NCBI GenBank assembly: GCA_018658105.1
Contig: JABHVW010000001.1
Coordinates: 1 to 64,000 of the forward strand
Direction: 5' to 3'
Length of the DNA stretch: 64,000 bases
From: Candidatus Peregrinibacteria bacterium
GTDB taxonomy: Bacteria; Patescibacteriota; Gracilibacteria; UBA1369; 2-02-FULL-48-14
This document shows, piece after piece, positions 1 to 64,000 of the stretch (the first letter of the stretch is position 1; each line of letters opens with the position of its first letter). Position numbers and translations under genes: made by a program. A model generated the notes under the pieces. The model had not been told where the DNA came from. It worked only from the letters and a program-made list of their open reading frames with translations, and did not search any database.

Positions 1-62
1 GGTTAAACTGATTTACTTCAGGGTATGAATTATGGTAAAAGAGAGGCAACGCTATTCCACGT

Positions 63-692
63 ATGCAAAAATTCACAATATTTACAATTCTTCTGTCGAT
101 TTCACTAATTTTGGTGCTCGGGGATTTAGTTCTGCATGATTATTTGAAAAATCCTGTGATTGTTGAGGTTCCTGTTGAAGTTATGATTCCAGCAGAAGCT
201 CCTTTGCTTGAGGCTCCGGCAGCTGAAGAAAGTGCGGCCGTAGAGCTTGCGGCTGAGCCATCTGCTAATTTGAATCATTTAGGGCCTGATATGCTTCGTT
301 CAGTTGGTTTTGCAGAGCCCGTGATGAAAGAAACTATATTTTCTGGCCTATTATTCCAATTTATTGCTTTTGCAGATCAAACTGATGCACTTGTGCAGCA
401 ATGGAACACCTTTAATGGTACAGATTATGTTGGAACTATGTATGAAATCACCTACCCTACTGAAACTAGTAGTTTTGAGGGGTATTTAAATATTCGACAA
501 AGAGCTGAGGAGTTGAGTGATTTGGGCGAGGTAAATGAGAATAATTTGTATGGCGGAGGATCAATTTACTTCAATCATTTGGTGAAAACAAAGACGATTC
601 ATATGATTATGAGAAGTGGCAACAAGGTTTATGCCTTTGAATATGCGGTTGCCCACCATGAAAAGATGAAAAATCTGTTTGACTTACTTTGA
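63..692 (+). CDS. Membrane-anchored protein of unknown function
   Basis: I do not recognise this family. Residues 1-27 form a hydrophobic N-terminal anchor or uncleaved signal peptide. Residues 31-70 are a Glu/Ala/Pro-rich flexible linker. The last ~140 residues look like a small folded domain outside the membrane, with a YVGTMYEITYP strand region and a charged helix near residue 140. There is no Cys, so it is not a lipoprotein. The ATG at 63 gives the hydrophobic start directly. It stops with TGA 36 bp before rplK and could share its transcript. Bases 1-62 hold no gene I can support. Confidence 0.6.
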   Translation: MQKFTIFTILLSISLILVLGDLVLHDYLKNPVIVEVPVEVMIPAEAPLLEAPAAEESAAVELAAEPSANLNHLGPDMLRSVGFAEPVMKETIFSGLLFQFIAFADQTDALVQQWNTFNGTDYVGTMYEITYPTETSSFEGYLNIRQRAEELSDLGEVNENNLYGGGSIYFNHLVKTKTIHMIMRSGNKVYAFEYAVAHHEKMKNLFDLL

Positions 693-728
693 GTTCTTCT
701 GTAGATTTTGCGGGCTAATAAATTAAAT

Positions 729-1160
729 ATGGCATCAGACAAACCTGTAAAAACAGTTATCAAGCTACAAATTCCTGCTGGAAAAGCAAATCCTGCTCCA
801 CCAGTTGGTACAGCTCTAGGGCCGCATGGTGTTAACATGCAAGAATTTTGTTCAGCTTTCAACAATCAAACTTCTCAATTGGGAAATGTGATTGTTCCTT
901 GTGTAATTACAGTTTACGAAGATCGCACACTTAGTTTTATTACAAAACAACCACCTGCTTCTTTCTTGGTTAAGCAGGCTGCTAAGATCGACAAAGGATC
1001 TGGTGAGCCGCACAAGAATAAAGTAGCTAAAATCACTAAAGCTGAGCTTGAAGAAATTGCTAAAATTAAGATGGAGGACCTAAATGCGAATGATTTAGAA
1101 GCAGCTATGAAAATTATGGCTGGAACTGCTCGAAGTATGGGCGTTCAAATCGAAGGATAA
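729..1160 (+). CDS. rplK: 50S ribosomal protein L11 (uL11)
   Basis: L11 binds the GTPase-associated centre of 23S rRNA and supports factor binding and stringent-response sensing. The N-terminal domain carries the family signature [17 protein letters not shown], and the C-terminal rRNA-binding domain is complete. The 143-residue length is normal for the family. I start at the ATG at 729 (MASDKPVK), not the TTG at 708, because family members begin there and the context (ttaaatATG) matches other starts in this window. No Shine-Dalgarno sequence precedes it. rplA follows in the usual L11-L1 order after a 55-bp spacer that contains a hairpin. Confidence 0.97.
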
Positions 1161-1167
1161 TTTATTT

Positions 1168-1202
1168 AGTGGAAGACAGTTTTTCGCTGTTGCTTGACCA
1201 CT
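1168..1202 (+). promoter_or_regulatory. Hairpin in the rplK-rplA spacer, possible L1 feedback site
   Basis: AGTGG (1168-1172) pairs with CCACT (1198-1202), and inside it ACAG (1176-1179) pairs with CTGT (1187-1190). L1 is a known translational autoregulator that binds an rRNA-like hairpin in its own mRNA, so the position is suggestive. I could not match the exact L1 target consensus. Confidence 0.25.
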
Positions 1203-1215
1203 TAACCCAATTACT

Positions 1216-1914
1216 ATGTCTAAAGGCAAAAAGTACAAAGCTGCTGCTGCAAAGTTCGGCCCACTCGCTCTCTATTCACTAGAGGACGCTGTTAAGCTTG
1301 CACTAGATACATCAGTTACAAAATTTGATAGCTCAGTTGAGGTTCATATGAATCTTGGAATTGACCCTAAACAAGCTGAACAACAAATTCGTTCAACTGT
1401 TTCACTTCCTCACGGAATTGGTAAAACTGTTCGTGTTGTGGCTTTTGTCCCTGAAGATAAAGTTAAAGAGGCAAAAGATGCTGGCGCAATTGAGGCTGGT
1501 AGTGAAGATTTGATCGCAAAGATTGAAAATGGATGGTTGGATTTTGATAAAGCGGTGGCAACACCTGATATGATGAAAAATCTTGGTAAAATTGCTAGAA
1601 CTCTTGGGCAGGCTGGAATGATGCCTAACCCGAAATCTGGAACTGTATCACCTGATGTAAGTAAAACTGTTACTGAAATTATGAAAGGACAAGTTGAGTT
1701 TAGAAATGACAAACTATCTAACCTGCATAATATTGTTGGTAAGGTTTCGTTTGGAGAAGCTAAGATTTTGGAGAACTTAAAGGTTTACCTAAAAGCGGTT
1801 AAAGAGAAAAAACCAGAAAAGATGAAAGGAAACTATGTTAGATCTCTATACTTGGCAACAACGATGGGGCCTGGTATAAAGTTAGATGTAACTGGAGCAT
1901 TCGGCTCCCTATAA
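1216..1914 (+). CDS. rplA: 50S ribosomal protein L1 (uL1)
   Basis: L1 forms the mobile stalk at the ribosomal exit site and in many bacteria represses its own operon. The sequence shows the conserved FDSSVEVHMNLGIDPKQAEQQ segment in domain I, the domain II region with GQAGMMPNPKSGTVSPDV, and the returning domain I strand (KGNYVRSLYLATTMGPGIKLD). The 232-residue length is normal. ATG at 1216 follows the L11 stop by 55 bp and has no Shine-Dalgarno sequence. A strong intrinsic terminator follows 15 bp after the stop. Confidence 0.97.
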   Translation: MSKGKKYKAAAAKFGPLALYSLEDAVKLALDTSVTKFDSSVEVHMNLGIDPKQAEQQIRSTVSLPHGIGKTVRVVAFVPEDKVKEAKDAGAIEAGSEDLIAKIENGWLDFDKAVATPDMMKNLGKIARTLGQAGMMPNPKSGTVSPDVSKTVTEIMKGQVEFRNDKLSNLHNIVGKVSFGEAKILENLKVYLKAVKEKKPEKMKGNYVRSLYLATTMGPGIKLDVTGAFGSL

Positions 1915-1929
1915 TTATCTTCCCTCTAG

Positions 1930-1959
1930 ACCCTGCCGCAAGGCAGGGTCTTTTGTTTT
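1930..1959 (+). terminator. Intrinsic terminator after rplA
   Basis: ACCCTGCC (1930-1937), GCAA tetraloop, GGCAGGGT (1942-1949), then TCTTTTGTTTT. It is a GC-rich 8-bp stem with a GNRA loop and a T-run, and it closes the rplK-rplA transcript. A second small hairpin (GACGG-TAG-CCGTC, 1965-1977) follows. Confidence 0.93.
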
Positions 1960-2004
1960 GTGCCGACGGTAGCCGTCAACAAATGTGCGTGATACAATCG
2001 CAAC

Positions 2005-2433
2005 ATGAAAGTAAAAATTAAACGTGTTGATCCTTCCCTGCCGCTACCTGTTTATGAAACAGATGGCAGTGTAGGTTTTGATATTTTGGCGCGCGAGACG
2101 ACGACGATTTCATCGGGGACCATTGAACTTATACCTGCAAATATTATTGTTGAAGTTCCTAAAGGTTATATGTTGGTGGTTGCGTCTAGAAGTAGCACGC
2201 CGCGAAAGACGGGCTTAACTCCGCCGCATGGGTTTGGAATTATTGATCATGATTATTGTGGACCTGAGGATGAAATTAAAATTCAGGTTTATAACTTTTC
2301 TGGTGAACCGGTGCAAATTGAGCGGGGTCATAAGATTGCTCAGGGTGTTTTTGTTCGCATAGATAAATTTGAATGGGAAGAAGTTGATGAAATGCGAAGT
2401 GAGAGTCGTGGTGGCTTTGGGAGTACGGGCTGA
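2005..2433 (+). CDS. dut: dUTP diphosphatase (dUTPase)
   Basis: Hydrolyses dUTP to dUMP and pyrophosphate, keeping uracil out of DNA and feeding thymidylate synthesis. All five trimeric dUTPase motifs are present in order: DGSVGFDI (1), SRSS (2), GIIDHDYCGPEDE (3), GHKIAQ (4) and the C-terminal RGGFGSTG lid (5). The GIID Asp of motif 3 fits dUTPase rather than dCTP deaminase. At 142 residues it is of normal length. A TACAAT -10 at 1993-1998 ends 6 nt before the ATG, so the mRNA is probably leaderless. It opens the dut-tmk-folD-purF-purD run. Confidence 0.93.
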   Translation: MKVKIKRVDPSLPLPVYETDGSVGFDILARETTTISSGTIELIPANIIVEVPKGYMLVVASRSSTPRKTGLTPPHGFGIIDHDYCGPEDEIKIQVYNFSGEPVQIERGHKIAQGVFVRIDKFEWEEVDEMRSESRGGFGSTG

Positions 2434-2451
2434 TTGTGCTAAACTCGCTGC

Positions 2452-3057
2452 ATGTTAATTACGCTTTACGGAATCAATAATATTGGGAAGAGCACGCATG
2501 CAAAGCGGCTTGTGGAGCGGTTGAAGGCCGAGGGGCACGATGCTGTTTATGTGAAGTATCCGGTTTACGATGTTGAGCCGACTGGCACATATTTGAATGC
2601 GTTTTTGAGGAGTGGCAGTGCACAGGAAATTTCTGAAGAGGAGCTGCAGATGTGGTTTATTTTGAATAGATATCAGTTTGAACCGAAGCTGCGCGAGTGG
2701 CTGAAATTTGGCAGGATTGTTGTTGCAGAGGATTATATTGGAACGGGTATAGCTTGGGGAACTGTGAAGGGTGCTGACTCAGAATGGTTGGAGAGTATGA
2801 ACAAAAATCTTATACAAGAAGATTTGGCGATTTTAATAGATGGTGAACGGGCAATGGATGCAGTTGAAGAGGGTCATTTGCATGAGACGAATTTGGACTT
2901 TATGAAGAGGTCTAGGCAGGTTCACCTTGAATTAGGTGAAAAATATGAATGGGTAAAAGTGCCACTGCAAGATGAGAAAGATGATACAGCGGCCTTGATT
3001 TGGTCTGTAGTTCAGGGTAAACTTGGCACATATGTCAACCCTGTTAAACGGTCGTGA
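2452..3057 (+). CDS. tmk: Thymidylate kinase-like P-loop kinase
   Basis: Predicted to phosphorylate dTMP to dTDP. The Walker A loop is GINNIGKST at residues 7-15 and the family DR(Y/F) region appears as EDYIGTGIAWG near residue 95. The canonical Asp-Arg is Glu-Asp here, so substrate preference could differ from standard Tmk. At 201 residues the length is normal. TAAACT (2440-2445), preceded by TG one base upstream and a TTGGGA at 2417-2422, ends 6 nt before the ATG. Tmk may therefore have its own leaderless promoter inside the end of dut. It overlaps folD by 26 bp. Confidence 0.82.
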   Translation: MLITLYGINNIGKSTHAKRLVERLKAEGHDAVYVKYPVYDVEPTGTYLNAFLRSGSAQEISEEELQMWFILNRYQFEPKLREWLKFGRIVVAEDYIGTGIAWGTVKGADSEWLESMNKNLIQEDLAILIDGERAMDAVEEGHLHETNLDFMKRSRQVHLELGEKYEWVKVPLQDEKDDTAALIWSVVQGKLGTYVNPVKRS

Positions 3058-3889
3058 AGTTGCTAATTCTCTCCTGGAAGAACTCCGGGGTGAAGTCGAG
3101 GCGCTAAAGGCTAAGGGTATTTTGCCAAAACTTGTTGTGCTTGTTGCCGGTCAAGATCCTGCTAGTGCAGTGTATGTTCGTCATAAAGAAAAAGCCTGTG
3201 CAAAAGTTGGAATAATTAGTGAAAAACTTGATTATCCTGCAGATGTTAGTGAAGAGGAGATTTTGAAGAAAATTGAAGAATTAAATAATGATGAGAGTGT
3301 GAACGGAATGATTGTGCAACTCCCCCTACCAGATCATATTGATGCGGGAAAAGTGATTAAAGCTATCAATCCATACAAAGATGTAGATGGTTTTCATGCA
3401 TATAATGTTGGGAAAATGATGTTGAGCAAAGATTTTGAGGATTTGGCGCCTTGTACTCCTAAAGGAATTACGAAAATTTTGGATCATTATGATGTGGATA
3501 TTAAAGGAATGGAGGCGGTGGTGATTGGGCGTAGTAATATAGTTGGAAAGCCAATTGCAAATATGCTTTTGAATCGAAGTGCGACTGTGACGATCTGTCA
3601 TAGGCATACTCGCGATGTTGCTTCTCACTCAAGAGATGCTGATTTGGTGGTTGTGGCGGTTGGGATTCCTAAGTTTCTGAAAGCTGACATGGTCAAAGAG
3701 GGTGCGATAATTATTGATGTTGGGATTAATCGATTAGAAGATGGAAGTTTATGTGGCGATGCAGATTTTGACGCAATGAAAGATAAAGTTGGCATGATAA
3801 CTCCTGTTCCTAGAGGGGTTGGGCCAATGACTGTTGCTTGCTTGTTGATGAACACAGTGACAGCTGCGAAAAAACAGGCTACTCTTTAA
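3032..3889 (+). CDS. folD: Methylene-THF dehydrogenase / methenyl-THF cyclohydrolase
   Basis: Bifunctional enzyme interconverting 5,10-methylene-THF and 10-formyl-THF with NADP. Seen motifs: YVRHKEKAC with the catalytic Tyr/Lys pair, VQLPLPDHI, PCTPKGI, the nucleotide-binding GRSNIVGKPIANMLL and the C-terminal PVPRGVGPMTVACLL. The 285-residue length is normal. I start at ATG 3032 (MSTLLNGREVA) rather than an upstream TTG at 3023. The start lies inside the tmk 3' end, which implies translational coupling. Its product, 10-formyl-THF, serves purine synthesis, matching the purF-purD neighbours. Confidence 0.96.
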   Translation: MSTLLNGREVANSLLEELRGEVEALKAKGILPKLVVLVAGQDPASAVYVRHKEKACAKVGIISEKLDYPADVSEEEILKKIEELNNDESVNGMIVQLPLPDHIDAGKVIKAINPYKDVDGFHAYNVGKMMLSKDFEDLAPCTPKGITKILDHYDVDIKGMEAVVIGRSNIVGKPIANMLLNRSATVTICHRHTRDVASHSRDADLVVVAVGIPKFLKADMVKEGAIIIDVGINRLEDGSLCGDADFDAMKDKVGMITPVPRGVGPMTVACLLMNTVTAAKKQATL

Positions 3890-3907
3890 CACTAAAAACC
3901 ATAAAAT

Positions 3908-5377
3908 ATGTGTGGAATTGTTGGAATTCATTCGGACAAACCGGTTGCTTATCAGTTATATGATGGGCTGATGATGCTCCAACATAGAGGGCAAGATGCG
4001 GCTGGAATGGTTACATATGACAATCGGCATTTACATATTCATAAAGGTGATGGCGTTGCATCTGTGGTTTTCAACGAAAGCGTAATGTCTCGCCTGAAGG
4101 GTAATATTGGTATGGGACATGTGCGTTATCCAACTGCGGGGACATATGATTCTGCGGAGGCTCAGCCATTTTATGTTAATGCTCCTTTTGGAATTACTTT
4201 GATTCATAATGGAAATTTGACCAATACTAGTAAATTGCGTGATGAAGTCATGAATAAGCATAGAAGGCATTTGAATACTCAGTCTGATTCTGAAGTTTTG
4301 CTGAATATTCTTGCTGATGAATTGGATTCTCTTGATAAAGATGCGCTTGAGCCAGATGATGTTTTCAAGGCAATGGAAGGTGTATTTAAGAGGGTAAAAG
4401 GTGGTTATGCGGTGATTGCGATTATTGCTGACCAAGGTATTTTGGCATTTAGGGATCCGCATGCTATTCGCCCATTAATTATGGGTAAACGAGGAGTCGA
4501 AACAATTTTCGCTTCTGAAAGTGTGGCTTTGGATGTTTTGGGCTTTGAAACAGATCGTGACTTAAAACCTGGTGAAGCTGTTTTTGTAGATATGGATGGC
4601 AAAGTTCATACTAAGGTATGTGCTGAGAAAACTGAATATAAGCCGTGTATTTTTGAATATGTATATTTTGCGAGGCCTGACTCAATGCTTGATGATATTT
4701 CTGTTTACAAGGCGCGTTTGCGTATGGGTGAGCAATTAGCTGATCAAATTAAGGCAGCAAATCTGGATATTGATGTTGTGATACCTGTTCCAAGTACTTC
4801 GAGACATTCTGCGGTGCCTTTGGCTTATGAGCTTGGGGTGAAATATAGAGAAGGTTTGGTGAAAAATCGATATGTGGCTAGGACTTTCATTATGCCTGGC
4901 CAAGAGGAGCGGCAAAATTCAGTGCGTCGCAAGCTGAATCCTTTGCAGTTAGAGATTAGAAATAAGAATATACTTTTGGTTGATGACTCAATTGTGCGAG
5001 GAAATACATCTAAAAAGATTGTTGAGTTGGTTAGAGATATGGGAGCGAAAAAAGTCTATTTTGCATCTTGTGCACCGCCGCTAAGACATCCATGTGTTTA
5101 TGGAATAGATATGCCGAGCCGAAAAGAGTTTGTTGCGAATCAGTTAACTACAGAAGAAACTGCTAAACAGATTGGTGCTGATGCACTCTTTTACCAAACA
5201 TTAGATAACTTACATAAAGCTGTTAGTGAGGGTAATCCTCGTGTGAGTACTTTTTGTATGGCTTGTTTCGATGGAAATTATCCAACTGATGATGTGACTG
5301 AGGAAATTCTAAAAGCTGCTGAAGAAAACAGATGTAGCGATTATGTAAGGCCGGACAGCTCGCAAGTTCTTAATTAG
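3908..5377 (+). CDS. purF: Amidophosphoribosyltransferase
   Basis: Makes phosphoribosylamine from PRPP and glutamine, the committed step of purine synthesis. It starts MCGIVGI, so Cys2 is the N-terminal nucleophile of the class II glutaminase domain without a propeptide. The C-terminal PRTase domain has the PRPP loop VDDSIVRGNTS, and the VIPVPSTSRHSA segment is conserved. Length 489 is normal. C-terminal cysteines (FCMACF) recall the Fe-S-containing Bacillus-type enzymes, but I cannot confirm a cluster. purD follows after 4 bp. Confidence 0.97.
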   Translation: MCGIVGIHSDKPVAYQLYDGLMMLQHRGQDAAGMVTYDNRHLHIHKGDGVASVVFNESVMSRLKGNIGMGHVRYPTAGTYDSAEAQPFYVNAPFGITLIHNGNLTNTSKLRDEVMNKHRRHLNTQSDSEVLLNILADELDSLDKDALEPDDVFKAMEGVFKRVKGGYAVIAIIADQGILAFRDPHAIRPLIMGKRGVETIFASESVALDVLGFETDRDLKPGEAVFVDMDGKVHTKVCAEKTEYKPCIFEYVYFARPDSMLDDISVYKARLRMGEQLADQIKAANLDIDVVIPVPSTSRHSAVPLAYELGVKYREGLVKNRYVARTFIMPGQEERQNSVRRKLNPLQLEIRNKNILLVDDSIVRGNTSKKIVELVRDMGAKKVYFASCAPPLRHPCVYGIDMPSRKEFVANQLTTEETAKQIGADALFYQTLDNLHKAVSEGNPRVSTFCMACFDGNYPTDDVTEEILKAAEENRCSDYVRPDSSQVLN

Positions 5378-5381
5378 GAAT

Positions 5382-6689
5382 ATGAAAAAAATTCTATTAA
5401 TGGGGAATGGAGCCAGAGAGCACGTGATTGCTGAAACTTTTATGCGGAGTGAAAATGGATGTGAATTGGGTGTCTTTGCTAAGGCTGTGAATCCTGGGCT
5501 GAAAGCATTGGCTTCGGCTTACACTACTGGCTCTTTTACAGACTTTACTGAGCTTAAGGCTTTTGCCAAAGAGTTCGAACCTGACTTTGCATTTATTGGC
5601 CCTGACAATCCAATTGCAGATGGCGCTGTGGATGCTCTCTTGGAGCTAGGAATTAAAAGTGTTGCACCGGTTGCAGATTTGGCGAGACTTGAAAGCTCAA
5701 AATCTTTTGCGCGTGATTTGTTGAAAAAATATGAAATCCCTGGAAATCCTGAATTTAAAGTTTTTGAGTCTGAAGATGGAATTCGTGAATTTATGGAGGA
5801 GCTGGGTGAATATGTGATTAAGGCAGATGGCCTGCAAGGTGGAAAAGGCGTAAAGCTGTCGGGTGAGCATTTGAAAAATTTTGATGAGGGTTTTGCGTAT
5901 GCACAAGAATGCTTGCAGGCTGATGGACGAGTTGTAATTGAAGAGAAATTTGTTGGTCAGGAGTTTTCATTGATGAGTTTTGTGTCTGGGACTGACGTTG
6001 TGGATATGCCAACAGTTCAAGATCATAAGCGAGCGTTTGAAGGCGATACTGGGCCGAACACAGGTGGTATGGGTACTTGGAGTGACTCCAATCATTCCCT
6101 TCCCTTTTTGCAAGATTCTGATCTGCTGGCTGCTCATGAAATTACAGTTAAAGTTGCTGCAGCGATACGAGAAGAAACTGGTAAAGATTTTTGTGGAATT
6201 ATGTACGGAGGTTTTATTGCGGTAAAAAATGGTGTTCGATTGATTGAGTATAATGCTCGTTTTGGTGACCCTGAAGCTATGAATGTTTTGCCACTTTTAA
6301 AAACTGATTTTGTTGAACTTTGTGAGGCAATGATAAATGGCCGATTAAGTGAAATTGATGTTGAATTTGAAAATAAGGCAACGGTTGTGAAATATGTTGT
6401 ACCTGAGGGTTACCCTACAAATTCTGCGAAGGGCAAAAAAATCGAAGTCGGCGAAATTCCGTCTGGTGTTAAAACTTATTATGCCTCTGTTGATGAACGT
6501 GAAGATGGCCTTTATTTGTCTGGCTCACGTGCGATAGCTTTTGTTGGAATTGCAGATAGTATTACTGAAGCGGAAAAGCTTGCACAAAGTGCAGTTGGCA
6601 GCGTTACTGGCCCCGTTTTTTACAGGAGCGACATTGGGACTGCTGATTTAATTCAAAAGAGGCTCGATCATATGAATTTACTACGATAA
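5382..6689 (+). CDS. purD: Phosphoribosylamine-glycine ligase (GARS)
   Basis: ATP-grasp enzyme that joins glycine to phosphoribosylamine, the step after PurF. N-terminal MGNGAREHVIAE and GPDNPIADG segments and the ATP-grasp signatures VIKADGLQGGKGV, DHKRAFEGDTGPNTGGMG and EYNARFGDPEAM are all visible. Length 435 is normal. It begins 4 bp after purF and is followed after 2 bp by an unknown 114-residue gene, so the three are one transcript. Other pur genes are not in this window. Confidence 0.96.
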   Translation: MKKILLMGNGAREHVIAETFMRSENGCELGVFAKAVNPGLKALASAYTTGSFTDFTELKAFAKEFEPDFAFIGPDNPIADGAVDALLELGIKSVAPVADLARLESSKSFARDLLKKYEIPGNPEFKVFESEDGIREFMEELGEYVIKADGLQGGKGVKLSGEHLKNFDEGFAYAQECLQADGRVVIEEKFVGQEFSLMSFVSGTDVVDMPTVQDHKRAFEGDTGPNTGGMGTWSDSNHSLPFLQDSDLLAAHEITVKVAAAIREETGKDFCGIMYGGFIAVKNGVRLIEYNARFGDPEAMNVLPLLKTDFVELCEAMINGRLSEIDVEFENKATVVKYVVPEGYPTNSAKGKKIEVGEIPSGVKTYYASVDEREDGLYLSGSRAIAFVGIADSITEAEKLAQSAVGSVTGPVFYRSDIGTADLIQKRLDHMNLLR

Positions 6690-6691
6690 AT

Positions 6692-7036
6692 ATGGCAGGA
6701 AGAGATGCGTTTGAGATGTGGGCTCTTGTAGATGAGGATATTTTTGAGGAAGATAAACAAGAGGCAGAAAGAAAAGCTTTTCTTGAATCTGACAGTAATG
6801 TACAGGTGTGTTTTGAATTAAAATCTGTGCAACTTGCATATAGAAGTGCTTTACGAGAAATAGGCAAAAATGCTGGTGGTAGAAAAGTGCTTACCGTTTC
6901 AATATTAGAGGAACTAGGGGCACTGAGAGATAATGCTCTAACAATTTCTGAGTTAAGAAAAATAGTGGAAGCCATTTTAAATGGCTTCCACTATAAAATT
7001 ACAGATGAGGTGACTCTTTCTATGATTTCTTCTTAG
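6692..7036 (+). CDS. Small protein of unknown function at the end of the purine operon
   Basis: A 114-residue soluble, acidic, mostly helical protein I do not recognise. It starts 2 bp after purD (aaatATG), so it is translated from the same mRNA. Its last 17 bp overlap the 3' end of the convergent YtxH-like gene. Codons 91-101 encode a perfect 14-bp inverted repeat that acts as the opposite-strand terminator. The coding sequence therefore doubles as a regulatory hairpin. Confidence 0.7.
   Translation: MAGRDAFEMWALVDEDIFEEDKQEAERKAFLESDSNVQVCFELKSVQLAYRSALREIGKNAGGRKVLTVSILEELGALRDNALTISELRKIVEAILNGFHYKITDEVTLSMISS
6962..6994 (-). terminator. Terminator of the minus-strand YtxH gene, embedded in a plus-strand ORF
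   Basis: Perfect 14-bp inverted repeat ATAGTGGAAGCCAT - TTTAA - ATGGCTTCCACTAT. On the minus strand the stem is followed by TTTTTCTTAAC, a good intrinsic terminator. On the plus strand only TATAAAATT follows. Confidence 0.85.
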
Positions 7037-7544
7037 TAGTCTTTTTCGTAGTTTTCTTTTTTGCAGGTGCTTTTTTAGCTGTTGCTTTCTTTGTTGCCTT
7101 TTTCGTTGTTTTCTTTGGTGCAGCTTTTTTCTTTGTAGCTTTTCGTTTCTTGGTAGTTTTTTTCTTCTTTGGTTTAGTTTTTTCGTCTAGAAGTGTTTTT
7201 TGCTCTTTAACATATTTTGCGACTGTCTTTTTGAATTTATCCGCTTTTTTATTTGCAACTTTTAACATTTTATCTAATTCTTCACGTTTGAGATTTGCAA
7301 CATCTGCAGCTTTGTCTTTTGCTTTATCTACTGCATCTACAACGTGAGGCTGTTTTGAGATGTCTACAACTAGATCTTTGATTTCTTCACCCATATTGTG
7401 AAGATCATCTAAAAGGCCTTTAGTGTCGCCTTTTGATATTTTGTCTCTGATTTTTTTACCTTCTTCTGGTGCGAATAAAAGACCAGTAACTGCACCGGTG
7501 ATTAGGCCCAATCCAAGGGCAATTTTTCCTGCTTTTTTAGACAT
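7020..7544 (-). CDS. YtxH-like protein with a histone H1-like Lys/Ala tail
   Basis: The N-terminal ~40 residues match the YtxH pattern: a glycine-rich hydrophobic segment (KIALGLGLITGAVTGLLFAPE) followed by EGKKIRDKI. A charged helix follows. From about residue 110 the chain is almost wholly Lys, Thr, Ala and Pro in KKTTKK / KKA repeats, like eukaryotic H1 and bacterial Hc1/AlgP-type tails, and likely binds DNA or RNA. I start at ATG 7544 (MSKKAGK) because YtxH proteins begin this way. An upstream in-frame GTG at 7580 overlaps maf. Function, such as nucleoid tethering to the membrane, is inference. Confidence 0.8.
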   Translation of the reverse strand: MSKKAGKIALGLGLITGAVTGLLFAPEEGKKIRDKISKGDTKGLLDDLHNMGEEIKDLVVDISKQPHVVDAVDKAKDKAADVANLKREELDKMLKVANKKADKFKKTVAKYVKEQKTLLDEKTKPKKKKTTKKRKATKKKAAPKKTTKKATKKATAKKAPAKKKTTKKTTKKKS

Positions 7545-7576
7545 GTTTGGCGTGGTTAGGAGGTAGCATGTTTGCT

Positions 7577-8170
7577 TCACTTTACGATATCTATGAGTTC
7601 AATGTCAAACTCGCGAAGCATCAAATTTAATCTGTACATTGGCAGTCCAACGACGTTGAAATAGTCGCCATCGAAGCTTTTTACGAAGATAGAGCCAATA
7701 CCTTGGGCTGCGTATGCTGCCGCTTTGTCGTTTGACTCTCCTTTTGCTAAGTATTTTTCGATGTCTTCGTCTGTCATGTGAATAAATTCGATGTTTGTTT
7801 CTTCAACTGCGGTCATTTTTTTGCCATTTTTTGTGTCGATCAAACAAATGCAGGTTAAAACCTGGTGGACATCGCCTTCAAGCATTTTGAGCATTCGCAC
7901 TGCATCTTTATGATTTTTGGGTTTTTCGAGAATATGATCTTCAAAAGCGCCAACTGTATCAACGCCAAGAATTATTGCATTGCTGTGTCGATTTGCAACG
8001 GACTCCGCTTTGCCGATAGCATTTATCTTTACAATTTCGTGAGCAGAGCGATTTTCAGGGTGAATTTCATCGAAATCTACAGGTTTATCAATGGTGAAAT
8101 CGAGCCCAATGTCTTCGAGTAGTTTTTTGCGCCTAGGGCTGCGTGAAGCAAGTATTATTTTTTTAGTCAT
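7577..8170 (-). CDS. maf: Maf family nucleoside triphosphate pyrophosphatase
   Basis: House-cleaning pyrophosphatase acting on dTTP/UTP or modified nucleotides. The family signature SRSPRRKKLLE lies at residues 7-17, the catalytic Asp region is GVDTV, and EKPKNHKDAVRML and the C-terminal GDYFNVVGLPMYRL segments are conserved. Length 197 is normal. Start is ATG 8170 (MTKKIILAS), since Maf proteins begin just before the SRSPRR motif. It is divergent from rpsT over a 60-bp spacer and upstream of the YtxH gene. Confidence 0.93.
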   Translation of the reverse strand: MTKKIILASRSPRRKKLLEDIGLDFTIDKPVDFDEIHPENRSAHEIVKINAIGKAESVANRHSNAIILGVDTVGAFEDHILEKPKNHKDAVRMLKMLEGDVHQVLTCICLIDTKNGKKMTAVEETNIEFIHMTDEDIEKYLAKGESNDKAAAYAAQGIGSIFVKSFDGDYFNVVGLPMYRLNLMLREFDIELIDIVK

Positions 8171-8176
8171 TTTCCT

Positions 8177-8205
8177 TTGACAATATAAGGTAAAGCCCCT
8201 ATATT
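8177..8205 (+). promoter_or_regulatory. rpsT promoter
   Basis: TTGACA (8177-8182), 17-bp spacer, TATATT (8200-8205). The predicted start is near 8212, which leaves a leader of about 19 nt without a Shine-Dalgarno sequence. Confidence 0.88.
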
Positions 8206-8230
8206 CTACGGGCAATTTTTCGAATTAGAT

Positions 8231-8503
8231 ATGCCAATTCTCAAGTCAGCAAAAAAACGAGTTCTACAAACAAAGGTGCGTCAAGCACGTAATTACAACA
8301 CGCGTACAGCTTTACGTAAAGCTATCCGTGCGGTTTTAGATGCTGTAGATGCTAGTGACTCTGCTGCTGCTGAAAAGGCTCTACAAGTTGCATTCAAAGC
8401 AATTGATACTGCTGAAAAGAAAAATATTCTTCACAAGAATACTGCGGCAAGAAGAAAATCTTCTCTTGCACGTTCTGTCGCTGCAATTGGTAAGAAAGCT
8501 TAG
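8231..8503 (+). CDS. rpsT: 30S ribosomal protein S20 (bS20)
   Basis: Primary 16S rRNA-binding protein of the small subunit. The 90-residue, Lys/Ala-rich helical sequence starts MPILKSAKKRVLQT and holds the conserved KNILHKNTAARRKSSLAR motif. Its consensus promoter lies directly upstream. The stop TAG interlocks with the stop of the convergent C39-like gene in a shared 4-bp TTAG. Confidence 0.96.
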   Translation: MPILKSAKKRVLQTKVRQARNYNTRTALRKAIRAVLDAVDASDSAAAEKALQVAFKAIDTAEKKNILHKNTAARRKSSLARSVAAIGKKA

Positions 8504-9141
8504 TTCTCAATTACTATAATCGATTCACCCTGTAAGGCGCTCATGAGAGTGCTTTTTTTGTATTCATAGGCCTTGCCGCGCACTGTGCCTGGGTCGTGGG
8601 TGATGAATGCCTCATCTGTTTGGCCAATTATTAGTAAAGTGTGGTTTTCTGGAGCTGGATCGCCGTAGTATGGATTTTCTAGATTTTGCCCATTTACAGT
8701 CACAATTAGAAGGTGGCCCTCACCTATTTCTTGTTCAAGGCTGCTTTGAACCATGTTTTTAATTGAGAACGCTTTTAAATATTTATGTTTGCCTGTGATT
8801 AAAGCGAGGATTTCTTCGCTTGTACTGGCGTTCTCGCCAATTTCGAGCATTGCTGCTGCTGCACTCTGGGGGCTAGTGATTTGCTCGTCTTTTGCCCATT
8901 TTACAGCCATATAAGCTGCAGCCTCTTCAGAAAAGTCTGTATAGGGTTTGTACCAGCCGAGCGGGGCTTGAATTGTGAATGGCACCTCTGTTTCGGGAGC
9001 TAATTCTATTTCAACAGGCTCAAAAATATCTACCATAGTGTTTGCATCTATAGTTGCAGCCTCTTGTTCAAAGCTTTTTGCCACAAGTATGCCATCTATG
9101 AAGGCGATAATTACGATTAGTAGGATTCCTAACTTTTGCAT
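8500..9141 (-). CDS. C39-like peptidase fold protein lacking the catalytic Cys
   Basis: Exported or anchored protein: residues 1-21 are a hydrophobic N-terminus. Residues 53-213 follow the Peptidase_C39_2 pattern seen in bacterial surface proteins, with VPFTIQAPLGWYKPYTDFSEEAA at the active-site region and NPYYGDPAPENHTLLIIG plus HDPGTVRGKAYEY downstream. The catalytic His (H167) and a following Asp (D183) are kept, but the position normally occupied by Cys in the GCEEA motif is Ser71. It is probably a non-proteolytic binder or a serine variant. The family call is mine by motif; the loss of Cys is seen directly. Confidence 0.75.
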   Translation of the reverse strand: MQKLGILLIVIIAFIDGILVAKSFEQEAATIDANTMVDIFEPVEIELAPETEVPFTIQAPLGWYKPYTDFSEEAAAYMAVKWAKDEQITSPQSAAAAMLEIGENASTSEEILALITGKHKYLKAFSIKNMVQSSLEQEIGEGHLLIVTVNGQNLENPYYGDPAPENHTLLIIGQTDEAFITHDPGTVRGKAYEYKKSTLMSALQGESIIVIEN

Positions 9142-9174
9142 AAAAAGGTCTAAGGGTAGACGATTTTAGGCTTT

Positions 9175-10146
9175 TTAGTCAGTTCGGTCAAATACTACGA
9201 CATTTCCTGCATACCAGTCATTCGTATAATCCTCTCCTCTTGGCATGCTTCTTAAGGCTGCCCTCTTTTGTGCGCCAACTGCAGCTAAATTAGTTTCACA
9301 TGAACTTGTGTCTATTGATGGATCAGCAGCATCAAACTCATGATCACCATTTACATGATATGTGTCATGCCATACTCCATAAAAATCATTATATCCAGTA
9401 TCATCTAAGGATAATGATACAGATGAAGTCTCTGTACTCACGATACTGGTAACTCTGCGAATATTTGGTCCAAAATAATCTTTATTATAATGACAAAAAA
9501 CTACAAATGGTAGTTCGTCTAATGGTTGAGGCCCCAAATAAGGACTAATGTTTTCCCAATTATATTCGGTATCATAGAACTCCTTTGCTTCTGTATCTCC
9601 TTCTGGATGAATATGGATATACATTGTATTCCAAACAAGGTCAGAATGAGTAGCAATAGTTGCAGCGAGTCCATCTTCTAATTGAGATAAGCCATCATAA
9701 GTCATATTTGGATTACCACTTACCTCTCTAGCCTTGCTTAGCAGTAAAGATTGATGTGCATTGAATTTCGCCTCTGCACTTGTTCCGCAAGGTTCTGATG
9801 GGGCTCCACCTCTTAATGCACAAGATTGTGCATCTAACTTTGGCCCTTCATCTGGCACACAATTCCTGAAAATCTCTCTAAATTTTACTATTTCATCTGG
9901 CAAAGGCTCAGTGCCTGTATCTGTTGTAGTGATTGATCCTGTGTCTGTCGTTTCGGTGTCTTCTGTAGTTTCTTCTGTAGGAAGATCGACAGTTAGTTCT
10001 GTTGGGCTTGTTTCGTCTAAAACTTGAGCTGCTGTGTCGAGCATAGCTGCTGTGTCTGTGGTTTTACTTTCGTCTTCATCCCCACATGCTGTTTGAAGCA
10101 TTATAGGCAAAGCAATTGTTGTAGCTAATCTTCCTAGTTTAGACAT
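9175..10146 (-). CDS. Secreted lipoprotein of unknown function
   Basis: Lipobox LQTAC with the lipidated Cys at residue 21. Residues 25-85 are a Thr/Asp/Glu-rich linker (TTDTGSITTTDTGTEP type), typical of surface-exposed tethers. The ~230-residue C-terminal domain has six or so Cys, a HIHPEGD motif near residue 185 and VVFCHYNKDYFGPN near 225, suggesting disulfides or metal binding. I do not recognise the fold. It has its own consensus promoter. Position beside orphan genes suggests an accessory surface protein. Confidence 0.75.
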   Translation of the reverse strand: MSKLGRLATTIALPIMLQTACGDEDESKTTDTAAMLDTAAQVLDETSPTELTVDLPTEETTEDTETTDTGSITTTDTGTEPLPDEIVKFREIFRNCVPDEGPKLDAQSCALRGGAPSEPCGTSAEAKFNAHQSLLLSKAREVSGNPNMTYDGLSQLEDGLAATIATHSDLVWNTMYIHIHPEGDTEAKEFYDTEYNWENISPYLGPQPLDELPFVVFCHYNKDYFGPNIRRVTSIVSTETSSVSLSLDDTGYNDFYGVWHDTYHVNGDHEFDAADPSIDTSSCETNLAAVGAQKRAALRSMPRGEDYTNDWYAGNVVVFDRTD

Positions 10147-10167
10147 AATAATATATTAATGACACCT

Positions 10168-10195
10168 ACTATACCTCTATTTTTAGAGTTGTCAA
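10168..10195 (-). promoter_or_regulatory. Promoter of the lipoprotein gene
   Basis: Minus strand TTGACA (10195-10190), 16-bp spacer, TATAGT (10173-10168). The predicted start is near 10161, about 15 nt before the ATG at 10146. Confidence 0.85.
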
Positions 10196-10239
10196 TACCT
10201 CTAATGAGAGTTATTGCAAGATGCTTTGGAATAAATTAT

Positions 10240-10268
10240 TTGTTCATGATTCTTTTTTCAATTATAAT
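10240..10268 (+). promoter_or_regulatory. Promoter of the DUF378 gene
   Basis: TTGTTC (10240-10245), 17-bp spacer, perfect TATAAT (10263-10268). It lies downstream of an in-frame ATG at 10221 and so supports the start at 10299. Confidence 0.82.
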
Positions 10269-10298
10269 GCGAGGGAATATTTTTTAACCCACGTCACT

Positions 10299-10523
10299 AT
10301 GAAAGGTGGTACATGCCCAAGTGGACATTGTGCTGTTGGAAAGACTGCGGTTCTTCTCCTCATTGTTGGAGGTTTGAACTGGGGTCTTGTAGGTGCGTTT
10401 GACTACAACTTAGTCAACGCTATCTTCGGCAGCGTCCCTGTTGTAGAGCAAGTTCTCTACATTCTTGTAGGTCTTGCTGCACTATGGAAGCTATTCTTCC
10501 TATGCAAAAAATGTATGAAGTAA
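10299..10523 (+). CDS. DUF378 family small membrane protein
   Basis: A 74-residue protein with the DUF378 (YuzA-like) core: KTAVLLLIVGGLNWGLVG, a GAFDYNLVN turn and a second helix VEQVLYILVGLAALWKL. It has two transmembrane segments. The N-terminus carries two Cys (TCPSGHC) and the C-terminus CKKCMK, a metal- or disulfide-capable pair that is not essential to the family. Function is unknown. Start 10299 is chosen because the promoter lies between it and the earlier ATG. A bidirectional terminator follows. Confidence 0.88.
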   Translation: MKGGTCPSGHCAVGKTAVLLLIVGGLNWGLVGAFDYNLVNAIFGSVPVVEQVLYILVGLAALWKLFFLCKKCMK

Positions 10524-10546
10524 GACTTCCTTACTTTTATAAAAAA

Positions 10547-10575
10547 ACGCCCTCATTTACTGAGGGTGTTTTTTC
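10547..10575. terminator. Bidirectional intrinsic terminator
   Basis: CGCCCTCA (10548-10555) - TTTAC - TGAGGGTG (10561-10568). It is followed by TTTTTTCTT on the plus strand and, on the minus strand, by TTTTTTTAT. It serves the DUF378 gene and the convergent 82-residue gene, whose last codons run into the stem. Confidence 0.92.
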
Positions 10576-10801
10576 TTGTGGCTTTTTCAATTTCCCCCTG
10601 AAGTACCTGACACATATTATATATATCAGATAGCTCGCTGCCGTGTATTCTAACTTCATTTACTCTGCTGAGATCAACAAAGTGTATTAATTCAGCTAAC
10701 TGTGCACGTATGGATTCAATATCACCTGAAATATTAACACCTTCTGCAAGAAATTGATCAATTCGATTGTTTATTTGAATGTTCTTAGAAGCAGCTTCCA
10801 T
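10553..10801 (-). CDS. Small helical protein of unknown function
   Basis: An 82-residue soluble protein without recognisable motif, mostly predicted helix. Its stop codon TGA is formed inside the shared terminator stem. It has a consensus promoter (10832-10859). Codon use looks ordinary, and the promoter-ORF-terminator arrangement supports a real gene. Confidence 0.6.
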   Translation of the reverse strand: MEAASKNIQINNRIDQFLAEGVNISGDIESIRAQLAELIHFVDLSRVNEVRIHGSELSDIYNMCQVLQGEIEKATRKNTLSK

Positions 10802-10831
10802 CGCTATTTATAATAGGAATACTTAGAGGGC

Positions 10832-10859
10832 ATTATGATGGTTTGCCAGCTTTTGTCAA
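10832..10859 (-). promoter_or_regulatory. Promoter of the 82-residue gene
   Basis: Minus strand TTGACA (10859-10854), 16-bp spacer, CATAAT (10837-10832). The -35 lies in TTGACAAAAGCTG, also found at the promoter of the 84-residue gene near 12593. Confidence 0.75.
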
Positions 10860-10871
10860 GAAGCTGTGACC

Positions 10872-11045
10872 TTGTTTAGAGGTGTCTTTGATGGTGGCTC
10901 AGACTGGACGTTACATGAACTTACAGGTTTAAATTTAGCATTTTTTGATGGAATTGCAAAAATTGAAGAACGATTTGAGAACGAGATTTTGTACCGACTT
11001 CGGTGGATGAAGTTTTTGAATGATGCCTATAGAGCTTTGCTATAA
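10872..11045 (+). pseudogene. Possible gene remnant (C-terminal fragment)
   Basis: An open stretch of 57 codons after an in-frame TGA, with no ATG, reading LFRGVFDGGSDWTLHELTG ... FLNDAYRALL. The composition is protein-like. The only start is a TTG at 10872, and no promoter fits it. It looks like the surviving 3' end of a degraded gene, though a small TTG-start gene cannot be excluded. A TATAAT at 11041-11046 overlaps its end and may serve the next gene. Confidence 0.35.
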
Positions 11046-11074
11046 TGTTTGCATTACCAATTAAATAGTTAAAT

Positions 11075-11320
11075 ATGCAAATAGAAGAAGTTGCTCTACT
11101 TATATCAATACTTAATTCTGGATTACTGTATCTTTCGTGGCATAAAAATCGTGTGATTTATAATGTCAGTACATTTGCCATCGGACATGGTGGTTCAGAT
11201 TCATTTGAAAACTTGAATAATATCCTAAAGGATGGAGGTCACGAAGTACTGCATTCGTCAATGGATGAAATTGATGGTAGGAAAAGATGGTTATTTACCA
11301 TAGGTAAAACAAAGAAATAA
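11075..11320 (+). CDS. Small protein of unknown function upstream of a toxin-like gene
   Basis: An 81-residue protein I do not recognise. Residues 5-22 are hydrophobic (VALLISILNSGLLYL), then comes a compact mixed alpha/beta region ending GRKRWLFTIGKTKK. TATAAT at 11041-11046 provides a promoter with a ~22-nt leader. An 18-bp perfect palindrome lies between it and the next gene in the same direction. It could be the partner of that gene, but this is inference from adjacency. Confidence 0.6.
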   Translation: MQIEEVALLISILNSGLLYLSWHKNRVIYNVSTFAIGHGGSDSFENLNNILKDGGHEVLHSSMDEIDGRKRWLFTIGKTKK

Positions 11321-11340
11321 ACTCTCAACCTGTTCCTCCT

Positions 11341-11381
11341 TACATAAATAACATAAATTGCTTATTTATGTTATTTATGTA
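11341..11381. repeat. Perfect 18-bp palindrome made of four ACATAAAT units
   Basis: TACATAAATAACATAAAT (11341-11358), loop TGCTT, ATTTATGTTATTTATGTA (11364-11381). Each arm holds two copies of ACATAAAT or its complement. It sits 28 bp before the ATG at 11409. It lacks GC and a T-run, so it reads better as an operator for a multimeric regulator than as a terminator. Confidence 0.8.
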
Positions 11382-11408
11382 GAATTTGTAAGCAATTAAA
11401 TAATTTAA

Positions 11409-11882
11409 ATGGGTAGTTTTGACCGAGATAGATACGAAAAAGCAAAAGCTGCGGCTGATAAATATATTAAGAAAAATAAAAAAGTTAAATGCCCTGCACT
11501 CGGCTTAGTAAAGTTAAATTCAAATACACTTAAGCATTTGATTTTTAAGGGTGAACACAAAAGGGATTGGAAAAATCAGCTGAAGCGGTTTGAGCTTTTA
11601 AAGTACTCGAAAAAGATCTTAGAAGGTATGTCACACTATCAAGAGTATTGTGAGTGTAAACAGATGATTGAAATAAAGGATGAAAACAACAAAAGGAAAA
11701 AAGTGAAGAAGGATGTTACATATTGGGGTTTTGTGGCTGTAATTAATGATAAAATTCGAATCAAATTAGTTATCAGAAAAATCGGTAATGGGTCCAAACT
11801 ACTCTGGTCAGTCATACCTGCTTGGAAACAAGGGTACAAAGAAATAACCATATTGCATACTGGTAATATGGAGAGTGATTAA
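11409..11882 (+). CDS. Possible BECR-fold (Barnase-EndoU-Colicin-RelE) type RNase
   Basis: A 157-residue, strongly basic protein. After a Lys-rich N-terminus it shows a pattern like phage/polymorphic-toxin BECR nucleases: GLVKLNSNTLKHLIF with a His, a basic HKRDWKNQLKRFELL helix, a VTYWGFVAVIND strand, then RIKLVIRKIGNGSKLLWSVIPAW. The strand order, the T-x-x-H and the terminal W-S-V-I-P resemble that superfamily, but I cannot name a family. The gene lies in an accessory stretch behind a palindrome and beside a candidate antisense RNA, consistent with a toxin. Alternative: an unrelated RNA-binding protein. Confidence 0.5.
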   Translation: MGSFDRDRYEKAKAAADKYIKKNKKVKCPALGLVKLNSNTLKHLIFKGEHKRDWKNQLKRFELLKYSKKILEGMSHYQEYCECKQMIEIKDENNKRKKVKKDVTYWGFVAVINDKIRIKLVIRKIGNGSKLLWSVIPAWKQGYKEITILHTGNMESD

Positions 11883-11889
11883 TTCAGGT

Positions 11890-11946
11890 GAACTTGCTTG
11901 ACTAACTCAATCTTAGGTCGGTCGGGGGCTAACGCCCAACAAGTTC
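11890..11946 (-). ncRNA. Candidate small structured RNA antisense to the toxin-like gene end
   Basis: A minus-strand promoter (TTGACA 11982-11977, 18-bp spacer, TACCAT 11958-11953) predicts a start near 11946. From there GAACTTG pairs with CAAGTTC (complement of 11890-11896), enclosing a GGGC-GTTA-GCCC hairpin. There is no clear T-run at the 3' side, so the transcript may run on into the 3' end of the gene at 11409-11882 as antisense. Inference only. Confidence 0.35.
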
Positions 11947-11952
11947 ATGAGG

Positions 11953-11982
11953 ATGGTATCATCAAACTTATTTTCTTGTCAA
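11953..11982 (-). promoter_or_regulatory. Promoter of the candidate antisense RNA
   Basis: TTGACA with an 18-bp spacer to TACCAT on the minus strand. No ORF of useful length follows; the only one reads MNLLGVSPRPT and stops. Confidence 0.5.
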
Positions 11983-12064
11983 AAGATTCATGCGGTCTTT
12001 TCACACTTACGCATGGATACTTGATAAGCCTATGTAGCGGCTTAAATAAGCGCTAAAATGGAGA

Positions 12065-12141
12065 TGGTGGGCCCGACTGGACTTGAACCAGTGACCAAAA
12101 GATTATGAGTCTTCTGCTCTAACCAACTGAGCTACGGGCCC
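12065..12141 (-). tRNA. tRNA with CAT anticodon (Met or Ile2)
   Basis: Complete cloverleaf of 77 nt with encoded CCA: acceptor GGGCCCG/CGGGCCC, U8-A9, D-arm GCTCAGTTGGTTAGAGC, anticodon loop CTCATAA, T-arm CTGGTTCAAGTCCAG. The anticodon CAT means elongator Met or, after lysidine modification, Ile2. Flanks of the anticodon and variable loop (GACTCATAATC, TTGGTC) look closer to Ile2 (ileX type), but I cannot decide. Confidence 0.95.
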
Positions 12142-12154
12142 GATATGTGAAGGT

Positions 12155-12189
12155 ACTACCTTTGGTAGTTTTAGACCGACCTATCGGTC
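12155..12189. other. Two hairpins in the spacer between the CAT tRNA and the 84-residue gene
   Basis: ACTACC-TTT-GGTAGT (12155-12169) followed by TTTTAG, then GACCGA-CCTA-TCGGTC (12174-12189). The sequence GACCGACCT (12174-12182) is also inverted relative to AGGTCGGTC at 11915-11923 across the tRNA. The rest of 12190-12288 is a GC-rich stretch with no gene I can support. Confidence 0.5.
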
Positions 12190-12288
12190 GGACCTTTGCT
12201 CCGCTTCGGTGGCACTCTGCTATCGCTACGCGCCTAACCGAAAAAGGGCAAAGCAAGTTTAGTAAACTTTTGTGGTTTTAGCTAGTGA

Positions 12289-12543
12289 TTACTTCACCTT
12301 TTTCCAGTCTACAACTTCAGTTGTTGTACCGTCTGGATTTTTAACAGTTTTTGTTGGTAGCTTACTAGTCCTTACTATTTCAGGCGTTGTTGGTACTGCA
12401 TCTTTCCCTCCATGTAGCTCTTCTAAGTCTACATCACCATTAATAGTCATCGGTAGAGTTTCTCCTTGTCTTGATCTATGGTTTGCTAATTCTTGTTCGG
12501 ATAAGGGTGAAGATGTTCGCCCTCTAGATGAAAACTTTTTCAT
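12289..12543 (-). CDS. Small charged protein of unknown function
   Basis: An 84-residue hydrophilic protein (MKKFSSRGRTSSPLSEQEL...), probably disordered, ending VDWKKVK. No family recognised. A consensus promoter (12565-12593) lies 21 bp upstream with a ~15-nt leader. I prefer it over the opposite-strand ORF at 12272-12571 because only this strand has a promoter and hydrophilic, protein-like composition. Confidence 0.55.
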   Translation of the reverse strand: MKKFSSRGRTSSPLSEQELANHRSRQGETLPMTINGDVDLEELHGGKDAVPTTPEIVRTSKLPTKTVKNPDGTTTEVVDWKKVK

Positions 12544-12564
12544 ATTTAAAGTTAAATCACCTGC

Positions 12565-12593
12565 CTTATAACCTTATTGGCAGCTTTTGTCAA
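12565..12593 (-). promoter_or_regulatory. Promoter of the 84-residue gene
   Basis: Minus strand TTGACA (12593-12588), 17-bp spacer, TATAAG (12570-12565). The -35 lies within TTGACAAAAGCTG, shared with the promoter at 10859. Confidence 0.8.
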
Positions 12594-12596
12594 TAT

Positions 12597-13484
12597 CTAT
12601 AGCAGATTTTTGATGTCTTTTAGGGCTTCTTCGCCGGCTTTTATGCCGCGTTTGTAGATTTGTTTGTAGTGTTCAATGTCGACGATACTGAATTGGTTTA
12701 CTTCTGGGTGGATTAGGACTTCGGGTTTTATGTCGGCGAAAATGCGGTCGGTGTGTTTTTGGCTGGCGATTGCTAGGGATCTTAACATTACGTTTACTGG
12801 GAAGCCGAACTTTTGTACTGCTTCTTTGAAGAAATGGTGCTTGAAAGGCAATTTGTATTTCTTTTCTTGTTTTTCTTTAATATAGAATTCGTAAATGAGC
12901 CCTGAGATGTTTTGTTCAGATGAATATGACTTCAGGTCAACTGCAATCTGGCAATCCACACCCATCGACTTACATAGATCCACTGGGGTGCCGTTTACGA
13001 TTCCGCCGTCAATTAGCAGCTTATCTTGGTAGAAAACTGGCGGATAAAGGCCAGGCACTGCGCTTGATGCGAGTACTGCTTTGAAAACGTTTCCTTCTTT
13101 GAAAATGACCTCTTCACCTTTTTCTAGATCGACTGCGTTAACTACAAGGGGTATTTTGAGATCTGCAAAGGTCAAATCTGCAGGAATGAGTTTTTCCATT
13201 ATTTTGTACTCATCTTCTGCATTGAGGAGGGCCCCCTTTCCACCAAGGAATTTTAGGCTGACAAGGTGTTTTTTGTTTTTTACAAGTTTAGCCATTACTT
13301 GCATGATTTCTTCTGGGCTTTTGCCCTGGGCGATACCTGCCCCAATCATTGCACCAATGCTTGAACCGGCTACTGCAGCAATTGGAATATTGTTGTCGTG
13401 AAGCACTTTATAAACACCGATGTGAGCGTAGCCTTTTGCTCCGCCTCCACCAAGTGTTAATCCGATTTTTTTACTTGTATCCAT
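12597..13484 (-). CDS. Patatin-like phospholipase (RssA type)
   Basis: Predicted serine acyl hydrolase. It shows the oxyanion loop GGGGAKGYAHIG, the nucleophile elbow GSSIG (G-x-S-x-G) near residue 47, and the catalytic-dyad DGG in LLIDGGIVNG. The 295-residue, single-domain form without a membrane segment matches the cytosolic RssA/YlbK group. I start at ATG 13484 (MDTSKKIGLTLGGGG); an upstream ATG overlaps the fur gene. Substrate is unknown, and it likely acts on membrane lipids. It lies 25 bp downstream of fur and is probably cotranscribed. Confidence 0.92.
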   Translation of the reverse strand: MDTSKKIGLTLGGGGAKGYAHIGVYKVLHDNNIPIAAVAGSSIGAMIGAGIAQGKSPEEIMQVMAKLVKNKKHLVSLKFLGGKGALLNAEDEYKIMEKLIPADLTFADLKIPLVVNAVDLEKGEEVIFKEGNVFKAVLASSAVPGLYPPVFYQDKLLIDGGIVNGTPVDLCKSMGVDCQIAVDLKSYSSEQNISGLIYEFYIKEKQEKKYKLPFKHHFFKEAVQKFGFPVNVMLRSLAIASQKHTDRIFADIKPEVLIHPEVNQFSIVDIEHYKQIYKRGIKAGEEALKDIKNLL

Positions 13485-13509
13485 CAAGTAATTATACCTG
13501 AAAAATGGC

Positions 13510-13884
13510 TTAGGAACAAGCTTCACAGGTACCGTATAGGGTTGTGATTACCTCTTCGATTTTGAGTGGTGTTTTCTTAGAAATGCAGCCAGTGCAAACC
13601 TTAATTTCAGGGTCTTTTATGTCGCGGATTGAGTTGCAGCCACGGCAAATAAAGTGATGGTGTGGGCCGCGATTTGGCTCAAAGTATGCAACTTGTTGTG
13701 GGCCCTGTACCTGGGTGATTTCTGCGTGTTCTTCGAGAGTTTTCAAGTTGCGATAAACAGTTCCCAGGCTAATTTTTGGCATTTTGGACCTAGCTTGATT
13801 ATAAATATCATCTACGCTGAGGTGAGTTCCGTCATCTAAAATGATTTTTAAGATGGTTTCGCGTTGTGGGCTATATCTTTTCAT
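13510..13884 (-). CDS. fur: Fur family transcriptional regulator
   Basis: Metal- or peroxide-sensing winged-helix repressor. It has the N-terminal SPQRETILKIILDD helix, the recognition helix region SLGTVYRNLKTLEE, the metal site GPHHHFICRGC (HHH plus CxxC), and further Cys in CTGC and GTCEAC that fit a structural zinc site. At 124 residues it is a short but complete member. Fur, PerR and Zur cannot be separated by eye. It is divergent from iscS-iscU, and a 19-bp dyad lies between them. Confidence 0.9.
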   Translation of the reverse strand: MKRYSPQRETILKIILDDGTHLSVDDIYNQARSKMPKISLGTVYRNLKTLEEHAEITQVQGPQQVAYFEPNRGPHHHFICRGCNSIRDIKDPEIKVCTGCISKKTPLKIEEVITTLYGTCEACS

Positions 13885-13921
13885 GTATAAAAACTAGCTT
13901 ATCTCCCTGAAAAAGGCAATA

Positions 13922-13957
13922 AATAGTATTGATTCCTATTTAGATAGTGTTTAGACT
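13922..13957 (+). promoter_or_regulatory. iscS promoter with overlapping Fur-box-like dyad
   Basis: TTGATT (13929-13934), 17-bp spacer, TAGACT (13952-13957), ending 9 nt before the iscS ATG. AATAG (13922-13926) and CTATT (13936-13940) form the ends of a 19-bp dyad over the -35, the size of a Fur/PerR operator. The dyad is imperfect in its core. Confidence 0.5.
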
Positions 13958-13966
13958 GGCCACACT

Positions 13967-15220
13967 ATGACAAATGTACAAGAAAAAATTCAAGAATTGC
14001 TTGGGGATAAGCCAAAAAACTTCATTTATATGGATAATGCGGCTACTACCTCATTAGACCCTGTGGTTAAAGAAGCTATGGAGCCATTTTTGACTAGTTG
14101 TTTTGGAAATCCTGGAGCATTTTATGAGATTGGAAGAAGTGCGAAAATTGCTGTTGATGAAGCGCGTAAGAATGTGGCTTCGATTCTGAATTGTACTCCA
14201 CGTGAAATTATTTTTACTGGGAGCGGCACTGAGTCTGACAATATGGCGATCTTTGGAATTGCACGGAAACATGCGGAAAAAGGCCGTCACATAATTACGA
14301 GCTGTATTGAGCACCATGCGGTGGAAATGCCTTGTAAACAGCTTGTGAAAGAGGGTTTTGAGGTTACTTACCTGCCTGTTGATAAATATGGAGCTGTGAG
14401 TGTTGATGATGTGAAAGCTGCTCTGCGTGACGATACGATTTTGGTTTCTGTGATGTATGCAAATAATGAGATAGGAACAATTCAGCCAATAAAGGAAATT
14501 GCTGAACTTTTGAAAGATCATCAGGCTTTTTTTCACACTGATGCATGTCAGGCAGCTGGAGCTTTGAGTTTGGATGTACAAGAGCTTGGAGTGGACGCGA
14601 TGACTTTGAATGGTTCGAAAATTTATGGTCAAAAAGGTGTTGGTATTTTGTATTTGAAACGTGGCGTTAGAATTCAGCCGCTAATTTTTGGTGGTGGCCA
14701 AGAAAGAGGTTTGCGAGGTGGCACTGAGAATGTTGCTTACATTGTTGGCTTTGCCAAGGCGCTTGAAATTGCTGATGGCATGCGTGAAGAGGAATCTGCA
14801 CGTTTGATTGAATTGCGGGATAGGCTCATAAATGGACTTATGAAAAGTATTACTAAAACTATTTTGAATGGGCATCCATCTAAACGTCTGCCGAATAGTG
14901 CTAATGTAAGTATTTTAGATATTGAAGGTGAAGCGTTTACTTTGTTTTTGAATGAACTTGGTATTTATGCGTCGACTGGATCGGCATGTACATCTGAAAG
15001 TTTGGATCCTTCGCATGTAATTATTGCGACTGGCCTCCCTTATGAATGTGCGCATGGTTCAATGAGATTCACGCTTGGGCGATCTACAACTGAAGAAGAT
15101 GTGGATTATGTACTTTCGGTTGTTCCAGCGATTGTAGATATTTTGAGAAAAATGTCTCCGCTGAATCTAGATGAAAGTATGGTGCGCGAGGAAGGAAAAG
15201 GTGAGCTTCATTATATTTAA
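13967..15220 (+). CDS. iscS: Cysteine desulfurase (IscS/NifS)
   Basis: PLP enzyme that removes sulfur from cysteine for Fe-S clusters and thiolation, including MnmA (gene at 44605-45714). Residues 21-28 read YMDNAATT. The PLP lysine is K218 in NGSKIYGQKGVG, where most relatives have SxHK. The catalytic loop is STGSACTSESLDPSHV with Cys341. Length 417 is close to normal. A short leader or leaderless start is predicted. iscU follows after 9 bp. Confidence 0.95.
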   Translation: MTNVQEKIQELLGDKPKNFIYMDNAATTSLDPVVKEAMEPFLTSCFGNPGAFYEIGRSAKIAVDEARKNVASILNCTPREIIFTGSGTESDNMAIFGIARKHAEKGRHIITSCIEHHAVEMPCKQLVKEGFEVTYLPVDKYGAVSVDDVKAALRDDTILVSVMYANNEIGTIQPIKEIAELLKDHQAFFHTDACQAAGALSLDVQELGVDAMTLNGSKIYGQKGVGILYLKRGVRIQPLIFGGGQERGLRGGTENVAYIVGFAKALEIADGMREEESARLIELRDRLINGLMKSITKTILNGHPSKRLPNSANVSILDIEGEAFTLFLNELGIYASTGSACTSESLDPSHVIIATGLPYECAHGSMRFTLGRSTTEEDVDYVLSVVPAIVDILRKMSPLNLDESMVREEGKGELHYI

Positions 15221-15229
15221 CTTTTTGAT

Positions 15230-15895
15230 ATGTCTTTACCGATAATGGGAAATAGTCAGAGTGATGTTTCGAATCAAAGTGGAAAATCTTGGATGTATTC
15301 AGACAAAGTAAAAGAGCATTTTTTTCACCCGAAGAATCTGCTTGAGAATACTGGTGAGGTAGATGAAAGCCAGTTTGATGGCTATGGCCAGGTTGGTAGC
15401 CCGGCTTGCGGAGACATGATGAAGCTTTGGATCAAGGTTAAAGGTGACAGAGTTGTAGATTGCAAGTGGCAGACTTTTGGCTGTGCATCTGCGATTGCTT
15501 CAACATCTATGATGAGTGAAATGGTGATTGAAAATAAAGGAATGACTACTGAAGAGGCCCTTCAAATGACCCCTAAAATGATTATGGATCGCTTGGGTGG
15601 ATTGCCTGGACGTAAAGTTCATTGCAGTGTTCTTGGAGATAAAGCTTTGACTAAAGCTGTGAATGATTTTTACAGGAAGAGTGGCCAAATTGATCGAATG
15701 AAAGTTGAAAAATCTAGAGTGATTGATCCTGACACTAATGTTACGGAAGAAGACATTCATGAGGCTGTTTTGGAGGGAGCTTTGACACTTGAAAAAGTTC
15801 AGGAACAACTTAAAGTGGGCATAGGAAATAAGGAGGTTATACCTGTAATTGAGGAGTTGATCGAGAAATATGTCACAAAATACTACGGAGAGTAA
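15230..15895 (+). CDS. iscU: Fe-S scaffold IscU/NifU with a Cys-free C-terminal extension
   Basis: Residues 22-150 are a full IscU domain with ligands Cys60 and Asp62 (SPACGDMMKLW), Cys85 (FGCASAIASTS) and Cys132 (HCSVLGDKA). Residues ~155-221 align with the 2Fe-2S (BFD-like) domain of NifU in pattern (NVTEEDIHEAVLEGALTLEKVQEQ, then VIPVIEELIEKY), but all cluster cysteines are missing. The tail is probably a structural relic or a partner-binding module. It overlaps the convergent pabC end by 23 bp. Confidence 0.93.
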   Translation: MSLPIMGNSQSDVSNQSGKSWMYSDKVKEHFFHPKNLLENTGEVDESQFDGYGQVGSPACGDMMKLWIKVKGDRVVDCKWQTFGCASAIASTSMMSEMVIENKGMTTEEALQMTPKMIMDRLGGLPGRKVHCSVLGDKALTKAVNDFYRKSGQIDRMKVEKSRVIDPDTNVTEEDIHEAVLEGALTLEKVQEQLKVGIGNKEVIPVIEELIEKYVTKYYGE

Positions 15896-16616
15896 GTGTG
15901 TTTTTACCTGGCTTACCCTCGCCTATTACTTTGTCATCGATTTTTATAATTGGAAGAATTCCTTTTGTACTTTGAGTTAGAAATACTTCTTTTTTATTTA
16001 GAATATTTTCGAGAGAAATATTTTTGTATTCTACTTTGAATGGTGAATTTTCTATTACTTTTTGACGAGTAATTCCTGGTAGAATATCTTCTTTTGTTGT
16101 GCAAAGAACATCGCCTTCGAACCAAAATATATTTGCATAAGAACATTCCGTAACATTGCCTTCTTCATTGACTAATAGTGCGTCGTAAAACCCTGCATTT
16201 TGTGCGATTCTATTTGGCAGAAATGAATCTAAATATGAAAGTGTTTTTGCGTGTGAATAAGAGCGAGATTGTTTTACTGATTTCAGTGCGACACCGTTTT
16301 GCAAATTTGGATCTAAATTTAAATCGATTGCTGTAATAATTATCCCCTCTTCGATTGCGATTAATTTAACGCGTGAATCTTTTGTGAGTTTGCTTTCAAG
16401 CTTTTTCAACATGCTTGTGATTTCTTCTGGACTGTTTTTAATTTCGAGATGTATAGCCTCTGCTGAATTGAATAACCTTTTAATGTGTCGTTCTTGCTCT
16501 TTAAATTCACCGCGATAAAGTATGGTTTCGAAAACACCGTAGCCATAATGAAAGGCACTAGATGTGATAGGAATTTTTAATTCCTCAACGAACTCATTGT
16601 TATAAAGTGTGATCAT
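15873..16616 (-). CDS. pabC: Aminodeoxychorismate lyase (class IV aminotransferase fold)
   Basis: PLP enzyme predicted to release pyruvate from 4-amino-4-deoxychorismate to give p-aminobenzoate. The N-terminal FHYGYGVFETILYRGEF, the PLP Lys in SHAKTLSYL, and LLVNEEGNVTECSYANIFW with PGITRQKV match fold-type IV enzymes. Length 247 fits PabC better than branched-chain aminotransferases (~300). Context decides it: pabA-pabB-pabC are consecutive with overlaps (4 bp with pabB). Alternative: a D-amino acid transaminase. Confidence 0.85.
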   Translation of the reverse strand: MITLYNNEFVEELKIPITSSAFHYGYGVFETILYRGEFKEQERHIKRLFNSAEAIHLEIKNSPEEITSMLKKLESKLTKDSRVKLIAIEEGIIITAIDLNLDPNLQNGVALKSVKQSRSYSHAKTLSYLDSFLPNRIAQNAGFYDALLVNEEGNVTECSYANIFWFEGDVLCTTKEDILPGITRQKVIENSPFKVEYKNISLENILNKKEVFLTQSTKGILPIIKIDDKVIGEGKPGKNTLTLRSIL

Positions 16617-17638
16617 AAATTCATAAATGATTTGGCTTTCTCTAAAGTTTCTTTGTATTCGTCTTCAACCTTGGAATCGTATACTATGCCGCCACCTACA
16701 CCTAGGCTAAGTTTGTTGCCCCTTTTTACTATTGTTCGAATTATGATGCTGGAATCTAAGTCACCGTTTGCTTCAAGAGTAAATATACAGCCGGTATAAA
16801 AGTCGCGTTTTTCTACTTCGACTTCTGTGATTATTTGCCTGGCACGTTTTTTTGGGCAGCCAGTAATTGAGCCGCCTGGGAACATTGAAAGTAAGGCTTC
16901 GAGAGGATGTGTTTCTTTTTTCAGCTCAGCAGTAATTCTTGAATATGTGTGCCAAACTGTTGGACATTTACTTAGAGCTCGATGCTCTTGGAGTTTAACT
17001 GTTCCTGTCTTTGCTACTTTGCCCAGATCATTTCGAAGTAAGTCAGTAATCATGTTTAGCTCTGCTGCTTCTTTTTCACTAGAAAGCAGATCTGCAATTT
17101 GCTCTTTGTCTTCTTGCTCATTTTCACCCCGAGGTCTTGTACCTTTAATTGGAGAAGTCTCAATTTCTCTACCGCGAATGTTTATGAAATTTTCTGGTGA
17201 TGCACAAATTAACTCGAAATTTGGTGTAACAATATATGCAAGATAATCTACTGAATTTTTAGCCATTACTCGCTGGAAAAGTTCCATTCCAGACAATTTT
17301 GATTCTGCCTGAAGTTGGTATGTTAAATTCATTTGATAGATATCGCCTGCCTCTATGTGATTTTTCACTTTAGAGAATGCTTTATTATATTCAGTTTTGC
17401 TTGTTGTTGGTGAGAACTGAATTTTTTCAGTTGAACAGTTTTGCAGCTGAAATTCTTCAGATTTCTCGAAAGACATTGCAATTACTTCTGATTCATATGA
17501 GATGGCGCCAACAATAAAGTTACCTAGTTCTTGTTGTTCTTTAGCAAAAGCTACTAAGTCATCTGGATTTTCACAAATAGCTGCTGGGTTTTGGCCAGAA
17601 AAATTCTTCCACTTATTTTTTAGAATGACTTTATACAT
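16613..17638 (-). CDS. pabB: Aminodeoxychorismate synthase component I
   Basis: Chorismate-using enzyme that adds ammonia from PabA to form aminodeoxychorismate. Key motifs: SPIKGTRPRG with the Lys typical of PabB (anthranilate synthase has Ala here), ELNMITDLLRNDLG, FPGGSITGCPKKRA and GVGGGIVYDS. The 341-residue length shows a shortened N-terminal region relative to ~450-residue PabB, as in compact forms. It overlaps pabA by 8 bp. Confidence 0.92.
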   Translation of the reverse strand: MYKVILKNKWKNFSGQNPAAICENPDDLVAFAKEQQELGNFIVGAISYESEVIAMSFEKSEEFQLQNCSTEKIQFSPTTSKTEYNKAFSKVKNHIEAGDIYQMNLTYQLQAESKLSGMELFQRVMAKNSVDYLAYIVTPNFELICASPENFINIRGREIETSPIKGTRPRGENEQEDKEQIADLLSSEKEAAELNMITDLLRNDLGKVAKTGTVKLQEHRALSKCPTVWHTYSRITAELKKETHPLEALLSMFPGGSITGCPKKRARQIITEVEVEKRDFYTGCIFTLEANGDLDSSIIIRTIVKRGNKLSLGVGGGIVYDSKVEDEYKETLEKAKSFMNL

Positions 17639-18176
17639 TGAGGAAATTTTTGATTAGTTTGTCACCTTCTGGGCTCATAAAAGATTCAGGATGAAATTGA
17701 ATGCCAAACAGCGGGTAAACTTTGTGTTTCATAGCCATAATCTCTTCGTCTTCTGCCCATGCAAGGAGTTGAAAATCTTCAGGAAGCTGCTCAACTGCAA
17801 GTGAGTGATAACGGGCCACTTCAATTTGATCAGGTAAACCTTGGAAGATCGATTCAGCTATGTGAGATATTTTACTGGTTTTACCATGCATGATCTTTTT
17901 TGCTTGAATAATTTTACTTCCAAAAAGCTGACCGATGCATTGATGACCGAGGCAGACTCCTAAAATCGGCGTAGTTGTGAAGTTTTCTTCTATTAGCTTC
18001 ATAGAGGTACCTGCATCTTCTGGCCGGCCAGGACCAGGTGAAATTACAATTTTATCAGGTTTGATATCACTGAGATCTTGATCGTTAGTTCGCACAACTA
18101 CTTCTGCTCCTAGCCCCTCAATTTGTTGAGCTAAGTTATATGTAAATGAATCGTAATTGTCGATTAATAGAATCAT
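17631..18176 (-). CDS. pabA: Aminodeoxychorismate synthase glutaminase component II
   Basis: Class I glutamine amidotransferase supplying ammonia to PabB. It has DNYDSFTYNL at the N-terminus, the nucleophile Cys in GVCLGHQCIGQ, and the His-Glu pair in FGIQFHPES. Length 181 is normal. The minus-strand promoter TTGACT-17-TAACCT ends 8 nt before the ATG, so the operon mRNA is probably leaderless. First gene of pabABC. Confidence 0.92.
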   Translation of the reverse strand: MILLIDNYDSFTYNLAQQIEGLGAEVVVRTNDQDLSDIKPDKIVISPGPGRPEDAGTSMKLIEENFTTTPILGVCLGHQCIGQLFGSKIIQAKKIMHGKTSKISHIAESIFQGLPDQIEVARYHSLAVEQLPEDFQLLAWAEDEEIMAMKHKVYPLFGIQFHPESFMSPEGDKLIKNFLNV

Positions 18177-18184
18177 GGCTTTAC

Positions 18185-18213
18185 AGGTTAGCTGGCCTTA
18201 TGGAAATAGTCAA
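18185..18213 (-). promoter_or_regulatory. pabABC promoter
   Basis: Minus strand TTGACT (18213-18208), 17-bp spacer, TAACCT (18190-18185), then 8 nt to the ATG at 18176. Confidence 0.75.
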
Positions 18214-18257
18214 TTTCTAAGTAGCCTGAATATACTTTAAGTGTTATAGTCCGGCCT

Positions 18258-19613
18258 ATGAAGGCTGTTTTTGAAGATTATTTTCGAGAATTAATTGGCG
18301 ATAATGCCGATGCATTCTTTGACGCCATAAAGGCGAAAAAAACTAGGCGTGCTTTGCGTGCAAATAGTTTAAAATCTTCGAAAGACGAAGTTGCAAAATG
18401 GCTGACAGATTCTGGATATGAGGTGACTGATAGTCCTTTTTCATCTGATGGAATTGAAATTACAGGCCGAGGTGAGCGGCTTAGTTTGAAGCTCCCCTAC
18501 TATGCTGGTTTCACATATCCGCAGGACCCTTCTTCGATGTTTGCGATTGATGTTTTAGATCCTCAGCCGGGTGAAAATGTAATAGATATGACAGCTGCTC
18601 CGGGTGGTAAAACTACACATATTGCGCAGCGTATGAAAAACACAGGAGTTCTGCTAGCGAATGATTTAGATAAAAAACGCCTGAAAGCTTTGCATTCAAA
18701 TCTTGAGAGATTAGGAGTTTGGAATGCTGTAGTAACCCGTTTGCCGGCTCATAAATTGTCTCTTTTTTATCCTGAGAAATTTGATCGAGTATTGTTGGAT
18801 CCATCTTGTAGTGGTGAAGGGCTTTTGGTGACCCGTGATGGTAAGGAAAGTTTTTGGAATAGAAAAGGATTGAAGCGTTATGCAAATGATCAATTTAGTT
18901 TGCTTTGTAGTGCATTTAGGCTTTTGAAGCCTGGTGGACGTTTAGTTTATTCGACCTGTACTTTGAATGATGTTGAGAATGATGGAGTTGTGCAAAAACT
19001 GATAGATCGTTTTGAGGAAGCCGAGATTGTGGATGTAAAAGTTAATGGAGCACCTGAACAAATTTCTGGACTGAAAGGTTTTAGATTTTGGCCTCAAAAA
19101 ACCCAAACAAAAGGTTTCTTTTGTATAGCAATTACTAAAACAGCTTCTGTTGAATTTTCTACAGAAGAGAATGATTTGAAAAACAATAGGTTGAAAGTCT
19201 TGAAAGATCGATCTGCAAAAAATCATATTAATATATTGGATAAGGCATTTGGAATTGGAGACCTGTTAGATGATGCTGTGTTTACAGTTCGTGATGGACA
19301 TGTTTTTAGGGTCAGCCCTGATATGATCGGCTTCCCATTGCCTCCATATTACTTTTTGAGTTTTCCATTTTTAAAACTTCATTCTGGCTCATCACATCCA
19401 ACCCATGTAGGCGCGCTTTGGCTCGCTTTGTATGCAAGTAAAGGGATTCATGAGCTTAATCAAGAAGATACCTTGGCATTTTTTGAGAGAAGGCCAATAA
19501 GTTATTCAGGTGAAGAGCGTGGACTTTTCTTAGCTAAATATAAAAACTTTCCACTGGGCATTGCGATGCTTGGTGAAAACTCTATAGATATAAACATGCC
19601 TAAGCAGTTTTAA
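18258..19613 (+). CDS. rRNA (cytosine-5-)-methyltransferase, NOL1/NOP2/Sun family
   Basis: SAM-dependent m5C RNA methyltransferase. The SAM loop is DMTAAPGGKTTHIA, motif IV is LLDPSCSGEG with one catalytic Cys, and motif VI is YSTCTLNDVEND with the second. Residues ~300-451 form a C-terminal domain like that of RsmF (YebU), which modifies 16S rRNA. The 451-residue length supports RsmF over RsmB, which carries an N-terminal NusB-like domain. TATAGT (18245-18250) ends 7 nt before the ATG, suggesting a leaderless mRNA. Its stop interlocks with that of rnc (TTAA). Confidence 0.88.
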   Translation: MKAVFEDYFRELIGDNADAFFDAIKAKKTRRALRANSLKSSKDEVAKWLTDSGYEVTDSPFSSDGIEITGRGERLSLKLPYYAGFTYPQDPSSMFAIDVLDPQPGENVIDMTAAPGGKTTHIAQRMKNTGVLLANDLDKKRLKALHSNLERLGVWNAVVTRLPAHKLSLFYPEKFDRVLLDPSCSGEGLLVTRDGKESFWNRKGLKRYANDQFSLLCSAFRLLKPGGRLVYSTCTLNDVENDGVVQKLIDRFEEAEIVDVKVNGAPEQISGLKGFRFWPQKTQTKGFFCIAITKTASVEFSTEENDLKNNRLKVLKDRSAKNHINILDKAFGIGDLLDDAVFTVRDGHVFRVSPDMIGFPLPPYYFLSFPFLKLHSGSSHPTHVGALWLALYASKGIHELNQEDTLAFFERRPISYSGEERGLFLAKYKNFPLGIAMLGENSIDINMPKQF

Positions 19614-20314
19614 ACCCAGTTGTGGGCTTTGAGAGCTTCGTGAGCTGCTGCTTGTTCTGCCTCTTGTTTTGATGGCCCGCCTCCTTTGCCTACAAGGTTT
19701 TTACCGAAGTAAATACCCATAACAAATACTTTGTCATGATCTGGGCCAGAGTCTTCAAGCATTTCATAACGAGGTGTGCAGCTGAATTTTTCTTGTGCTA
19801 ATTCTTGTACTCGAGATTTTGCATCAATGTGTAGGCCTTGTGAAATAATTTCTTCTAAAAGCACTATGATGTGATCTTTAATGAACTTTGAAGCATCGTT
19901 ATACCCTTTATCTAGGTAAATTGCTCCAATAAATGCTTCAGTTGTATTTGCCAATATGTAGTCTTTTTCGCGACCGCCAGAAAGATCTTCGCCACGGCTC
20001 AGTAATAGGTAGTCACCTAACTGAAGCTGCTGAGCTACCTTTGCGAGGTTGCGGCCTTTTACGAGAGCACTACGCCAGTTTGTAAGCGCACCTTCTGGTT
20101 CTTTAGGATAAACTTTGAATAAGAAGTCAGTTACAACAAGTTCGAGCACTGCGTCGCCGAGAAATTCAAGACGTTCATTACACTTAGTTTCGTTTTCATG
20201 TTCGTTCACAAAAGATTTGTGAATGAAAGCGAGACGTAATAAATCTTTATCGTCGAAATTCAAACCACTTTGCTCTTCGAGCTCTGCCAAATTTTTACTT
20301 TGCGTTTTTGTCAT
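19610..20314 (-). CDS. rnc: Ribonuclease III
   Basis: Double-strand-specific RNase for rRNA processing and mRNA decay. The RNase III signature [14 protein letters not shown] is at residues ~43-56, and the second acidic patch is [16 protein letters not shown] dsRNA-binding domain occupies the last ~70 residues ([11 protein letters not shown] ... [17 protein letters not shown]). Length 234 is normal. It overlaps nusB by 20 bp and closes the rpmF-nusB-rnc operon. Confidence 0.96.
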
Positions 20315-20711
20315 CGTAGATAGAGCTTAGTACACCATTAATAAATTTTGAAGAGCTTTCTCCTCCGAACTCCTTGGCAAGTTCAATTGCTTCGTTTATA
20401 GCAACTAAATCTGGAATCTTTTCATTGTAGATCAATTCAGCAATTCCTATCTGTAAAATGGCTCGATCTACAGGTGCAATTTTCTCGAATGCCCATTCTG
20501 TTGCATATTTTTTTATCGTTTCCTTAATTTCATTTCTATGGCGCATTAAGTTTTGTAAAAGCTTTAATGAAAAGGCTCTGTCTTCAATTAAGGGTGCACC
20601 ATTTACTAAATTATATGACAAAATGGCCTCAGCATCTCCACCACGGAATTCCCATGCAAACATGGTTTGCATTACGATTGCTCGTAGTTGGTGGCGTTGT
20701 GAGCCCATCAT
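20295..20711 (-). CDS. nusB: Transcription antitermination factor NusB
   Basis: All-helical RNA-binding protein acting with NusE/S10 in rRNA operon antitermination. It shows the [19 protein letters not shown]-terminal helix, the [16 protein letters not shown] core and the [26 protein letters not shown]-terminal signature. 138 residues, normal. Three possible starts sit in tandem (TTG 20714, ATG 20711, ATG 20708). I take ATG 20711. Confidence 0.95.
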
Positions 20712-20737
20712 CAAAAAATTAAAGGTCGTTTAGCAGA

Positions 20738-20983
20738 TTAATCTGCTTTGATAGTTGTGATCTTTTCTTCTGCTTTTGCTACTTTCCCTTGTACATCTTT
20801 ACCTCTGTAGAATCCACAAGACTCACAAATGTGATGTGCTCGTGCTGAATCTCCACAATTTGAACATTTCTTAAGGTTGACTGCGTCTGCAAGACGGATT
20901 CGTGCACGATTTTGAAACGCTTTGAAACGTCTACTCGTACGACCTTTTGAAGTCTTCTGTTTTGGTACTGGATGTTTAGCCAT
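20738..20983 (-). CDS. rpmF: 50S ribosomal protein L32 (bL32)
   Basis: The MAKHPVPKQKTSKGRTSRR start is the L32 signature, and the zinc ribbon is CSNCG ... HHICESCG (C+ form with four Cys). The 81-residue length is longer than the usual ~60 through a charged C-terminal tail. Own promoter at 21005-21032. Followed by nusB and rnc. Confidence 0.95.
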   Translation of the reverse strand: MAKHPVPKQKTSKGRTSRRFKAFQNRARIRLADAVNLKKCSNCGDSARAHHICESCGFYRGKDVQGKVAKAEEKITTIKAD

Positions 20984-21004
20984 TGTTTTACTTAATGCTG
21001 CGCA

Positions 21005-21032
21005 ATTTTACAGGTTTTATATGCTTTTGCAA
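21005..21032 (-). promoter_or_regulatory. rpmF promoter
   Basis: Minus strand TTGCAA (21032-21027), 16-bp spacer, TAAAAT (21010-21005). The leader is about 15-20 nt. Confidence 0.75.
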
Positions 21033-21044
21033 GCTTATTTCACA

Positions 21045-21719
21045 CTAATCGCGAGATAGTGCTCCCATTAAACGTAAGACCATCAAGAACATGTTGAATA
21101 TATCAAGGTAGAGTTGTATTGCTGCGTTTATATATTCATCTGTTGGGTAGTGCTTCAAACGGTTCATATCAACTATTGCAAACCCTGCAAATAGAAGAAC
21201 ACCGAAGCCGCTGAATAACATTTCCATCTGGTTCCCCCATGGGAAAAAGAATCCAAGGATGCCGACTACAATTAATCCAATTAAACCTGCAAACAAGAAA
21301 CCAGTGAAGCCGCTGAGTGAACGCTTTATGCTTGTTCCAATCAAAGCCATAGCCATAAACATGACTGTGGTTGAGAATAATGCTCTTAGTATAATGTCGT
21401 AACCACCAAATTCTGCAACGAAGCTTAGAATAACAGGCACAACTGATATACCACTTGAAAGAGTGAAGAGTGTGAAAAGTGCGTAATTAAGTGGCTCCTT
21501 TTTACTCCATGCTCTAGAAGTGAAAATTAAGCCTAGTTCAAGAATAATGAAAGCCCAGATCAGCATTGGGTTTGTTAAGAACATTTCCATGAGATATGCC
21601 ATTCCTATATAAACGCCGATACCTGTCGAGAGGATTGAAAGGCCGAAGAGTGCGAGGACTTTGTTGTAAAAAGCGCTGCGGTCAGTGGTCATGCTTGCTG
21701 TTTGATTGAAAGGTTCCAT
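21045..21719 (-). CDS. Bax inhibitor-1 family membrane protein (YccA/YbhL-like)
   Basis: 224 residues with about seven hydrophobic helices spread over the whole length and the family C-terminal pattern YLDIFNMFLMVLRLMGALSRD. The acidic pair in GFAIVDMNRL and YLDIFN matches the Asp pair that gates calcium leak in BsYetJ. Family members are pH-sensitive calcium channels or protease-associated membrane proteins; the role here is unknown. It follows the rpmF promoter region on the same strand but is a separate transcript. Confidence 0.88.
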   Translation of the reverse strand: MEPFNQTASMTTDRSAFYNKVLALFGLSILSTGIGVYIGMAYLMEMFLTNPMLIWAFIILELGLIFTSRAWSKKEPLNYALFTLFTLSSGISVVPVILSFVAEFGGYDIILRALFSTTVMFMAMALIGTSIKRSLSGFTGFLFAGLIGLIVVGILGFFFPWGNQMEMLFSGFGVLLFAGFAIVDMNRLKHYPTDEYINAAIQLYLDIFNMFLMVLRLMGALSRD

Positions 21720-21762
21720 TTTCTTTGGTTAATGTGAGAGTATTTTACACTTATTTTTTCAT

Positions 21763-21791
21763 TTGGAATAGCTGGGTTATTGCTTTAAACT
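21763..21791 (+). promoter_or_regulatory. ftsA promoter
   Basis: TTGGAA (21763-21768), 17-bp spacer, TAAACT (21786-21791), then 8 nt to the ATG: a leaderless arrangement. Confidence 0.72.
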
Positions 21792-21799
21792 AGCGACAT

Positions 21800-23053
21800 A
21801 TGTTCGGATTTAAAAAAGCTTTATCACCTAAGCGCGAGCGCCTATTTACTGTCCTCGACATTGGCACAGAGTTCGTGAAGTCGCTTGTATGCGAAATTTC
21901 AGGGCAAGAAATTGTTGTACTTGGCCGAGGCAGACGCAGGCAAAATCCAGGTGAAATGGAGGGTGGAACGATAACTGATATTGCAGGTGTAATTGAACAT
22001 TGCACTGATGCAATTCGTGAAGCTGAGCGTATGGCTGGGGTTACTCCTAGCAAATTAGTTTTAGGAGTTGCTGGTGAATTGATTAAAGGGGCTACATCTA
22101 TGATTACTTATAGGCGACGTGATCCGGGCAATAAAGTTCATCAGGAAGAGCTGAAAAATATTATTCACAAGGTTCAATGGAAGGCTTTTGAAAAAGTTCG
22201 TGGAGACCTTGCATATGAAACCGGGTTTAATGAAATAGATGTAAAGCTAGTGCACGCGGCAATTGTTGATACTAAAATTGATGGATATAAGGTTTCGAAT
22301 CCAATTGGATTTCAGGGGCGAGAGATCACAATGAGCGTTTTCAATGCATTCTCCCCTCTCATACATTTTGGGGCTTTGCAGACAATTTCGGCTGAGCTGG
22401 ATCGAGAATTAATTGCGATGATGGCTGAGCCTTATGCGCTTGGTCGTTTGCTGGGTGGAACTGAGCTTCAAGGTTATAGTGGAATTTTTATTGATGTTGG
22501 AGGAAGCACAACAGATATTTCTGTGGTGGTTGATGGCGCAGTGATTGGTACGAAAATGTTTAATCTAGGTGGTCGGGCATTTCAGAAGCGTTTGGCACAT
22601 GCTCTGAACATTTCGAGTGAAGAAGCAGAAGAGGTGAAAATTGCGTTTTCCAATCAACAGTTGGAACATCAATCGTATAAAATAGTAGAAAAAGCACTAT
22701 CTGACGACACGGAAGTTTGGCTTTCTGGCATCTTTTTTAGTTTAAAAGAGTTAACAGAGATTGATTCCCTGCCGCCAAGCATCTATCTTTGTGGTGGAGG
22801 TTCTATGCTTCCACTTTTAAAAGAAGCTCTTGAGGGCACTGATTGGCACAAGCAATTGAAGTTTCCTCGCAAGCCACAAGTTAAATATTTGCTGCCGAAA
22901 AATATCTCGCATATTAAGGATAAAACTAAACTCCTTGATTCGCCTGCAGACATTGGCCCTATGGCTCTTGCCAGCATGGGTATGGAAATAATGACTGAAG
23001 AGAAGATTTTAACTAAAATGTTACAGAAAGTTGTGCGACTCATGCAGGTTTGA
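21800..23053 (+). CDS. ftsA: Cell division protein FtsA-like actin-fold ATPase
   Basis: Actin-like protein that tethers FtsZ to the membrane. Phosphate 1 motif LDIGTEFVK is at residues ~19-27, phosphate 2 is FIDVGGSTTDIS, the adenosine motif is YLCGGGSMLP, and the chain ends in an amphipathic, basic membrane-targeting helix (ILTKMLQKVVRLMQ). That terminal helix argues for FtsA rather than PilM. No ftsZ or ftsQ is nearby. The next gene encodes a membrane protein, 19 bp on. Confidence 0.87.
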   Translation: MFGFKKALSPKRERLFTVLDIGTEFVKSLVCEISGQEIVVLGRGRRRQNPGEMEGGTITDIAGVIEHCTDAIREAERMAGVTPSKLVLGVAGELIKGATSMITYRRRDPGNKVHQEELKNIIHKVQWKAFEKVRGDLAYETGFNEIDVKLVHAAIVDTKIDGYKVSNPIGFQGREITMSVFNAFSPLIHFGALQTISAELDRELIAMMAEPYALGRLLGGTELQGYSGIFIDVGGSTTDISVVVDGAVIGTKMFNLGGRAFQKRLAHALNISSEEAEEVKIAFSNQQLEHQSYKIVEKALSDDTEVWLSGIFFSLKELTEIDSLPPSIYLCGGGSMLPLLKEALEGTDWHKQLKFPRKPQVKYLLPKNISHIKDKTKLLDSPADIGPMALASMGMEIMTEEKILTKMLQKVVRLMQV

Positions 23054-23072
23054 CCACATTTAACTCCACTAA

Positions 23073-24809
23073 ATGTCAGAAGAAAAAGTAAAAAAAGTTT
23101 CGAAAAAGAAAATTCTATTTGTTGATATAGATGAAGAATTGACTAGTGTTTTTGATCGCATTTCAAAACTGCCATATAAGGAGATTTATTTGGTTGTTCC
23201 TAAGCGCGCAGTGATTTTGCAGAGCGTTGTAAATCTAAAAATCCTCAAACAGAAACTTGTAGATGTTGAAAAAAATATGTCTATAATTACAAATGATACT
23301 AATGGAATGAATCTTGCCCAACAGGCAGAAATTAAAGTGTTTGACCATTGGGACTTTGATGAAAAACAAGAAGAAAAGGCTCAGGATGAAAACAGCACTT
23401 TGCTGAGGCCGGTTTCTGCGACATCTAATGAAGTGGATGAATCTTTACCTTCTAGGCTGCCGAAAAAGAAGTCTTCGATTTTTGAAGTAGTTAGAACTTT
23501 GAGGGCGAAAGACAAAGGCTTTTCTTTGAAGACATATTTGAGCGATCGCAAGAAAAATAAACTTAGCAATGAATCTTGGAAGCTTTATTTGCCAGGTGGA
23601 AGTCGGAAATTTATTACGGGATTGTTGGCTGCTAGTTTGGCCAGTTTATTCTTTGTTGCCTATGTGGTGCTGCCAGGTGCGACTTTATATATTGAGCCGG
23701 CATCTGAAGTTATTAGTAAAAGTGTGAATATTAATTTAGAAAGAGCGCCGGATGACCCGAGAACTTTGAAGAGTTATGCAATTGAAACGAGTGTTGATTT
23801 GACGATTTCGCACAGTGCGAGTGGAGTTTTGAGCGAGGGGAATAATGCGTCTGGGAATATTTCAATAATAAATACTACTGCAAATTCTTGGCCGCTAATT
23901 GCGCAAACTCGATTTCAAAATCCTGAGGGTATAGTTTATAGGCTTCAAAATGAAGCGACTGTACCTGCTGGGTCAATTGAAAATCCTGGTAAATTAGAAG
24001 CTTTTGTTGTTGCAGATTCACTCGACACAAATGGAATTGCAGTTGGAGCGAGGGGAAATATTGGGCCTTCGAGTTTTATTCTTCCAGCACTGAGAGAGTC
24101 TAGCCAAACTGAGCTTTATGCAGAAAGTTTTGAAGATATGACTGGTGGTGAGACTGCAGTTAGTGCAATTGTTTTGGAGGACGATTTGGTGGCAGCACGT
24201 GAAAAGCTAGAATTACAATTAAAAGAGAAAGCGCTTTCATCTTTGAGGAAAGAAACACTTTCAATGGGCAATCAAGAAGGTGTGAATTTGGATCTTTTAG
24301 AAGATAGCGATGTTTTGGAATATGGCACTGCGGTTGTAGATATGCCTTTTGAGCTTTTGGGCGATGAAATGGAGGAGTTTGAAATTAGCGGCACCTTGCG
24401 TCTTTCTGGAGTTGCATTCGATAATGATGCTTTGCTTGCGATATTAAAGAATGAAATTATTTCGGTTGAGACTCCGGGCAAACAGCTTATAAAAATTAAC
24501 GATGACTCAATAAGTATAAATGTTTTGGAGGTAGATAATGTGAGATTGAATTATAAATTTACGGCACAAATTCAAGGAATTGAGGAGTATGAAATTGATC
24601 CGGACCTTGAAGGAGGAAGTAGATTGAATAAAAAAATCAAAGAACATATTGCCGGAAATAATATTGATGATGCGGAAAATTTTGTTCAAAACTTACCTGA
24701 AGTAAATAGTGTGGAAATTAAAATTTGGCCTAGCTGGTCACCTACAATCCCTAGTTTGCCAGAGAACATACGCATTAAATCACTTTCAAAAGAAGAGGTA
24801 ATCGAGTAA
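23073..24809 (+). CDS. Large single-pass membrane protein paired with ftsA
   Basis: 578 residues. Residues 1-90 form an N-terminal cytosolic domain (ILFVDIDEELTSVFDRISK, IYLVVPKRAVILQSVVNLK). Residues 91-170 are a charged linker, 181-200 one transmembrane helix, and the remaining ~375 residues lie outside, beta-rich with repeated modules (VSGNISIINTTANSWPL type). CPR genomes often carry such proteins; I associate the external part with baseplate-J-like annotations, from memory and with low certainty. Inferred role: links a cytosolic (FtsA-driven) assembly to the envelope. It is followed by proS after 9 bp. Confidence 0.7.
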   Translation: MSEEKVKKVSKKKILFVDIDEELTSVFDRISKLPYKEIYLVVPKRAVILQSVVNLKILKQKLVDVEKNMSIITNDTNGMNLAQQAEIKVFDHWDFDEKQEEKAQDENSTLLRPVSATSNEVDESLPSRLPKKKSSIFEVVRTLRAKDKGFSLKTYLSDRKKNKLSNESWKLYLPGGSRKFITGLLAASLASLFFVAYVVLPGATLYIEPASEVISKSVNINLERAPDDPRTLKSYAIETSVDLTISHSASGVLSEGNNASGNISIINTTANSWPLIAQTRFQNPEGIVYRLQNEATVPAGSIENPGKLEAFVVADSLDTNGIAVGARGNIGPSSFILPALRESSQTELYAESFEDMTGGETAVSAIVLEDDLVAAREKLELQLKEKALSSLRKETLSMGNQEGVNLDLLEDSDVLEYGTAVVDMPFELLGDEMEEFEISGTLRLSGVAFDNDALLAILKNEIISVETPGKQLIKINDDSISINVLEVDNVRLNYKFTAQIQGIEEYEIDPDLEGGSRLNKKIKEHIAGNNIDDAENFVQNLPEVNSVEIKIWPSWSPTIPSLPENIRIKSLSKEEVIE

Positions 24810-24818
24810 ACTTCGCAC

Positions 24819-26249
24819 ATGTCAAAATTAACTCCTCAGTCTCAAGATTTTCCTAAGTGGTACCAAGATGTGGTGCAAATGGCTGATCTTGCAGAGCATA
24901 GTCAGGTCAAAGGATGTATGGTGATTAAACCATATGGTTATGCGATTTGGGAGAATATTCAAAAAGATTTAGATGCGCGAATAAAGGCGGCTGGCGTTCA
25001 AAATGCCTACTTCCCTCTTTTTATTCCGCAAAGTTTTCTGACGCGAGAGGCGAATCATGTTGAGGGTTTTGCACCTGAGTGTGCAACGGTTACGCATGGT
25101 GGTGGTAAAGAGTTAGCTGAGCCGCTTGTGGTTCGGCCTACTTCTGAAACAATAATTTATGATACTTATTCCAGATGGGTGCAGAGTTACCGCGACTTGC
25201 CTTTGCTTATTAATCAATGGGCAAATGTGGTTCGCTGGGAAATGAGGACGCGACCATTTTTGAGGACGACAGAATTTTTATGGCAAGAGGGGCACACTGC
25301 ACATGCGAGTAAAGAAGAGGCTGAAACCGAGGTGAAGCGTGCGCTGGATATGTATGTGGATATGGATAGAGAGCTTTTGGCTTTGCCTGTTTTAACAGGT
25401 AAGAAATCTGAAAAAGAGACTTTTGCTGGCGCTGATTATACGTGCACAACTGAGGCGCTTGCACGTGATGGCAAGGCGATTCAGGCTGGGACTTCCCACC
25501 TGCTCGGTCAAACTTTTGCAAAGGCATTTGATATTAAATTTCAGGATGAAAAAGGTGAAGTTCAACATGTATGGCAAACTTCTTGGGGAGTTTCGACTCG
25601 TATGGTTGGAACAATTATTGTCTGCCATGGTGATGAAAAAGGTCTTCGACTGCCGCCAAGAGTTGCGCCTATTCAAGTGGTTTTGGTACCGATCTTTAAA
25701 ACTGATGAAGATAAAATTCGCATAACTCAAGAGCTTGGTGATTTAGTTCAAACTTTGGAGGCACATGGTGTGCGAGTGAAGTTTGATGAGCGAGATAATT
25801 TGAGTCCTGGATGGAAATTTAATGAATGGGAAATTAAAGGTGTGCCAATTCGTATTGAAATGGGCCCTCGTGATCTTGAGAAATCTGAAGTGGTTGTTGC
25901 AAGACGCGATACGAGTGAAAAGAATTCTATGCCAATGGCTGATTTGGCTTCGGCTATTCCTGATCTTCTAGAGGAAATTCAGGCAAATATGCTTAAACAA
26001 GCTGAGGAATTTTTGAACTCTAGTATTCATGAGGCGGATTCAGTAGAAGAGATGAAGAAAATTTTGGATGAAAAAGGTGGATTTGTAAAAGCTGCATGGG
26101 CAGGTTCATCAGACGATGAAAAAATAATTCAAGACAAGACAAAAGCGACTATTCGAATTATTTCGGATGAGCCATTGAGTAAAAAAGGTACTTGCATATT
26201 AACTGGCAAGGAAACTGATCAATTGGTTTATTTTGCTAAAGCCTACTAA
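24819..26249 (+). CDS. proS: Prolyl-tRNA synthetase, archaeal/eukaryotic (ProS3) type
   Basis: Class II synthetase charging tRNA-Pro. Residues 1-130 contain PKWYQDVVQMADLAEHSQVKG and VRPTSETIIYDTY (motif 2 region), and later sections FLRTTEFLWQEGHTAH, TSWGVSTRMVGTIIVCHGD (motif 3) and the anticodon-binding domain with DERDNLSPGWKFNEWEIKG. There is no internal editing (INS) domain and the length is 476, which marks the archaeal/eukaryotic short type. TAAACT (24807-24812) overlaps the stop of the previous gene and ends 6 nt before the ATG. Confidence 0.96.
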   Translation: MSKLTPQSQDFPKWYQDVVQMADLAEHSQVKGCMVIKPYGYAIWENIQKDLDARIKAAGVQNAYFPLFIPQSFLTREANHVEGFAPECATVTHGGGKELAEPLVVRPTSETIIYDTYSRWVQSYRDLPLLINQWANVVRWEMRTRPFLRTTEFLWQEGHTAHASKEEAETEVKRALDMYVDMDRELLALPVLTGKKSEKETFAGADYTCTTEALARDGKAIQAGTSHLLGQTFAKAFDIKFQDEKGEVQHVWQTSWGVSTRMVGTIIVCHGDEKGLRLPPRVAPIQVVLVPIFKTDEDKIRITQELGDLVQTLEAHGVRVKFDERDNLSPGWKFNEWEIKGVPIRIEMGPRDLEKSEVVVARRDTSEKNSMPMADLASAIPDLLEEIQANMLKQAEEFLNSSIHEADSVEEMKKILDEKGGFVKAAWAGSSDDEKIIQDKTKATIRIISDEPLSKKGTCILTGKETDQLVYFAKAY

Positions 26250-26253
26250 AGAC

Positions 26254-26288
26254 CACGAAAGCAAAACCTAGCGGTTTTTCTCTCGTGA
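26254..26288. terminator. proS terminator carrying repeat copy 1
   Basis: AAAACC-TAGC-GGTTTT stem (26263-26278) followed by TCTCTC, inside a wider CACGA ... TCGTG pairing. The 25-bp unit cacgaaagcaaaacctagcg+gtttt (26254-26278) is repeated at 26424-26448. Confidence 0.75.
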
Positions 26289-26339
26289 GCTCTCTTTTCC
26301 CTATATTGTTATTTCGCCATAAAATCTTCGCTTAGACTC

Positions 26340-26384
26340 GGGATTTTTTACCGTCGGGGCCCACAAGACCCACCGAAAAATCCC
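26340..26384. other. Two-tier GC/AT hairpin between direct repeats
   Basis: GGGATTTTT (26340-26348) pairs with AAAAATCCC (26376-26384), enclosing GGGCC-CACAA-GACCC. It sits in a 205-bp spacer between proS and the next gene, flanked by the two 25-bp repeats. No ORF is present. It may be part of an RNA or a small non-coding element. Confidence 0.55.
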
Positions 26385-26423
26385 TACGTGGGCTCAGATA
26401 TTATGACTCATGTTTTTATATTA

Positions 26424-26448
26424 CACGAAAGCAAAACCTAGCGGTTTT
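26424..26448. repeat. 25-bp direct repeat copy 2 with palindromic core
   Basis: Identical to 26254-26278, including AAAACC-TAGC-GGTTTT. It lies 7 bp past the stop of the Pro-rich gene on the minus strand and could end that transcript. Confidence 0.8.
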
Positions 26449-26454
26449 CTATCT

Positions 26455-27183
26455 TTACAAGCCTAGTTGTTTTCGAATTGCTTCTGCATCTTCTTCGTCT
26501 TTTTTTCCGCTAACTTCAGATTTGTACATTAGCTCAATATCTTTCCAATCTGCTGCATGTTCTGCTTCAAGCTTTTCGAGTTGAGCACCATGTTTAGGTG
26601 AAAGCTCAATAAATTTAGCTCTTTCTTCGTCGAAAATTCGAATTAATTCATCTACCTGTTCTTGACGAAGCTTAGGGATTGAATCAACGATCTTTTTCTT
26701 TTCGTCTTTTGTAAGTGAAATTGAGCCAGCAAGAAGATTGATGAATTTTGCCTCATCAAAGTTTAATTGATGAGCTGGGCAAACAACAGTTGTTGTAAAA
26801 GTTTTCATTTTTGAACCAAACAGATAGTTAGGATCAATAGGTTTTTTAGCTTTTGCCCCACCTGCTGGCGGTGTGATCCCTGCAAGAGGCCCACCTACTG
26901 GTGGCGCCGGAGGCGCAGGCATTGGTGCTGGCGCTGGAATAGGTGCAGGTACTGGTGCAGGCGCCGGAGGCGCTGGTGTAGGCACGGGTGCAGGTGGCAC
27001 CGGCTGAGTTCCAGTTGGATTCTGATAAATAGGTTGAACAGGAGGTGTAGGCTGCACAGGTTGTGCAGGTTGTGTACCGCCTGGCTGTGTTCCATCTTGA
27101 CCTTGGCCACCTTGGCTCCCGCCTTGGTCACCAAAAGAGAAACCAGCTGTGTAATTTCCTGAACCTTGATTATCGTCTGTCAT
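26455..27183 (-). CDS. Pro-rich protein with a C-terminal helical domain
   Basis: About 242 residues. Residues 1-110 are Gly/Gln- then Pro/Ala-rich repeats (PAPVPAP type), a disordered linker or stalk. Residues 115-150 are a short folded segment. Residues 156-217 form a helical domain that aligns without gaps to residues 47-108 of the protein at 43302-43748. Shared residues include P170, Q176-V177, E186-E187, E193-L194, L202, L205, H209 and W213. No signal peptide, so cytosolic. Start is ATG 27183, not the GTG at 27189. The promoter is a perfect consensus. Function unknown. Confidence 0.7.
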   Translation of the reverse strand: MTDDNQGSGNYTAGFSFGDQGGSQGGQGQDGTQPGGTQPAQPVQPTPPVQPIYQNPTGTQPVPPAPVPTPAPPAPAPVPAPIPAPAPMPAPPAPPVGGPLAGITPPAGGAKAKKPIDPNYLFGSKMKTFTTTVVCPAHQLNFDEAKFINLLAGSISLTKDEKKKIVDSIPKLRQEQVDELIRIFDEERAKFIELSPKHGAQLEKLEAEHAADWKDIELMYKSEVSGKKDEEDAEAIRKQLGL

Positions 27184-27248
27184 ATTCACAATATTATTAT
27201 GTTTGGAGTGTATTTTAACCTGATACTTTTATCAAGTCTACTAGGGTT

Positions 27249-27277
27249 ATTATACCCTTTTTTAGGTCAAATGTCAA
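27249..27277 (-). promoter_or_regulatory. Perfect consensus promoter of the Pro-rich gene
   Basis: Minus strand TTGACA (27277-27272), 17-bp spacer, TATAAT (27254-27249). The leader is ~59 nt, unusually long for this window. Confidence 0.92.
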
Positions 27278-27302
27278 TATTTCATAGGTGATGAAATAAA
27301 GG

Positions 27303-27407
27303 GAATAAAAAAGAGGGCCCCCTCCACGCCACATAAGAGCCCTCTAACAACCGTAAGTGTACTAAGTTTTTGTTTTCCCTTTGTTTGACATGAAGCCAAA
27401 AAAGGTT
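27303..27407 (-). ncRNA. Candidate small RNA, ~105 nt
   Basis: Promoter TAGACA-17-TATAGT (27439-27411) predicts a start near 27405. The 5' part folds into an 11-bp hairpin (CCTTTTTTGGC - TTCAT - GTCAAA, bulged C, AAAGG), then an A-rich single-stranded region. It ends in AGAGGGC ... GCCCTCT (27345-27312) followed by TTTTTTATT, an intrinsic terminator. No ORF is present. It is not recognisable as SRP RNA, 6S, tmRNA or RNase P RNA. It fills the 307-bp gap between two divergent genes. Confidence 0.6.
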
Positions 27408-27410
27408 CTC

Positions 27411-27439
27411 ACTATACCTCGATAAAGCAATCTTGTCTA
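27411..27439 (-). promoter_or_regulatory. Promoter of the candidate small RNA
   Basis: Minus strand TAGACA (27439-27434), 17-bp spacer, TATAGT (27416-27411). Confidence 0.7.
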
Positions 27440-27490
27440 GTCTTTTTTATGCTCTGAGTGTATTATCAGGTTAGAATTTCACTAAAAATC

Positions 27491-28669
27491 ATGAAAAAAC
27501 GTCCTGGAATCCTTGAAATGTTGCCTATCTTTTTTGCGCTAACTGCTGCGCTTTTCTTCGCTTTTGCAGAAAATCCGGGTGCCGAAAAGCACTTTTCTGC
27601 TGATTCTTTGCAGTTGATTCGTAGCCTAAATTTTGAACATCAAATGGTGCTTAGTGATCTTTCTGAAGATTCTGACTCTGAAATCCTTGCTGAGCTTTGG
27701 AAAGCGGATGCCTTGATTTCGCCTGAAGACCTGAATAATCAAAATAAAGGTTTAATTGCTAGCTTGGGCGAAGGTTATCTATTAATTCAACCTGTGAATA
27801 GAATTTCTGATACTGAGCTTAATAATATTGCGGATAAATACAGTAAAGTTGTTCCTGAATTTAGACATCTCGAGCTTGATCAAACTGTGGTGCAACTTTC
27901 TGGAGAACCCGTTTATAAATGGACTTTGAATCCTGAAGTGGATCTAACAGAAGAGAAAGATAAAATTGTGACTGTGGCAGTGATGGATAGTGGAGTTGAT
28001 GTGAGCCATCAAATTTTTGAAAATCATGAGATGCTAGATGGATATAATGCTTTGGATCCAAGTAAAACTGCATATGATGATGTGAGCCATGGTACGCATG
28101 TTGCTGGAATTGTTGCTGCGAACTCTAGCGGGTTAGAGATTGTGCCCTTAAAAATTGTTGATCGAAACGGCGGGCGCTTATCGAATGTGATTAAGGCCTT
28201 TGATGAGGCGATTGATATGGAGGTTGATATAATTAATACTAGTTTTGGTCTACTTTCACCATCTTTTGCACTTGAAGAGCTTGTTAATAATGCCTATGAA
28301 GATGGCATATTTATTGTTTCTGCTGCTGGCAATAATGGGAATTCACGAGGCTTTTATCCTGCTAGTTATGAACATACTATTGCGGTTGCGAGTGTTGATG
28401 GTGAAGGCAATAAAATGTCAAAATCGAATTACGGGCACTGGGTTGATATTGCTGCAAATGGCCAGTTTATTTACTCTTCCCTACCTGGAGATCAATATGG
28501 AGTGAAAAGTGGGACCTCACAGGCTGCGCCACTTGTTACTGCTCGCGTTGCTGAAATCTTGCAGGAATACGGCATGGATATTTCTGAGGATGAATTGCTT
28601 AATAAACTTCGGCAAGAAGGGACAATAATTGGTGGTGGTGAACTTTCTGGGCTGGTCATTGTTGATTAA
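27491..28669 (+). CDS. Secreted subtilisin-like serine protease (S8)
   Basis: The catalytic triad is visible: Asp in VMDSGVDVSH, His in HGTHVAGIVA, Ser in SGTSQAAPLVTA, with the oxyanion Asn in SAAGNNGNSRG. Residues 9-30 form a hydrophobic signal or anchor ending near AFAENP. Residues 30-150 resemble an I9-type propeptide region. 392 residues. Start is ATG 27491 (MKKRPGILE), since the upstream in-frame ATG at 27458 would place polar residues before the signal. A bidirectional terminator follows. Likely acts outside the cell or in the envelope. Confidence 0.93.
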   Translation: MKKRPGILEMLPIFFALTAALFFAFAENPGAEKHFSADSLQLIRSLNFEHQMVLSDLSEDSDSEILAELWKADALISPEDLNNQNKGLIASLGEGYLLIQPVNRISDTELNNIADKYSKVVPEFRHLELDQTVVQLSGEPVYKWTLNPEVDLTEEKDKIVTVAVMDSGVDVSHQIFENHEMLDGYNALDPSKTAYDDVSHGTHVAGIVAANSSGLEIVPLKIVDRNGGRLSNVIKAFDEAIDMEVDIINTSFGLLSPSFALEELVNNAYEDGIFIVSAAGNNGNSRGFYPASYEHTIAVASVDGEGNKMSKSNYGHWVDIAANGQFIYSSLPGDQYGVKSGTSQAAPLVTARVAEILQEYGMDISEDELLNKLRQEGTIIGGGELSGLVIVD

Positions 28670-28672
28670 AAA

Positions 28673-28696
28673 GACCCGACATCAGCCGGGCCTTTA
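28673..28696. terminator. Bidirectional terminator between subtilase and His-rich gene
   Basis: GACCCG - ACATCAGC - CGGGCC (28673-28692) followed by TTTATAATT on plus; on minus it is followed by TTTTTAATC. Confidence 0.82.
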
Positions 28697-28719
28697 TAAT
28701 TGATAAGTCCGTCCCCCAG

Positions 28720-29103
28720 TTAGGACTCATCCGGTCGTAATTCACTTTTGTGTTTTCTGCGTTTTCTATGATCATGTGTATGTTCACCAGATTCCACTTT
28801 TTCTTTATGTTCAGCTTTGAGCTCGGCTTTGATTTCTTCAAAGTTTAAACCCTGTGCTGTAACTAAATCGTCTAATGTGGAGCCTGATTCAATTTCTGTA
28901 CGGATTTCCTCCCTAGTCATGCCTAAAATTTCAGACATTCTCTTTCCGAAATGTTTTGCGTGCCTTGGGTGACGTTTCATTTGTCTCTCGATACGATCTT
29001 CGTCTATAGGACGAGGTTCATGAGTTTCATCAGCAGAAGCCAATGGCACTACAAGAAGTAGAAAAGCAAATGAGAACATGAGCATGGATAGTGTTTTAGT
29101 CAT
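28720..29103 (-). CDS. Exported His-rich small protein, putative ECF target
   Basis: 127 residues with a signal peptide (residues 1-24, ending PLASADE). The mature part is rich in His, Arg and Glu (RHPRHAKHFGKRM, a C-terminal EHTHDHRKRRKHK cluster) and has a repeated helical motif LGMTREEIRTEIESGSTLDDLVTAQGLN, common in small exported CPR/Firmicute proteins. The layout resembles metal-binding CpxP/ZraP-type periplasmic sensors, but this is analogy. It is divergent from the ECF sigma gene and has an ECF-like promoter. Confidence 0.75.
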   Translation of the reverse strand: MTKTLSMLMFSFAFLLLVVPLASADETHEPRPIDEDRIERQMKRHPRHAKHFGKRMSEILGMTREEIRTEIESGSTLDDLVTAQGLNFEEIKAELKAEHKEKVESGEHTHDHRKRRKHKSELRPDES

Positions 29104-29142
29104 AGCATTTTGATTAGAAGTAAAATTGCTAGCATGAGGTAA

Positions 29143-29168
29143 AACATATAAAGCACATTTTAGTTACA
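29143..29168 (-). promoter_or_regulatory. ECF-type promoter of the His-rich gene
   Basis: Minus strand TGTAAC (29168-29163), 17-nt spacer, GTTTTA (29145-29140). The same TGTAAC with a 17-nt spacer is found on the plus strand before the sigma gene. Confidence 0.5.
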
Positions 29169-29194
29169 CAAATATACTTGCCAGATTCTTTTTT

Positions 29195-29226
29195 TGTAAC
29201 ATTTTCTGCTTAAAACTGTATATAAT
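29195..29226 (+). promoter_or_regulatory. ECF-type promoter of the sigma factor gene
   Basis: TGTAAC (29195-29200), 17-nt spacer, GTATATAAT (29218-29226). The TGTAAC-N17-GTA layout resembles sigmaW-type promoters (TGAAAC-N16-CGTA), which suggests autoregulation. A TATAAT (29221-29226) may also serve the housekeeping sigma. Confidence 0.55.
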
Positions 29227-29228
29227 AG

Positions 29229-29250
29229 TGTCAGAAAAATAATTCTGACA
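29229..29250 (+). promoter_or_regulatory. 8-bp inverted repeat directly before the sigma factor start codon
   Basis: TGTCAGAA - AAATAA - TTCTGACA ends at 29250, and the ATG starts at 29251. It lies at or just after the predicted transcription start, so it could be an operator or a 5' hairpin controlling initiation. Confidence 0.7.
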
Positions 29251-29781
29251 ATGAATGACCTGATTAAGACCTTTGACAGCGCAGTAAATAAATATTCTGG
29301 GAATTTGTATAGATTAGCTTACAAATTTACAAGAAATCAAAAGGATGCTGAGGATATTGTTCAAGAAACATACCTCAAAGCTTATGAGAATTTGCTTAAA
29401 TATCCTAAAGATGAAATTAAGTGGAAGCCTTGGTTAATGAGAATTTGTATCAACTTAATTCGTAATCGTGCGAAAAAGAAATCTTCATTGAGCTTTTCTA
29501 GCTTGAAAAAAGAAGATGATGATACTGATTTCTCTGAGAGGATTAAGGACGAGAAAATGAGTGCTTTAGATAAATTAAAAGTGAAAGAGAAACAGAAGCG
29601 AGTTAATGAAGCGATGCAAAAAATTCCTGAAAAATACCAATTAATTTTGGAACTGCGTTATATGCAAGAGCTATCTTATAATGAGATATCTGATGCACTG
29701 GATTTACCTGTTGGAACTGTTAAAGTACATATAAACAGGGCGAAATCTAAATTAAAATTTTATCTACATACAAAAGAATGA
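29251..29781 (+). CDS. ECF-subfamily RNA polymerase sigma factor
   Basis: 176 residues with sigma region 2 (NLYRLAYKFTRNQKDAEDIVQETYLKAYENL) and region 4 helix-turn-helix (KIPEKYQLILELRYMQELSYNEISDALDLPVGTVKVHINRAKSKL), joined by a charged linker; no region 1 or 3. It overlaps the next gene by ATGA, so they are coupled. The usual partner, a zinc-binding anti-sigma, is not recognisable, but the two following membrane proteins are candidates. Confidence 0.94.
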   Translation: MNDLIKTFDSAVNKYSGNLYRLAYKFTRNQKDAEDIVQETYLKAYENLLKYPKDEIKWKPWLMRICINLIRNRAKKKSSLSFSSLKKEDDDTDFSERIKDEKMSALDKLKVKEKQKRVNEAMQKIPEKYQLILELRYMQELSYNEISDALDLPVGTVKVHINRAKSKLKFYLHTKE

Positions 29782-30188
29782 AGACAAAAGACCATCTAGA
29801 ATCGGCGCTAATGAACATGGAATGTGATGTTAAAATCCCTAAGAATCTTGCTGCAAGGATTTCTGAGTGTGTTGAAAAAAGAGCGCCTTACATTGAGCGG
29901 AAAGTTATACTTATGCTTGGTTTGTACGGGTCGCTTTCAATTTTGCTTACTTTTTATGCGATTACTGACTTTTCGATTTATGTGATTCAATCTGATTTTT
30001 TTGGCTTTTTACTTACTATGTTTAATGAACCTTCAATACTTTTTAGTGGCGTTGGTTTCAATGCATTCATGGAAAGACTGCCAATTTTCAGCCTTTTGAT
30101 ATTTTTACTTTCTGGTCTGTTTATGGCTAAATCCTTATCTAAACTTCTATATATTAACGCTCAAAATTCACATGAAAAAGTGGCATAA
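29778..30188 (+). CDS. Membrane protein, candidate anti-sigma factor
   Basis: 136 residues. Residues 1-40 are cytosolic and charged, with CDVKIPKNLAARISECVEKRAPYIERK, then about three transmembrane segments (residues 42-62, 70-90, 100-125). It lacks the HxxxCxxC of ZAS anti-sigmas. A short cytosolic N-terminus before membrane helices, coupled to an ECF gene, is the anti-sigma layout. Inference from context; no family recognised. Confidence 0.65.
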   Translation: MKTKDHLESALMNMECDVKIPKNLAARISECVEKRAPYIERKVILMLGLYGSLSILLTFYAITDFSIYVIQSDFFGFLLTMFNEPSILFSGVGFNAFMERLPIFSLLIFLLSGLFMAKSLSKLLYINAQNSHEKVA

Positions 30189-30690
30189 CAATCATAATTT
30201 AATTATTGCTCTTATAGTTGTATTTTCTCTAACAACTATTGGTTCAGCTTTTGTGTCTGGCATGTTAATTGGTCAGCAAAATGGAATGCAGAGGCAGGCA
30301 AGAGCTCAAGGGAAAATTGTAAATGAGTTTGTTCGAAGAGTTGGGACTGAGGTTTCTATTCCTGCAGATGTGCATTTGGCGGAACAAATTTTGAAACCGA
30401 TGAATTTAGGTCGTGGCAAACATAAATATAGTACTTTTGGAGAAGTAGAAAGTATTGAAATCCGAGATGATGGAATTTTTGTATTCGAAATTAGTGTTAG
30501 CTCTGGCTTAACTTCACTTGTGGCTGCAAACTTTGAAACAGATGTGAAAGGACGTGATGCAGTTACAGACATTGAGCCTGGTGATATTATTGTTGGAATT
30601 GGAGAGACTCATGATGAAGGTTTATTTGCAAAATACCTAAAAGTTAGCCCTAAGGAGCCAATTCATACTCAGGAATTGCTAGAACTTTAA
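30172..30690 (+). CDS. Single-pass membrane protein of the sigma operon
   Basis: 172 residues: one N-terminal transmembrane helix (residues 9-34, IIALIVVFSLTTIGSAFVSGMLIG) and an extracytoplasmic domain with alternating strands (VESIEIRDDGIFVFEIS; VTDIEPGDIIVGIGE). The latter looks like a small beta-barrel or OB-like module. It overlaps the previous gene by 17 bp, so it is part of the sigma operon and may transmit the envelope signal. Its stop interlocks with the helicase stop (TTAA). Confidence 0.65.
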   Translation: MKKWHNNHNLIIALIVVFSLTTIGSAFVSGMLIGQQNGMQRQARAQGKIVNEFVRRVGTEVSIPADVHLAEQILKPMNLGRGKHKYSTFGEVESIEIRDDGIFVFEISVSSGLTSLVAANFETDVKGRDAVTDIEPGDIIVGIGETHDEGLFAKYLKVSPKEPIHTQELLEL

Positions 30691-33600
30691 GCGAAGAAAT
30701 CACAATATTCACATTCGCCGCAATTAGACCACTCGTCTGTATTTAAGAAGCGAAGGTTTTTTATATCGTCATATACTTCAGTAATTTCCGTTTTGATTTG
30801 TTCAATTTCTGACTGACTTGGTCTGATTACTTCTTTGCGAAAACGCCCATCTTTTTTGCTCTTTTGAACGAAGTCGATTTCACCCGAAACCATATCGTAT
30901 GGAAATCTTGGAGATAAATCGCAGAGCAATTTATAAAATAAAATTTGCCTTCTGTATTCACCATTTTGCCCTAATGCTTGACGTTTTGAATCTGGGTTAC
31001 CGGTTTTGTAATCGACTACATGTACTGCTTTTGCCTCTTCGTTTAAGAATTCTATTTTGTCTAATTTACCTGTTAATGGAATGCCATTTAGGTTAACACC
31101 ATGAGAACTGAAATCGTATTCTGGCATTGTATTTTGTCTGAAAACATCTTCGTGTGCGTTGTAATAATCTTTTAGAGTTTGCCTTCCAAAATCTAAGCCA
31201 CCTCGCCTGTCTTGCTGCGTTATAACCTCTCTATTCATATGTTTTTCAAAGCTCTCGATCAAATAGTCTTCAGATGGTAATGAGCCCTTTTTATGTTCGA
31301 GTGAAAAGTCTTTTAGAGCCTCATGAACGGCCGAGCCGAATGCTGCATTTTTGTTTTTTGCGCTTGGAACTCGCAGTAGATTCCTATAATAAAATAAACG
31401 AGGACATTTAAGATAATTGTTTAGATGTGTGACACTCATTGTGTAATTTTCAAGAAGGCTTTTTGCAAAATTTGCCTCTTCTTCGCTGTGATCAACTTTT
31501 GGCACTTCTAAGAAAATAGTTTGAAGCCTATTTATTGCCTCATCTTCGATTTTGCTTGTGTCGAGTTTCTCTAAACATTCTGGATTAATTTCTTCTAGAA
31601 AAATGGATGGCACCTGCGGCCTTTCTCTTTCATTTTTTACAGCATAAGTGAGAGTTAAACTCTGTTTTGCACGAGTCATTGCTACATAAAAAAGTCTTCG
31701 TTCATCTTCGTTTTGTGTTTTTGAATCCACATCATTTGTGAGCAATCCTTTCGGCAGACTGAGCTTTTCATAGCGACGTTTGTTCCCCCAATGTTTATCC
31801 ACACAATTCATAATAAATACATGTTCGAACTCCAGGCCTTTTGATTTGTGAGTTGTCATAAGGCGGAGTGCATTTTTTTGAGTTTTCAACTCCTGCTCTT
31901 TTATTATGATGTCGTTCTCCTTTAAAAGCTCGAAATACTCTATTAAATCGCTAAGTTTGAACGCATGATTCGATCTGTTCAAGGCTTTGATTTCATCGAA
32001 AAGAGTGTTTAGACGATTGAGCTCTTCAACCTTGGTTTCACTCTTCATCACATGATCTAAATAGCCAGATTCTTTAATAATTATATCGAAAAATTCCATT
32101 ATTGGTTTGTTCACACTTTGCATTTGCCACTTGAGACATTTCTCAGCAAATGGTTTGAATAAATCAGTTTCTAGCAAAGTTTCAAAAAGTGTTTTTCTAT
32201 CTTTTGATGACTTTCGAGTGACTTTGTAAATATCTAGAGGTGCAAAATTTAGGAACTCAGAATGCATTAAATAAAATAGCTGTTGGCCGTCATCTAAATT
32301 GTGAATAAATCTAAGTAGGCCGATTAATTTTTGAATATTTTGATCTGCAAGAATGTTAACACCAGCCTCAAGTCGGAAAGGAATTTTTAAACGAAGAAAG
32401 AGCTCCATAAGTGGCTCTGCTTCATAATTATTTCTGTAAAGAATTGCGATTTCAGAAGGTTCAGTGCCATTTTGAATTAGCTCTTCGATACGTTTAGCTA
32501 GAAAATAATGCTCACTTTGTTTGCTTTCGAATTCGGCCAGTTGAACCTTTGCTGGATTGTGATTTTTTGCGGCTAATAAACTTTGTTTTAACTCAGGGAT
32601 AAATTTTGTGATGCTGTGTTCATTAAAATTAATCAAAGAATCTGAAGCATCTAAAATTGTCTGGTGACTTCGGAAATTTTCTTTTAGAGAGACAAGTTTC
32701 ACATGATCTTTATAAAGATTATGAAAGAAAAGAATATTCTCGAGTGAGGCCCCTTGGAACCTGTAAATCGACTGCTTGTCATCCCCTACTACGAAAATAT
32801 TTGGGTTCTCAAAATATTCAGCAATTAAACGGACAACTTCATTTTGTGCGCCATTTGTATCTTGATATTCGTCGACTAAAATATATTGAAATTGTTCCTG
32901 ATAATGTGCGAGCAATTCTTCATTATGTTTAAAAGCATCCACAACAAAAAGAATCATGTCTTCGTAGTCGTAGCGGCCACGAGAACTTAGTTCGGATTGA
33001 TATTTTTTGTAAACCTGGCTTAAAGCCTGTTGTTTGCCTACGCTGTTTTTAATCTTCAAATAAGCAGCTTTAATTTCATTCTTTTGTTTAGTTCGTCCTT
33101 TTTTATCTAGCTCATGAATCCCCCTGAAATAGCTTGAAAGAATTGTTCCTTCGAAACGATCTGCAAGAGCTGTGAAATGTTCTTCCTTTAATTGGTTTCC
33201 GTGAATCTGGCTGAACTGTTCCAGCACCTGGCCATGCTCTTCTAGAAAGGCTTCGATTTTATTTACAAAATTATGGAAATTTTCAGGTGAAATATTTTCA
33301 CGCTTTAGATTTTGCACAGCATAAGTGCAATCTTTCAGATAGAAATATGGGCTTCCAAAAGGTGAAAGAGGGCTATCGCTTGGTAGGTTATCTAGAATTT
33401 TTCTGAATATCTGAATTCGCTCAAGATCAGTTAGAGATTCTAGTTCACGAGTACTGAGAAACTTTTCGGGGAAATCTTTAATTACGTCATTACAAAATGA
33501 ATGAAAGGTATTTATTCGTACATAGTATGCGGCGGTGCCAATCATTTCAATTAAGCGTTTTCGCATGGCAACAACACCTGACTCAGTAAAAGTTAGACAT

Positions 33601-33761
33601 AAAATATTATGAGGATCCATTTGAGTTGAATCCAGCAGATGGGCAATACGCGCTGCAATTATTTGCGTCTTTCCTGTTCCTGGGCCAGCTAGCACGATCA
33701 TTGGGCCGTCTATATGTTTAACGGCTGCAGCTTGTTCAGGATTAAGTTTGGGTGTGTTCAT
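30687..33761 (-). CDS. UvrD/PcrA-type helicase fused to a RecB-family Fe-S nuclease
   Basis: About 1024 residues. Superfamily 1 helicase motifs: Walker A AGPGTGKTQI (residues ~25-34), Walker B VDEYQDTNG, GDDKQSIYRFQGA, TTHKSKGLEFEHVF and VAMTRAKQSL. From residue ~740 comes a PD-(D/E)XK nuclease: HLNNYLKCPRLFYYR, GKLDKIEFL and VVDYKTGN, ending CGECEYC, so with the upstream Cys it forms the AddB/RecB-type 4Fe-4S staple. Probably a single-chain AddAB-like end-processing enzyme for recombination. Start is ATG 33761 (MNTPKLNPEQAAAVKHI). Upstream codons encode a spurious Lys-rich tract in another gene's region. Confidence 0.92.
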   Translation of the reverse strand: MNTPKLNPEQAAAVKHIDGPMIVLAGPGTGKTQIIAARIAHLLDSTQMDPHNILCLTFTESGVVAMRKRLIEMIGTAAYYVRINTFHSFCNDVIKDFPEKFLSTRELESLTDLERIQIFRKILDNLPSDSPLSPFGSPYFYLKDCTYAVQNLKRENISPENFHNFVNKIEAFLEEHGQVLEQFSQIHGNQLKEEHFTALADRFEGTILSSYFRGIHELDKKGRTKQKNEIKAAYLKIKNSVGKQQALSQVYKKYQSELSSRGRYDYEDMILFVVDAFKHNEELLAHYQEQFQYILVDEYQDTNGAQNEVVRLIAEYFENPNIFVVGDDKQSIYRFQGASLENILFFHNLYKDHVKLVSLKENFRSHQTILDASDSLINFNEHSITKFIPELKQSLLAAKNHNPAKVQLAEFESKQSEHYFLAKRIEELIQNGTEPSEIAILYRNNYEAEPLMELFLRLKIPFRLEAGVNILADQNIQKLIGLLRFIHNLDDGQQLFYLMHSEFLNFAPLDIYKVTRKSSKDRKTLFETLLETDLFKPFAEKCLKWQMQSVNKPIMEFFDIIIKESGYLDHVMKSETKVEELNRLNTLFDEIKALNRSNHAFKLSDLIEYFELLKENDIIIKEQELKTQKNALRLMTTHKSKGLEFEHVFIMNCVDKHWGNKRRYEKLSLPKGLLTNDVDSKTQNEDERRLFYVAMTRAKQSLTLTYAVKNERERPQVPSIFLEEINPECLEKLDTSKIEDEAINRLQTIFLEVPKVDHSEEEANFAKSLLENYTMSVTHLNNYLKCPRLFYYRNLLRVPSAKNKNAAFGSAVHEALKDFSLEHKKGSLPSEDYLIESFEKHMNREVITQQDRRGGLDFGRQTLKDYYNAHEDVFRQNTMPEYDFSSHGVNLNGIPLTGKLDKIEFLNEEAKAVHVVDYKTGNPDSKRQALGQNGEYRRQILFYKLLCDLSPRFPYDMVSGEIDFVQKSKKDGRFRKEVIRPSQSEIEQIKTEITEVYDDIKNLRFLNTDEWSNCGECEYCDFFA

Positions 33762-33996
33762 CACTTTGAGTCTGAGGGGTTTCTTCCTTTTCTGCTTTCT
33801 TTTCTTCAACTTTCTTCTCGATTGTCTCCTTAATTTCTTCAGCTTTCTCAATTACTTGTTCTTTTTTTTCAATTACAGTTTCTTTAATTTTTATCTTATT
33901 TTTATTGTAAAGCTTGTAGAGGTTTACAAATGCGGTCACAAACCATGCAAGAGCCGGTACAACAGTAATTATCGATAATAAAGTTTCTGTATTCAT
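33742..33996 (-). CDS. Small membrane protein with charged coiled-coil tail
   Basis: 84 residues: N-terminal transmembrane helix (residues 6-27), then a Lys/Glu-rich coiled coil (IKETVIEKKEQVIEKAEEIKE). No family recognised. It overlaps the helicase start by 20 bp, suggesting one transcript and coupled translation. It may anchor a partner at the membrane. Confidence 0.6.
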   Translation of the reverse strand: MNTETLLSIITVVPALAWFVTAFVNLYKLYNKNKIKIKETVIEKKEQVIEKAEEIKETIEKKVEEKKAEKEETPQTQSDEHTQT

Positions 33997-34014
33997 ACGT
34001 GGGTTTTTGGAATT

Positions 34015-34473
34015 CTATTCTAGCAAATGTTTTTCTCCTTTTTCAATAAGTCCTTTGGCATTGTCGAAAGTTAATTTGTCGAATGCCTCCTGATAAGGCA
34101 ACCACAGGAAATCTTTGTGTTCGAAAGAAATCTTTACATCTTTCTCTTTAGTTTCTGCAAGAAAGTATACAACTACTTTTTTTACGAGCTGCTTTTTACC
34201 TCGTCTAAATTCGTAATACATCGGCTCTCTGTAACCTTCAATAAAATCTACATCTTCGATTCCGGTTTCCTCCTCAAGTTCACGCTGTGCAGTAGCCATT
34301 TCGTGTTCATCGATATCCTCTACATGGCCCTTCGGAAAGTCCCAGTGGCCACTTGGATAATGCAGGAGTAAATATTGACGGATCCCCTCTTCAATTCGAT
34401 AGAGAATCACGCCACAGGATTTCTCCTTTACGACGGATTTAACCGGCCCTTTGGCCTGGTGCTTATTTTTCAT
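34015..34473 (-). CDS. NUDIX hydrolase (Ap4A-hydrolase-like)
   Basis: 152 residues. The Nudix box GHVEDIDEHEMATAQRELEEETGI has one extra residue before the RELxEE core. Flanking strands SCGVILYRIEEGIRQYLLLHYPSGHWDFPKG match the diadenosine tetraphosphate hydrolase group. A Lys-rich N-terminus precedes the domain. TACAAT on the minus strand (34489-34484) ends 10 nt before the ATG. Divergent from comF. Confidence 0.92.
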   Translation of the reverse strand: MKNKHQAKGPVKSVVKEKSCGVILYRIEEGIRQYLLLHYPSGHWDFPKGHVEDIDEHEMATAQRELEEETGIEDVDFIEGYREPMYYEFRRGKKQLVKKVVVYFLAETKEKDVKISFEHKDFLWLPYQEAFDKLTFDNAKGLIEKGEKHLLE

Positions 34474-34579
34474 AGTTGTTTAGATTGTAACATAAAATCG
34501 ACTTGTGTAGAAGTTCAGATCTTGTTTGCTTCGGTGGAAATTCAGAGAAAATTCAGCTTAATCTTGTTAGCGTGCTTAC

Positions 34580-35224
34580 ATGCTGCATTTGATTTTGAAA
34601 ATACTTTTCCCCAGCCCTTGCCTCTCTTGTGGCTATTTGAGCGAGGCACTTTGTAAGTGGTGCGTTTCTTATCTGGATTTCAATCCACATATTCGTGAAA
34701 TCAATGGTCTGCGTGTTTGTTCATCATCATTTTTTGAGAGAGGTTCGATTTTAGAGAGACTCATTTACCCATTTAAGTACTCGCATCAAGCAAATATTTT
34801 CAGGATATTTGTACCTGAAATGGAGCGTGCTCTTCGGCTGCTGATTGAGCCAAGTGGAGTGCTTTTTGTGCCTGTGCCTCTTTACGTTAAGCGTGAGAGG
34901 GAGCGTGGATATAATCAGGCTGAGTTACTGGCTAGGAGCTTGTCTATTCGCATTGGAGCAAATTATGAAATGTTTTTACATAGGATCAGAGATACTGCCT
35001 CTCAGGTTGAGATAGGAAATCGCACTGAGCGATTAAAAAACTTGGATGGTGCATTTAGGCTTGTTGGTCGTGCAGATCTTTCTCAAAGGATTGTTTTGGT
35101 GGATGATATAGTCACAACAGGTTCAACTTTACTTGAATGTTATAAAGTTTTGACTGAAGCTGGCTATAAAAATGTTTCTGCTTTAACTTTGGCAGATAGG
35201 CCATTAGATAATGATCTTGGTTAG
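34580..35224 (+). CDS. comF: ComF family phosphoribosyltransferase-like protein
   Basis: 214 residues. The N-terminal zinc ribbon has Cys14, Cys17, Cys25 and Cys28 (CLSCG, CKWC), and the PRTase domain has VPVPLYVKRERERGYNQAELLA and the PRPP loop VLVDDIVTTGSTLLE. ComF proteins act with ComFA in DNA uptake and in other bacteria in recombination. No ComFA or ComEC is in the window. Start at ATG 34580 gives the zinc ribbon directly. Confidence 0.92.
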   Translation: MLHLILKILFPSPCLSCGYLSEALCKWCVSYLDFNPHIREINGLRVCSSSFFERGSILERLIYPFKYSHQANIFRIFVPEMERALRLLIEPSGVLFVPVPLYVKRERERGYNQAELLARSLSIRIGANYEMFLHRIRDTASQVEIGNRTERLKNLDGAFRLVGRADLSQRIVLVDDIVTTGSTLLECYKVLTEAGYKNVSALTLADRPLDNDLG

Positions 35225-35257
35225 CCATCCGCGCTGAAAGACTATATAATTCTGGCA

Positions 35258-36361
35258 ATGAAAGTTGCTTTAGTACACGATTTCTTGCTGAGACATGGAG
35301 GTGCAGAACGCGTCTTAAAAACGCTGATGGACATGTATCCTGATGCGCCCGTTTATACGCTCCTTTATGACAAGAAGAAAATGAATGAAGTGTTCCCTGC
35401 TGAAAGAGTTATCACCTCTAAACTGCAGAAATTTCCGCGCTTTTTGCCTGGAATGCATAAATTTCTTTTCCCACTGATGCCAAGTGCAATTGAGCAATTT
35501 GATTTTAGTGGTTTTGACGTAGTGATTAGCAGTAATAGTGCTTATGCTCATGGGATTGTGACGAATCTAGATACTAAACATATCTGTTATTACCATTCTC
35601 CGATGCGATATGCCTGGGATTATACTCACAAATATCTGAAAGAGCAGAATTTGGGCGGCATTGGTGAGCTTTTGGCGAGTCGCCTGATGCATAAGGTGAG
35701 AATGTGGGACTTTTTGGCTGCTGACAGAGTAGATGTGCCGATAGCAAATTCGAAGACTGTTAGGAATCGAATTCAGAAATATTACAGACAAGATGCTGAA
35801 ATTATTCATCCGCCTGTGGATACTGAGAGATTTGAGCCGCATGAATTGCATGAAGGATATTTTTTGATTGTTTCGACTCTGACTCCATATAAGAAAATTG
35901 ATCTGGCGGTTGAGCTGTTTAATAAACTTGGGAAGCGTTTGGTAATAATTGGAGATGGGCCAGATAAGGCCAGGCTGCAGAGGATGGCGGCTTCGAATGT
36001 TGATTTTCTTGGGTTTAAACCAGATGAAGTGGTGAAAGAATATTTTGAGAACTGTCGCGCCTTTATTTTCCCGGGTGAAGAGGATTTTGGGATTGCCCCT
36101 GTTGAAGCGATGGCTTGTGGGAAACCTGTTCTTGGCTTCAATAAAGGTGGATTATCTGAAAGTGTGATTCCTGGTGAGACTGGTGAGCTTTTTGCTGAAC
36201 AAACGTTAGAGAGTATGGAAGCAGCGCTTACTCAACTATTAATAAATGAGAAAAACTACTCTGCTAAGAAAATTGCAGAGCACGCTAAGCAATATTCAAG
36301 AAAAGCCTTTAAAAAAGCCATGAAATCATTAGTAGAACGTGTTAACATGGAGCACCAATAG
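35258..36361 (+). CDS. Glycosyltransferase family 4 (GT-B)
   Basis: 367 residues. N-terminal KVALVHDFLLRHGGAERVL is the nucleotide-sugar GT4 opening. The C-terminal domain shows STLTPYKKIDLAVELFNKL, IIGDGPDKARL and the donor-site motif FPGEEDFGIAPVEAMACGKPVLGFNKGG with the E-x7-E pair. Likely adds mannose or a similar sugar to a cell-surface polysaccharide or lipid. TATAAT (35245-35250) ends 7 nt before the ATG (leaderless). dnaX follows after 5 bp. Confidence 0.93.
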   Translation: MKVALVHDFLLRHGGAERVLKTLMDMYPDAPVYTLLYDKKKMNEVFPAERVITSKLQKFPRFLPGMHKFLFPLMPSAIEQFDFSGFDVVISSNSAYAHGIVTNLDTKHICYYHSPMRYAWDYTHKYLKEQNLGGIGELLASRLMHKVRMWDFLAADRVDVPIANSKTVRNRIQKYYRQDAEIIHPPVDTERFEPHELHEGYFLIVSTLTPYKKIDLAVELFNKLGKRLVIIGDGPDKARLQRMAASNVDFLGFKPDEVVKEYFENCRAFIFPGEEDFGIAPVEAMACGKPVLGFNKGGLSESVIPGETGELFAEQTLESMEAALTQLLINEKNYSAKKIAEHAKQYSRKAFKKAMKSLVERVNMEHQ

Positions 36362-36366
36362 TAATT

Positions 36367-37751
36367 ATGAGCTTTGCACTTTACAGAAAATATCGACCAC
36401 AATCATTTGAAGAGCTAGTTGGCCAAGGCCCGGTTCGTGAGACTTTGATGCAAGCACTCAAGCAAAGAAAGATGGTGCACGCTTATTTGTTTTCTGGCCC
36501 ACGTGGTACAGGTAAAACTAGTACGGCCCGGCTGATTGCGAGGGCTATTCAATGTGAAAAATTAAGCGATGAAGGGCAACCATGTGAAAAATGTGATGTT
36601 TGTAAATTAAATTTGGCTGGAGATCTAATTGATCTGGTTGAAGTTGATGCTGCATCAAATAGAGGTATTGATGAAATTAGGGATCTTAGAGAGAAAATTC
36701 GATTTGCGCCGACGCATGCCAATTCGAAAGTCTATATTATTGATGAGGTGCATATGCTTACAAAAGAAGCGTTTAATGCACTTTTGAAGAGCCTTGAAGA
36801 GCCGCCTGAAAATGTTTATTTTATTTTGGCGACAACAGAGATTCATAAAATCCCTGAAACAATTTTGTCTAGATGTCAGCGTTATGACTTTAGACGAATT
36901 ACTGAACGCGAGATAGTTGATCGATTGAAACATATAGCTAGTAAAGAAAATATTGCTGTTAACTTAGGAGCTTTGGAATTGTTAGCAAAGCATGCTGATG
37001 GTGGAATGCGAGATGCTATTTCATTACTGGAGCAGTTTTCTACCTCTGACGTTACAGAAGAATTAGTACGGGAAAGGCTTGGGCTCAGCCATCACCAAGC
37101 TGGCGATGAATTATATGGAGCACTTGGCAGTTGTGACACTCAAAAAGCATTAGCAGTTGTGGATTCATTGCATAAAGACGGATATGATTTGCAACAGTTT
37201 ACAACTGGATTTTTAGGTTTGTTACGTGTGAAATTGCATGAAGCAGTTGCAGGTGAAAAAAGAGCGATTGTTCCAAAACTTCTACAATGGGTTGATCTGT
37301 TTGATGAAGCTTGGATTAAATTAAGAAGAGCAAGTATTGCTCAGTTACCCCTTGAAATTGCAATTATTAGAGCGACTCACGGTGAGGCCACTAGCACGCC
37401 TGTAAGCAATGGAGCAGCTGCTGTGGGTAAGAATATTGTTCAGCCTACTCAGGCGAAAAGACATGAAGGACTTATGCATTTGGATGCAATCCGAACTCAG
37501 ATGCCGGCTATAACGAAATCTATTCGTAACCCGGCTGTTAGGCATTCTTTTGAATCTGGAAATCTTAAATCTCAAAAAGAAAAAATGCTGACTTTTGTTT
37601 TCCCTAGTAAATTTCATTATGATCGCGTTCATAACGCAGAAGCGATCGTACAGATTGAAACAGCTTTAAAAACCGTAACTGGTAATGATTTAAAAGTGGT
37701 TTTTGAACTGGATGAAGGTATAATGAATTGGGAAACAACTGAAGAAAAGAT

Positions 37752-37755
<4 letters not shown>
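36367..37755 (+). CDS. dnaX: DNA polymerase III subunit gamma/tau
   Basis: Clamp-loader ATPase. It has FALYRKYRPQSFEELVGQ, Walker A GPRGTGKTS, a zinc module (CEKLSDEGQPCEKCDVC), Walker B IIDEVHML, sensor 1 ATTE and the arginine-finger region LSRCQRYDFRRI. 462 residues, with a short C-terminal tau-like part. I see no slippery A-run frameshift site like that of E. coli. It overlaps folC by ATGA. Confidence 0.96.
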
Positions 37756-40828
<3,073 letters not shown>

Positions 40829-40848
40829 ATACAGATATAAATTCACAT

Positions 40849-41244
40849 ATGGCAGATTTAAATCCACTTTACGATTCGGCTACAGATAATCAAGAAATTG
40901 CAGCTGACTCACAAGCTCGCTTAAATACTCCTTTAGCAGGTGGAACGATACCCGCTGAAGACCAAGAATTTCTGAGCAAAATTATGGCTCTTGTTGAAGA
41001 TGGGACTATTCAGCTCTATGCGCCTAGTTCCTTGTTAAATGATGAAGTTTATGAAGGCCTTCCGCTTGAAGGAAAGTCAAAAGCTGATCAGAACTGCGTG
41101 ACTATGCTTGGGAAAATTCGTGACATTATTAACCTTGAAAAGGCTGATTTTGACACAAATCACCAGGTAGCAAATTTAATTCACTCCCTGCGCCTGAATA
41201 AGGAGCGGCTCGAAGAGCACGGTGGGGATATTTTTATAATTTAG
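40849..41244 (+). CDS. Conserved-looking small protein of unknown function
   Basis: 131 residues, soluble, acidic. A disordered N-terminus (residues 1-35) leads into a compact helical domain: DQEFLSKIMALVEDGTIQLY, PSSLLNDEVYEGLP, then LIHSLRLNKERLEEHGGDIFII at the C-terminus. No family name known to me. Strong promoter, and cotranscribed with the 669-residue gene 1 bp on. Confidence 0.7.
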   Translation: MADLNPLYDSATDNQEIAADSQARLNTPLAGGTIPAEDQEFLSKIMALVEDGTIQLYAPSSLLNDEVYEGLPLEGKSKADQNCVTMLGKIRDIINLEKADFDTNHQVANLIHSLRLNKERLEEHGGDIFII

Positions 41245-41245
41245 T

Positions 41246-43255
41246 ATGAGAAAACAAGGATTTGAAGCTCGGAGAAAAAGTGCAGAGAAATCTGGTGATA
41301 AACCTGTTGTTCTTACTGCCAAACAAAGATTAAAGGCACAAGAAAAGCAAAAAAAAATACGTGAGAAAAAAGTCAAAATTGCTGAAAGAAATGCAGCTAA
41401 AGCAGCAGAGGAAGTAGAAATTGCTGATGCTGACTTAGCGACTGACCTTGATGTAAGTGCTGATCTTGATGCAATTGATAAACGCTTAGCACGACTTGAG
41501 AAGCGTGAGATGAAATTTACTGATAAAATTGGTGATACACCTGATGAACCTGAAGAGAAAGCTGACAAACCTGCATCGAAAGAAACTCCTGCTGATGAAG
41601 CTGAAGATGAAAGGGTTGATCCAAAAGAGGCTACAGAAAGTGGCACTGAAGTTCCTAGAGGATTTAATCAAGTTGCTTTAAGGCTTGCGAAGAGTTTGCT
41701 TGCTGAGCCTCTTAATGAATCTGATCCGCCGGTGACAAAAGTGAAGAAACAATTTGCGTTTGGTGCCTTGAAAGTACTTACAAGTTTTGTGGGTGCTGAT
41801 TGGATTAAGGGCTTGAGTACTGACCCAAATGAAGCGAAGCGTAAGTCTGAAATTGATTCTGCGCTAGATGATTTAGAGTCGGGCTATGCAATGAAAGTAA
41901 TTGATAGAGCTGCGATTTACTCTGATGATCCTAATGTATTTATTAAGGTTGAATGGGGTGAAGCTGAAAAGACAGCTAATATTTATCCTCGTAGTGTGTC
42001 TAACATTATGAGACGGACTCTTGGTGGTGGGAATATTGATGCGAATCTGAAAAAGCTTGGGATTGATGTAACTGAAAAAGATAAAAAGTGGACGGTAGAA
42101 GCTATGCAGGAGGTTATTAAAGGCAATACTACTCAACCTGCAAAAAACCTTGCTATACTTTTAACCATTATTGAAAAAAGTAGACAGGGCTCAAAAACTG
42201 CAGAGGTCTTACCTTGGTTAAATACTAATGCTCTATTTGTGACAAGACAGCTAGGTAAACACCCTAAAGGATTTAAAGGTTATATGGAGGCGGTTGAGGA
42301 GCCTGAAGTATCTGAAGAGCTTGATGCATTGAATAAAGCTGCAAAAGCTTTCAATGAAAATCCAAATTCTGAGGAACATTTCAAAGCCTTTGCTACGCTG
42401 TTATTCCCATATATTAAAAATATGGCTGATAATGTGCCACCCGTCTTTGCCACTGCAGAAATGCATGTTGCAAAAGCTACCTTGGGTCAGTTTGAGTCAC
42501 TTGAAGCCATGGAGACATTTTATAAAGCAGTAGAGCAAAAAGGAAGAGAGTTATTCCCTGTAGAAAGAGATGGCAGTGACAAAGCATATGAGCTATTCCG
42601 AAAAGAAGACCTATTTATGCAATTAGTTTACATTGGAGCTCAAGAAGGGGGAGCTGATTCTGTTGATCTACATACATATTTAGATGGTTCAGAGCCTAAA
42701 CTTTTACTATTGGCAAATATGTATGATGAAGACTTTGCAAGCAAGGGGCTTGCAGTAATTAAGGAAACAAATCCTGAGCTGATTCCTGAAGGTTTGAATG
42801 GAGAAGATTTGGAAACTGCATTGGATGATCTCAGATTAATAATCCCTGTTCAAAGTGAATATGAATATACATTTGATAAAAATACACTTTATGCTGATGC
42901 TATTGAAGAAGTGAGAAGTGATTATGCGAAAATTGGTAAAGCAGATACAGATGCATTTGCCTCATTTATGTCTGATAAGAAACCAGATAGAGGGCAATTA
43001 AAAGCACAATTGGCTAAGCATAAACTATTCTTAAAAGAAGTTGGCGGTTTGCCTGATGAAATCTCAGCAGCATTTGATGACCCAAGTGATGGAAATTTGG
43101 ATGCGATTTTGAATGAATATGAACGAATTCAGGATCAGATGAATACTGCTATGGAAGGAGTTAAATTTCATGAACAACTAACGAATTCTGACCAAACGGA
43201 TTCTGACTTTGTTGAAATTATGATGGATGTTGCAGAAGTTAACTCTCGTAAATAA
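41246..43255 (+). CDS. Large soluble protein of unknown function (669 residues)
   Basis: Residues 1-55 are Lys/Glu/Ala-rich coiled coil (KQRLKAQEKQKKIREKK), 55-145 acidic and disordered (GDTPDEPEEKADKPASKE), and residues 150-669 a mostly helical globular region without Cys clusters, P-loops or transmembrane helices. No family recognised. It shares a transcript with the 131-residue gene. Size and strong promoter suggest an abundant structural or scaffold protein; that is inference. Confidence 0.65.
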   Translation: MRKQGFEARRKSAEKSGDKPVVLTAKQRLKAQEKQKKIREKKVKIAERNAAKAAEEVEIADADLATDLDVSADLDAIDKRLARLEKREMKFTDKIGDTPDEPEEKADKPASKETPADEAEDERVDPKEATESGTEVPRGFNQVALRLAKSLLAEPLNESDPPVTKVKKQFAFGALKVLTSFVGADWIKGLSTDPNEAKRKSEIDSALDDLESGYAMKVIDRAAIYSDDPNVFIKVEWGEAEKTANIYPRSVSNIMRRTLGGGNIDANLKKLGIDVTEKDKKWTVEAMQEVIKGNTTQPAKNLAILLTIIEKSRQGSKTAEVLPWLNTNALFVTRQLGKHPKGFKGYMEAVEEPEVSEELDALNKAAKAFNENPNSEEHFKAFATLLFPYIKNMADNVPPVFATAEMHVAKATLGQFESLEAMETFYKAVEQKGRELFPVERDGSDKAYELFRKEDLFMQLVYIGAQEGGADSVDLHTYLDGSEPKLLLLANMYDEDFASKGLAVIKETNPELIPEGLNGEDLETALDDLRLIIPVQSEYEYTFDKNTLYADAIEEVRSDYAKIGKADTDAFASFMSDKKPDRGQLKAQLAKHKLFLKEVGGLPDEISAAFDDPSDGNLDAILNEYERIQDQMNTAMEGVKFHEQLTNSDQTDSDFVEIMMDVAEVNSRK

Positions 43256-43262
43256 CTCTAAT

Positions 43263-43296
43263 TTGGACAAGATGTGATTTCGCGGTATAATCCGCG
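43263..43296 (+). promoter_or_regulatory. Promoter with palindrome around the -10
   Basis: TTGGAC (43263-43268), 17-bp spacer, TATAAT (43286-43291), flanked by CGCGG (43281-43285) and CCGCG (43292-43296). The transcription start would fall 3-4 nt before the ATG at 43302. Confidence 0.72.
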
Positions 43297-43301
43297 TAGT
43301 T

Positions 43302-43748
43302 ATGGATTCAAAAACTCCACAAGATTCGGGTGCAGGAACAAAGAATACTGGCCAGCAGGGCGGAGGGAAGCAATATAATATTCCCGATGCAGTACTGGAA
43401 AAGTATGGTGAGCTTGTTGAAAAGATCAAAAAGACTGAGTCTATGTCTCATGAAGAGCGTGAGTATTGGTTTCAGATTTTGCCGATAATGACTGAGGATC
43501 AAGTGACAAGGTTGAGAGGAATTTTGGAAGAAGAGTCTAAACAATTAAAGGAGCTGGATTCGGAATATCAAGGTGAGCTTAAGAAGTTGAATGAAAAACA
43601 TATGCAGGAGTGGAATGAGTTTGAGAAGAAGAAAGAGCGTGAAGCAAGGGCAAGTGAAGAGGCCAGCCATGAAGTTGGTGAGGCTGCTGCTGAAGAAGCC
43701 CTTTTGGGTGAGCTAGATAAGTTAGATGATGAAAGTGCAGATGCTTAG
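43302..43748 (+). CDS. Helical protein sharing a domain with the Pro-rich protein at 26455
   Basis: 148 residues. A short Gly/Gln linker precedes residues 47-108, which align gap-free with residues 156-217 of the 26455-27183 product (conserved P61, Q67-V68, E77-E78, E84-L85, L93, L96, H100, W104). The tail is acidic (EALLGELDKLDDES). Cytosolic, probably a helical-bundle protein. Its stop interlocks with the sortase stop (TTAG). Confidence 0.7.
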   Translation: MDSKTPQDSGAGTKNTGQQGGGKQYNIPDAVLEKYGELVEKIKKTESMSHEEREYWFQILPIMTEDQVTRLRGILEEESKQLKELDSEYQGELKKLNEKHMQEWNEFEKKKEREARASEEASHEVGEAAAEEALLGELDKLDDESADA

Positions 43749-44590
43749 TCTTCGATTAATTCTGCGGTAACAACTAGCCTTCTTAAAACTGTGCCGACTG
43801 GTGTGCATGTCATTAAGGTCATGATTTTGTCGTCGCCTTGTTCGAGTATGCCAACTTCTTTTGGAGTGACTTCTTTTTTAGATATCACCCTGTAGTGGTA
43901 ATCTACTTGGTCATAGCTTACGAAAATATCGTCGCCTTCTTCGATTTTGGGTAGAAGAGCAAAAACAGTGTTGTAGTCACTTTTCTCCCAGAAAACATTT
44001 GAGCTGTGGCCGGTAATGAAAACATTCCCCTTATCGCCTGGCAAAGCGGTACCGGGGTAATGGACCAAACCATTTAACAGTGAAGAGCGGATCTGGTCTT
44101 CAAGAGCGTTCCAATCTTGACCGATTAATGAATCAAGGCCGAATTCTGGCTCTACTATGCGCGAATTTACATTTATCGCTGGAATCTCTAGCCGGTTTTC
44201 AAATGGTGTTGGCTGAATTCCTAGAGGAAAGATTCCGTCATTTTCTTTTACGATTGTTTCGCTATTTTCGAGTAGATCGACTTCTTTATGTGTTGTCTCA
44301 GCTACAAGAATTTCTTCTTCGGCAGACCAATCTTGAATGCTTGCCATGAAAATCTTGCTATATGAATTTGCGTTTGTGATTGAGAAAAGCAGAGTAAAAA
44401 TTGCCAATGAAGTAAAAACAAATGTACGTAGACTGGCAAATGGGCTCGGCACTCTTAGGCCTAAAATAGCTGTACTAAGCCTTTCGTGCGGCGGAATATC
44501 CATTCGTAAATACTCCTCATCCTCGAGTTCGAGAATCTTTTTGTCGGCCTTAAAAGCTAAATGTGACGTTAAATCTTTTAGTGGATCCAT
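43745..44590 (-). CDS. Sortase family transpeptidase
   Basis: 281 residues. Cytosolic N-terminus (1-54), transmembrane helix (56-72), then the sortase barrel with catalytic His195 (FITGHSSN), Cys262 (LMTCTP) and Arg270/271 (VGTVLRRLVV). The TLxTC-type signature and single N-terminal anchor fit a class D/E-like housekeeping or class C-like sortase. No LPXTG-bearing substrate is obvious in the window. TATAAT (44602-44597, minus) ends 6 nt before the ATG: leaderless. Confidence 0.92.
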   Translation of the reverse strand: MDPLKDLTSHLAFKADKKILELEDEEYLRMDIPPHERLSTAILGLRVPSPFASLRTFVFTSLAIFTLLFSITNANSYSKIFMASIQDWSAEEEILVAETTHKEVDLLENSETIVKENDGIFPLGIQPTPFENRLEIPAINVNSRIVEPEFGLDSLIGQDWNALEDQIRSSLLNGLVHYPGTALPGDKGNVFITGHSSNVFWEKSDYNTVFALLPKIEEGDDIFVSYDQVDYHYRVISKKEVTPKEVGILEQGDDKIMTLMTCTPVGTVLRRLVVTAELIED

Positions 44591-44604
44591 GAACAGATTA
44601 TACC

Positions 44605-45714
44605 TTATTCCATGGTCATAATTCCACCACCTATAAGCTCCTTGCCTCTATAGAGCACGAGTGACTGACCTGCCATAATTGCTCGCTGAGCTTCTTTGAA
44701 TTTCACTCTGTATAATTTGCCTTCTTTTGTGATGGTGCCTTTTGCGAGCTTGCCGTGAGTTCTAATTTTGATATCGAATACTTCGCTTGTGCTTGGCTCC
44801 TCACCTGTTAAGAAATTCGCATCACGCAGTAAAACTTCATCACTATAAAGTTCTTCTTCGTTACCAACTATTAGTACGTTTTTAATTTTATCTATTTTAT
44901 TTACGTAAACTGGGTTTTCTTGACCGCCGACTCCTATGCCTTTTCTTTGGCCGATTGTATAAAAAGGAAGTCCTTTATGGTCACCCATTTCTTCACCATC
45001 TTTAGTTTGAATCTTGCCTTCTTTGTAATCTTGTTTAGCCTTTAAATGGCGGCCTAAAAATGGGAAATATAATTTTTCTGGATAGAAACAAACGCCCTGA
45101 CTCTCTTTCTTGTTTTCTAGCTCTTTCAAGCCATATTTCTTTGCCAACTCTTTTACCTCGGTTTTATTGTATTCACCAATTGGGAAGATCAATTTCTTGA
45201 GCTTATTTTGATTTAAATTATATAAAAAATAGGTTTGATCCTTGGTGTCATCCACGCCTCTAAGAAGCGACACTCTGCCATCTTCTTCTTTTAAAGTTGC
45301 GTAATGGCCGGTTGCTAAATAATCGCAGCCGAGCTCTTCCATCTTTCTGAATAGTTCTCCAAATTTTATAGTTTTGTTACAGCGGACGCATGGGTTTGGA
45401 GTGTTCCCAGCCCTGTGTTCATCTAGAAAATTATCTACGACCTGCTCTTTAAACTTTTGTTCAAGGTTGAGTGAGTAAAAAGGCATGCCGAGTTTTTGGC
45501 AGATGCTACGCGCAAAGATTAATGATTCAATTGAACAGCACTTATTTTGAGGAAATTTTTTCCTTTCATCTAGGTCGACTTCAACAGGGTCGGCCCAAAG
45601 GTTCATATAAATACCGATACACTCGTATCCTTTTTCAATGAGCAGTGCAGCGGCTACAGACGAATCTACGCCACCAGACATTCCAATCAACACTTTCTTT
45701 TTTTGTGAATTCAT
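44605..45714 (-). CDS. mnmA: tRNA-specific 2-thiouridylase
   Basis: Thiolates U34 of tRNA Glu/Gln/Lys using sulfur from IscS. The PP-loop is IGMSGGVDSSVAAALL, the first catalytic Cys lies in NPCVRCNKTIKF, TGHYATL follows, the second Cys lies in SQGVCFYPE, and a C-terminal beta-barrel is present. Length 369 is normal. The iscS partner is at 13967. Confidence 0.97.
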   Translation of the reverse strand: MNSQKKKVLIGMSGGVDSSVAAALLIEKGYECIGIYMNLWADPVEVDLDERKKFPQNKCCSIESLIFARSICQKLGMPFYSLNLEQKFKEQVVDNFLDEHRAGNTPNPCVRCNKTIKFGELFRKMEELGCDYLATGHYATLKEEDGRVSLLRGVDDTKDQTYFLYNLNQNKLKKLIFPIGEYNKTEVKELAKKYGLKELENKKESQGVCFYPEKLYFPFLGRHLKAKQDYKEGKIQTKDGEEMGDHKGLPFYTIGQRKGIGVGGQENPVYVNKIDKIKNVLIVGNEEELYSDEVLLRDANFLTGEEPSTSEVFDIKIRTHGKLAKGTITKEGKLYRVKFKEAQRAIMAGQSLVLYRGKELIGGGIMTME

Positions 45715-45774
45715 AATTCCCTTGTAAAAAGAGTATCGACACTATAAAATTATTAATCAGTCTAGTCAATTTAT

Positions 45775-47736
45775 ATGATATCTAAATTAATTGCTTCTGC
45801 CAGAGAATATTTGCCTACTTTTAATGAAGAACGATTAACTAGTGCTTTTGACTTTGCAAGAAAAGCACACTCTGGTCAACTTAGAAAAAATGGAGCTGAA
45901 TATATAATTCACCCTGTTAAAGCAGCTGAGATTCTGACTACATTACAGGTTGATGAAGACAGTTTAATTGCATGCCTTTTGCATGATGTCCCAGAAGATA
46001 CTGAGCATACTATTGAAGAAATTGAAGGACTTTTTGGTGAGAATGTAGCATTTTTAGTTAACGGGATTACCAAGCTTTCAAAGGTGCATTATCGAGATAT
46101 GATGGAAGCAAGGCAGATTGAATCTTTGAAGAAACTATTTATTCATTGTGCTGAAGATCCTAGAGTTATACTCATAAAACTTGCAGATCGTATGCATAAC
46201 ATGAGCACTATTGATGCTCTTCCACCTGAAAAACGTAATAGGATTGCGAAAGAAACCTTGGAGATTTATGTGCCAATTGCGAATATGCTTGGGATTTGGG
46301 AACTTAAAAACTCTTTGGAAGATTTTTGCTTTAAGGTTTTAGAGCCAAAGCAATATGCGAAAATTGATGCTTTAGTTTTACAAAGTGAGATTGAACAAAG
46401 CATGCTTGTAAAAAGAAGTATTAGTGCAGCTGAAGAACTACTTGCTAAAGCAAAAGTTTCATTCTTGAGAGTTGAAGGTAGACGGAAAAATCACTACGGA
46501 ATCTATAAGAAAATGAAAATTAGTAGGAGCTCGTTTCATGATATTTATGACCTTGTTGGTTTGAGAATTATTCTTGATGATGTTTCTACCTGTTACCAAA
46601 TATTGGGAATCTTACATCAGAACTTTTTGCCTAAACTTGGCCGTTTAAAGGATTATATTGCCTTGCCAAAGAGTAATGGGTATCAGAGTTTGCATACTAC
46701 AGTTTTTGGCATAGATGGAAAGATTACTGAATTTCAGATTCGAACAGAAGATATGCATATTGAGAATGAATATGGTATTGCAGCTCATTATTTCTATAGA
46801 GAAGCTCAGAAAACAAAACAAAAAAATATTAAGAAGAAGCTTTCGAAAAAATATCAGTGGGTTAAACAGATTTTGGACCTGCAAAGAGATGTTAAGAGTA
46901 ATAAACGGTTTATGAGAAATTTAAAATTGGATATTTTTAAAGATAGAATTTTTGTCTTCACTCCGAATGGTGACGTAATTGATCTGCCACAGGGTGCGAT
47001 TGTTATCGATTTCGCCTATCACATACATAGTGATGTTGGGATGCTTGCAGAATTTGCGAATATAAATGGTCAGAAGAAATCTTTGTTTTCGAAGCTGCAT
47101 AATGGTGATGTAATTCATGTGAAAATTTCTGAGTCTGCTGAAGGGCCACAAATTAAATGGCTAAATGCCGTGCAAACTAATTTAGCGCGAACAAGAATTC
47201 GAGAATTTCTACGTGAAAAAGACAAACATGAGTTGCTAGTTGCTGGTGAAGACCTGTTTGATAGCCAGTTGAAATATTATGATATTCAAGGCTCAAAAGC
47301 TTTAACAAAAGACCAAAAAATGATGCTGCTTGAGCATTTTGAAGTAGAAGATTGGGAAAACTTTTTGGTAGCTGTCGGCCATGGAGAAATTGATATTCCT
47401 AGCATTGTTTTTGCACTATTTGCAGATAGATATAATACAAATCGTTCACGTGGTGAAAATCGTTCACCTGGTGATGATGAATTGGCTCTCTGCATACATG
47501 TTCAAGATAGAGTTGGGCTTTTAGGGGATATTGGAAACTTAGTGGCTGAACTAGATATAAATATGTTGGAGATGCATACCTTCCCTGTGGAGCACTCTGG
47601 TGAGCATAAAATTAAGATTTGCATACGCTTTAGTGATTTGGCGCAATACATAAAACTGCTTCGCTCTTTAAACTGTATGCCCGAAGTTATTGCTGTGAAT
47701 CGCCTTGAAACTCTTGAAGAAGTTCAGACATTTTAA
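45775..47736 (+). CDS. rel: Bifunctional (p)ppGpp synthetase/hydrolase (RelA/SpoT)
   Basis: 653 residues, full long-Rel architecture. The hydrolase HD domain has CLLHDVPEDTE and KLADRMHNM intact, so hydrolysis is likely active. The synthetase domain has RVEGRRKNHYGIYKKM, DLVGLRIIL and LPKSNGYQSLHTTVFG; TGS follows (FVFTPNGDVIDLPQGA), and the C-terminal ACT region ends in a regulatory fold. Controls the stringent response. Its last 50 bp overlap the convergent HisA-like gene. Confidence 0.96.
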   Translation: MISKLIASAREYLPTFNEERLTSAFDFARKAHSGQLRKNGAEYIIHPVKAAEILTTLQVDEDSLIACLLHDVPEDTEHTIEEIEGLFGENVAFLVNGITKLSKVHYRDMMEARQIESLKKLFIHCAEDPRVILIKLADRMHNMSTIDALPPEKRNRIAKETLEIYVPIANMLGIWELKNSLEDFCFKVLEPKQYAKIDALVLQSEIEQSMLVKRSISAAEELLAKAKVSFLRVEGRRKNHYGIYKKMKISRSSFHDIYDLVGLRIILDDVSTCYQILGILHQNFLPKLGRLKDYIALPKSNGYQSLHTTVFGIDGKITEFQIRTEDMHIENEYGIAAHYFYREAQKTKQKNIKKKLSKKYQWVKQILDLQRDVKSNKRFMRNLKLDIFKDRIFVFTPNGDVIDLPQGAIVIDFAYHIHSDVGMLAEFANINGQKKSLFSKLHNGDVIHVKISESAEGPQIKWLNAVQTNLARTRIREFLREKDKHELLVAGEDLFDSQLKYYDIQGSKALTKDQKMMLLEHFEVEDWENFLVAVGHGEIDIPSIVFALFADRYNTNRSRGENRSPGDDELALCIHVQDRVGLLGDIGNLVAELDINMLEMHTFPVEHSGEHKIKICIRFSDLAQYIKLLRSLNCMPEVIAVNRLETLEEVQTF

Positions 47737-48358
47737 GATCTCCTTCATACAAAGCCCTAGCAATAATTATTCCTGATACACCGGCGCGCTTTAAAAGCTC
47801 GACGTGGTTTTTAGTTGCGATACCACCAGAGGCGTAAATTGTTTTCTTAGAGAAGTAGACACATTTCTCCATAAGATCGAAGTTTGGCTGGAAGAGAGTT
47901 CCCTCTGCATTTAGATCTTTTACGAGTATGTCATCGAAGCCTGTGTTTGAGAGTTGTTCACATAAATCAGGTGCGTCTTCGTAATGTTTTAGCATCAACC
48001 CAGCGAGTAACTTTTCTTTACCAAATTGAGTGATTGCATCTTGGTAAATCTCAGATGCAGACTGTCCAAGCACTATTCTATCTGCGCCGTTTGAAAGAAG
48101 TCTTTTAATTTTTTCTGTGTCACGTACTTGGCCGGCCCACCACAGTTCACCCGTGAAAAGTTCACGATATTCTGGGAGCCTTGCCTCTTGATCTCCATCT
48201 AGATCTACTATAAAAATTGTCTTTGCGCCTTCTTTAGCAAAGAACTCAACATATGTTTTTGGTGACTTTGCATAGATTTTTTTCTCGGCGTTTTCGTTTC
48301 CTTTATACAAAGAAACCAACTTTCCATTTTGAATGAAGATGGCTGGGATGATTTGCAT
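47687..48358 (-). CDS. HisA/HisF-like TIM-barrel protein without the first catalytic Asp
   Basis: 223 residues aligning along HisA: IIPAIFIQNGKLVSLYKG, IVDLDGD, VKDLNAEGTLFQPN, ASGGIA and GIIIARALYEG. HisA needs an Asp in IPA(I/L)D; here that residue is Phe8. The phosphate-binding GGG(V/I)R is AGQVR. Asp148, matching the second Asp, is kept. No other his genes are in the window. It probably does not catalyse the HisA isomerisation; the true substrate is unknown. 2 bp downstream of ychF. Confidence 0.8.
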   Translation of the reverse strand: MQIIPAIFIQNGKLVSLYKGNENAEKKIYAKSPKTYVEFFAKEGAKTIFIVDLDGDQEARLPEYRELFTGELWWAGQVRDTEKIKRLLSNGADRIVLGQSASEIYQDAITQFGKEKLLAGLMLKHYEDAPDLCEQLSNTGFDDILVKDLNAEGTLFQPNFDLMEKCVYFSKKTIYASGGIATKNHVELLKRAGVSGIIIARALYEGDLKMSELLQEFQGDSQQ

Positions 48359-48360
48359 AT

Positions 48361-49455
48361 TTAGGAATTGAAGCGGAAGTGCATGACGTCACCGTCTTTT
48401 ACAATGTACTCCTTGCCTTCTAGGCGCATCAATCCTTTTTCTTTTGAAGCTTGTTCCCCACCCTGTTCTACAAAATCTTGGTATGCAATTACTTCGGCTC
48501 GTATAAATCCATCTTGGAAGTCGGTGTGAATAACACCGGCTGCTTCTGGTGCAGTTGCTCCCTTTTTTACAGTCCAAGCTCGAACCTCTTGTACACCTGC
48601 TGTGAAATATGTTTGTAGGTTCAAAAGCTCATATGCCTCGCGGATTAGCAGATTTAGACCAGTTTCTTTAAGGCCAAGCTCGCTGAGGTATGCTTTTGCT
48701 TCTTCTTTATCAAAATCGATTAATTCAGATTCGACTTTTGCAGAAATTGGAATAACTTTTGTATTATCTGGTGCTTCAATTTGCTTGCGAAGCTCTTCTG
48801 TACTCACGATTCCAACCTCTGTTTCGTGCACATTTACAATGTACATGATTGGTTTTAGAGTGATTAAATGTAGATCGCGTAGCATTTCTAACTCCTCTTC
48901 ATCTAAATCAATATTTACTGCAAGAGTACCTGCTTCAAGTTGAGGTAAGATTTTTTCGAGTAGCTCATGGTAGATTTTCTTCGCTTTGTCACCACTTCGT
49001 GCTTCACCTGCTGATTTAAGCATTCTTTTTTCTATTGTTTGCAAATCTGCAAGAATTAATTCAGATTCAATAATTTCTCTATCACGTTTTGGATGAACTG
49101 AATCATGCACATGTGTTACGTCGTCATCTGCAAAATGGCGTACAACCTGAGCGATTGCGTCACATTGGCGGATATGTGAGAGGAATTGATTTCCTAGCCC
49201 CTCACCCTGACTTGCACCTTTTACAAGGCCAGCTACATCTACAAATTCCACAATTGTTGGCAGAATTTTTTTCGGCTGAACAATGTCAGAAAGCCTCTGG
49301 AGCCTTTCATCTGGCACCTCAACAACCCCAACATTTGGGTCAATTGTACAAAAAGGATAATTTGCCGCTTGTGCAGATTGAGTTTTTGTTAGAGCGTTGA
49401 AGAGTGTTGACTTCCCAACGTTTGGCAGACCGACAATAGCTATTTGTAGACTCAT
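48361..49455 (-). CDS. ychF: YchF/OLA1 family ribosome-associated ATPase
   Basis: OBG-type P-loop protein. G1 is GLPNVGKSTLFNAL, followed by YPFCTIDPNVGVVEVPDERL, G3 DVAGLVKGASQGEGLGN (with the YchF-typical form) and a C-terminal TGS domain. The family binds ribosomes and prefers ATP. Length 364 is normal. The promoter TTGACG-18-TACAAT ends 7 nt before the ATG, so a leaderless transcript is predicted. Confidence 0.97.
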   Translation of the reverse strand: MSLQIAIVGLPNVGKSTLFNALTKTQSAQAANYPFCTIDPNVGVVEVPDERLQRLSDIVQPKKILPTIVEFVDVAGLVKGASQGEGLGNQFLSHIRQCDAIAQVVRHFADDDVTHVHDSVHPKRDREIIESELILADLQTIEKRMLKSAGEARSGDKAKKIYHELLEKILPQLEAGTLAVNIDLDEEELEMLRDLHLITLKPIMYIVNVHETEVGIVSTEELRKQIEAPDNTKVIPISAKVESELIDFDKEEAKAYLSELGLKETGLNLLIREAYELLNLQTYFTAGVQEVRAWTVKKGATAPEAAGVIHTDFQDGFIRAEVIAYQDFVEQGGEQASKEKGLMRLEGKEYIVKDGDVMHFRFNS

Positions 49456-49462
49456 TGCGGGG

Positions 49463-49492
49463 ATTGTAGCGCTTAAAGATTGATCTCGTCAA
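49463..49492 (-). promoter_or_regulatory. ychF promoter
   Basis: Minus strand TTGACG (49492-49487), 18-bp spacer, TACAAT (49468-49463), then 7 nt to the ATG. It lies inside the 3' end of the upstream 106-residue gene. Confidence 0.82.
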
Positions 49493-49793
49493 CGCTGCTA
49501 ATAAGTGTGCAGCCTTTATTTTTCACGAGTGTGGTGAACTCGAGGTCAGTTTGCATGTCATTTGGCATTAGAATGTAAGGCCACCCAGCCTTTGCTGCGC
49601 TTCTGAGTAAGCTTAAAGTAGTCGCGCGCGCTATGAGTGGTTTTTTGAAATATTTGTAAATTACTGCTAGGTCTCCTTTCACTCGCATTGTGTCTAAATT
49701 GATCTCAAAAAGGTCTGCATCGTTAATCACACGTTTTAATTGTTTGACTAGCAAGGCGAAACTTTCAGGCTCGATTTTTAATACTTTTTTCAT
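49473..49793 (-). CDS. Small protein of unknown function, faintly AroD-like
   Basis: 106 residues. The order FEINLDTM, KPLIARATT, a LLRSAAKAGWPYILMP helix-strand and GCTLISSVDE faintly resembles a cut-down type I dehydroquinate dehydratase barrel, but it is less than half that length and I see no catalytic Lys/His arrangement. No function is claimed. Precedes ychF, whose promoter is inside it. Confidence 0.5.
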   Translation of the reverse strand: MKKVLKIEPESFALLVKQLKRVINDADLFEINLDTMRVKGDLAVIYKYFKKPLIARATTLSLLRSAAKAGWPYILMPNDMQTDLEFTTLVKNKGCTLISSVDEINL

Positions 49794-49839
49794 CTGTAAC
49801 GCTATGCTAAACTAAAGTTCGACGCCAATCAAACAATCC

Positions 49840-51009
49840 ATGACTGAGGAGCCAATTATTCCAAACGATTTATACATAGAAAGTTTTGCTGGGAAACTAG
49901 AAAATTATCCTTGGCTTGCAGAACAGCTTTTTGGGAATAGTGTTGCACATTACTTGGCGATTCTTGCCGTTGTGGCTTTGGTTTATGGTGTTTCGAAAGC
50001 TATTACATATTTTGTGGAACATTATGCATCCAAGTTTGCGCACCGCACAAAAAATGCTTTAGATGATGTGATTCTGAAAACAGTTCACCAGAGCGTTACA
50101 TTCATTTTGGTTTTGGCTACGATGTATCTGGGAATTCGAACTTTGAATGTGCCTGAAGTCGTACATGAATATACGGCAAAGGCTGTGTTTATTTTGTTCA
50201 CACTGAAAATTGTTAAAGAGCTTGAGAATGTTTTTGAGTTTATGATTCGTAATTATCTGGAGCCTTATGCAAGAAGGCAAAGAGGACTGGTTAAAACCTT
50301 TGTGCCGCCGCTTCTGCATTTTTCTAGGATTATTCTCTGGGTTTTTGCTGCTCTGCTAATTGCAAGCAACCTTGGTTACAATATTAATTCCTTAATCGCT
50401 GGTTTGGGAGTTGGTGGAATTGCTTTTGCACTGGGGGCGCAGCAAACTTTAAGTAATATTTTCGGATCGATTTCACTTCTTGTGGATCAGCCCTTTAAAA
50501 TTGGGGATTGGATTGAGGTGAATGATGTGAGTGGTACTGTGCTTGAAATTGGCCTGAGGAGCACGAAAATTGAAACGATAAATATGAGCATTGTGTCTAT
50601 GCCGAATGAGACTTTGGCACAGGCGACAATTTCAAATGAATCTCGAAGAAATATGTTCCATGTTTCACACAACCTTGCATTTACTTATGGAACTTCTCTG
50701 ACAAAACTTCGCAAGGTAATGAAAGATATTGAGGCAATGTTGAAGAGGGATAAAGATATTGATCGTGACACGGTTCGAGTGAGGTTTTTGGAGTTTGGAG
50801 ATAGCTCGCTTCAAGTAAATGTTTTTTATTACATTACTGACATTTCGACTTACTCCAGAATTATGGAGATTAAAGAGAGGATTAACTTGAAAATTAAGGA
50901 GAGAGCTGAGAAGATTGGCGCAGAAATGGCATTCCCTACTCAATCATTGCATTTAGAATATGAACACGATAAAGCCAAAACTCGTAAGCGTAGAAAAGCT
51001 AACAAGTGA
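49840..51009 (+). CDS. mscS: MscS family mechanosensitive channel
   Basis: 389 residues. Hydrophobic helices near residues 35-55, 85-105, 115-135 and 165-185, then the pore helix TM3 (LIAGLGVGGIAFALGAQQTLSNIFGSI) and the cytosolic beta domain (PFKIGDWIEVNDVSGTVLEIGLRSTKI). Releases solutes on osmotic downshock. The 3' end overlaps the FNR-like gene by 50 bp, so they are cotranscribed. Confidence 0.93.
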   Translation: MTEEPIIPNDLYIESFAGKLENYPWLAEQLFGNSVAHYLAILAVVALVYGVSKAITYFVEHYASKFAHRTKNALDDVILKTVHQSVTFILVLATMYLGIRTLNVPEVVHEYTAKAVFILFTLKIVKELENVFEFMIRNYLEPYARRQRGLVKTFVPPLLHFSRIILWVFAALLIASNLGYNINSLIAGLGVGGIAFALGAQQTLSNIFGSISLLVDQPFKIGDWIEVNDVSGTVLEIGLRSTKIETINMSIVSMPNETLAQATISNESRRNMFHVSHNLAFTYGTSLTKLRKVMKDIEAMLKRDKDIDRDTVRVRFLEFGDSSLQVNVFYYITDISTYSRIMEIKERINLKIKERAEKIGAEMAFPTQSLHLEYEHDKAKTRKRRKANK

Positions 51010-51661
51010 TGTATTTCACTATGAATTTGCCTTTGAAGCTGAGCCGGTGGATTTTACTCCGGGTCAATTTTTTATATTAAAAGTTGAAGATGGGAAAGAG
51101 CCGCCAGTGAATCGTTCTTATTCGATTGAGAGTGCTCCTCGGTCTGATGGATTTGCTCTATGCGTGAAATTGATTGAAGGTGGGCGTGGATCTGAATATT
51201 TTCGCTCAATGGAAGTTGGTGCGACTCCAGAATTTATGGCTCCATTTGGGCATTTTGTTTTGAAGGAAGACGACGACAAAGACATTGTTATGGTTGCGAC
51301 GGGTACAGGCCTTGCGCCATTTATGAGTATGTTGAGGGTTTTGTTTGAACGAGGCTTTAAGAGGAATATTAAGCTGCTTTTTGGGGTTCGTCATGAGGAA
51401 GATCTTTTTTACATGGATCAGCTAAATGCTTGGGCTGCTAAACATGAGAATTTTGAACTGATTGTTACGCTTTCTCGACCTGAAGCTGAATGGGCTGGTG
51501 AAAAAGGCCGTGTTACAGAACATTTCGATGCAATGAGCATTGAATCGAGCCAGGTTTATATTTGTGGAGGTGGTCAAATGGTGAAAGACATACGAGAAAT
51601 GGCTCTAAATAAAGGTTTAGAGAAGAGCTCAATTTATTTTGAGCAGTTTACTTCGATATAA
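50960..51661 (+). CDS. Ferredoxin-NADP reductase-like flavoprotein
   Basis: 233 residues: FAD domain with RSYSIESAP (RxYS motif) and the NAD(P) domain with ATGTGLAPFMSML and CGGGQMVKDI. No Fe-S domain is attached. The redox partner is not visible in the window. Start ATG 50960 lies within mscS and is required to complete the first FAD-domain strand. tRNA-Phe lies 4 bp past its stop on the other strand. Confidence 0.9.
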   Translation: MNTIKPKLVSVEKLTSDVFHYEFAFEAEPVDFTPGQFFILKVEDGKEPPVNRSYSIESAPRSDGFALCVKLIEGGRGSEYFRSMEVGATPEFMAPFGHFVLKEDDDKDIVMVATGTGLAPFMSMLRVLFERGFKRNIKLLFGVRHEEDLFYMDQLNAWAAKHENFELIVTLSRPEAEWAGEKGRVTEHFDAMSIESSQVYICGGGQMVKDIREMALNKGLEKSSIYFEQFTSI

Positions 51662-51664
51662 AGT

Positions 51665-51739
51665 TGGTGCCGCGAGGCGGATTTGAACCACCGACACGAG
51701 GATTTTCAATCCTCTGCTCTACCCCTGAGCTACCGCGGC
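51665..51739 (-). tRNA. tRNA-Phe (GAA)
   Basis: 75 nt with encoded CCA: acceptor GCCGCGG/TCGCGGC, U8-A9, D-arm GCTCAGGGGTAGAGC, anticodon loop TTGAAAA, T-arm CGGTGGTTCAAATCCGCC region. Promoter at 51767-51794. Confidence 0.97.
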
Positions 51740-51766
51740 ACACTATTTGTGCGAAACACATTCGCT

Positions 51767-51794
51767 AGTTTACGGATTTCTGAGTTTAGTGCAA
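51767..51794 (-). promoter_or_regulatory. tRNA-Phe promoter
   Basis: Minus strand TTGCAC (51794-51789), 16-bp spacer, TAAACT (51772-51767), about 28 nt upstream of the mature 5' end. Confidence 0.65.
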
Positions 51795-51827
51795 TCCAAA
51801 GTTTGTGTTTTATTCGTGAAAAAAGGC

Positions 51828-51856
51828 TTGCGCTTCTGTTGAAGCCGTTTTATACT
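51828..51856 (+). promoter_or_regulatory. rpmG promoter
   Basis: TTGCGC (51828-51833), 17-bp spacer, TATACT (51851-51856). Leader about 15 nt. Confidence 0.75.
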
Positions 51857-51877
51857 CCCTGAGCTTTAATAAAACTT

Positions 51878-52075
51878 ATGGCTAAAGGAAAATCAGTTGC
51901 GTATGTATGGGTCTGCTCAAAAACCAAGAGAGAAAATGGTTCTGGGAGAGCTCGTCGTGAAAAAATCAAAGAAATGACAAAATTGCGTTACTGTCCAGCT
52001 TTAAGAGTACGCACGAAACACAAAGCTAAAGCAGTTAAGAAAGGTGGTACTAAAGCACTAGCTAACGCCAAGTAA
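51878..52075 (+). CDS. rpmG: 50S ribosomal protein L33 (bL33)
   Basis: 65 residues with the L33 pattern VWVCSKTKRENGSG ... KLRYCPALRVRTKHKAK. Only two Cys remain, so it is the zinc-free or half-site form. A basic C-terminal tail is longer than usual. The last 18 bp overlap the convergent VIT-family gene. Confidence 0.85.
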   Translation: MAKGKSVAYVWVCSKTKRENGSGRARREKIKEMTKLRYCPALRVRTKHKAKAVKKGGTKALANAK

Positions 52076-52753
52076 TCCAGCGAGTACGCTTCCTACAAAA
52101 TATGCTATGGCTGCTGCAAGGCCGCCTATTCCTGTTGTCTCTAAACCTGAAAGAAGCCAGTTTTGCTTGGAGAATCGAGCTTTAATTGTGCCTACGACAA
52201 ACAAGGCAATTAGGGTTGCTAGAGAGGTAATTGCGAACATGTCCCCTTCCCAACTAAAGAGAGATTGGTAGACGTAGCCGCTAAGTGGGATTATGCCCAC
52301 AACAAGGAAGGACCAAAATGTGGCAATGGCGCCTTTTTTGGGATCTATGTTTTCTTCGATTACGTTGAATTCGTGATTGAGCATTACTTTCACCCAGATG
52401 TCTGGATCGCTAGTAATGACCTTTTGTGCTCTGTCGAGATTTTCGTCTTTGAAACCGAAAGATTTCAATATTGTTTTAACTTCTTTTTGCTCCTCTTCTG
52501 GCTTTTCTTCTATAGATTTGTATTCGATTTGCTTAATGTATTGAATTCGTTGAAGTTCAGCTTTATCGCTGGAGTACTTTGCTGCGGCCATTGAAAAGCC
52601 GTCTGCAAGGAGGTTTGCGAAGCCAAGGATGAGAATGACAGGCGTAGAGAGCTGAGCGCCCACAACACCAGCTACGACGGCGAAAGTCGTGATTGCGCCA
52701 TCAATCCCGCCATAAACGAAATCTGGGAGCCAATTGTACTTTAGTTTTTTCAT
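52058..52753 (-). CDS. VIT1/CCC1 family transporter
   Basis: About 231 residues. Opening FVYGGIDGAITTFAVVAGVVGA and FANLLADGFSMAAAKYSSDKAE are the hallmark of vacuolar iron transporter-type proteins. A charged cytosolic segment (residues ~70-130) is the metal-binding helix region, and three further transmembrane helices follow. Likely exports or stores Fe/Mn. TATTCT (52769-52764, minus) sits 10 nt before the ATG at 52753 and 1 nt before the ATG at 52762, which favours the later start. Confidence 0.88.
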   Translation of the reverse strand: MKKLKYNWLPDFVYGGIDGAITTFAVVAGVVGAQLSTPVILILGFANLLADGFSMAAAKYSSDKAELQRIQYIKQIEYKSIEEKPEEEQKEVKTILKSFGFKDENLDRAQKVITSDPDIWVKVMLNHEFNVIEENIDPKKGAIATFWSFLVVGIIPLSGYVYQSLFSWEGDMFAITSLATLIALFVVGTIKARFSKQNWLLSGLETTGIGGLAAAIAYFVGSVLAGLLGVS

Positions 52754-52791
52754 ATCGGGCATTAGAATACACCCGGCTTAAAAATATTACT

Positions 52792-53556
52792 ATGAAAATA
52801 ATCTGTTGGAATGTGAATGGGATCCGAGCGGTAATGAAAAAGGGATTTTTGGAATTTGCTGAGCGGGAGGATCCAGATATTTTGTGCCTGCAAGAGACGA
52901 AAATACATGAAAAGCAGCTGACTCAAGAAATGATGAATCTGCATGGCTATTACAGCACTTGGGCTTTTGCTGAGCGGGCGGGCTATAGTGGTGTTGTGGT
53001 TTATTCAAAAGTGAAGCCGAAGTCTGTGCAGGTTGAACTTGGAGGTGGTGTGCATGATGATGAGGGGCGGCTGGTTTTGGCTGAGTTTGAAGATTTTACT
53101 CTGGTGAATGTTTATATCCCCAATGGAGGGCGTGGAGATCATAGGATTGAATATAAGCTCAACTATTATGATGAGATGCTGGACCTGCTTGAGAAACGGC
53201 GAGCGGCCGGTGAGAATTTGGTGATTTGTGGGGACTTTAATACAGCGCATACAGAAATTGATTTGGCTAGGCCGCGAGCGAATGTAAATGTAACGGGCTT
53301 TTTACCTGTTGAACGAGCGTGGCTCGATAAATTTGTTGGAGCTGGTTATGTAGATACCTTTAGACATTTGAATCCTGAAACGACAGGTGCGTATTCATGG
53401 TGGAGTTATAGATCGGCTGCGAGGAAGCGAAATGTAGGCTGGCGGATTGACTACTTCTATGTGAATGAGGAATTTATGGATAAGGTGAAAAACTCAGAAA
53501 TTATGGCTGAAGTTGAAGGTAGTGACCACTGCCCTTTGGAGTTGAATCTTTTCTAG
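52792..53556 (+). CDS. xthA: Exodeoxyribonuclease III / AP endonuclease
   Basis: 254 residues: IICWNVNGIRAVMKKGF, the metal Glu in CLQETKIHEKQL, VYIPNGG, CGDFNTAHTEIDLARP, and C-terminal WRIDYFYVNEEF with GSDHCPLELNLF. Cuts abasic sites in base-excision repair. Start is ATG 52792 (MKIICWN), as in family members. Confidence 0.96.
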   Translation: MKIICWNVNGIRAVMKKGFLEFAEREDPDILCLQETKIHEKQLTQEMMNLHGYYSTWAFAERAGYSGVVVYSKVKPKSVQVELGGGVHDDEGRLVLAEFEDFTLVNVYIPNGGRGDHRIEYKLNYYDEMLDLLEKRRAAGENLVICGDFNTAHTEIDLARPRANVNVTGFLPVERAWLDKFVGAGYVDTFRHLNPETTGAYSWWSYRSAARKRNVGWRIDYFYVNEEFMDKVKNSEIMAEVEGSDHCPLELNLF

Positions 53557-53594
53557 AAACTGCTGAACTTGCTGAGAGCATATCTGTCAGCTCA

Positions 53595-53623
53595 TTGCGT
53601 TTTTGACGCTTTTATGTTATAAT
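53595..53623 (+). promoter_or_regulatory. Extended -10 promoter of the 211-residue gene
   Basis: TTGCGT (53595-53600), 17-bp spacer, TGT-TATAAT (53615-53623). Leader about 18 nt. Confidence 0.82.
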
Positions 53624-53647
53624 ATATAGATATTAAGCATAAATTAT

Positions 53648-54283
53648 ATGGTGGATACTAATCATCACTTAAATTTCGCGGGAGATCAGGAACCTGAACA
53701 TGGCGGTATGGAAATGAGTGAACAGCTCCAATCCCCATCAGAATCAGAAGGAATAGAAGAACTTGAAATTCCTAAAATTGAAGTCCCACCAGTAAAAGGC
53801 ATTGTTGGACCTGAAAATGTCCATAATTCACCACTTTTTTTGCATCTCAATGAAGATCTAAAAAATATTCATACAATTCTTAAAGGAGATCCAACCCCTG
53901 TTAGGTCTGAAGAAATATGTGCATGTATTGCCGTAATGCTTGCTAAACCCCTTATTGGGAATACATCTAGGACTAGACCTGAATTAGCTACTGATCCTGA
54001 AAAAGATTTGCTTTTTGTTTTGCGTGGGATCGCGGCGATATATGCTTATCCGGAAGAGGAAATGGTTAGACATTTTATGGCTGCAAAAGAACAAGCGGCG
54101 GAAGCAAAAAAATTGGCGGAAGCAAATGTTAATATTATGATACGATTTAAAAATAATTCAGATGCAAAAGATTTTGAACGAAAAAAACAAAAGTCAGAAG
54201 GAATAAAACTGGAAGATGCTATTAGGGAGAGAATGGAAGGAGAAAGGGAAATTGCGGATGATCAAGATCAATTGGCTGCGTAG
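53648..54283 (+). CDS. Acidic soluble protein of unknown function
   Basis: 211 residues. Residues 1-60 are disordered (EMSEQLQSPSESEGIEELEIP), 60-150 a helical domain (HLNEDLKNIHTILKGDP ... LLFVLRGIAAIYAYPEEEM), and the C-terminal 60 are a charged coiled coil. No family recognised. Strong extended -10 promoter. Overlaps the convergent lipoprotein gene by 16 bp. Confidence 0.65.
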   Translation: MVDTNHHLNFAGDQEPEHGGMEMSEQLQSPSESEGIEELEIPKIEVPPVKGIVGPENVHNSPLFLHLNEDLKNIHTILKGDPTPVRSEEICACIAVMLAKPLIGNTSRTRPELATDPEKDLLFVLRGIAAIYAYPEEEMVRHFMAAKEQAAEAKKLAEANVNIMIRFKNNSDAKDFERKKQKSEGIKLEDAIRERMEGEREIADDQDQLAA

Positions 54284-54582
54284 CAGACACCGTCGTTTAA
54301 TTCAGTTTGCGTACACTCTCCGTCGTCAAAAGCGCAGAAGGTTTGTTCAGCATTATATGACATACTGAGTTCAATTCTGGCTGTTCCGCCTAGCTCTTCG
54401 CAGCGTGTTTCTGCACTTAGCTGCTCTGGCGTTAGCTCTGGACCTGTTGGTCTGCCTAAGTCTTCGATTGAGGCTGGAGGTAAAACTTCTTCGATTTCTG
54501 ATGGTACTGGATCTGTTGGGCTACAAGCTGCGACAAAAACCATTAATAAAATTGTGAGGACAAGTACAAAGCGTGTTTTCAT
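54268..54582 (-). CDS. Small lipoprotein with a DUF333-like domain
   Basis: Lipobox FVAAC with Cys20. The C-terminal ~45 residues (RCEELGGTARIELSMS, FCAFDDGECTQTEL, GVCYAAN) match the DUF333 pattern of paired Cys around CxFxDGxxC. It starts with an ATGA overlap on folA, third in thyA-folA-lipoprotein. Function unknown. Confidence 0.75.
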   Translation of the reverse strand: MKTRFVLVLTILLMVFVAACSPTDPVPSEIEEVLPPASIEDLGRPTGPELTPEQLSAETRCEELGGTARIELSMSYNAEQTFCAFDDGECTQTELNDGVCYAAN

Positions 54583-55073
54583 GATGACTCTTTTACATAA
54601 TAAAGAAAACGAAAATTTAAATCTTTTTCAGTTTGCCATTCGGCTGTATTTTTCACTACAAAATCATTTGGAATTTCTGGGAAAAATGTATCTGCTTCAA
54701 ATTCTTTGTCGATTTCGGTGATTATAAGTTCATTGCAAGATTCATGTTGAATTGCCTCTTTATAGATTGTACCGCCGCCGATTATGAAGGCTTTACTCTC
54801 AGCCATGTTGAGCGCTTGATCGAGTGAATGCGCGAGCAAAACACCTTCTGGCACCTGATATTCCTCATTACGAGTGATTACAATGTTTTGGCGATCTTTA
54901 AATGGGCGGAACTTTTCTGGAATAGATTCCCAAGTTTTGCGACCCATGATTACTGTGCCACCTGTGGTTTCTTTTACGAAATGCTTCATGTCTGCAGAAA
55001 GATGCCAAGGCATTTGATTGTCTTTACCGATTGCTCGGTTTTTCGCCATTGCTGAGATTATTGAGAAAGTCAT
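54579..55073 (-). CDS. folA: Dihydrofolate reductase
   Basis: Regenerates THF from DHF made by ThyA. It shows [53 protein letters not shown] and the C-terminal strands. 164 residues, normal. Overlaps thyA by 4 bp (ATGA). Confidence 0.96.
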
Positions 55074-55858
55074 ACTGCGACTTTAAATTTAATGAATTTG
55101 TCGTGTTCGTAATCTGTTAATTCGAAATCTTCGAAAGTGATTTGGTCGATTGGTTTTTTTGCAATCGTCACTTTTGGTAGTGACTTTGGTGTTCTTGTAA
55201 GTTGTTTTTTCAGACCTTCAACATGGTTAGTGTAAATGTGTGCATCCCCCATTGTGTGGGTGAAAATCCCTGCTTCTAAATCGCATTCTTGTGCGACCAT
55301 CATCATAAGTGCCGCATAGCTTGCGATGTTAAAAGGCACTCCTAGAGCTACGTCTGCGCTACGTTGGTAGAGCTGGCAATCTAGGCGACCGTTCACAACA
55401 TAAAACTGAAAGAACATGTGGCAAGGTGGCAGAGCCATTTGATCGAGTTCACCTACATTCCAGGCGTTTACGATTATTCGGCGAGAATCTGGATTTGTTT
55501 TGATCATTTCGATTGCCTTTGAAATTTGGTCAATTTCCCTTCCGTTTACTGCATTCCATCGGCGCCATTGTTTACCGTAAACTGGGCCGAGTTCACCATT
55601 TTCATCTGCCCATGCATCCCAGATTGGTGTGTTTTGAGTGAGGCCATCGTTTATATTAGTGCTACCTTTTAAGAACCACAAAAGCTCGTGGATTACAGCG
55701 TTGAAAAGAGTCTTCTTTGTTGTTACGAGTGGGAATCCGTCACGAAGGTCGTATTTTCTTTGAACCCCGAAAATCGAGATTGTACCCGTGCCCGTGCGAT
55801 CTTCTTTGAGTTCACCGTTTGCTAGGATTTCTTCGACAAGTGATAAATATTGTTTCAT
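55070..55858 (-). CDS. thyA: Thymidylate synthase
   Basis: Methylates dUMP to dTMP using methylene-THF. The catalytic Cys is in [30 protein letters not shown] binds dUMP, and [14 protein letters not shown] follows. 262 residues, normal. TAAACT (55871-55866, minus) ends 7 nt before the ATG, predicting a leaderless thyA-folA mRNA. Works with dut, tmk and folD at the left side of the window. Confidence 0.97.
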
Positions 55859-55898
55859 TGCTGAGAGTTTAATAGAAAAGCTGCTTTATTGCGAGGGA

Positions 55899-55927
55899 TT
55901 GTCTTTTTTTGCATGGTATGGTAAAAT
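55899..55927 (+). promoter_or_regulatory. Promoter of the toxin-antitoxin pair
   Basis: TTGTCT (55899-55904), 17-bp spacer, TGG-TAAAAT (55919-55927), followed by the A/T-rich palindromic stretch aataaattaataatttatt before the ATG, a plausible autoregulatory site. Confidence 0.7.
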
Positions 55928-55948
55928 TTAATAAATTAATAATTTATT

Positions 55949-56200
55949 ATGAAAGTGGTAAAAGTTACAACTAGTGGTCAGATTTCTATTCCAAAGGTTA
56001 TCCGTATGAAGGTAAATGCAGATTGCTTCACCTGCGAGCTAACTCCTGAAGGAATTTTGTTTAGACCTGTTGATAGCCCAATTTTTAAAGCACAGAAAGA
56101 CAAGAAATATGACATGAAGGATCTATTGAATTTCAAGGTTAAGAGTAAGAATAAGGAGCAGATTGCTCATAAAATTGACTCTATTATTTATACAATTTAA
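55949..56200 (+). CDS. AbrB/VapB-type antitoxin
   Basis: 83 residues. The N-terminal VVKVTTSGQISIPKVIRMKV is the SpoVT/AbrB DNA-binding fold, and the C-terminal helix with KSKNKEQIAHKIDSIIYTI would wrap the toxin. Directly abuts the PIN gene (stop TAA then ATG, no gap). Likely represses its own promoter together with the toxin. Confidence 0.85.
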   Translation: MKVVKVTTSGQISIPKVIRMKVNADCFTCELTPEGILFRPVDSPIFKAQKDKKYDMKDLLNFKVKSKNKEQIAHKIDSIIYTI

Positions 56201-56578
56201 ATGCACTTATTAGATGCCAATGTGATTATTGCCATTTTTAGAGAATGGGAGAATGACCATAAAGAAGCTGCTAACTTTGCAAGCTCACTTACTGAATTTG
56301 CCATTTCTGACTATGTGCTTGGAGAGATTTTGACTGTTATGAAAATTAAAGATGGCTTACAAGAAGCTAAGGCTGCGTTAGACTATTTAATTAATAACAA
56401 AAAAGTTCATTTAGCCCGTTTGACTCAAGATGAACTCGCACGCACCATTGCTTTTTTTCATGACAGTAAAACTGATATCTCATTCGTCGACGCGAGTTTG
56501 ATAGTTATGGCAAAAGGCCGAGATATGAAATTGGCAACCTTAGATAAAAATCTTGTTAAGGCTGGAGCGGAGTATTAG
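56201..56578 (+). CDS. PIN-domain toxin (VapC-like)
   Basis: 125 residues with the four PIN acidic residues: Asp5 (LLDANV), Glu42 (LGEIL), Asp97 (FVDASL) and Asp115 (TLDKNL). An RNase probably acting on tRNA or rRNA, held by the upstream antitoxin. It ends 6 bp before the convergent protease gene. Confidence 0.88.
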   Translation: MHLLDANVIIAIFREWENDHKEAANFASSLTEFAISDYVLGEILTVMKIKDGLQEAKAALDYLINNKKVHLARLTQDELARTIAFFHDSKTDISFVDASLIVMAKGRDMKLATLDKNLVKAGAEY

Positions 56579-56584
56579 TGCTAG

Positions 56585-57862
56585 CTATTCAAGCCATTTG
56601 TTTGCTGTTGCTTTTTGAGCTTGTTGGAAATTTTTCTCGGAATTACTAGTGAAGCCATATTTTGAACGAGCTTCAGTAAAATCTATTCCAAGAGCTTCAT
56701 TTATTAAATCGAGTGTGGAAATTTGCTGCCCATCAGCTTCTTTGAGTACTTGAATTGTTTCAAGAAATACATTGTAACCGTTATCTTTTACATACTCATC
56801 CCAAAAACATGCACCCGTATGATATTGCTCCGTTTGCAACCTGCCTCCTTTGTTTAGTACTGCAAATTCTACCTTTTCATTATCTCTGTAAATGTAGCCA
56901 TCAGCTTTGCAAATTAGAATGGGGTGCTTAACGACAACCGAATAATATGTGGCTAAGCCTTCATTAAATACACTTGAAAGTGGTGTGCCGCGCATTGCTG
57001 CGTGTACGAGTTCGTGTGAAAGTAAAGAGTTATCACAAAAATTAGTTGAGGCTGTTTTGCTGGAATTATCTCTACTGAGCATGCGCTCTGGGCCAAGTAA
57101 TTTCATGCCATTATCTCCTACTGCCCCACCTGAACTATTGTCGCTAGGCAAAATGCGAACTGGGAAAAATGGAATCTCTTCATCAATCTGCAAATAATCC
57201 ATCATGTCTGTGTAGCAATATTCAAATTGACTACTCATGAACTCCATATAACTTTGGGAATATTCTGGACCGATCACGATGAAGTGTTCGCTTTGTAATT
57301 GAATTTCGCCTTGGACTGGTTCGTAAAGCGAATAGATATAACATGTGTCGTGATCATCTTTTGAAGACATACAGTCGTCGTAGAGATCTTTTGGAGAATT
57401 TAACCACTCAGAAAGGGCAGTTAATTCGGCAGTGAATGATTCACCATTTATTTCTTTTAGCTTGATTTTGTAAGCATAGTCTTCATTCCAGTTTTTGCTT
57501 GAGTCGCCAAGCGTTAGCTTGTGAGTTTTTGGTGAGTCCTCCACATTTATAGGAAAAGTTGTGCCATTATCATCTGTAATATAATGAAGCATCTCGATGT
57601 TAAGAGTATCGGATTCTTGGCTGAGCGAAACTACTTCAATGCTAATGTTATTTGAGAGCGTGAGCGTGTCTCCTTCTGTCAGAGTGGCTGTGTGGGTTTT
57701 GTCTGTGACTGGATTCGGGAATTCTTTTGTTGGGATTGTTTCGATTGTTTCAGCTACCTTGGTCTGCAGATTTTCCTCTGCTACATTGCTTTGACTCCCA
57801 AGCATGAAAAAGAATACTGCTGTGAGCCCTAATGCCGTAATTAAAAGTATCGTTTGGCGCAT
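56585..57862 (-). CDS. Membrane-anchored gluzincin metalloprotease
   Basis: 425 residues. N-terminal signal/anchor (residues 3-22), then an outside part. The zinc motif is HELVH (His283, Glu284, His287) with Glu301 in NEGLATYYS, the spacing of peptidase MA-like gluzincins. Cys pairs (CMSS, CYIY, FCDN, ICKA) suggest disulfides. Start is ATG 57862 (MRQTILLITALG): TGC-TATACT (57877-57869, minus) ends 6 nt before it, so earlier in-frame ATGs are upstream of the promoter. Substrate unknown. Confidence 0.88.
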   Translation of the reverse strand: MRQTILLITALGLTAVFFFMLGSQSNVAEENLQTKVAETIETIPTKEFPNPVTDKTHTATLTEGDTLTLSNNISIEVVSLSQESDTLNIEMLHYITDDNGTTFPINVEDSPKTHKLTLGDSSKNWNEDYAYKIKLKEINGESFTAELTALSEWLNSPKDLYDDCMSSKDDHDTCYIYSLYEPVQGEIQLQSEHFIVIGPEYSQSYMEFMSSQFEYCYTDMMDYLQIDEEIPFFPVRILPSDNSSGGAVGDNGMKLLGPERMLSRDNSSKTASTNFCDNSLLSHELVHAAMRGTPLSSVFNEGLATYYSVVVKHPILICKADGYIYRDNEKVEFAVLNKGGRLQTEQYHTGACFWDEYVKDNGYNVFLETIQVLKEADGQQISTLDLINEALGIDFTEARSKYGFTSNSEKNFQQAQKATANKWLE

Positions 57863-57895
57863 GGAAATAGTATAGCAGGGATTAAAACTGAAGTA

Positions 57896-57926
57896 GAAGC
57901 TTTGTAGACGAAATGGCTTGTTTTTG
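57896..57926 (+). repeat. 31-bp direct repeat, copy 1
   Basis: gaagctttgtagacgaaatg + gcttgtttttg, identical to 60182-60212, 2.3 kb away. It is followed by TGCTGTAATG, and farther by TAAGGGGAAT. Confidence 0.9.
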
Positions 57927-57962
57927 CTGTAATGTTTTAAGGGGAATAAGTGTGGACTGGAT

Positions 57963-58424
57963 TTAACCAATATGAACTAACACTGCAATAAAATCTGATA
58001 CAGATTTTGCTATGATGAAAGTGAAATTTGAAAGTACAGATAGTAAAAGCCATCCAAGAAATAGACTCAGAAAATAATGCATCTTAAGATTTGTACTTTT
58101 CTTTTTTGCTGGAATGGAAGTGAAAATTAATTTACTGAATTGTGTGTTTTTCTTGCTTGAGAAGTACAGTGCCTGAAGTGGTTCAAATATCAAAATTAAT
58201 ACATATAACCCTAGTATGAACAGATTGGAAAGATTCCTTAGGTGAATCCATATTTCTGTGAGAAATTCATCAGATGTGTATGGAATCCATTCCATCTCAA
58301 TAGCAAAAAGGAAAATAAAGGTGCTAAAAAGAATGGTCTTGATTAGAGGCCATAATAAGAATTTGTTGATTGGTCTTTGAAGATTGATCATGAAAGGTGG
58401 ATTAGTCAGAATGAATTGTATCAT
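57963..58424 (-). CDS. Small integral membrane protein of unknown function
   Basis: 153 residues with about three transmembrane segments (residues ~25-45, 62-85, 122-145) and a Lys-rich cytosolic loop. No family recognised. A second in-frame ATG at 58391 (MINLQRPINKF) is an alternative start. Accessory region between the protease and other orphan genes. Confidence 0.6.
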   Translation of the reverse strand: MIQFILTNPPFMINLQRPINKFLLWPLIKTILFSTFIFLFAIEMEWIPYTSDEFLTEIWIHLRNLSNLFILGLYVLILIFEPLQALYFSSKKNTQFSKLIFTSIPAKKKSTNLKMHYFLSLFLGWLLLSVLSNFTFIIAKSVSDFIAVLVHIG

Positions 58425-58622
58425 ATGGTTCTCTTTACTTTTTCGGTAATTTTCAAGTACGCTTGCTATTTTACTCGTTTCGTTTGAGCTTCTGGCAATA
58501 GTAGCTGCAGACCTTCATATTGAGCTTTTTACAGATAGGTTTGAACCTTAAGTAAATTTGGAGTTTTGACTAATTTAATCAGCTAATTCATGATTTTAAC
58601 TTATTTATTTTAATTATAATTT

Positions 58623-59354
58623 ATGTCAAAAATAAAAAGACCGATTGGTCCTGATACTCAACAGCCTACTGTGACATTGGGGGGTCCGGATGAAAAGCTA
58701 GCATTTGAACTTTTTAGAAATATGGAGTTTTTAACTCCTGAAAAGGATGAGGCTCCAAGGACTAAAGGTATGCGGACAAATGATGCATATGCACAAGTTG
58801 CTGCTGTTAATAATTGTGTAATTTTGGAGCTTGGATCAATGCCTGGTTCTGAACTGGATAAGGATTGGGGCGTGTTGAAATTACATTTGGATACGGAAAG
58901 TAATGAACTCACTTTGTATGCCGGAATGAATGGAAAGGAGATAAATGTTTTCAAATTCAAATTATTTTCGGGAGAAATTGATTTCGTTCCATATTCAGCT
59001 TTTAAACAATTTACTGATAGTTATTTTAGTGAAATGCTTGGATACATCAATTTGATTCTTAAGTGGCTTGAACAGGACATTCAAAAAAGTGAAGGTAAAG
59101 ATGCTCCTGATGGAAAATTTGGCATGGGATTTGATGTTGCTGCGAGAGCATTAGATAAACTAAATACTCGTGGAGACCTTTTGAATTCCATTATTGAAGA
59201 ATATGGTATTCAAGATGGAATGAATGTGGCGGCTCGCAATGAGTTTACTGGATATAAAGCTAATGTAGAGAGTTTTACAAATAGATTTGGTGAACATGTA
59301 AGAGGTGTTTTGGGCTCCATAGTTAGGGGCCATGCTTTAGAGCAGGAAGAGTGA
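58623..59354 (+). CDS. Soluble protein of unknown function
   Basis: 243 residues, mixed alpha/beta; segments CVILELGSMPGSELDKDWGV, ELTLYAGMNGKEINVFKFKLF and a C-terminal helical half. No signal, no motif recognised. A TATAAT at 58615-58620 lies only 2 nt before the ATG, too close to serve it, so the true promoter is farther upstream or the true start is later (next in-frame ATG at 58719). Confidence 0.6.
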   Translation: MSKIKRPIGPDTQQPTVTLGGPDEKLAFELFRNMEFLTPEKDEAPRTKGMRTNDAYAQVAAVNNCVILELGSMPGSELDKDWGVLKLHLDTESNELTLYAGMNGKEINVFKFKLFSGEIDFVPYSAFKQFTDSYFSEMLGYINLILKWLEQDIQKSEGKDAPDGKFGMGFDVAARALDKLNTRGDLLNSIIEEYGIQDGMNVAARNEFTGYKANVESFTNRFGEHVRGVLGSIVRGHALEQEE

Positions 59355-59365
59355 GTTTATTAAAA

Positions 59366-59386
59366 GCTTAATTTTTGCTGAAATGT
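59366..59386 (+). repeat. Dispersed 21-bp repeat, copy B
   Basis: gcttaatttttgctgaaatg+t, 20 of 21 identical to 60418-60438 and related to 57916-57937. Confidence 0.7.
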
Positions 59387-59425
59387 ATTTCTACATTATA
59401 TTATAGGCATCATAACCCCAAATAT

Positions 59426-60193
59426 ATGAAAAAGACATTATCTCTAAGTATTATTCTTAGCATGCTTTTGGTGCCTACAATTGCCTTTGCCTCATTTTGC
59501 GAAGATGGCACTGTTGAAGAACGCATAAGCTGCCTTTCAGGTGGCACAAGATCTGCAATTAATTTATTGAGAAGTGAAATTAGCAGTTTGAGTGATCGTA
59601 TTAGTATTTTGGAAGGGGGTGAAATAATCGAACCAGATGAGAATTTATTATTTGAATTTTCTGAGTATTCTCCGGAGTCTATTGATCTATCTAGCATGGA
59701 TTATGGTGCGAGATTAGCCGACTTTAGAATTACAGCTCCATCTAATTCTTCGGCAAAAATTCACCAAGTAGTTCTAGAAGTTGCTTCTGACCCAGGTGAT
59801 GTGGGTATGGAGAGTTTTGGAAGATGTGATGGTGCTTATTTTAATTATGTAGTAGATGTTTCACTCCCCTATAGTGACGGATATCTTAGCTTATATGAAA
59901 TACCAAATCTTACAAACGAAGAAGCCTCATGTTCTTATGACGAAAGCGGGAGAATTACATACTTAGTTCTTGATTTCGATGATCTATTTTTAGCTAAAGG
60001 TGAGTCTATCCGCTTCCCGGTTACTGTTGATTCATTTTCTGAATTACCAGAGCCAGGAGCAACATTGCAAATTGGTCATACTAATTCTTCTGTTTCTGTT
60101 CAAACCTTATGGTCTGATAAAACAGGAAATGTTTATGGTCATGATAATATTGATGGGCTGCCGTTATGGGGTGCATTACATGAAGCTTTGTAG
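59426..60193 (+). CDS. Secreted protein of unknown function
   Basis: 255 residues. Cleavable signal peptide (residues 1-20, VPTIAFA then SFCEDG). A short coiled coil (residues ~40-58, LLRSEISSLSDRISILEG) precedes a beta-rich domain (ADFRITAPSNSSAKIHQVVLEVASD; RFPVTVDSFSELPEPGATLQIG). It resembles secreted CPR proteins with an immunoglobulin-like domain by general look only. Start is ATG 59426, as the signal peptide begins there. Its stop TAG lies inside the 31-bp repeat. Confidence 0.7.
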   Translation: MKKTLSLSIILSMLLVPTIAFASFCEDGTVEERISCLSGGTRSAINLLRSEISSLSDRISILEGGEIIEPDENLLFEFSEYSPESIDLSSMDYGARLADFRITAPSNSSAKIHQVVLEVASDPGDVGMESFGRCDGAYFNYVVDVSLPYSDGYLSLYEIPNLTNEEASCSYDESGRITYLVLDFDDLFLAKGESIRFPVTVDSFSELPEPGATLQIGHTNSSVSVQTLWSDKTGNVYGHDNIDGLPLWGALHEAL

Positions 60194-60212
60194 ACGAAAT
60201 GGCTTGTTTTTG
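60182..60212 (+). repeat. 31-bp direct repeat, copy 2
   Basis: Identical to 57896-57926. It spans the stop codon of the secreted-protein gene and is followed by TGG-TATAAT (60211-60219), an extended -10 pointing at the tRNA-like region. Confidence 0.9.
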
Positions 60213-60227
60213 GTATAATTAGGTTGT

Positions 60228-60253
60228 TCTCGACTCTAATTGCGCATTGCTGC
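60228..60253 (-). repeat. Degenerate partial copy of the tRNA-like gene
   Basis: TCTCGACTCTAAT (60228-60240), TGCG (60241-60244) and ATTGCTGC (60246-60253) match 60335-60347, 60350-60353 and 60359-60366 in order, with two small deletions. It corresponds to the 5' half of the tRNA-like RNA without its acceptor. Confidence 0.7.
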
Positions 60254-60257
60254 AAAC

Positions 60258-60281
60258 AAAAGAGCCCGTATGGGCTCTTTT
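60258..60281. terminator. Bidirectional terminator between secreted-protein gene and tRNA-like gene
   Basis: Perfect 10-bp stem AAAAGAGCCC - GTAT - GGGCTCTTTT, usable on both strands. Confidence 0.85.
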
Positions 60282-60297
60282 GAGTTCCTGATCAAGG

Positions 60298-60370
60298 TGG
60301 TGGAGGCAAGGGGAATCGAACCCCTATCATCAGATCTCGACTCTAATGATGCGGACCAATTGCTGCCCCC
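60298..60370 (-). ncRNA. tRNA-like RNA with encoded CCA and aberrant D and anticodon arms
   Basis: A 73-nt RNA. Acceptor GGGGGCA/TGCCTCC (one G-U), T-arm AGGGG-TTCGATT-CCCCT and 3' ACCA are normal. There is no D stem (GCAATTGGTCCGC only) and no U8. The central arm is a 9-bp stem ATCATTAGA/TCTGATGAT with 7-nt loop GTCGAGA; read as an anticodon loop this would be CGA (Ser UCG), but the long variable arm of tRNA-Ser is absent. The shape recalls a tmRNA tRNA-like domain without the mRNA part. TGT-TACAGT (60388-60380, minus) just upstream suggests it is transcribed. It may be a functional odd tRNA or a decaying one. Confidence 0.55.
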
Positions 60371-60379
60371 ACTGATTGA

Positions 60380-60388
60380 ACTGTAACA
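60380..60388 (-). promoter_or_regulatory. Extended -10 of the tRNA-like gene
   Basis: Minus strand TGT-TACAGT ends 9 nt before the acceptor 5' end, so transcription would start 2-3 nt upstream of it. Confidence 0.5.
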
Positions 60389-60417
60389 AAGTGACCTTTA
60401 TATAATGCTGAATAAAG

Positions 60418-60451
60418 GCTTAATTATTGCTGAAATGTTTGTAAGGGGAAT
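60418..60451 (+). repeat. Dispersed repeat copy C
   Basis: gcttaattattgctgaaatg+t (60418-60438), then TTGTAAGGGGAAT. It is related to 57916-57947 (gcttgtttttgctgtaatgt then TAAGGGGAAT) and 59366-59386. The rest of 60452-60577 is a GC-rich stretch with no gene I can support. Confidence 0.65.
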
Positions 60452-60577
60452 ATCAAATTTACTTTGTAAATTTTCATACTGGCGGCGTCGCTCAGTCATG
60501 CCCGTACGAGCACGGTCGCGACTTTCGCTCCTACCCAGCATCGTACCCTACGGGTTCTCTTCCCCATCGTTTACAAC

Positions 60578-60619
60578 AAAAGAAGTTTGCCCACCACTTT
60601 GTGGTGATCAAACTTCTTT
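60578..60619 (-). terminator. tRNA-Gly terminator
   Basis: AAAGAAGTTTG (60579-60589) pairs with CAAACTTCTTT (60609-60619), with an inner CCAC-TTT-GTGG. On the minus strand it starts right after the tRNA CCA and ends in TTTTGTTG. Confidence 0.88.
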
Positions 60620-60692
60620 GGAGCAAGTAAGGGGAATCGAACCCCTCTCTCCGCCTTGGCAAGGCGGCATAATACCACTATACGATACCTGC
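60619..60692 (-). tRNA. tRNA-Gly (GCC)
   Basis: 74 nt with encoded CCA. Acceptor GCAGGTA/TACTTGC, D-arm TCGTATAGTGGTATTATG, anticodon loop TTGCCAA, T-arm AGGGGTTCGATTCCCCT. It closely resembles standard bacterial tRNA-Gly-GCC. A promoter and terminator flank it as a single-gene unit. Confidence 0.97.
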
Positions 60693-60703
60693 AGTGCCAA
60701 GAC

Positions 60704-60731
60704 ACTGTATCAAAAGTTTGAAATTCTGCAA
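60704..60731 (-). promoter_or_regulatory. tRNA-Gly promoter
   Basis: Minus strand TTGCAG (60731-60726), 16-bp spacer, TACAGT (60709-60704), with a predicted start near 60697, 5 nt before the mature end. Confidence 0.7.
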
Positions 60732-60769
60732 GGGCTCGCGTAGAATATCGTGTACATAACCCACATAAA

Positions 60770-61387
60770 ATGAGTAACTTTTTGAGTCAGTTGGAATGGA
60801 GAAATGCAGAGAAACATTTTGATGCTTCGAAGCCGCTTGAAGAGGATTTGTTGAATAAAATATTGGCTGCGACGCGAATGGCGCCGAGTTCTTATGGAAT
60901 TCAGCCTTATCATATTTATGTTGTTTCTAATGCAGAAATGAAGACCAAATTGAGGGCTGAGGCTTTTGATCAAGCTCAGTTTACTGATGCTCCTTACATT
61001 TTGGTTTTTGCTAGTAGGAATGATTTTGATGCGAGGATTGATGGATATTTTGAAACTGCGAGTGGTGGTGATGCGGAGGCGCGTGAGAAGCTAAAAGGAT
61101 ATGAAGATATGATGAGAGGAAGGGTTAGTGGTATGCCAGAGGAAGAGAAGATGTCTTGGGCGCACAGACAAACATATATTGCGCTTGGCTTTGCGATGGC
61201 GGCGGCGGCGGAAACTGGGGTTGCATCTTGCCCGATGGAAGGCTTTAATACGGCAAAATTTGACGAGCTCCTGGGCTTACCTGCCCATATGAAGAGCGTG
61301 GTTACCTTGAGCCTGGGTTACGGTGATGGCACTGAATCGAGGCCGAAAGTTAGATTCCCTGAAAACGATTTATTTACACATGTTTAA
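60770..61387 (+). CDS. Nitroreductase family flavoprotein
   Basis: 205 residues, NfsB-like: EWRNAEKHFDASKPLEEDLL, the FMN segment ATRMAPSSYGIQPYHIYVVSN, and C-terminal LGFAMAAAAETGVASCPMEGFN. FMN-dependent NAD(P)H reductase of quinones or nitro compounds; the true substrate is unknown. TAGAAT at 60741-60746 gives a promoter with a ~17-nt leader. Overlaps the next gene by 8 bp. Confidence 0.93.
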   Translation: MSNFLSQLEWRNAEKHFDASKPLEEDLLNKILAATRMAPSSYGIQPYHIYVVSNAEMKTKLRAEAFDQAQFTDAPYILVFASRNDFDARIDGYFETASGGDAEAREKLKGYEDMMRGRVSGMPEEEKMSWAHRQTYIALGFAMAAAAETGVASCPMEGFNTAKFDELLGLPAHMKSVVTLSLGYGDGTESRPKVRFPENDLFTHV

Positions 61388-62144
61388 AAGAGACAAACTT
61401 AGAATTTTATACGTTCAGGTTCGGACCGGTTACACGGCTGAACATGAAACTGCGGCAATCTTGAAATATTCGAAACTGAATCCTGAGCAACTGATCACAT
61501 TCAATGCTTTAGAGGAGAAATTATCTGAAAATATGGCAGAGGCTTATGATGGAGTTTTTATTGCTGGAAGCGGTGAATTTAATGTCTCTAAAGGCCAGCC
61601 CGCAGAGCAAATGCCTGAGCTTTTGGCTTTTATAAAATATACGGTTGAGCATGGTGTTCCCTTTTTGGGAATGTGTTACGGTGGGCAACTTTTGGCGAAG
61701 GCCACAGGTGGTACTCTGGAATATGCGCCTGAAAGAGCGGAAGTGAAAAGTATACGAATGGATAAAAGTAAAGAAGCTGCTTCTGATGTTTTGTATGAGG
61801 ATATGCCTGATTCGTTTATGGCGAATTGTGGTCGTAGTGATGATATTACTGAGCTGAAAAACTGCGTATTGCTTGCGTCGTCTGATTTGGTGAAAAACCA
61901 TGCCTTTAAAGTTATTGGGCAGCCGGCTTATGGAATGCAGTTTCATCCGGAGCTGAATCAAAAAGAGAATCGTGAACGTGCGCATTGGACGCTGACTGAA
62001 AGTGAGTATGCAGAAAAATATAGAGGCAAGGTCGACGTTGATGCCGTACTTGCCTCTATAGATAGAACAGATCATGCCTGTTCTTTAATTGAAAAATTTG
62101 TGACTAGAATAGTCCTTCCTCTTGCTCAGGAGCGTCATGGCTAG
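61380..62144 (+). CDS. Class I glutamine amidotransferase-like protein
   Basis: 254 residues. Cys nucleophile in FLGMCYGGQLLA and His-Glu in GMQFHPELN give a complete GATase triad. It stands alone without a synthetase domain, as in GMP-synthase-like GATases such as PuuD-unrelated stand-alone forms. Start is ATG 61380 (MFKRDKLRILYVQV), overlapping the nitroreductase stop. The 3' end overlaps convergent pnp by 41 bp. The partner enzyme is not identified. Confidence 0.85.
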   Translation: MFKRDKLRILYVQVRTGYTAEHETAAILKYSKLNPEQLITFNALEEKLSENMAEAYDGVFIAGSGEFNVSKGQPAEQMPELLAFIKYTVEHGVPFLGMCYGGQLLAKATGGTLEYAPERAEVKSIRMDKSKEAASDVLYEDMPDSFMANCGRSDDITELKNCVLLASSDLVKNHAFKVIGQPAYGMQFHPELNQKENRERAHWTLTESEYAEKYRGKVDVDAVLASIDRTDHACSLIEKFVTRIVLPLAQERHG

Positions 62145-64000
62145 GTGCCGCTGGTGCTGGTGCTGCAGGTGCAGGAGCCGGTGCATCTTGCTTTGGTGCA
62201 GGAGCTGGAGCCGTTGCTGGTTTTGCACCAGGCATTGGCCCATCGTAGAACTCTTTCATTGAAAGATTGTATCTTCCCTTGTCGTCAACTTTGATAAGTT
62301 TAACTCTAACCTTGTCGCCTTCTTTAAGTACGTCTGCAACATTGTTTACACGGAAAGGTCGAATGTTTGAGATGTGAACTAGACCGTCTTTTCCTGGAAC
62401 GAATTCCACGAAAGCTCCGAAGTCCATAATGCTCACAACTGTACCATCGAACTCTTCTCCAATTTCTGGAGTGTAAGTAAGCTGTTTAACCCAAGTTTCT
62501 GCTTTGGTTCCAGACTCTTGATCTGGGGCTGTGATAGTTACAATACCAGTTTGATCGATGTCGATTTCAACACCACATTCATCAGTAATCTTTTTGATAG
62601 TTTCACCACCCTTACCAATTACAGTTCTAATTTGATCTGGGTCGATAACGATGTTCATGATTAATGGTGCGTACTGATTTAGCTCAGTTCGAGGTTTGTC
62701 GAGAGCCTTCATCATTTCACCCATGATGTAAGCGCGGCCTTCTTTAGCCTTAGCTAGAGCCTCGCGCATCATTTCAACTGTGATACCTTTAACTTTGATA
62801 TCCATTTGAAGGGCTGTGATTCCGCCTTCGGTACCAGTTACTTTGAAGTCCATGTCACCGGCGAAATCTTCGAAACCTTGAATATCTGAAAGAATAACGT
62901 AGTTACCTGTTCCAGTTTCTTTGAATGCATTGTCTACAACTAGACCCATTGCGATTCCGGCTACAGGTTTTTTGATTTGAATACCTGCATCCATAAGTGA
63001 AAGAGTTGATCCACAAACTGAAGCCATTGAACTTGAACCGTTACAAGTAACGATCTCTGAAACAAGTAGCAAAGTGTATGGGCAAGTGTCTTTTTCTGGA
63101 ATCATTGGTAGAAGCGCTCTTTCTGCAAGTGCGCCGTGACCGATTTCTCTTCGAGATGAACCTCGAAGCATTCTAGCCTCCCCAACTGAATATGGTGGGA
63201 AGTTGTAGTAATGTATGTAACGCTTTTCTGTATCAACATCCATTGTATCAACGATTTGAGCTGCACCAGGACCGCCAAGTGTAGCGATTGTAAGGGCTTG
63301 AGTCTCTCCACGTTGGAAAAGTGCTGAACCGTGAGTTCTTGGGATTAGACCAACTTCACAAGTTACAGGACGAACTTCGTCTGCTGCTCGGCCATCGATA
63401 CGTTCACCTTTTTCAAGGATGTTTGCTCGAAGGTTACCGTCCATCATTTTTGTAAGTGCGTCCATAAGAGCGCCTTCGCTGTGCGTACCTTCTTCGATTT
63501 GAGCTGCGAAATGTCCAAGAACTTTTTCTTCAAGGCCATGGATTCCAGCTTTAATAGCTTTCTTTCCTTTACCTTTAACTGTGTCTAGATCTTCTTTTGT
63601 GATTAGAGCTTTCAGCGCCTCAATCATACTTTCGTCAGTAGCCTTAAGTGTAGGTACTTTAGGAGTTGGATTGATTTTGTCTCGCATTTCGATTTGAAGT
63701 GCGCAAATTTCTTTGATTACGCTGTGAGCAAGCTCGAGAGCTTTTAGGTAATCTTCTTCAGTTACTTCGTTTGAACCGGCTTCCACCATAGTGATTGCGT
63801 CGGCTGTACCTGCAACGATTAGGTCGAGGTCGCCTTCTTCAGTCTCTTCCATAGTTGGGAAAACGATTAGTTCACCGTCTTTCATTCCGATGCGAACTGC
63901 AGAAACTGGCCCATCAAAAGGCAAGCCACCAATAGTCATTGCACATGAAATTCCAGTAAGTGCGATTGTTCCTGGCTCGTTAACTAGATCTGCAGAGAGA
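62104..64000 (-). CDS. pnp: Polyribonucleotide nucleotidyltransferase, N-terminus beyond the window
   Basis: 3'-5' phosphorolytic exoribonuclease of the degradosome. The reading frame stays open to base 64000 (LVNEPGTIALTGISCAMTIGG), so the N-terminal part of the first RNase PH domain is missing. Seen: the all-alpha linker, second RNase PH domain (GERIDGRAADEVRP, RTHGSALFQRGETQAL, GDMDFKVTGTEGGITALQMD), KH domain (IGKGGETIKKI), S1 domain (GTVVSIMDFGAFVEFVPGKDGLVHIS) and a Pro/Ala-rich tail of ~45 residues, longer than usual. Confidence 0.97.
   Translation of the reverse strand, partial: LSADLVNEPGTIALTGISCAMTIGGLPFDGPVSAVRIGMKDGELIVFPTMEETEEGDLDLIVAGTADAITMVEAGSNEVTEEDYLKALELAHSVIKEICALQIEMRDKINPTPKVPTLKATDESMIEALKALITKEDLDTVKGKGKKAIKAGIHGLEEKVLGHFAAQIEEGTHSEGALMDALTKMMDGNLRANILEKGERIDGRAADEVRPVTCEVGLIPRTHGSALFQRGETQALTIATLGGPGAAQIVDTMDVDTEKRYIHYYNFPPYSVGEARMLRGSSRREIGHGALAERALLPMIPEKDTCPYTLLLVSEIVTCNGSSSMASVCGSTLSLMDAGIQIKKPVAGIAMGLVVDNAFKETGTGNYVILSDIQGFEDFAGDMDFKVTGTEGGITALQMDIKVKGITVEMMREALAKAKEGRAYIMGEMMKALDKPRTELNQYAPLIMNIVIDPDQIRTVIGKGGETIKKITDECGVEIDIDQTGIVTITAPDQESGTKAETWVKQLTYTPEIGEEFDGTVVSIMDFGAFVEFVPGKDGLVHISNIRPFRVNNVADVLKEGDKVRVKLIKVDDKGRYNLSMKEFYDGPMPGAKPATAPAPAPKQDAPAPAPAAPAPAAPSHDAPEQEEGLF

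Follow-up and report, generated by a model that had tools for sequence, protein, structure and literature searches.

A compact alanine-type tRNA-like RNA and its predicted antisense RNA gene, a candidate RNA-controls-RNA switch in Patescibacteria

The window, that is, the whole stretch of 64,000 nucleotides analysed here, carries a compact tRNA-like RNA (RNA 1) on its minus strand, with G1 at 60370 and the CCA end at 60298. RNA 1 is intergenic, flanked on one side by a hypothetical plus-strand gene that ends at 60193 and on the other by a tRNA-Gly (60619-60692). The 13 bases of its loop and 5' arm (ATTAGAGTCGAGA) are repeated at 60228-60240, oriented so that a plus-strand transcript would be complementary to RNA 1. 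The features of the two convergent genes are listed below.

60298-60370, minus strand: compact alanine-type tRNA-like RNA (RNA 1), 73 nt to the CCA, based on sequence, the Rfam tRNA model (29.6 bits), the family model R1 (56.6 bits) and covariation
60364-60370/60302-60308, minus strand: RNA 1 acceptor, GGGGGCA/TGCCTCC, seven pairs including G3:U70
60351-60363, minus strand: RNA 1 D-region
60326-60350, minus strand: RNA 1 central 9-bp hairpin
60335-60341, minus strand: 7-nt loop GUCGAGA of RNA 1, of the U-turn type (U-N-R), predicted antisense landing site
60309-60325, minus strand: RNA 1 T-arm, AGGGG-TTCGATT-CCCCT
60298-60301, minus strand: RNA 1 encoded ACCA
about 60226-60284, plus strand: predicted antisense small RNA gene (RNA 2), with a single-stranded 5' seed, a second pairing block and a terminator
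60191-60219, plus strand: RNA 2 promoter, TAGACG-N17-TATAAT with TG before the -10 (extended -10), 10 of 12 matches
60228-60240, plus strand: RNA 2 seed TCTCGACTCTAAT, 13-nt perfect complement of the RNA 1 loop and 5' arm (60335-60347)
60246-60253, plus strand: RNA 2 second pairing block ATTGCTGC, complement of the RNA 1 acceptor/D junction (60359-60366)
60257-60282, no strand assigned: 11-bp inverted repeat CAAAAGAGCCC/GGGCTCTTTTG between the convergent genes, with an A-tract/T-tract on both sides

Read on the minus strand from 60370 to 60298, RNA 1 is GGGGGCA-GCAATTGGTCCGC-ATCATTAGA[GTCGAGA]TCTGATGAT-AGGGG(TTCGATT)CCCCT-TGCCTCC-ACCA. Positions 8-9 and the variable loop are absent and the D arm is a stub. 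The initial annotation had proposed a real RNA with an intact acceptor, a TTCGATT T-loop, an encoded ACCA, no U8 and a 9-bp central stem closed by the loop GTCGAGA, and all of these are found. Its range, 60298-60388, is too long, because RNA 1 begins with G1 at 60370 and the stretch up to 60388 is leader. The D arm described as a stub is one in this copy, but in the family it is reduced, not absent, relatives having a 3-bp stem. As for the extended -10 reported beside the RNA, the clearest nearby promoter (60191-60219) does contain one but drives the opposite strand, toward RNA 2.

The Rfam tRNA model (RF00005) gave RNA 1 29.6 bits, at the level of its gathering score of 29, whereas the ordinary tRNAs of this genome (n=35) scored 50-75 bits, and ARAGORN did not call RNA 1 as a tRNA. 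RNA 1 shares the acceptor, T-arm and CCA of canonical tRNAs but does not have their full cloverleaf, in which U8 and a variable loop accompany the D stem and a 5-bp anticodon stem. The tmRNA model (RF00023) aligned both ends of RNA 1 with 21.8-30.3 bits, under its cut-off of 47, and the likeness to a tmRNA tRNA-domain without its message that had been pointed out earlier was borne out: there is no tag reading frame and no room for a message. RNA 1 does not stand in for a missing tmRNA, as the genome has a full-length tmRNA and also a full tRNA set; the tmRNA model matched all 39 genomes searched, 35 of them over the cut-off. Because some antisense RNAs contain short frames, we also considered a tmRNA split into two pieces, the small RNA being the message; this was rejected, as neither a tag nor a resume codon recurred consistently and it is the complementarity that is conserved. 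The pair G3:U70, a determinant common to tmRNA and tRNA-Ala (for tmRNA, PMC3985003), occurs in RNA 1 together with A73 as the discriminator, as in an alanine acceptor. These two elements and the absence of a long variable arm rule out the tRNA-Ser(CGA) suggested by the loop; ordinary long tRNA-Ser genes occur in the genome. Judging from its identity elements, RNA 1 is probably alanylated.

A search of the genomes of relatives revealed similar elements of 66-71 nt up to position 73, eleven of which were used to build the family covariance model R1. Family members score 45-86 bits with R1, the tRNA-Ala of this genome 46 and its other tRNAs less than 39. Of 89 genomes from the order (where named records put the group in Candidatus Peribacteria/Peregrinibacteria), 46 had R1 matches at E <= 3e-8, with 1-7 copies each, these E-values being rough and the genomes mostly metagenome-assembled. 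The remaining genomes had no match and the pattern is patchy within families. Four copies lie in the genome studied here (60298-60370 and, on contig G000:C1, at 141783, 206567 and 210181), and the family is also present in other classes of Patescibacteria. In the stretches compared, the neighbourhood of RNA 1 had no proteins in common with the related genome G004. Many pattern matches in other phyla turned out to be tmRNA 3' ends or ordinary tRNA-Ala, and an element labelled Planctomycetota (L183) is not claimed as spread beyond Patescibacteria because its contig is short and belongs to a 1-Mb MAG. In an Acidimicrobium MAG, two compact alanine-type tRNA-like genes are arranged head-to-tail (L178:576-716), and no antisense was seen there.

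In an alignment of 76 distinct elements, 92.9% of the pair cells were standard, 21 of the 24 pairs showed double changes and the covariation score was 0.750 versus 0.181 after shuffling and no more than 0.115 when partners were slid, all figures that lean towards the model because the alignment was fitted to R1. The D stem of the family has three pairs (95.5% of cells paired) and is weak in the 60298-60370 copy. By script, G3:U70 was present in 73 and A73 in 74 of 78 elements, and the covariance-model alignment placed a G:U at pair 3 in 74 of 76; the D-loop GG, the CCA and the T-arm are likewise conserved. Most loops follow C/A-U-Y-R-N-C-A, with U at position 33 in 73/77, central triplets that are mainly UGU, CGU, UGA or CGA, and C at position 37 in 61/77. 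A C37 is unusual in a decoding tRNA. The distance of RNA 1 to its own -10 is not fixed across the family. Leader and trailer pair past the CCA (median -8.9 vs -4.2 kcal/mol), which may regulate end processing. Two members (L109:905-974 and L112:1501-1572) have a GCCG.. acceptor with C3:G70 and U73, which we read as glycine-like, and an antisense of 14-18 nt; the amino acid of the effector may therefore vary and need not be alanine.

That this RNA family is real seems to us almost certain. The low tRNA and tmRNA scores of RNA 1 would be expected of a functionless, decaying duplicate of a tRNA or tmRNA, an explanation to which we give hardly any credence in view of the strong covariation and the conserved identity elements and cassette anatomy. 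The initial annotation had asked for compensatory changes in close relatives, and such changes were indeed found: the family is kept, its helices covary, and conservation in relatives counts decisively against decay.

At the locus, the duplex of RNA 1 and RNA 2 has an energy of -37.6 kcal/mol, and folding them together is about 12 kcal/mol more favourable than folding each alone. The RNA 2 seed is unpaired in the fold of RNA 2 itself. The inverted repeat at 60257-60282, which a strict terminator scan did not list, is likely a bidirectional terminator common to both genes. A perfect complement of this kind would also serve if RNA 2 regulated other mRNAs and RNA 1 were its sponge. This arrangement is very improbable, as a sponge has no need for the conserved G3:U70, A73, CCA, T-arm and D-loop GG, and the 13-nt seed matched exactly nowhere else in the genome.

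The complementarity extends over the family. Within 250 nt of the element, an exact complement of at least 9 nt (range 9-18 nt) was found for 67/78 elements and one of at least 11 nt for 54/78, as opposed to 7.6% and 0.75%, respectively, when each element was compared with the flanks of another (5621 pairings). The cognate flank ranked first by duplex energy in 51/77, and between cassettes of the same genome the cognate duplexes had a median of -34.3 kcal/mol versus -18.2 for the non-cognate ones. In 43/64 the first paired base lay 5-7 nt past a -10 hexamer, which was a perfect TATAAT in 26/64 when about 3 were expected from shuffles. In most cases the complement begins where transcription is predicted to start. 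Eighteen further elements that came out of the order scan and had played no part in forming the idea served as a holdout; a complement of at least 9 nt was found in 12/18 (control 8.8%) and of at least 11 nt in 9/18 (control 0.3%), mostly 4-9 nt past a -10-like hexamer.

The antisense gene is convergent in most cassettes, and divergent or tandem in others. In other classes, tandem antisense genes on the same strand are preceded by TTGACA-N17-TATAAT-like promoters, and since the complement there is in inverted orientation behind a promoter of its own, a mere direct repeat is ruled out. In related cassettes (L058/L059 and L063/L064) the loop arm and the antisense change together, and the longer antisense of L048, L049, L052 and L060 also bears TGGTGGAG.., complementary by eye to the CCA end. 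For the cassette at 210181, the fourth in this genome, the automatic search missed the partner; its upstream flank contains ACCAACTGaCTTGTC, with one difference from what its loop arm ACCAACTGGCTTGTC calls for, following a TAAAAT on the opposite strand. A clear exact complement was absent in 11/78 elements, among them an ordinary tRNA-Ala (L376). A complete cassette with a tandem antisense, a TTGACG/TATAAT promoter and a 16-nt complement adjoins a TnpB-like gene on a contig classed as viral (L305:400-640).

Based on these sequence comparisons, the antisense pairing is very probably functional. The cognate antisense gene, the defining feature of the cassette, is what the initial annotation missed; the RNA it described is kept in relatives, and the tRNA-Ser it considered did not hold up. 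RNA 1 could instead be a compact but ordinary decoding tRNA-Ala with an unusual anticodon and the nearby complement a by-product, and ARAGORN does find compact tRNA-Ala(UGC) of 71-73 nt on viral contigs. Yet the usual loop triplets of the family, with their C37, are not alanine anticodons, and the complement is family-wide, covarying and absent in the listed viral tRNA-Ala(UGC), so that we regard this explanation as very improbable.

We propose that the locus encodes a tRNA-like RNA that would carry alanine, together with a dedicated antisense RNA that would silence it, probably as an RNA/RNA module of the toxin-antitoxin type; this is the best explanation we have, and we assign it a probability of about 0.5. 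We take RNA 1 as the likely effector, regulated by RNA 2, because RNA 1 keeps the features of tRNA identity, charging and elongation-factor binding whereas RNA 2 consists mainly of complementarity, promoter and terminator. Both RNAs would be expressed. Through its G3:U70, acceptor and T-arm, RNA 1 would be a substrate for alanyl-tRNA synthetase, the CCA enzyme, RNase P and EF-Tu. The unstructured 5' end of RNA 2, starting at or near +1, would first contact RNA 1 at its U-turn loop and then, displacing the 3' arm, invade the 5' arm and the acceptor/D junction, with loss of the tRNA fold. Unpaired, alanylated RNA 1 would enter translation and poison it by miscoding or as an A-site dead end. If RNA 1 is alanylated while its loop is non-alanine or does not decode, harm to translation is the simplest effect to infer; nevertheless, the C37 of 61/77 loops and the missing U8 make the entry of RNA 1 into translation uncertain.

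A toxin-antitoxin-type pair would sit in the chromosome and sometimes on mobile elements. This reading fits the patchiness, the 1-7 diverged copies per genome, the orthogonal pairs and the TnpB-adjacent cassette on the contig classed as viral, and as in type VIII-like systems one of the two RNA genes is complementary to the other, a correspondence in complementarity only. We hold the toxin-antitoxin-type role tentatively, at slightly less than even confidence. The same anatomy and statistics would be seen if the antisense-controlled RNA were a non-toxic alanine donor or translation modulator, released under certain conditions, with a switch of its own for each paralogue, and the intergenic chromosomal sites, here amid ordinary genes, suit such a job. 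We consider it unlikely, though the most serious of the alternatives, given that no linked enzyme gene was recognised beside the copies examined and that a patchy 0-7 copies per genome is odd for housekeeping. Elsewhere in the window (55949-56578), a small AbrB-like/PIN-domain-like gene pair resembles by eye a VapBC-type toxin-antitoxin operon.

The two-RNA cassette seems to be a novel type of switch in which one RNA controls another. In the open-access published papers searched, no described system was found in which a tRNA-like RNA has an antisense gene of its own. The cassette family is widespread, with many versions, in a large and poorly known uncultured bacterial branch with tiny genomes, where standard tRNA finders miss it and Rfam scores fall at or below thresholds. 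It predicts a charged RNA that has no need to decode and that falls silent when the antisense strand invades its anticodon-like loop. If true, this would be a new RNA-alone route to switching translation and a source of natural orthogonal RNA switches, and it would explain the 'odd tRNA' calls in these genomes. A new class of RNA/RNA toxin-antitoxin in Patescibacteria, in which an alanyl tRNA mimic poisons the ribosome and its antisense unfolds the mimic through the anticodon-like loop, is plausible, at somewhat less than even odds.

Contigs classed as viral and containing many tRNA genes have compact tRNA-Ala(UGC) genes of 71-73 nt (L258:1976-2046, L259:1583-1653, L262:10903-10975, L294:38-108 and L301:3628-3698) in which the normal D-arm linker and an antisense partner are absent. 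On another viral-classed contig, a compact alanine-type tRNA-like gene with a CTA loop (L275:308-379), called tRNA-Pyl by ARAGORN, is possibly an amber-suppressor tRNA, and L268 and L293 have TTA-like loops.

Among known RNAs, the tRNA-like domain of tmRNA (RF00023) shares with RNA 1 the G3:U70, A73, CCA, T-arm GGGUUCGAUUCCC and reduced D region, as well as a helix in place of the anticodon arm. However, RNA 1 has neither message nor pseudoknots, measures 73 nt, is closed by a 7-8-nt loop, has a D stem and scores under the tmRNA cut-off. With tRNA-Ala, including the compact viral tRNA-Ala(UGC) of matching total length, it has in common the alanine identity pair, D-loop GG, T-arm and CCA, and differs in lacking an alanine anticodon, in its C37 and in its cognate antisense gene, absent from the listed viral forms. 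U-turn (YUNR) loops on sense RNAs are where antisense RNAs land for fast pairing, as reviewed in PMC6562991. Such a loop and a gene pair with complementary products are also found in hok/Sok, bsrG/SR4 and other pairs of this sort, whose sense RNA is an mRNA for a small toxin peptide whereas here it is non-coding and tRNA-like. CreTA is likewise a small RNA/RNA pair, with an RNA toxin that is translation-related, acting on the tRNA supply, and an RNA antitoxin (PMC8501985). CreA, however, is a crRNA-like Cascade guide that represses creT transcription, its gene lying between degenerate CRISPR repeats, and CreT is a mini-ORF, whereas in the cassette described here, where no CRISPR repeat was noticed at the locus, the antisense would pair to the body of an RNA that is itself tRNA-like.
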